Positions 1 to 17,573 of a stretch of DNA of 17,573 nucleotides are shown here, in pieces. Made by a program: the position numbers and the translations under genes. Each line of letters begins with the position of its first letter. Within the stretch, counting starts at the first letter, position 1. This DNA is from Victivallales bacterium (GTDB lineage Bacteria > Verrucomicrobiota > Lentisphaeria > Oligosphaerales > Oligosphaeraceae), in the NCBI GenBank assembly GCA_017964325.1, contig JAGCSE010000325.1:1-17573 (forward strand). Reading direction: 5' to 3'. Under the pieces are notes generated by a model. The model saw only the letters and a program-made list of their open reading frames with translations. It did not search any database and was not told where the DNA came from.

Positions 1-1399
1 CATAGATTTCGAATTCCTTACGGTCCGGATAAGGCGGGAAAATGCACGGCAGCATGGAGGATTGGATGTGCTTTGCGACATCCAGTTCCGCGCCGATGCG
101 TTCCTTTTCGGCGGTCACGGTCGTTAAATCTTTGATGTACTGATCCAAAGAAACGGCCATGTTGTTGAAGGATGTGGCGAGGTCTCCGATTTCGTCGTTG
201 GTGGTGATTTCGGCACGCCTGTCCAGATTGCCTTTGCTGATGAGCTGCACATCGTGCTTCAGGCGAAGGAGCGGTCTTGTGATGGTGCGGGAGTAGAGTC
301 TGGCCAGCATGATGACGGCAATGATGATGACGACGAAGGCGGTGAGGAAGAGGCAGATAGCCAATTGGATGTGGGAGTTGATCTTGTGCACTGGATCGAA
401 GATGAAATCTTTCGGAATATGGATGCACAGCGTCCAGTCTGCGACGGAGATTGGCGCGAAGGCGTAGAATACGCTCTGGTCAGGCAGTGCGGCGACTCCG
501 ACATTTCCGCTGAGTATCCTGTCGGCGACGGTGCTTGCGGGGATGGTGTCATCGTGGATGTTCTTGAAATCCGTCTGGTCGAGCTTGAGATGCGGGGAGG
601 CGATGATGTCGCCTTTCTTGTTGACCAGGAAGGAGAAGGAGCCTTTGCCGATGGAGAGGTCGATGATGGATTTATGCAGGTCGGTGACGAGAATGTCCAT
701 GCATACGACGCCGGCGAATTGTCCTCCTTTCTTGAACGGAGCGGCGCAGCTGATCATGAGGCCGCGGCCATAGGAGTCGGGATAGAGGTCTGTGAAGAAG
801 ACGCCGTTGGCTTTTTGCGCGCCCAGATACCATGACTGCTTGAAGAAATCGAAATATGATTCTGTCTCGCCTTCGTTGAATTCCGCGATGTCGGCATTTT
901 TGTCATAGCTGATGAGGAATCCGCTTTCCGTTCCGACATAGACGGTTGTGATTTTATCGCCATCCATTTCCATCATCGGGTGCCAGATGGCTTCAAGATT
1001 GCCGAGCAGTGCGAGTTCATCGGCAATTGTCTCCAGCTTGACATCCTTTGTGGCGGGAAAGCGCTGCATGGAATACACGCCCTTTTTCGTGGTGTCCGGG
1101 GGGAGGACGGGGCGTTTCGCGAAATTCTGCGGCCCTGCGTAGAGCGATTCGATATAGCTGACGCAGCGTGAGATGTAGCTTGAATAGACGTTCAGCAGCA
1201 ATTCCGCCCGTTGCGCGCGGTTGCGGGTGATGTCGCCCATTCCGTTCTCCATTTGGGTCAGGAGTGCCTTTTCACTGACCCTCCTGATGTTCAACATTGT
1301 GACGATGCCGACGGCGCTCGTCAGAAGTAACGCAGCGATGGATATTTGCAGAACCATCTGCTGGATTCTGCGCTTGATGGATGAACGATTATTTGTCAT
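1..1399 (-). CDS. Cache-HAMP-PP2C (RsbU/SpoIIE-type) serine phosphatase, 3' part cut by window edge
   Basis: The first 466 residues are visible; the frame is open to base 2 and the C-terminal catalytic domain lies outside the window. Residues about 17-36 and 344-366 are membrane segments. The part between them (about 40-340) is a periplasmic Cache-type sensor, with the typical sequence SWYLGAQKANGVFFTDLYPD and the later AGVVCMDI. Residues about 368-422 form a HAMP linker (TRPLLRL, NDEIGDLATSFNNM). A helical linker follows, ending in EKERIGAELDVAKHIQSSML and FPPYPDR, the usual entry into RsbU-type PP2C phosphatases that dephosphorylate anti-sigma-factor antagonists. The ATG at 1399 is preceded by AGGAG. 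It is the last gene seen in a four-gene operon, 8 nt after the RsbW-like gene. Role: ligand-controlled phosphatase at the membrane. Domain order is seen directly; the substrate, probably a STAS protein encoded further left or elsewhere, is inferred. Confidence 0.9.
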   Translation of the reverse strand, partial: MTNNRSSIKRRIQQMVLQISIAALLLTSAVGIVTMLNIRRVSEKALLTQMENGMGDITRNRAQRAELLLNVYSSYISRCVSYIESLYAGPQNFAKRPVLPPDTTKKGVYSMQRFPATKDVKLETIADELALLGNLEAIWHPMMEMDGDKITTVYVGTESGFLISYDKNADIAEFNEGETESYFDFFKQSWYLGAQKANGVFFTDLYPDSYGRGLMISCAAPFKKGGQFAGVVCMDILVTDLHKSIIDLSIGKGSFSFLVNKKGDIIASPHLKLDQTDFKNIHDDTIPASTVADRILSGNVGVAALPDQSVFYAFAPISVADWTLCIHIPKDFIFDPVHKINSHIQLAICLFLTAFVVIIIAVIMLARLYSRTITRPLLRLKHDVQLISKGNLDRRAEITTNDEIGDLATSFNNMAVSLDQYIKDLTTVTAEKERIGAELDVAKHIQSSMLPCIFPPYPDRKEFEIY

Positions 1400-1407
1400 G
1401 GAGTCTC

Positions 1408-2694
1408 CTAGATGACGATATGCACGATGTTTTCTTCGTATTTGTATTTATATGAAGCCCTCAACGCTCTATGTTTGATGAGCTTGAGGCTGGCGATGTC
1501 CATTTCGTCTTCGTCTTCGCCGATCAGAAGAGGATTGTATTTCTTTCCCAGATAGGTGATCCTGACAGAGAAAGTATCATCATACATGACATTTATGGTT
1601 ATCTTAGTGTCAGGAGAAACACGACATATACGAATATACAGCTCCTCCAGGCAATTTTGAAGCCCGAACAACTGTTTTCTGCCGATTTTTTTTGCGACTT
1701 TTTGCGAGATGGCGTATTCTTCCAACTGTTCATTGAACTGTTCCAGCGATTCGGGAGCTTTCGTTAGTAGTGCGGAAAGGCCGTCTGCGAGACGGAAGCG
1801 GACGCAGTTATGGTTGTTGATGTGGCGGTAGCCGATATTCTGGATTCTGTGCATGAAAAGGAGGAGTCCCGCCTGGTCGATTTCGTCTTCATCTTTTTGC
1901 AGCACGAGCGGGTTGATATGCGGTCCATCGTATTTCATTACGGCGGAGAAAATGCCATCATAGCTTATTTGAAGGGAGATGTCGCTGGTTGGACTGCATT
2001 TGAGGATACGTTGGAAAATTTCCTCCAGACTGGCTTGGATGTTTGGCTCCAGCGAATTGTCAATGGCGTTTTTGCAGACGAATGCCTCGAGAAATTCAAA
2101 CATGGACTTGATGCTCTCTTTGTTTGCGGGCAGTTTGATGGTTTCGGCATTTGGTGAGAAACGATCGGTCGGCGGAAGGACTGGTTTGAGGCAAAGGACG
2201 CCATTGAAAAGGATGTTGACAGGAATGCCAACGAGAAAACTGAGCGAGATGTAGGCCCCCATGATTTCGTTGAATGCGCCGCCTTCGACAAAGAGATAGC
2301 TCAAGAGACCGCAGATGGTATAGAGTGCAGAGATAATAATCAGATAACGAAAGTAGTTGACGGGGCTTTTGAAATGGATTTTATGGGAATGCGAGACCAG
2401 ATGCCACAGGATCCAGACGCCCACTCCAGGCAGGATGATGCAAATCCATTCCAAAAGCATGGACATGATAGGCGTGGAAAGAAGGCAACTCGTTGCTGTG
2501 CAACCTATAAAGGCTCCGAAAACTCCGTAGGGGCCGAACAGAAGGCCAAGCGTCGTCGGCAGGAAATTTTTGATGCCGATATAGGGGCCGAATTGCAGAA
2601 AATGCGTTAGTTGAACGGGATAATCCGCAAGAAAATAGATGATTGCCGTCAAGAAAACGAGCATGGCGCGTTGGCGGAGTTTTTGTCTGTTCAC
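1408..2694 (-). CDS. Membrane protein with two degenerate RsbW-like (HATPase_c_2) domains
   Basis: The N-terminal half (about residues 10-190) has five or six hydrophobic segments, including FLPTTLGLLFGPYGVFGAFIG, which recalls MASE1 or ECF-S-like membrane sensors. Two RsbW-like repeats follow. Each has a helix like the N-box helix (LEEIFQRIL and LEELYIRIC), a strand pair ending in INPL or YNPL, a DEDE segment and a final helix plus strand (the QAGLLLFMHRIQNIGYRH and IASLKLIKHRALRASY regions). The N-box Asn and the Gly-rich loop (GGLG) are not preserved in either copy, so ATP binding or kinase activity is doubtful. I chose the GTG at 2694 over the ATG at 2709: GGAGG sits 8 nt ahead of it and it overlaps the transporter stop as GTGA, matching the ATGA junction one gene earlier. 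It probably pairs with the following PP2C phosphatase in a partner-switching module. The repeats are seen; the function is inferred. Confidence 0.78.
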   Translation of the reverse strand: MNRQKLRQRAMLVFLTAIIYFLADYPVQLTHFLQFGPYIGIKNFLPTTLGLLFGPYGVFGAFIGCTATSCLLSTPIMSMLLEWICIILPGVGVWILWHLVSHSHKIHFKSPVNYFRYLIIISALYTICGLLSYLFVEGGAFNEIMGAYISLSFLVGIPVNILFNGVLCLKPVLPPTDRFSPNAETIKLPANKESIKSMFEFLEAFVCKNAIDNSLEPNIQASLEEIFQRILKCSPTSDISLQISYDGIFSAVMKYDGPHINPLVLQKDEDEIDQAGLLLFMHRIQNIGYRHINNHNCVRFRLADGLSALLTKAPESLEQFNEQLEEYAISQKVAKKIGRKQLFGLQNCLEELYIRICRVSPDTKITINVMYDDTFSVRITYLGKKYNPLLIGEDEDEMDIASLKLIKHRALRASYKYKYEENIVHIVI

Positions 2695-3614
2695 GGCTTT
2701 GCCCTCCATTTTTTCAGCAGGGCGTCCGTAACGGACGAATCGCTCGCGAGAATGCCGATGACCATGATGACCGCTCCGGCGATGCGTATGGAGGTGATGT
2801 TGCCTTCTTCGCCCCGTAGGTTGAAGAGCTTCGTCAGGAATGGCGTGGCAAACATCGTCATGATGATTTCAGTGGCGAAAATCAACGACGTGTTTAATGC
2901 ACTGACATAACGTTGTGCATAGATTTGAACAACGCTGTATAGCCCACGGATGAAGAAACTGATGAAAATGACGCTTCCCCAGAAGGCAGGGGCACGCGGA
3001 AGCGTTAAGGTCTGGTGTTTGAAGGTCATCTCAACTGTCCAGCAGAGAAGAGCAAAAATGAAATTGAAATAGAGTTGGCCGAGAGCGAGAATGGAAGGAT
3101 TGGAGCCGACAGTGAAATTGCCGGCCGTTAGGATGTAGATTGCGAAAAAGATGTCCGCAATGACGAGGAAAAGGATGTTCATTTTCAACAGGCCGCGAAC
3201 ATTGCAGTTCATCATGAAGAAAATGCCGATGAGCACGATGGCGATGCCGACGAGGCTGTTTTTATCTGGCTTCTGTTTGAAGAACAGATAAGCGAAGAGA
3301 GGGACGAAAACGAAATAGGAGGAAAGGACGCAGGCCGTGATAGTCGCATCTATGTTTTTGGAACCCAATAGGATAAAGAAATTGAAGCCGAAAAGTTCAG
3401 CGGAAAGGAGCGCACTTTGCTTGACGAGCTTCTTGTCCAGGCGGAAGAGTTCGCTGAAGAACATCGCCAGAACGAGCAGGAAGCCGATGAGATTCGTAAT
3501 GCAAAGAAATGCGAAATGAGAGACTGATTCCGGCACGCCAGAAAGGAAGGCATACTGGATAGCTGCGAAAAACGTGATGATGAACAATGAGACATTAGCT
3601 TCGAGCTTGTTCAT
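2691..3614 (-). CDS. EamA-family (DMT superfamily) 10-TM transporter
   Basis: This 307-residue protein is hydrophobic throughout, with about ten transmembrane segments in two halves (about residues 1-145 and 147-293), the usual size and architecture of EamA/RhaT-type drug/metabolite transporters. The sequence around ATITACVLSSYFVFVPLFAYLFFKQKP matches the end of the first EamA repeat, and ALNTSLIFATEIIMTMFATPFLT matches the same place in the second. It probably exports or imports a small metabolite such as an amino acid, purine or sugar; the substrate cannot be read from sequence. The ATG overlaps the stop of the upstream DUF2156 gene by 4 nt (ATGA) and no strong Shine-Dalgarno is seen, so translation is probably coupled. 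Placement between a DUF2156 enzyme-like gene and an RsbW/RsbU-like pair suggests transport and signalling are linked. Confidence 0.85.
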   Translation of the reverse strand: MNKLEANVSLFIITFFAAIQYAFLSGVPESVSHFAFLCITNLIGFLLVLAMFFSELFRLDKKLVKQSALLSAELFGFNFFILLGSKNIDATITACVLSSYFVFVPLFAYLFFKQKPDKNSLVGIAIVLIGIFFMMNCNVRGLLKMNILFLVIADIFFAIYILTAGNFTVGSNPSILALGQLYFNFIFALLCWTVEMTFKHQTLTLPRAPAFWGSVIFISFFIRGLYSVVQIYAQRYVSALNTSLIFATEIIMTMFATPFLTKLFNLRGEEGNITSIRIAGAVIMVIGILASDSSVTDALLKKWRAKP

Positions 3615-4537
3615 AAGTCACTGTTTTCCACTGCGATATACTTTTCCATCAAAATGTCGGGCTGATAGGAGAGCTTGGCCTTGCGGAGGCCATCGACGCC
3701 GGCGTCCTCCTCGCGGTTGATATAGAGGTAACCGTCGCAGCAGAGTCGGACAAGTTCTCGGTTGAGGATTTTGTAGATGTCCTTGTAGCTCCTGTCGCCC
3801 TTTTCGATGATGACATCGTAAGCTGTATCCGAAAGTGGAGCGCCGTAGGCATAGCCGCACAGAGCGCCGTCGATGAAGACGACGATGCCCGAAAGGCCGA
3901 GTTCTTCGTAGTGGGCGAGGCCTTTCTGGATGGCGAGATTTTCGTAATCCAACTGGACGTCTTCGTCTTCGTGCTGCTTTTCCGTCAGCCAGATTTTCTG
4001 GAAGCGGAGAATGTCGTCAATATCGTCAGGCTGGATTTTGCGGATGACGGTGCGGCCTTCGAAATCGCGGAAGAAGGTCTTGATGTCATAGCGTTTTGAG
4101 GCGAGCTTGCCGCCAGGCAGGTTGGCGAGAGTGTTATAAGCATAGATGTATTCGAACCAGTCACGGCATGGTTCGATGGTGAACTGATTGGGACATAGCG
4201 ACTTAAGAAATTGCGCAGCGTTGGCGGTCAGTGTCTCGAAACGGACTTTTCTATGATTTTCATGAGCATCGTCCAAAATCTTTTGCAGGGCGTTGCGCAA
4301 GGCGTCTTGATTTTCCGTGTCACCTAGTGGGTAAAGGTAATAACGTTCCGTCTCCGTGCATTTGCCTTGCCGCAATGTGAAAAGGTAGCCGTCGTCCAGG
4401 CATACCTTGTCATGGTATTTTGACTCCATGCAATACATGGCGACAAAGGAATGCTGGCAGGAATTTTCGCCGTATCTGTACAAATATTCCTCTATTTCAT
4501 ACTTTTGTGGAATGGAAGCAGGATGGAAGGCCAACAC
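3611..4537 (-). CDS. DUF2156 / LPG-synthase C-terminal-like (GNAT-fold) protein
   Basis: The 308-residue protein matches the phosphatidylglycerol lysyltransferase C-terminal family (DUF2156, PF09924) in stand-alone form. Seen motifs are SKRYDIKTFFRDF (residues 147-159), the GNAT-like strand GIVVFIDGALCGYAYGAPL (about 217-235) and the diagnostic C-terminal stretch INREEDAGVDGLRKAKLSYQ (273-292) followed by PDILMEKY. The family has a tandem GNAT fold. The membrane flippase half of full MprF proteins is absent, so it is soluble; whether it acts on aminoacyl-tRNA or another acyl donor is unknown. The start is GTG at 4537, with AAGGA (4545-4549 on the minus strand) 7 nt ahead. It is the first gene of the operon, about 57 nt behind the predicted transcription start, and its stop overlaps the transporter start. 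Family call confident, reaction unknown. Confidence 0.85.
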   Translation of the reverse strand: MLAFHPASIPQKYEIEEYLYRYGENSCQHSFVAMYCMESKYHDKVCLDDGYLFTLRQGKCTETERYYLYPLGDTENQDALRNALQKILDDAHENHRKVRFETLTANAAQFLKSLCPNQFTIEPCRDWFEYIYAYNTLANLPGGKLASKRYDIKTFFRDFEGRTVIRKIQPDDIDDILRFQKIWLTEKQHEDEDVQLDYENLAIQKGLAHYEELGLSGIVVFIDGALCGYAYGAPLSDTAYDVIIEKGDRSYKDIYKILNRELVRLCCDGYLYINREEDAGVDGLRKAKLSYQPDILMEKYIAVENSDL

Positions 4538-4601
4538 GGCGAAATCCTTTTTTTAAAGAAAAAACATAGCGGAAGATGTAAAAAACAAGGGAAACACATA
4601 A

Positions 4602-4629
4602 ATTATAAGTCATAAACGGCACTTGTCAA
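4602..4629 (-). promoter_or_regulatory. Strong sigma70-type promoter of the DUF2156-EamA-RsbW-RsbU operon
   Basis: Reading the minus strand, TTGACA (4629-4624) and TATAAT (4607-4602) are both perfect consensus hexamers with a 16-nt spacer. Transcription would start near 4594, leaving a leader of about 57 nt before the GTG at 4537. This suggests high basal transcription of a signalling operon. Confidence 0.8.
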
Positions 4630-4718
4630 TTTTATGCACGGTTATTTGCATGGTTTTTGCTTGACAGAGATTGGAAGCTGCCGTCGGCTTGTAAAAACAA
4701 TCAGACAGGAGATGCAGA

Positions 4719-5684
4719 ATGGCGGATCGTGACCAATATATCAGCGAGTTCGAAGGACAGGATTATGAATTTCTAGAGAAACGGCGGCCCGTGCCGATGT
4801 ATGTGCGCGAACCGTCCGGCGGTTGCAATGAACAGACAGGCATTATGTTGCTAGTCCATTATTGGACAGGAACATACGATATGCTATTTGATGCTTGCGA
4901 CGATTTGCGGGACCGCTACAACGTCGTCGCTGTCACCGTAAATTATCTCCAGAGCGGACAAGACGATCAAGACGGCATCCCGTATGATCTGGCACTGATT
5001 CAAACGGTTGATTGCCTTCGCGCCATCTATCACGTACAGAACAGATTGCGGGCTGAAGGCAAGCCGTTTGACGGCAGGCGGCTGTATGTCGCCGGTCAGT
5101 CCGGCGGCGGCATCATCGCCTTGATGTGCGCAAAATTGGCGCCATGCAGTTTCTCATGCATTTTCGACTTGTGCGGTTGCGCAGGTCTAACGGACCATCA
5201 CGCCTTCGGCATGAAGGAGGGCGGCTGGTCCCGTGATCCGTCGTCCCGCTTCTACAGGACACCCGCTCATCAGGAGATTCGTGATCCAGGCAATCTTTCA
5301 CATTTGCGCAAGCAGTTCGAAATGAATCCACAGGAAAAATACATCATCGTCCACAGCCTGTACGATGCAATCTGTTCGCCGTTGGATAAAATCGCCATTT
5401 TCCGCAACATGGTGGAGATCGGCTACCGTCCGACCGCCGTGTTTGTAACACCTCAGGATGTTGACGGCACGGCGATAACGACAACGGACCATCCAGTCGG
5501 CAATCCGCATCTTATTTATATAAAGTATGGAGATGAGTATTTCAAGCCCGACGGCAAATTCGCCTGCCGTCGCGACGGCGAGACGGATTTCGAACTGCGG
5601 CATCGCGTCAGCTACGATGTGACGGGCGGTGTATGGACGATGGACTACTCGCAGCTTCCGACGATTTTCTTCCATAAGGTTTGA
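4719..5684 (+). CDS. Alpha/beta hydrolase, DUF2920-like
   Basis: This 321-residue protein has the alpha/beta-hydrolase plan: an early strand with the oxyanion-region sequence IMLLVHYWTGTYDML (42-56), the nucleophile elbow VAGQSGGG (124-131, Ser128), an acid in VHSLYDAICSPLDKI (candidate Asp216) and a candidate His258 in TTTDHPVG. The part from VHSLYD to DHPVG closely resembles the C-terminal half of DUF2920 proteins (D/S-x-DKI, then DVDG, then xxHGxG), which I recognise from memory. No signal peptide is seen, so it is probably cytoplasmic. Its substrate is unknown; esterase, peptidase or polysaccharide deacylase roles are all possible. The ATG is preceded by AGGAG (4707-4711) with 7 nt spacing. 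It diverges from the four-gene operon, sharing an intergenic region of 181 nt. A TTGACA lies at 4661-4666 but no good -10 box sits at the right distance. Confidence 0.75.
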   Translation: MADRDQYISEFEGQDYEFLEKRRPVPMYVREPSGGCNEQTGIMLLVHYWTGTYDMLFDACDDLRDRYNVVAVTVNYLQSGQDDQDGIPYDLALIQTVDCLRAIYHVQNRLRAEGKPFDGRRLYVAGQSGGGIIALMCAKLAPCSFSCIFDLCGCAGLTDHHAFGMKEGGWSRDPSSRFYRTPAHQEIRDPGNLSHLRKQFEMNPQEKYIIVHSLYDAICSPLDKIAIFRNMVEIGYRPTAVFVTPQDVDGTAITTTDHPVGNPHLIYIKYGDEYFKPDGKFACRRDGETDFELRHRVSYDVTGGVWTMDYSQLPTIFFHKV

Positions 5685-5723
5685 TTTTTTACTTAAGGCC
5701 CCAGAATTCGCCTGAAATTAATG

Positions 5724-5747
5724 TTTTTTTAATTTTTTTATTTTTTT
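5724..5747 (+). promoter_or_regulatory. Three consecutive 7-T tracts between hydrolase and pseudopilin genes
   Basis: Three runs of exactly seven T (5724-5730, 5733-5739, 5741-5747) are separated by AA and A. No stable hairpin precedes them, so a standard intrinsic terminator is not supported. On position they could act as an upstream A/T element for the pseudopilin promoter or as a weak transcription end for the hydrolase gene. Confidence 0.35.
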
Positions 5748-5862
5748 CAATCCAAATTTTATTTGCATTGTAAGAATAATCCATTATTTTTTACGTTAAT
5801 TGAGACAAAACCATGTTGGTTTGAGAAACAAGCCCCACAAAAGAAAACAAAAAGGAGCAAAA

Positions 5863-6615
5863 ATGAAAAAAACTGAAAAAGTGAAGAACTTCGTGTTGCG
5901 ATTCACGCTGATCGAGCTCTTGGTCGTCATCGCGATTATCGCGATTTTGGCGGCCATGCTGTTGCCCGCGCTGGCGAAGGCCCGTGCGAAAGCCCGCGCC
6001 ATCTCCTGCACATCCAACTTGAAACAGCTTGGCACGGCCATGGTCATGTATGTCGGCGACAACGATGACATGTTCCCGTGGTGGCGTTGGGACTACCATC
6101 GTCTGAACGAAGGCGGCGGCTCCAATCTCAACTCCGGACCAAAATACTGGGCTGCAGCCGCATACGATTACTGCGGTGATTTCAAGGCTTTCCAGTGCCC
6201 CGGCAACATAAAGAAGACTGGTGACGCATGGGGCTATTGGATTGATGGTACGACGACGGAAACAGGCGGAAACAAATCCAACCTCCAGCCGACATACGGC
6301 TTCAATGAACCGATCGCCGTCCGCATCGGCGGTTTCTCCCTCACCATGATGAAGAAGCCGACGGAATGCCTCGCAATAGGCGACTGCTCCAGCCCCTACA
6401 TTGGCTGGGCTGATAGCGACGGCTATCTGGAACGCATGCTCCATCCCAATGGCGGTACGTACAGTGTTGCCAACTACTCACAGTCCGTGTTGCACAACAA
6501 CGGCGCAAATCTCGCATGGATTGACGGACACGTCTCCTATCTTGACTGGCATCAGATCAGACGAGTTGACTCCGGCGGTATGTGCCGTTACTATGAAGAA
6601 GAGCTGAAACGCTGA
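5863..6615 (+). CDS. Type II secretion-like pseudopilin, DUF1559 / H-X9-DG type
   Basis: This 250-residue protein starts with a short basic leader and the class III signal [10 protein letters not shown] (13-22), followed by a hydrophobic helix to about residue 37 and the [20 protein letters not shown] helix typical of GspG/DUF1559 pseudopilins. Prepilin peptidase would normally cut after Gly just before FTLIE; here that residue is Arg13. The C-terminal motif H211-X9-D221-G222 is the 'H-X9-DG' tag of processing-associated prepilins that are massively amplified in Lentisphaerae and Planctomycetes. Cys104 and Cys112 may form a disulfide. The start at 5863 is preferred over the frame-open ATG at 5800 because AAAGGAG (5851-5857) precedes it and the shorter leader is normal. 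Role: cell-surface pseudopilin-like protein, assembly or adhesion inferred. No other secretion gene is near. Confidence 0.9.
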
Positions 6616-6640
6616 TTTCCAATAAGTTAATGGATGATCA

Positions 6641-6676
6641 CCAAGCCCCCGCAGATGACTATCGGCGGGGGCTTGG
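6641..6676. terminator. Perfect 12-bp GC-rich hairpin after the pseudopilin gene
   Basis: CCAAGCCCCCGC (6641-6652) pairs perfectly with GCGGGGGCTTGG (6665-6676) around a 12-nt loop. It lies 25 nt past the stop codon. No T run follows on the plus strand, so it may be an mRNA-stabilising 3' hairpin rather than a classic intrinsic terminator. Confidence 0.7.
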
Positions 6677-6774
6677 CCGTTCAATGTCTTGCTTACTTCT
6701 CATGTCTCACGTTTCATGAGATAGGATGCACGAGATGTGAATTTTGCGCAACACCTTTTAAGTTTTTTTGTCTG

Positions 6775-6805
6775 TTGATTTGCATTTCAACAAAGAAGGT
6801 ATAAA
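6775..6805 (+). promoter_or_regulatory. Possible promoter of the tRNA-Ala gene
   Basis: TTGATT (6775-6780) and TATAAA (6800-6805) are separated by 19 nt, slightly long. The predicted start would lie about 10-13 nt before the tRNA gene, which fits a dedicated tRNA transcript. Confidence 0.4.
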
Positions 6806-6824
6806 TTAATAATGTTTTCAACAA

Positions 6825-6898
6825 GGGGGATTAGCTCAGTTGGCTAGAGCGTCTGCATGGCATGCAGAAGGTCATCGGTTCGAGCCAGATATGCTCCA
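6825..6898 (+). tRNA. tRNA-Ala (anticodon GGC), with two stem mismatches
   Basis: The 74-nt gene folds as a cloverleaf. It has an acceptor arm GGGGGAT/ATGCTCC, D-arm GCTCAGTTGGCTAGAGC, anticodon stem TCTGC/GCAGA with loop ATGGCAT (anticodon GGC at 6859-6861), variable AGGTC, and T-arm ATCGG-TTCGAGC-CAGAT. The acceptor arm contains the G3-U70 pair that identifies tRNA-Ala. Two positions do not pair: 5-68 (G/G) and 52-62 (G/A), both with the unexpected base in the 3' quarter of the gene. The discriminator is A (6898) and CCA is not encoded. It is monocistronic, with a possible promoter at 6775-6805 and a terminator at 6909-6936. The gene may be functional or may have a 3' end altered by recombination. 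Confidence 0.88.
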
Positions 6899-6964
6899 TT
6901 CCCCATACCTGCCGCAGAATCAATATTCTGCGGCAGAATTTTTGTGTAAATGCTCTATTCCCCA
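6891..6964 (+). repeat. Direct repeat of the tRNA 3' end (possible att-like duplication)
   Basis: ATGCTCCATTCCCCA (6891-6905, the last 8 nt of the tRNA plus 7 nt beyond) recurs as ATGCTCTATTCCCCA at 6950-6964, 14 of 15 identical and 59 nt apart, with the terminator between. tRNA 3' ends are common integrase attachment sites. No integrase gene is seen in the window, so this could also be chance or a local duplication. Confidence 0.5.
6909..6944 (+). terminator. Intrinsic terminator of the tRNA-Ala gene
   Basis: CTGCCGCAGAAT (6909-6920) pairs perfectly with ATTCTGCGGCAG (6925-6936) around a CAAT tetraloop and is followed by AATTTTTGTG. This is a textbook Rho-independent terminator 10 nt after the tRNA. 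Confidence 0.88.
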
Positions 6965-7168
6965 AGGGTAGCTTATGGAAGCCGCAAGGCAGCCGTCCAT
7001 CCGAAGGACAAAACATTCGTAGTTGCCGGGGGTCATTCCGATTCACGGAGCTATAAAGATAAAGCAAATACAAATTCATCGAGCCAAGACCAACGACGAC
7101 GAGGCAATCTGTTTAATCTATACCACTATCGTTCATTTTCTTGTTTTTTCGCAAAAATTTTTCTACTG
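6965..7168. other. Gene-free stretch after the tRNA
   Basis: No convincing open reading frame, RNA gene or promoter is seen here. The stretch contains the opposed pieces AGCCGCAAGGCAGCC and a T-rich end (7138-7163). Together with the repeats that follow to 7404 it makes a gene-poor interval of about 600 nt between the tRNA and capF. Confidence 0.5.
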
Positions 7169-7200
7169 TCTAATCGTCTAATCGTCTAATCTTCTAATCG
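7169..7200 (+). repeat. Tandem octamer array TCTAATCG x4
   Basis: Four consecutive octamers lie at 7169-7176, 7177-7184, 7185-7192 (last base T instead of G) and 7193-7200, with a decayed fifth unit (TCTACCAT) at 7201-7208. Unit length is not a multiple of three and no gene covers it. Confidence 0.85.
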
Positions 7201-7208
7201 TCTACCAT

Positions 7209-7236
7209 CTCACGTCTCATGTCTCACGTCTCACGT
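7209..7236 (+). repeat. Tandem heptamer array CTCAYGT x4
   Basis: Heptamers CTCACGT, CTCATGT, CTCACGT and CTCACGT follow directly on the octamer array. The 14-nt pair CTCATGTCTCACGT (7216-7229) is repeated exactly at 6699-6712 on the other side of the tRNA, where it lies inside a TCTCATG/CATGAGA inverted repeat (6698-6704 and 6715-6721). Confidence 0.8.
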
Positions 7237-7254
7237 CCTCCCCCCAGTAGAAGG

Positions 7255-7277
7255 GCGCAATGGCGTCGCCATCGCGC
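7255..7277. repeat. Imperfect inverted repeat
   Basis: GCGC-A-ATGGC (7255-7264) pairs with GCCAT-C-GCGC (7268-7277) around a 3-nt loop, with one mismatch (A/C). There is no T run after it and no adjacent gene end, so its role is unclear. Confidence 0.5.
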
Positions 7278-7328
7278 AATTTGACATGAGATGACAAGAC
7301 ATGGAAGGAAAAGATTGCATGATGATTA

Positions 7329-7404
7329 TTTGGCTGCGGCTTGACCACTCCATGCCTTTCGTGGTTCCTAATCAACAATTTGGTTGCGGCCTGGCCGCTC
7401 CATG
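7329..7404 (+). repeat. Pair of 26-bp direct repeats, 50-bp period, upstream of capF
   Basis: The 26-mer starting TTTGGCTGCGG at 7329-7354 recurs at 7379-7404 with 22 of 26 positions identical; both end CTCCATG. All four differences are transitions. The second copy ends 8 nt before the predicted capF -35 box. Confidence 0.75.
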
Positions 7405-7411
7405 TACTATT

Positions 7412-7440
7412 TTGCCATTTCCGTTTCCTTATGCTACATT
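7412..7440 (+). promoter_or_regulatory. Likely capFG promoter
   Basis: TTGCCA (7412-7417) and TACATT (7435-7440) are 17 nt apart, giving a leader of about 50 nt before the capF ATG. The match is moderate (5 of 6 and 4 of 6). A TATAAA at 7443-7448 is an alternative -10 without a good -35. Confidence 0.45.
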
Positions 7441-7495
7441 AATATAAAGGAATAAAACAAACTGATTGTCATGTTTTCGACCAAAAGGAGAAAGA

Positions 7496-8689
7496 ATGAA
7501 AATACTCGTCACTGGAGCCAAAGGTTTTGTAGGACGAAATTTATGCGCGGCATTGGAAGAAATCCGCATCGGCCATGACAAACGGCAGGACCATGAGCTG
7601 CCAGGCGGCGTGGAAGCCGTTTTCGCGTATGACGTCGATAATTCACCAGAAGAATTGGACGCCTGGTGCGCACAATGCGATTTCGTCGCAAATCTGGCAG
7701 GCGTGAACCGCCCAAAGGATGCCACGGAATTCATGAAAGGTAATTTCGGTTTCGCATCCACCCTGCTCGACACGCTGAAAAAGCATGGCAACAAATGCCC
7801 TGTCATGCTCTCCAGCTCCACACAAGCCACTTTGCAAGGCCGTTTCGCAGGCAGTGAATACGGCAAAAGCAAAGCCGCAGGTGAAAATCTTTTCTTTGAC
7901 TACGGTCGTGAAACGGGAGCAAAGACGTTCGTCTATCGTTTCCCAAATGTCTTCGGCAAATGGTGCCGCCCAAACTACAATTCCGCCATCGCAACATTCT
8001 GCCACAACGTCGCCAACGGCCTCCCCATACAGGTCAATGACCCAACCGTCCAAATGACGCTCGTCTATATCGACGATGTCGTCGAAGAACTCATCCAGGC
8101 CATGCGTGGCAATGCAAATTGTTTGGATACAGGCTTCTGCGCCGTTCCCGTCACGCACGACTGCACGCTCGGCTGGCTCGCGGAAACCATCCAGAGCTTC
8201 CCAGCCCTCCGTCAGACGCTGGAAGTGCCCGAACTCGCCAATCCACTTGTCAAGAAGCTCTATTCCACATGGTTAAGCTATCTTCCGCCAGAATCGTTCA
8301 TCTATGACGTCCCCATGAACGTCGATCCACGCGGCAGTTTCACAGAAATCATCCGCACCTGCGACCGCGGCCAATTCTCCGTCAATATTTCCAAGCCAGG
8401 CATCACCAAAGGCCAGCATTGGCATCACACGAAGAACGAGAAATTCGTCGTCGTCCACGGCACGGGCCTCATCCAACTGCGCCGCATCGGCAAACAACCT
8501 GACGGCACGGATTTCCCTGTCGTGGAATTCCATGTTTCAGGCGACAAGATACAAGTCGTTGAGATGATTCCAGGCTATACCCACAACATCATTAATCTCT
8601 CTGATACGGAAGACCTTGTGACATTCATGTGGGCCAACGAAGCCTTCGATAAGAACAAGCCAGACACGTTCTTCCAGCCCGTCAAATAA
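7496..8689 (+). CDS. capF: CapF-like UDP-2-acetamido-2,6-dideoxy-hexulose reductase (SDR plus cupin)
   Basis: The 397-residue protein has the two-domain plan of CapF/WbjC. An N-terminal extended SDR domain carries the NAD(P)-binding GAKGFVGRNL (7-16) and the catalytic Y122-x3-K126 (EYGKSK). A C-terminal cupin domain (about 270-390) carries GQHWHHTKNEKF (306-317; His308, His310, His311 and Glu315 as likely metal ligands) and PGYTHNIINL (His363). In UDP-L-FucNAc synthesis the cupin domain epimerises and the SDR domain reduces the C4 keto group. The product feeds CapG, encoded 32 nt downstream. The start at 7496 has AAGGAG 5 nt ahead; an upstream in-frame ATG at 7466 lacks one. CapE, the 4,6-dehydratase/5-epimerase that makes its substrate, is not in the window and must be elsewhere. 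Cytoplasmic; used for capsule or O-antigen. Confidence 0.92.
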   Translation: MKILVTGAKGFVGRNLCAALEEIRIGHDKRQDHELPGGVEAVFAYDVDNSPEELDAWCAQCDFVANLAGVNRPKDATEFMKGNFGFASTLLDTLKKHGNKCPVMLSSSTQATLQGRFAGSEYGKSKAAGENLFFDYGRETGAKTFVYRFPNVFGKWCRPNYNSAIATFCHNVANGLPIQVNDPTVQMTLVYIDDVVEELIQAMRGNANCLDTGFCAVPVTHDCTLGWLAETIQSFPALRQTLEVPELANPLVKKLYSTWLSYLPPESFIYDVPMNVDPRGSFTEIIRTCDRGQFSVNISKPGITKGQHWHHTKNEKFVVVHGTGLIQLRRIGKQPDGTDFPVVEFHVSGDKIQVVEMIPGYTHNIINLSDTEDLVTFMWANEAFDKNKPDTFFQPVK

Positions 8690-8721
8690 CCATATAAATT
8701 ATAAATAATAATTAAGACACC

Positions 8722-9888
8722 ATGGACTACTACTCATTCAAAAACAACGGAAAGCTGAAGCTGCTGATCATCGTCGGCACACGCCCTGAAATCATCCGCC
8801 TGTCCGCCGTCATCACAAAATGCCGTCAGTACTTTGACGTCATCCTTGCCCATACAGGGCAGAACTACGACTACAATCTCAACGGCATTTTCTTCCGCGA
8901 CCTCAAGCTGGCAGAGCCGGAAGTCTATCTGAACGCCGTCGGCGCCGACCTCGGCGAAACCATGGGCAATATCATCGCCAAGTCCTATCAGTTGATGGTC
9001 GCCGTCAAGCCTGACGCCGTTCTCGTACTCGGCGACACGAACTCCTGCCTCTCCGTCATCGGCGCCAAACGCCTCCATATTCCAATCTTCCACATGGAAG
9101 CGGGCAACCGTTGCAAAGACGAATGCCTCCCAGAAGAAACCAACCGCCGCATTGTCGATATCATTTCCGATGTCAATCTCGCCTATTCCGAACACGCCCG
9201 CCGCTATCTGGCGGACTGTGGCCTCCCGAAGGAACGCACCTACGTCACAGGCTCCCCCATGGCGGAAGTCCTCCATGCCAATCTTGCTGAAATCGAAGCA
9301 TCGGATATCCATCAACGCCTTGGTCTTGAAAAAGGCAAGTACTTGCTGCTCAGCGCACACCGTGAAGAAAACATCGACACGGAAGCCAATTTCAATTCGC
9401 TCTTTACAGCCATAAACGACTTGGCGGCGAAATACGACCTTCCCATCCTCTACTCCTGCCATCCTCGTTCACGCAAACGCTTGGAAAGCAGCGGCTTCAA
9501 GCTTGACCACCGTGTCATCCAGCATGAACCGCTCGGTTTCCATGACTACAACTGTCTCCAAATTAATGCTTTCGCAGTCATTTCAGACAGCGGGACGCTT
9601 CCAGAGGAATCCTCCTTTTTCATGTCCGTCGGCCATCCTTTCCCAGCCGTCTGCATCCGTACCAGCACGGAACGTCCCGAAGCGTTGGACAAGGCCTGTT
9701 TCGTTCTCGCGGGAATCGACAGCAATTCGCTTCTGCAAGCCGTTGGCACCGCTGTGGAACTAGTTCAGAACAAAGACTACGGCACCCCTGTGCCCGACTA
9801 CCAGGATGAAAATGTCTCCACGAAAGTCGTCAAGCTGATCCAGTCCTACACAGGCGTCGTCAACAAGATGGTCTGGCGAAAATTCTGA
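8722..9888 (+). CDS. capG: CapG/WbjD-like UDP-N-acetyl-L-fucosamine synthase (2-epimerase)
   Basis: The 388-residue protein belongs to the UDP-GlcNAc 2-epimerase fold. It has VGTRPEIIRLSAV (18-30), LGDTNSCLS (103-111), HMEAGNRCKDECLPEE (124-139) with NRRI, SAHREENID (211-219), SDSGTLPEE (288-296) and RTSTERPE (313-320). The HMEAGNR and RTSTERPE forms fit the WbjD/FnlC/CapG subfamily, which converts UDP-N-acetyl-L-pneumosamine to UDP-N-acetyl-L-fucosamine, rather than WecB; co-location with capF supports this. It lies 32 nt after capF with a T/A-rich spacer and no clear Shine-Dalgarno ahead of the ATG, so translation may depend on reinitiation or the unstructured leader, a common situation in Bacteroidetes-like and PVC bacteria. 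A terminator follows at 9916. Confidence 0.9.
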   Translation: MDYYSFKNNGKLKLLIIVGTRPEIIRLSAVITKCRQYFDVILAHTGQNYDYNLNGIFFRDLKLAEPEVYLNAVGADLGETMGNIIAKSYQLMVAVKPDAVLVLGDTNSCLSVIGAKRLHIPIFHMEAGNRCKDECLPEETNRRIVDIISDVNLAYSEHARRYLADCGLPKERTYVTGSPMAEVLHANLAEIEASDIHQRLGLEKGKYLLLSAHREENIDTEANFNSLFTAINDLAAKYDLPILYSCHPRSRKRLESSGFKLDHRVIQHEPLGFHDYNCLQINAFAVISDSGTLPEESSFFMSVGHPFPAVCIRTSTERPEALDKACFVLAGIDSNSLLQAVGTAVELVQNKDYGTPVPDYQDENVSTKVVKLIQSYTGVVNKMVWRKF

Positions 9889-9915
9889 TTCAGTATCCTT
9901 TCAATCAACAATATT

Positions 9916-9963
9916 AAAAGGGGCTGTTGCGATACCATTTACGGTAAGCAACAGCCTTTTTTG
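9916..9963 (+). terminator. Intrinsic terminator after capG
   Basis: GGCTGTTGC (9922-9930) pairs perfectly with GCAACAGCC (9948-9956), an inner TACC/GGTA stem extends it, and AAAAGG upstream pairs with the following T run. Six T follow on the plus strand. The sequence AAAAGGGGCTGTTGC is nearly repeated at 11057-11071 on the far side of the KilA-N gene. Confidence 0.88.
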
Positions 9964-10101
9964 TGTTAGCACCCCATCACTGCATCTTTTTACCTTTATG
10001 CAAACACAAAGATGTTCCCATATCTTTTCAAGTTCAGGAATCATTCTAATCATTTCTCTTGTTTGATAGCTTGAAAAATAAATATTTTTTGTTGTTTTTT
10101 C

Positions 10102-10129
10102 TTGACATGACATAAAAACACACTAAAAT
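10102..10129 (+). promoter_or_regulatory. Strong promoter of the KilA-N gene
   Basis: TTGACA (10102-10107) and TAAAAT (10124-10129) are 16 nt apart, preceded by a T-rich tract (10084-10101). Transcription would start near 10137, leaving an 80-nt leader. The rest of the 328-nt gap between capG and this gene holds only the terminator at 9916 and the leader hairpin at 10149. Confidence 0.72.
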
Positions 10130-10148
10130 ATATGGCGAATATCATTTA

Positions 10149-10179
10149 GCAATATAAAAACAGTCTTATTTTATATTGC
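10149..10179 (+). promoter_or_regulatory. Leader hairpin / operator-like inverted repeat before the KilA-N gene
   Basis: GCAATATAAAA (10149-10159) and TTTTATATTGC (10169-10179) form a perfect 11-bp inverted repeat around a 9-nt loop. It lies between the predicted transcription start and the AAGGA ribosome site. As DNA it could be an operator; as RNA it would be an AT-rich hairpin. Confidence 0.55.
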
Positions 10180-10216
10180 CATTGAAACGCCAACTCATAA
10201 CAGAAGGAAAAACAAC

Positions 10217-11047
10217 ATGGCTAAAATCATCGTTGAAGAAACACCAATCACTATTCTGCGTGTCCATGAAGAAGATTACATTTCATTGACAGACATTGCA
10301 CGAAAGAAATCCGACGATCCAACAGGAGTCATAGGACATTGGATGCGCAACCGCAATACGATAGAATACCTTGGCGTATGGGAAACACTGTATAATCCCG
10401 ATTTTAAACCCACCGAATTCGGTGGGTTTAAAATGGAAGCAGGCCTCAACGCCTTCACGCTTTCGCCACAAAAATGGGTCACAAGCACCAATGCCATTGG
10501 AATCGTCGTCAAATCAGGGCGTTACGGTGGAACATACGCTCACAAAGACATCGCATTCAAGTTTGCCAGTTGGATATCAGTTGAATTTGAGCTGTATTTG
10601 TACAAAGAGTTCCAGCGTCTAAAGGCTGAAGAACAGAAGCAATTGGGTTGGAGCGCCAAACGGGAACTGGCTAAACTGAACTACCGCATCCATACGGATG
10701 CCATCAAACAGAATCTTGTTCCGCCAACTTTGGATGCCAAGCATGCGGCGATCATCTACGCCAACGAAGCTGACGTCCTAAACGTAGCCATGTTCGGCAT
10801 GACTGCCAAAGAATGGCGAGAAGCCAATCCTGAGGCAAAAGGCAACATTCGCGACAACGCCTGCATCAACGAACTAATCTGCCTTTCCAATCTTGAAAGC
10901 CTGAACGCCATGTTCATCAATGATGGCATCCCGCAGCCTGAACGTCTCCAAAAGCTGAACCAAGTAGCCATATCCCAAATGCTTGTGCTCAATGACATGA
11001 CAAACCGCAATCTACTGACAGATGAAACATCACCATCATTTGAATGA
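10217..11047 (+). CDS. KilA-N domain protein
   Basis: The 276-residue protein carries a full KilA-N domain (about residues 13-137): YISLTDIARKKSDDPTGVIGHWMRNR, the NPDF element (60-63), FTLSPQKWVTSTNAIGI (80-96), KSGRYGGTYAHKDIAFKFAS (99-118) and the helix ending EFELYLYKEFQRLK. The domain is a DNA-binding module of phage and large-DNA-virus origin. The C-terminal part (150-265) is the helical region that usually accompanies bacterial KilA-N proteins; its function is unknown. The ATG has AAGGA 8 nt ahead. It is monocistronic with its own strong promoter, a leader hairpin and flanking terminator-like hairpins, which suggests an independently acquired cassette. Codons 62-73 (DFKPTEFGGFKM) are built on a perfect 34-bp palindrome. 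Role, for example a phage-derived regulator or defence-linked factor, is not known. Confidence 0.9.
   Translation: MAKIIVEETPITILRVHEEDYISLTDIARKKSDDPTGVIGHWMRNRNTIEYLGVWETLYNPDFKPTEFGGFKMEAGLNAFTLSPQKWVTSTNAIGIVVKSGRYGGTYAHKDIAFKFASWISVEFELYLYKEFQRLKAEEQKQLGWSAKRELAKLNYRIHTDAIKQNLVPPTLDAKHAAIIYANEADVLNVAMFGMTAKEWREANPEAKGNIRDNACINELICLSNLESLNAMFINDGIPQPERLQKLNQVAISQMLVLNDMTNRNLLTDETSPSFE
10401..10434. repeat. Perfect 34-bp palindrome inside the KilA-N coding sequence
   Basis: The left arm ATTTTAAACCCACCGAA (10401-10417) is the exact reverse complement of the right arm (10418-10434), with no loop and the centre in an EcoRI-like GAATTC. It encodes FKPTEFGGFK in frame, and the opposite strand encodes the same peptide in one of its frames. 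Other KilA-N proteins have a short variable loop at this place, after NPDF. Confidence 0.95.
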
Positions 11048-11056
11048 ATAATATCA

Positions 11057-11097
11057 AAAAGGGGCTATTGCCAAACCACCATGGCAAGCAATGCCCC
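11057..11097. terminator. Bidirectional terminator between KilA-N gene and the FGE-like gene
   Basis: GGGGC-T-ATTGC (11061-11071) pairs with GCAAT-GCCCC (11088-11097) with one bulged T; an alternative TTGCCA/TGGCAA stem is inside. On the minus strand the hairpin is followed by TTTTT, so it serves the converging minus-strand operon best; on the plus strand only AATTT follows. The remaining bases to 11300 hold no gene or clear signal. Confidence 0.72.
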
Positions 11098-11300
11098 AAT
11101 TTCTGCATCTTTCGCCCCTTCTTGCCTCATGGCCAACATTGACAAGAGAGGAGAGTTTTACAACTAACTTTAGCCGTTGTCATCCATCACCTTATGTCAA
11201 GCTTACAATACATCATGCCTATCTCATTTCAACAGAACCTTGTCATCCAAACGATTAACATGCCTTTTCATTGCCAGCCAAAAGAGGGAAAAAGACATCA

Positions 11301-12086
11301 TCATAGAACTGGAACAATAGCCACACGGAAGCCCTGATAGGTGATGTCATCTACGGGATTGTAGCAATCGCGGCTGGCCGCCCGACATTCCACTGCACTG
11401 GCCGCCCATGAGCCACCACGCATTATATAGCACAAGCCTTTGGAACAGTACGGATCCACCACGCCATCTCTGTATGTATCTGTTATAACCTCAAGATCAT
11501 CATCACATTCGCAATTATCACGGCACCACTCCCACACATTGCCATGCATATCGTACAGTCCCCAGGCATTTGGCTGGTAACTTCCTACTTTCTTTGTCAT
11601 ATCGCTTTTATTAATTCTTCGCGGATGATGCGTGAGATCATTATAATCATATTTAGCTTTCATTTTATCGATACTATCTCCAAAATTATAAGCCGTCTTA
11701 GTACCAGCCCGACAAGCATACTCCCATTGTGCCTCCGTAGGAAGCGAAAACTCATAGCCGTCAGGAAGCAATTGACCGGCATTTCGCACCCTTTCCGTCA
11801 ATCGTTTGCAGAATGTCATCGCATCCTCCCATGGCACCCCCTCCAGTGGATATTTACCACCATCATCCCTAAATGATGGATTCTCGTTCATGATTGCGAT
11901 GTATTGTTCTTGTGTTACGGAATATTTTCCAATCCAAAAATCTTTTGACAGTGTCACTTTATGCAACTTTTCATTGTTTTTTCGCCCTGATTCGTCTTCG
12001 GGGCTTCCCATCATGAACGTCCCTGCGCAAATCCAGACAAGCTCCAATTTTATATCATCTGTCAAATTGAATATCAAATCATCCAT
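11301..12086 (-). CDS. Formylglycine-generating-enzyme-like (SUMF1/FGE-sulfatase domain) protein lacking one catalytic Cys
   Basis: The 261-residue protein is a single FGE-sulfatase domain (PF03781): FMMGSPEDESGR (24-35), KYSVTQEQY (54-62), the VPWEDAMTFCKRLTER region (84-99), LPTEAQWEYACRAGT (115-129), GLYDMHGNVWEWCRD (176-190), MRGGSW (222-227) and QGFRVA (251-256). True FGEs have two Cys in GGS-x-x-C-x4-C; here the first place is Ala229 and only Cys234 remains, so copper-dependent formylglycine synthesis is unlikely. The fold is also used as a ligand-binding (C-type-lectin-like) scaffold. There is no signal peptide. ATG at 12086 is preferred to GTG at 12095 because AAGGTGG stands 5 nt ahead. 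It is the last gene of the toxin-like operon, 18 nt after the CPCC gene. Confidence 0.85.
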   Translation of the reverse strand: MDDLIFNLTDDIKLELVWICAGTFMMGSPEDESGRKNNEKLHKVTLSKDFWIGKYSVTQEQYIAIMNENPSFRDDGGKYPLEGVPWEDAMTFCKRLTERVRNAGQLLPDGYEFSLPTEAQWEYACRAGTKTAYNFGDSIDKMKAKYDYNDLTHHPRRINKSDMTKKVGSYQPNAWGLYDMHGNVWEWCRDNCECDDDLEVITDTYRDGVVDPYCSKGLCYIMRGGSWAASAVECRAASRDCYNPVDDITYQGFRVAIVPVL

Positions 12087-12104
12087 CTTTTCCACCTTCT
12101 GTTC

Positions 12105-12317
12105 CTATTTCTTCTCTTTCTTCGCCTTCTGCTCCGCACGCCATTTGGCGCGAGCTTGCTTGAGGCTCAATTCGTTGGCGCCACCCTCAAAATCCGGGTC
12201 TTTGGATTGCGTCGGGTCGTCTTCCCAGCCGCAAACGTCGCAAATTTCATAGTCGCCGAGATGCTCGATGCGTTTCCGCCCACAGCATGGACATGCGTAT
12301 TTAGTTGCTCTAGCCAT
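12105..12317 (-). CDS. CPCC zinc-ribbon protein (Cys_rich_CPCC family), candidate immunity protein
   Basis: The 70-residue protein has C9-P-C11-C12-G, then YEIC26-x2-C29-GWEDD, then DPDFEGGANELSLKQAR, a full-length match to the Cys_rich_CPCC family (PF14206), followed by a Lys-rich tail. The two Cys pairs make a zinc ribbon. The function of the family is not established. Its start lies 2 nt behind the stop of the toxin-like gene, and its ribosome site (GGAGG) is formed by the last Arg codons (AGG AGG) of that gene, so the two are translationally linked in the order toxin then immunity. It is cytoplasmic, with no signal peptide. The immunity role is an inference from position, size and charge. 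Confidence 0.85.
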   Translation of the reverse strand: MARATKYACPCCGRKRIEHLGDYEICDVCGWEDDPTQSKDPDFEGGANELSLKQARAKWRAEQKAKKEKK

Positions 12318-12319
12318 AG

Positions 12320-12811
12320 TTATTGCCTCCTCCAGTAGTTGATTCCTGCATTCGGGCGGAACATCGTCTTCGGAAATCCTTCCGATGTCGTCACGCCAAA
12401 TGTATTGCTGGGCTGATGGTAGAATTTCTTATCGCCTGTTTCTTTATCGACTTTTGTCAGCGTCCCCTGCGGCGGTTTGCTGAAGAAATACAGGGCGGCA
12501 TCGCCGTATTCCTTCGCTGTCTTAAACTCTGGAAATTCCGCTTTGTGCTTCTCCCAATGACGTTCCAGATTGCTTTGATGCCAACGGATTTTCGGCACAA
12601 AATCGGCTGGTGCCTTCTGTAGGATTTTTGGATTGACGACAGTCGTCTTCTGGACTGGCGCAGCCTGCCCCGTTTTCGCGTTGATATTATGCTGGACACC
12701 GCTGCGATTCTGCACGCCGACATTCAACTGCTGCGCGCGTAATGTTGCCCACGGCGATACCATCAACAAACTCAACGCAATGAACGCCAATAACCTGTTT
12801 AACACTTTCAT
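12320..12811 (-). CDS. Sec-secreted small protein with BECR-fold (CdiA/EndoU-like) RNase toxin domain
   Basis: This 163-residue protein starts with a clear Sec signal peptide (basic NR, hydrophobic 7-19, probable cut after LRA at residue 26). A polar Asn/Gln/Val linker follows to about 72. The C-terminal domain (about 76-163) has the pattern HW-x2-HK-x-EF (H85, H89, K90), YGDAALYFFSKPPQGTLTK, GDKKFYHQPSNTFGV (126-140), GFPKTMFRPNAGINYW (145-160). This matches the barnase-EndoU-colicin-E5/D-RelE (BECR) nuclease type found at the C-termini of CdiA and other polymorphic toxins: His/Lys in helix 1, then G-x-Y...N-x-FGV, then T-x-F-P...YW. It is unusually small, with no long delivery region. AAGGAG precedes the ATG with 6 nt spacing. 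A non-toxic periplasmic RNase is an alternative. Confidence 0.7.
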   Translation of the reverse strand: MKVLNRLLAFIALSLLMVSPWATLRAQQLNVGVQNRSGVQHNINAKTGQAAPVQKTTVVNPKILQKAPADFVPKIRWHQSNLERHWEKHKAEFPEFKTAKEYGDAALYFFSKPPQGTLTKVDKETGDKKFYHQPSNTFGVTTSEGFPKTMFRPNAGINYWRRQ

Positions 12812-12905
12812 CTTTAGCTCCTTGTCTTGTTCACTTTTCCGCCAGCCGTTCCATCCGCTTGTCTTTTACTTTACACGCTTCCCATTATTTTCCCATCATG
12901 ACAGG

Positions 12906-15071
12906 CTATTTTTTACATATTAGATATGCAAACGCCTCGTAGGGTTTCAGGTAGATGTTCATTTTCAAAACGCCATCCTCCACAACAGATTCCAGCGGCG
13001 TGATGTCGCCCGTCAGCGGATCAGCGATTTCAACACTTTTTCCACCAATGACTTCCAACTCGCCATCATACGTCTTGCCACCCATGTTCGTCAAAAAGAC
13101 AATCTGCGAACCGTCTTCCAAAATCCGAACATGAGACAGCATGCTCGAAGAAATCACTTCGCCGTCGATGATGGAGCCTGCCCCTTCCGCACCCGTCAAC
13201 ACGCAGTCCAAACGATGCGGCCGAATCGTCACGGGACGCGACATCGCCGTCAGTTTCGACATGCCAGGCAATGTCCAGCCAGATGTCAACGGCACGATGT
13301 TCAGCTTCGGACCACCAATAAATGGCGCGAATTTTGCTGCAAAGTCCTCCGCCACACCGCTTTCTCGGGCAACCGACGGCAAGTCGCCAACCACCACCAA
13401 ACCAATACCAGCCGCCAGCATTTTCACAAGCTTTTCCACCGTGCTCCTGCACAAAATATGTGCGGCTGGCAGCACAACGCATTCATACCTCCGCGCCTTG
13501 TAGCACAAACAACCATCTCGTAGCTCCGCGTCCCGCAACAAATCTTCATCGACATAGTCGAAATCAATCTGTCGGTGTAACAGCTCCCAAGACACCTTAG
13601 CGAACGTGTCGTTGACGCGCATCGTCGCCTCCGAACGGTCGATGGCGCGTTCCGCGACACTCGGCGTATAGGTCGCCCACATCGCCGCTTCCGGATACAG
13701 CATAGCGACACGCGAGTCGCGCCGCCCCAAACGCAATAGATACCCCAGACGTGCCGTGTAGGCGTTCAGTTTCTTGATGTCTTCATCATCAAAATTGCCC
13801 CATCCATAATAACTTGTGAAATTATTGATGCCCATCGCGAAATGCCAGTTAACAGATGCGCGAACCCATTCGATGCCAATCTGGCGGTTCGCCATCCGCG
13901 ACGAATGATCGGAAAATTCCGTGAACGTCTCCTGTTCGCCAGAAACGTCCGCAAATGACGCCAACAACCGTGCAATCGGAATGCACGCCGTGTTCATCAA
14001 CTGTGACGGTTCACTGCAAAGCTGGTCGATGCCCGGCCAGTCCATGCGCTTTCCACATTTGTACATACTGCCGTAATTATACACATGTGCTTGCAACCGT
14101 TCTTCTTCCAGAAAATGACCTGAAGACTTCATGCCATGGGCATGACACCACTCCTGTATCGTCCCAAAATAATTCTCCGCCACGGAATCGCCGATGAACT
14201 CCCAAAAGTCACAACGGCGTTTCACCATCTGCGGGCCACGCTTCGTGACGACTGCAACCACCGCCAATTCAATCGGATAGCCATACTTTTCCACAAATTG
14301 CACGGGATAGTCGCGATGCCATGGCACAATCGGATACACCGCCGTGCGAATATTCCATGCGATCAGTGACGGCTCATCCGTGAAAAATGCAAGCACGCCC
14401 TTTCCGAACTCATCCTGCAATTTCCGGGCGTACTTTTCATGTGTCACACTGATGAACGCCTCCGTTGCCGCCTTGTCGGAAAGGCTGATGTAATTTCTTG
14501 GTTCCGAATAACTTTCCGCCGCGTGTGTGCCGTCGAAAAGCCGCCGCGAACTCATCATGAAAAGATGGTATTCGCCTTTCGGAATCTGCATTTTCAGCGT
14601 ACCGTTTTTGTTCTGACAACTTGTCACATCAATCGCCTCTCCGCCGTCCAGCGGCAGAAGCATCGCCCTATATAGCTTATCACCAGGAACATCCGCACGA
14701 TACGAACATGGGCCTGACAACGTCCGCCAATATTCGTAGCAGTACAGTCCCTGCGCAATGAAATCCGGATTCATGTCCGTCACCGCACCGCCCGCCGTGC
14801 CAGACGGATAGCCCTTCTCATCATAAATCCAGACGTGCATGCCGCGTTTCAGATACTGCCTGAAGCCATCCGCCGTCCGCTGCCATTCCATTTCGTCATC
14901 TGGATAGCCCTCGCCGTATGTCACGTTGCCAACGACTCCTGCAAACCCCTTTGTTTCAAAATCTTCCGCAAAGCCAGGAACAGCCGCCACACCGCCATGC
15001 ACAATCGGATAAATGGCATAACGGCGGTCTGGATTCTTAAATTTTTCCTGTATTTCCACTCTTTTTTCCAT
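12906..15071 (-). CDS. GH106-like glycoside hydrolase (alpha-L-rhamnosidase-related)
   Basis: The 721-residue protein lacks a signal peptide, so it is probably cytoplasmic. The N-terminal part, FKNPDRRYAIYPIVHGGV (11-28) with GYPDDEMEWQRT and MHVWIYDEKGYPSGTAGGAV (78-97), and the later LAFFTDEPSL (227-236), SSGHFLEEERLQAH (316-329) and TEFSDHSSR region fit the TIM-barrel family of large bacterial proteins related to GH106 (alpha-L-rhamnosidase). Asp232/Glu233 and Glu322-324 are candidate catalytic or binding residues. A beta-rich C-terminal end is seen (from about 600). The ATG lies 10 nt after AAAGGA. It is divergent from a large secreted protein gene; the pair suggests import and breakdown of a rhamnose- or uronate-type glycan. 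Exact family membership is from memory and not certain. Confidence 0.7.
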   Translation of the reverse strand: MEKRVEIQEKFKNPDRRYAIYPIVHGGVAAVPGFAEDFETKGFAGVVGNVTYGEGYPDDEMEWQRTADGFRQYLKRGMHVWIYDEKGYPSGTAGGAVTDMNPDFIAQGLYCYEYWRTLSGPCSYRADVPGDKLYRAMLLPLDGGEAIDVTSCQNKNGTLKMQIPKGEYHLFMMSSRRLFDGTHAAESYSEPRNYISLSDKAATEAFISVTHEKYARKLQDEFGKGVLAFFTDEPSLIAWNIRTAVYPIVPWHRDYPVQFVEKYGYPIELAVVAVVTKRGPQMVKRRCDFWEFIGDSVAENYFGTIQEWCHAHGMKSSGHFLEEERLQAHVYNYGSMYKCGKRMDWPGIDQLCSEPSQLMNTACIPIARLLASFADVSGEQETFTEFSDHSSRMANRQIGIEWVRASVNWHFAMGINNFTSYYGWGNFDDEDIKKLNAYTARLGYLLRLGRRDSRVAMLYPEAAMWATYTPSVAERAIDRSEATMRVNDTFAKVSWELLHRQIDFDYVDEDLLRDAELRDGCLCYKARRYECVVLPAAHILCRSTVEKLVKMLAAGIGLVVVGDLPSVARESGVAEDFAAKFAPFIGGPKLNIVPLTSGWTLPGMSKLTAMSRPVTIRPHRLDCVLTGAEGAGSIIDGEVISSSMLSHVRILEDGSQIVFLTNMGGKTYDGELEVIGGKSVEIADPLTGDITPLESVVEDGVLKMNIYLKPYEAFAYLICKK

Positions 15072-15080
15072 ATTATTTAC

Positions 15081-15107
15081 ATCCTTTGTATCCCTTGTAT
15101 CCCTCTC
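15081..15107 (-). repeat. Three 9-mers carrying Shine-Dalgarno-like sequence before the glycosidase gene
   Basis: On the plus strand ATCCTTTGT, ATCCCTTGT and ATCCCTCTC lie end to end. Read on the minus strand they give AGGGAT, AAGGGAT and AAAGGAT, that is, three staggered ribosome-site-like units upstream of the ATG at 15071. The closest is 10 nt from the start. Confidence 0.5.
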
Positions 15108-15129
15108 CCTTACATATAACCATACACTG

Positions 15130-15156
15130 AATATACCATGAATCGTGATTTTTCAA
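15130..15156 (-). promoter_or_regulatory. Possible extended -10 promoter of the glycosidase gene
   Basis: On the minus strand TTGAAA (15156-15151) and TATATT (15135-15130) are 15 nt apart; TGG just before the -10 gives an extended -10 form that tolerates a short spacer. The 224-nt divergent gap shows no equally good plus-strand promoter for the secreted protein gene; TTGATT (15215) and GATAAT (15240) are 19 nt apart. Confidence 0.4.
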
Positions 15157-15295
15157 AGAAACAGACGTTCTCAACCGATTCTTTCCACCTCTTTTTCTCG
15201 CATAACGCCCTCTCTTGATTTGAACTTTAAAAACAACGGGATAATTTACAATTTGAGCATTTACAATATCATTGTCTAGTCTTTTGGAGAACATA

Positions 15296-17573
15296 ATGGA
15301 AAAAAACATTCTGGCTTTGATGACCCTCTGCGCACTGTCGGTAGCCACCGCCCAAACGGTCACGCTTCTGGATTTCACAAACAACAACACAAACGGTTAC
15401 GTCGGCAATCACAACGTCCAGTCCGTCAATCCGTCCAAGGAAGGACTTGTAGTCGTCTGTCATCCTGACAAGGAAGACCCGTGGATCGAAGGCCCCGCCC
15501 TCCACAACTGGCCAAAGGGCGATTTCAGCCAGATGTATTTGGACATCACCTTCAAAGGACACGGCTCCAGCAGCGTTGAAATTTTCTATGGACGCGATTT
15601 CCGCGCAGAAGACGCCGTCACCGTCAAGTCAAACAATGATGACAAATGGCAGACGGAACGCGCCATGATTCCCAAGCAGCCCGATGGCGCACGGCTCCGC
15701 ATCGACCCGACAAACCGCGGCGGCGGCATCACCATCGCCTCCATCAAACTCACCCCAATCCCAACACTTTACGATTTCAAACCGCAACCGGCAAAATCAA
15801 TCGACATCGCACAGGATGCGCCGAAAATCGCCTCAGGCCAACTGGTCGTCCGTCATGACCCGAAGACATGGGATGCCTTCGTCATTGAGTTCGCGGGCGA
15901 ACGCCTCGCATGCGGCCATTCCAATCCCGAAATCGCCATCCTTGCCAATAATAAAGGAAAAGCCTTCTCCTTGAAATCCTCCCCCGCGACCGTTACGGCG
16001 GACGCTCACGAACTGAAAGTCATCTCCAACGTGACGGATCCGCGTGGCGCCAAGTGGGTTATTATCAGAAAGTTCACGCCGTTGCCAGACAACTCCATCG
16101 AAATCGACACAAGCGCCCTCGTGGATCACGACACAACGGTCGGACATTTTCCATGGCTGACCCTTTTCCCGGGGCTTGGCTCCTACGGCGACCAGAAGAT
16201 CCAAGCCACCCTACCAGGCGTAGAATATCTTCAGAACGAACCGTCCTCCAACGAGTTGGATGTCCGTGGAGACAAAGCCAACCGCCTGCTCGTCTCCCAT
16301 CACAAAATCTGCTTCCCCATGATGGCCATCGTCAGCCCGAGCAAAACGTGGCTCTCGCTTTCATGGAACTACTACGACTATCCAGCCGCCATTTTCGACA
16401 CGCCGGACAGACAGTTCAAATCTGGCGCCAGCCTCTTCGCTCTTTGGTCGCCAAGCGTGCGGGACGGTCGCATTGAAAATGACTTAAATGTCTATCAGCC
16501 GCTTAATTGGAAAGCAGATACCATCTACGCCATGAAGCAGGTCATCTCTGCCGGTAAAGGCGAAAGCGTCATTCCAGCCGTCAAAAAATACATTGAACAG
16601 AATCCCCTACCCCCCGTCCCCACATACGAACATGGCTTCCAGTCCGCAATCAACCTTCTTGCACACGGCTGGCTGGACTCCAAATGCTACGTCGATCAAA
16701 AGTGGCGCCACGCCGTCTGGGGAAACAGCTTTGGTCCGCAACCCGCAACAGACGCCCTGCTCTGCCTGGACTGGATCGCCTGCACATCAGCGGACAAAGA
16801 CCTTGCAACTCGCGCGAAAAAAAGGCTTTCCGAAGTCGAAAGCTTCTATAAGAGCGGCAAGCACATTCACAGCGGCGTCTCCCATGGCCGCCAGACCCTC
16901 TACGCATATCTCTATTTCAACCGCATAAAGGAATGGCTGGACAGCTACCTGAAGGCATCACATAATTCCTTGGACAGAGTGCGTCAAGACGGCAGCATCC
17001 ATTTCACACCCTACGAACCACCAAAGCCAAACTACGGCACAACCCATTGGACAGACCACGCCAACGGACTCACCGCCGCCCGCCTCGCCAACGCCGTCTG
17101 TACTGTTCTGGCTGACGGCAATCCGGAACTCCGCCGCGATTTCCTCCTCAAAGTGGACAAAGTCCTGAAACTATATAAGAACGATGCGCCGCGCGGCGCC
17201 CAGACATGGGAAGTCCCCCTCCATACGCCAGACATTCTCGGTTCCGCATACATGCTCGACCTCGCCACCGCGGCATACGCCATCAGCGGAGATGACCGCT
17301 ATCTCGAAGAGGCCGACTACTGGGCGACGACCGGTCTCCTCTTCACCTATCTCGTCGATCCCGCTTTGGACCACGGTCCTGTCGGCCGCTATGCGACCAT
17401 TGCCGTCTTCGGCGCGACTGGTTGGCAAGCCCCCTATTGGATTGGTCAGCCCGTCCAGTGGTGCGGCCTCGTCTATCGCAACAGCCTTCTCTTCTACAGC
17501 AACCTCCTGAAAGACGAAAAGGCCCGCGATTTCTGGCGAAAGCTCGCCACGGGCATCACCATCACAGGCTTGC
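15296..17573 (+). CDS. Large secreted protein, probable alpha-helical-barrel glycan-active enzyme, 3' end outside window
   Basis: The frame is open to the window end (759 residues seen). It starts with a Sec signal peptide (MEKNILALMTLCALSVATA, cut after residue 19 in ATA-QT). Residues about 20-160 look like a beta-sandwich/CBM-type domain: LLDFTNNN, an acidic DFSQMYLDITF strand, and NRGGGITIASIKL. Residues about 165-440 are a second beta-rich region (DPRGAKWVIIRKF, FPWLTLFPGLGSYG). From about residue 443 on, alpha-helical repeats rich in aromatic residues appear. The part around WEVPLHTPDILGSAYMLDLA (about 637-656), GDDRYLEEADYWATTG and GATGWQAPYWIG resembles the (alpha/alpha)-barrel, six-hairpin-glycosidase-like proteins of PVC bacteria. 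GGAGA precedes the ATG by 5 nt. The family is not firmly recognised; a surface or periplasmic glycan enzyme is likely. Confidence 0.75.
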   Translation, partial: MEKNILALMTLCALSVATAQTVTLLDFTNNNTNGYVGNHNVQSVNPSKEGLVVVCHPDKEDPWIEGPALHNWPKGDFSQMYLDITFKGHGSSSVEIFYGRDFRAEDAVTVKSNNDDKWQTERAMIPKQPDGARLRIDPTNRGGGITIASIKLTPIPTLYDFKPQPAKSIDIAQDAPKIASGQLVVRHDPKTWDAFVIEFAGERLACGHSNPEIAILANNKGKAFSLKSSPATVTADAHELKVISNVTDPRGAKWVIIRKFTPLPDNSIEIDTSALVDHDTTVGHFPWLTLFPGLGSYGDQKIQATLPGVEYLQNEPSSNELDVRGDKANRLLVSHHKICFPMMAIVSPSKTWLSLSWNYYDYPAAIFDTPDRQFKSGASLFALWSPSVRDGRIENDLNVYQPLNWKADTIYAMKQVISAGKGESVIPAVKKYIEQNPLPPVPTYEHGFQSAINLLAHGWLDSKCYVDQKWRHAVWGNSFGPQPATDALLCLDWIACTSADKDLATRAKKRLSEVESFYKSGKHIHSGVSHGRQTLYAYLYFNRIKEWLDSYLKASHNSLDRVRQDGSIHFTPYEPPKPNYGTTHWTDHANGLTAARLANAVCTVLADGNPELRRDFLLKVDKVLKLYKNDAPRGAQTWEVPLHTPDILGSAYMLDLATAAYAISGDDRYLEEADYWATTGLLFTYLVDPALDHGPVGRYATIAVFGATGWQAPYWIGQPVQWCGLVYRNSLLFYSNLLKDEKARDFWRKLATGITITGL

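Follow-up and report, generated by a model that had tools for sequence, protein, structure and literature searches.

How does a perfect 34-bp palindrome come to be spelled by the codons of a protein, and what keeps it there? The question is posed by a KilA-N gene in a 17,573-nucleotide stretch of a Victivallales genome (contig JAGCSE010000325.1; hereafter "the window", meaning the whole stretch analysed), in which positions 10401-10417 and 10418-10434 are exact reverse complements (17/17) without a spacer (Table 1). The initial annotation had described a loopless, in-frame palindrome with perfect 17-bp arms encoding FKPTEFGGFK, and had considered its origin by chance very unlikely. Both statements are borne out: all 17 pairs form, across residues 63-72, and none of 1000 synonymous recodings of these ten residues, drawn from the gene's own codon usage, reaches the palindrome's score (printed p 0.0). 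This is the sole 17/17 centre of the window, the next-best 34-bp centre (6658) having 14 paired positions and being unpaired at the centre itself. The palindrome is real and far beyond chance.

Table 1. Positions of the KilA-N gene, its palindrome and related features in the window
Feature	Position	Strand	Remarks
KilA-N gene, 276 aa	10217..11047	+	PHROG 2657 transcriptional regulator; PADLOC candidate PDC-S22
Helix 35-42 (PTGVIGHW), predicted	10319..10342	+	Proposed recognition helix, covarying with the arm at residues 36, 37, 40, 41
Perfect 34-bp palindrome	10401..10434		Centre between 10417/10418 (CGAATTCG); outer box, TTTAA/TTAAA, fixed; candidate binding site for the gene's own protein
Codons 63-72, FKPTEFGGFK	10403..10432	+	Spelled by the palindrome; the helix tracks the variable 30-mer bases 9-11 (here C, A, C)
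TGGCGAA	10133..10139	+	Start codon 84 bp downstream; resembles part of a TATGG-type half-site; may be chance

The encoded protein matches the KilA-N profile PF04383 (E 3.5e-22, 78.7 bits against a curated cut-off of 23.8) and, over its full length, the PADLOC profile PDC-S22 (E 2.8e-131, residues 3-268); NCBIfam gave no match to it. A search of solved structures by sequence returned a single match (E 0.3), which is not credible. The structural model predicts a helix at residues 35-42 and an N-terminal domain like those of Mbp1 and PCG2, and among the solved folds closest to it are the DNA-binding domain of Mbp1 and the DdrC dimer. Mbp1 and PCG2 (APSES/KilA-N) have related DNA-binding domains and are likened here by fold. 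DdrC of Deinococcus, solved as a dimer, is the best whole-length structural match, although at 10% identity and an rmsd of 8-9, and in the model it is the C-terminal half of our protein that resembles the DdrC dimer; we know of no sequence-specific palindrome for DdrC.

First, one may ask whether the palindrome is a recent arrival or a maintained part of the gene. We compared the best 80 loci of at least 571 relatives, most of them Bacteroidota and the rest Treponema, Lentisphaeria and a small number of others. The ten codons and the palindrome occur at the same place in 80 of the 81 loci matched (the window and 79 of the 80 relatives; L058 was missed), which contradicts the earlier proposal that ten codons had been inserted after NPDF. 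Read in codon register, these 80 sites have on average 13.6 of 15 possible pairs, against 8.6 when recoded synonymously by their own codon usage (highest mean of 1000 rounds, 9.0) and 7.3 at the next-best offset in the same 80 genes. Particular codons are held in this first set: leucine at codon 4 is always CTC (49/49), glycine at codon 8 always GGG (59/59), and the centre GAA-TTC is kept in 79 of 80 sites. The imperfect copies include ACC opposite GAG in 11 sites and AAC opposite TTT in 16. An enlarged set, to which phages, paralogues and more genomes were added, comprises 160 distinct genes with 73 decapeptides and 93 distinct 30-mers; in all 160 the palindrome lies at the same codons, with scores of 11-15 (mean 13.6, against 8.7 expected from synonymous codons). 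Changes in one arm are compensated in the other, as in CCC CTC..GAG GGG (PL..EG), CCT ATC..GAT AGG (PI..DR), CTG GTC..GAC CAG (LV..DQ), GTG GTC..GAC CAC (VV..DH), GGT GTC..GAC ACC (GV..DT) and TAT GGC..GCC ATA (YG..AI). Over pairs 6-12, 6.18 of 7 positions are paired, compared with 3.56 when the right halves are shuffled (maximum of 2000 shuffles, which ignore relatedness, 3.99). The initial annotation had envisaged relatives that fix the amino acids while synonymous changes break the palindrome; the opposite is seen, the codons being held and the amino acids changing pairwise so that the palindrome is kept. The palindrome is not a recent insertion and is maintained at the DNA level. Relative to KilA-N paralogues such as L104 and L111, the protein has about 30 additional residues, a stretch that includes the palindrome. 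As a separate observation, decayed or fragmentary KilA-N genes (L204, L213, L214) still carry a perfect or nearly perfect palindrome.

Second, is it the DNA or the transcript that is under selection? Complementary arms and compensating changes mark an RNA stem as well, and a hairpin in mRNA processing had been among the functions first suggested. Yet the mismatches outside the three outer pairs, counted over the 93 distinct sites, comprise 17 G-U, 27 A-C and 48 others; at pair 2, the 39 G-U combinations represent the Lys/Arg codon AAA/AGA and can be read either way. Because there is no G-U excess within the arms, selection does not seem to act on the sense RNA. A messenger RNA hairpin is on this account hardly probable, the more so as the GAATTC centre found in 79 of 80 sites would be needless for a loop and Rfam gives no match up to E 1. 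A DNA hairpin, for its part, may serve in DNA processing.

Third, the arms vary together with the predicted helix that lies upstream in the same protein. A contrast of close relatives having equal arms with those having different arms pointed to the columns just before W42, and the pattern became visible once the helix before W42 was tabulated by arm type. Across the 150 genes whose site was mapped, related genes being counted each time, D37 goes with G10 (28/28), I37 with A10 (15/15), Y37 with A10 (7/8), F37 with G10 (11/11) and A37 with C10 (53/66, the remaining 13 having the 3′ arm alone of the C type), whereas S, G, Q, V and T at residue 37 show no clear base. Similarly, F36 accompanies T9 (18/19), K or R at residue 40 accompanies GT (30/30), N41 accompanies T11 (112/121, the other nine being ACC/GAG hybrids), D41 accompanies G11 (7/7) and K41 accompanies C11 (10/10). 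H41 is likewise found with C11 in all three of its genes, namely in the window and L061 with ACC/GGT and in a third with ACT/AGT. On a tree of 150 tips, built with columns 30-80 left out, there are 72 arm changes; of the 49 branches with a change at residue 37, 32 also have one in the arm, against 18.1 expected (0 of 1000 draws). In this test, residue 37 ranks first of 215 columns, residue 86 second and residue 41 third; 84, 46 and 44 come high in the list as well, and columns 43-62, which lie nearer the palindrome, rank below 37 and 41. A protein 97% identical to that of the window (P0001) differs from it at nine residues, 37, 41, 43, 61, 66, 69, 74, 75 and 275, of which 61, 66, 69, 74 and 75 are in or beside the loop encoded by the palindrome.

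Could the protein, rather than the DNA, be the place where helix and palindrome meet? Since one side of every variable base pair alters an amino acid, contact between the helix and the palindrome-encoded loop could give part of the covariation, and residues 86 and 84 also rank high; gene conversion or exchange over one tract could likewise couple helix and site. A fuller alternative of this kind would leave the palindrome to mutation, with template switching at a quasi-palindrome copying one arm onto the other and the helix covarying through its contact with the loop. Correction of quasi-palindromes by template switching is known from bacteria, and with a single amino-acid-changing side per variable pair a protein contact can mimic the reading of DNA. 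The process would nevertheless have to contend with fixed boxes and a GAATTC centre that are held (79/80), with palindromes of the same boxes outside the gene, and with the hybrid sites. Where A37 stands with a base other than C at position 10, the opposite glutamate codon (codon 7) is GAG in 13 of 13 cases (7 distinct sites, partly of one clade), despite the 135 GAA and 59 GAG codons for glutamate elsewhere in those genes. The hybrid sites keep the synonymous base that fits A37, which counts against a pure helix-loop contact, and we regard template switching as an unlikely account of the palindrome. The KilA-N protein instead appears to read the palindrome of its own gene, and the option of a KilA-N binding site within its own gene, raised at the outset, gains support from the covariation of the predicted helix with the palindrome.

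A code was written down before two further phylum sets were searched, around the genomes of L040 (Eubacteriales) and L008 (Treponema), sets that may be near to the first or far from it. Matches were present in 36 of 398 and 39 of 247 genomes, respectively, and the 61 loci examined yielded 30 new genes, or 29 once L362 had been dropped. For these 29, the code called the left arm correctly from residues 37, 40 and 41 in 53 of 58 instances, compared with 25.2 in shuffles (maximum of 5000, 44); the five failures belong to L388 (two), L347 (two) and L389 (one). The right arm fitted in 46 of 59 calls, L362 counted. Restricted to the 17 distinct helix-site pairs with a previously unseen site, 24 of 29 left-arm calls were right against 13.3 in shuffles (fraction 0.0002). 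Residue 36 could be assessed in one new gene only.

From the computed palindrome, its conservation at the DNA level and the covariation of helix and site with its prospective test, we infer, with a probability of roughly 0.6, that the palindrome is a site bound by the gene's own KilA-N protein as a dimer, most likely for autoregulation. Two copies of the protein would sit on the DNA, one per mirror half; the fixed boxes TTTAA and CGAATTCG would be recognised by constant residues, the variable bases 9-11 by residues 36, 37, 40 and 41 of helix 35-42. A change in the helix would then go with a matching change of the site within the same gene. Since a dimer would present the same reading helix to both halves, these would have to be alike, and the DNA would stay palindromic while the amino acids that it spells change pairwise. 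Autoregulation would be the most likely use of a self-recognised site: with the site some 200 bp into the gene, the simplest effect of a bound protein would be to impede transcription of that gene. There are precedents for the parts of this arrangement. The lac operator O2 lies inside the lacZ coding sequence, is palindromic and is bound by a dimeric regulator, and the KilA-N site would be akin to it in these respects, but it falls within the codons of the regulator's own DNA-binding domain and covaries with the putative reading helix. A parS palindrome lies inside the spo0J/parB gene and is bound by ParB. The likeness, a palindromic site within the gene of its (here proposed) binding protein, goes together with a difference: parS is a fixed 16-bp site, whereas the KilA-N arms vary widely and the presumed reader varies along with them. 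Intragenic operators of the lac O2 kind have a main operator near the promoter. Here an upstream copy, at most 120 bp from the start, is present in 13 of 81 loci, while the 78 downstream control stretches have none, which favours the binding reading; in the other 68 loci, the window included, no upstream copy was scored, which speaks against it, as do the residues at 37 that have no clear base and the failed calls of the code. The window's TGGCGAA is not among the top-scoring upstream copies, and no full palindrome exists at its position.

Fourth, copies outside the gene bear on the idea, also put forward in the initial annotation, of a mobile in-frame palindrome resembling the Rickettsia palindromic elements. 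These elements likewise place a palindrome in frame within a gene, with related copies elsewhere. The KilA-N palindrome differs in occupying the same codons in all collected relatives, in having few copies per genome and in spanning only 26-34 bp. An empty place in homologues, as would be expected of such an element, is not what was seen (80 of the 81 loci matched and all 160 genes have the palindrome at these codons), and the relatives searched do not have many dispersed copies. A strict pattern occurs at 12 places in the genomes of 14 relatives (0-2 per genome), ten inside KilA-N matches and two just upstream of one, and among 148 genomes of the Bacteroidota group (G001 included) five have a single place, in every case within a KilA-N gene or a fragment of one. 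A dispersed repeat of the host genomes was accordingly rejected for the relatives searched, whose few copies are all in or beside KilA-N genes or fragments. Several of the upstream copies have an arm type different from that of the gene's own site, which counts against the binding reading, and some are arrays of mixed arm types; in L034 and L079 they are read in frame as the C-terminal end of a MutS_V-domain gene. Comparable in-frame C-terminal extensions of the upstream gene, made of palindromes of several arm types, are seen in L026, L046, L055, L056 and L071.

In viral contigs, at least 80 stretches carry the pattern with centre CGAATTCG, as opposed to 6 for one control centre, CGATATCG; of the 80 listed, 17 are in KilA-N frames and 63 are mostly between called open reading frames, with a reading frame ending 13 nt from the centre in 9 of the 63. 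The extragenic copies are less symmetric than those in the gene, since 45 of the 63 have unlike halves; they represent 54 distinct contexts, 15 of them equal-halved. Protein families shared near these sites group no more than 7 loci each, with many of the loci from related phages, and no common regulator was seen among them. Some copies have the appearance of short insertions: phage DW2 has 30 bp at the stop codon of its dUTPase gene that phages 8490 and 3A are without, streptococcal phages show a similar presence or absence of the palindrome ahead of the scaffold or terminase gene, and the intergenic copy of L157 has no counterpart at that place in L159 and L122. Phage Javan117 has a copy that matches, without a difference over 35 nt, the KilA-N palindrome found in five streptococcal satellite phages. 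A mobile element carried in frame by the KilA-N gene would account for palindromes of the same build outside the gene, for the empty sites in relatives and for the in-frame runs into the MutS_V-domain gene. It is nonetheless disfavoured, and very unlikely, given the same codons throughout the 160 KilA-N genes and the small number of copies in the host genomes searched, none of which lies apart from KilA-N genes or fragments. The mobile-palindrome idea is not supported for the window copy, whose relatives have it at the same codons, and retains some force for the phage copies. The palindrome insertions at gene ends in staphylococcal and streptococcal phages, with empty sites in relatives, are those at L217 2001 and L216 2001. 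Two extragenic copies on a Pontibacter plasmid (L203, 6013 and 9174) share a left flank with a second inverted repeat, GTACGCA..TGCGTAC, and repeats resembling it occur near copies in L042 and L055. By eye, the extragenic palindromes at L209 4013 and L177 near 7392 adjoin the end of an apparent tRNA gene.

If the binding is real, need its purpose be autoregulation? By analogy with parS in spo0J and ParB, the gene might mark itself, or rivals of the same allele, for exclusion, or the site might seed a complex that coats the DNA. The protein's standing as PADLOC defence candidate PDC-S22 would be in keeping with such a purpose, and so would its gene's position between the HsdM and HsdS genes in L019 (in L042 it adjoins the HsdS gene), its presence in satellite phages (in Javan581 it is next to the integrase gene and two genes from the repressor gene), the matching palindromes in phages and the modelled likeness of the C-terminal half to the DdrC dimer. 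Twenty-six plasmid records carry the gene as well. PDC-S22 is only a candidate, PDC systems being counted as unvalidated in PMC12813430, according to which it co-occurs with other candidates in S. suis. Against the exclusion or coating reading stands the scarcity of KilA-N genes in the viral records searched, which may be fragments: one record in 50 has such a gene (46 of the 50 carry an extragenic site and 4 come from the control pattern). We consider this reading possible but doubtful. A similarly tentative extension would treat KilA-N/PDC-S22 genes as self-contained recognition modules, in which helix and site, within about 120 bp, are exchanged together, so that exclusion or defence would be homotypic, each allele recognising only elements with that same allele. 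Any phage or host operon with a captured site would then become a target, or a sponge, of the protein.

The best-supported reading of the sequences is a self-recognised intragenic site that coevolves with its reader, and the palindrome's importance is greater than was first stated. The literature searched yielded no description of the DNA sites of this KilA-N subfamily or of such a self-recognised palindrome. If the binding is true, one gene would report both a protein and the DNA that it reads, natural protein-site pairs could be read from genomes, and the at least 8000 relatives of this widespread gene in the protein search could furnish a recognition code for the KilA-N subfamily, testable in that reading amino acids and site change together. 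A solitary gene would be seen to carry its regulation along to each new location, and experiments could directly address both what a defence candidate does and what the matching phage sites are for.

Finally, some features of the window deserve mention in their own right. The centre at 6658 belongs to a GC-rich intergenic inverted repeat, terminator-like and paired at 14 of 17 positions. Between 5001 and 7000, GC skew flips from about +0.2 to about -0.2 and persists despite later strand changes of the genes, perhaps as a replication signal. Similar terminator-like hairpins flank the KilA-N gene on both sides, at 9907-9962 (AATATTAAAAGGGGCTGTTGC..) and 11045-11102 (AATATCAAAAAGGGGCTATTGCC..); they could be ordinary terminators or the ends of a moving unit.
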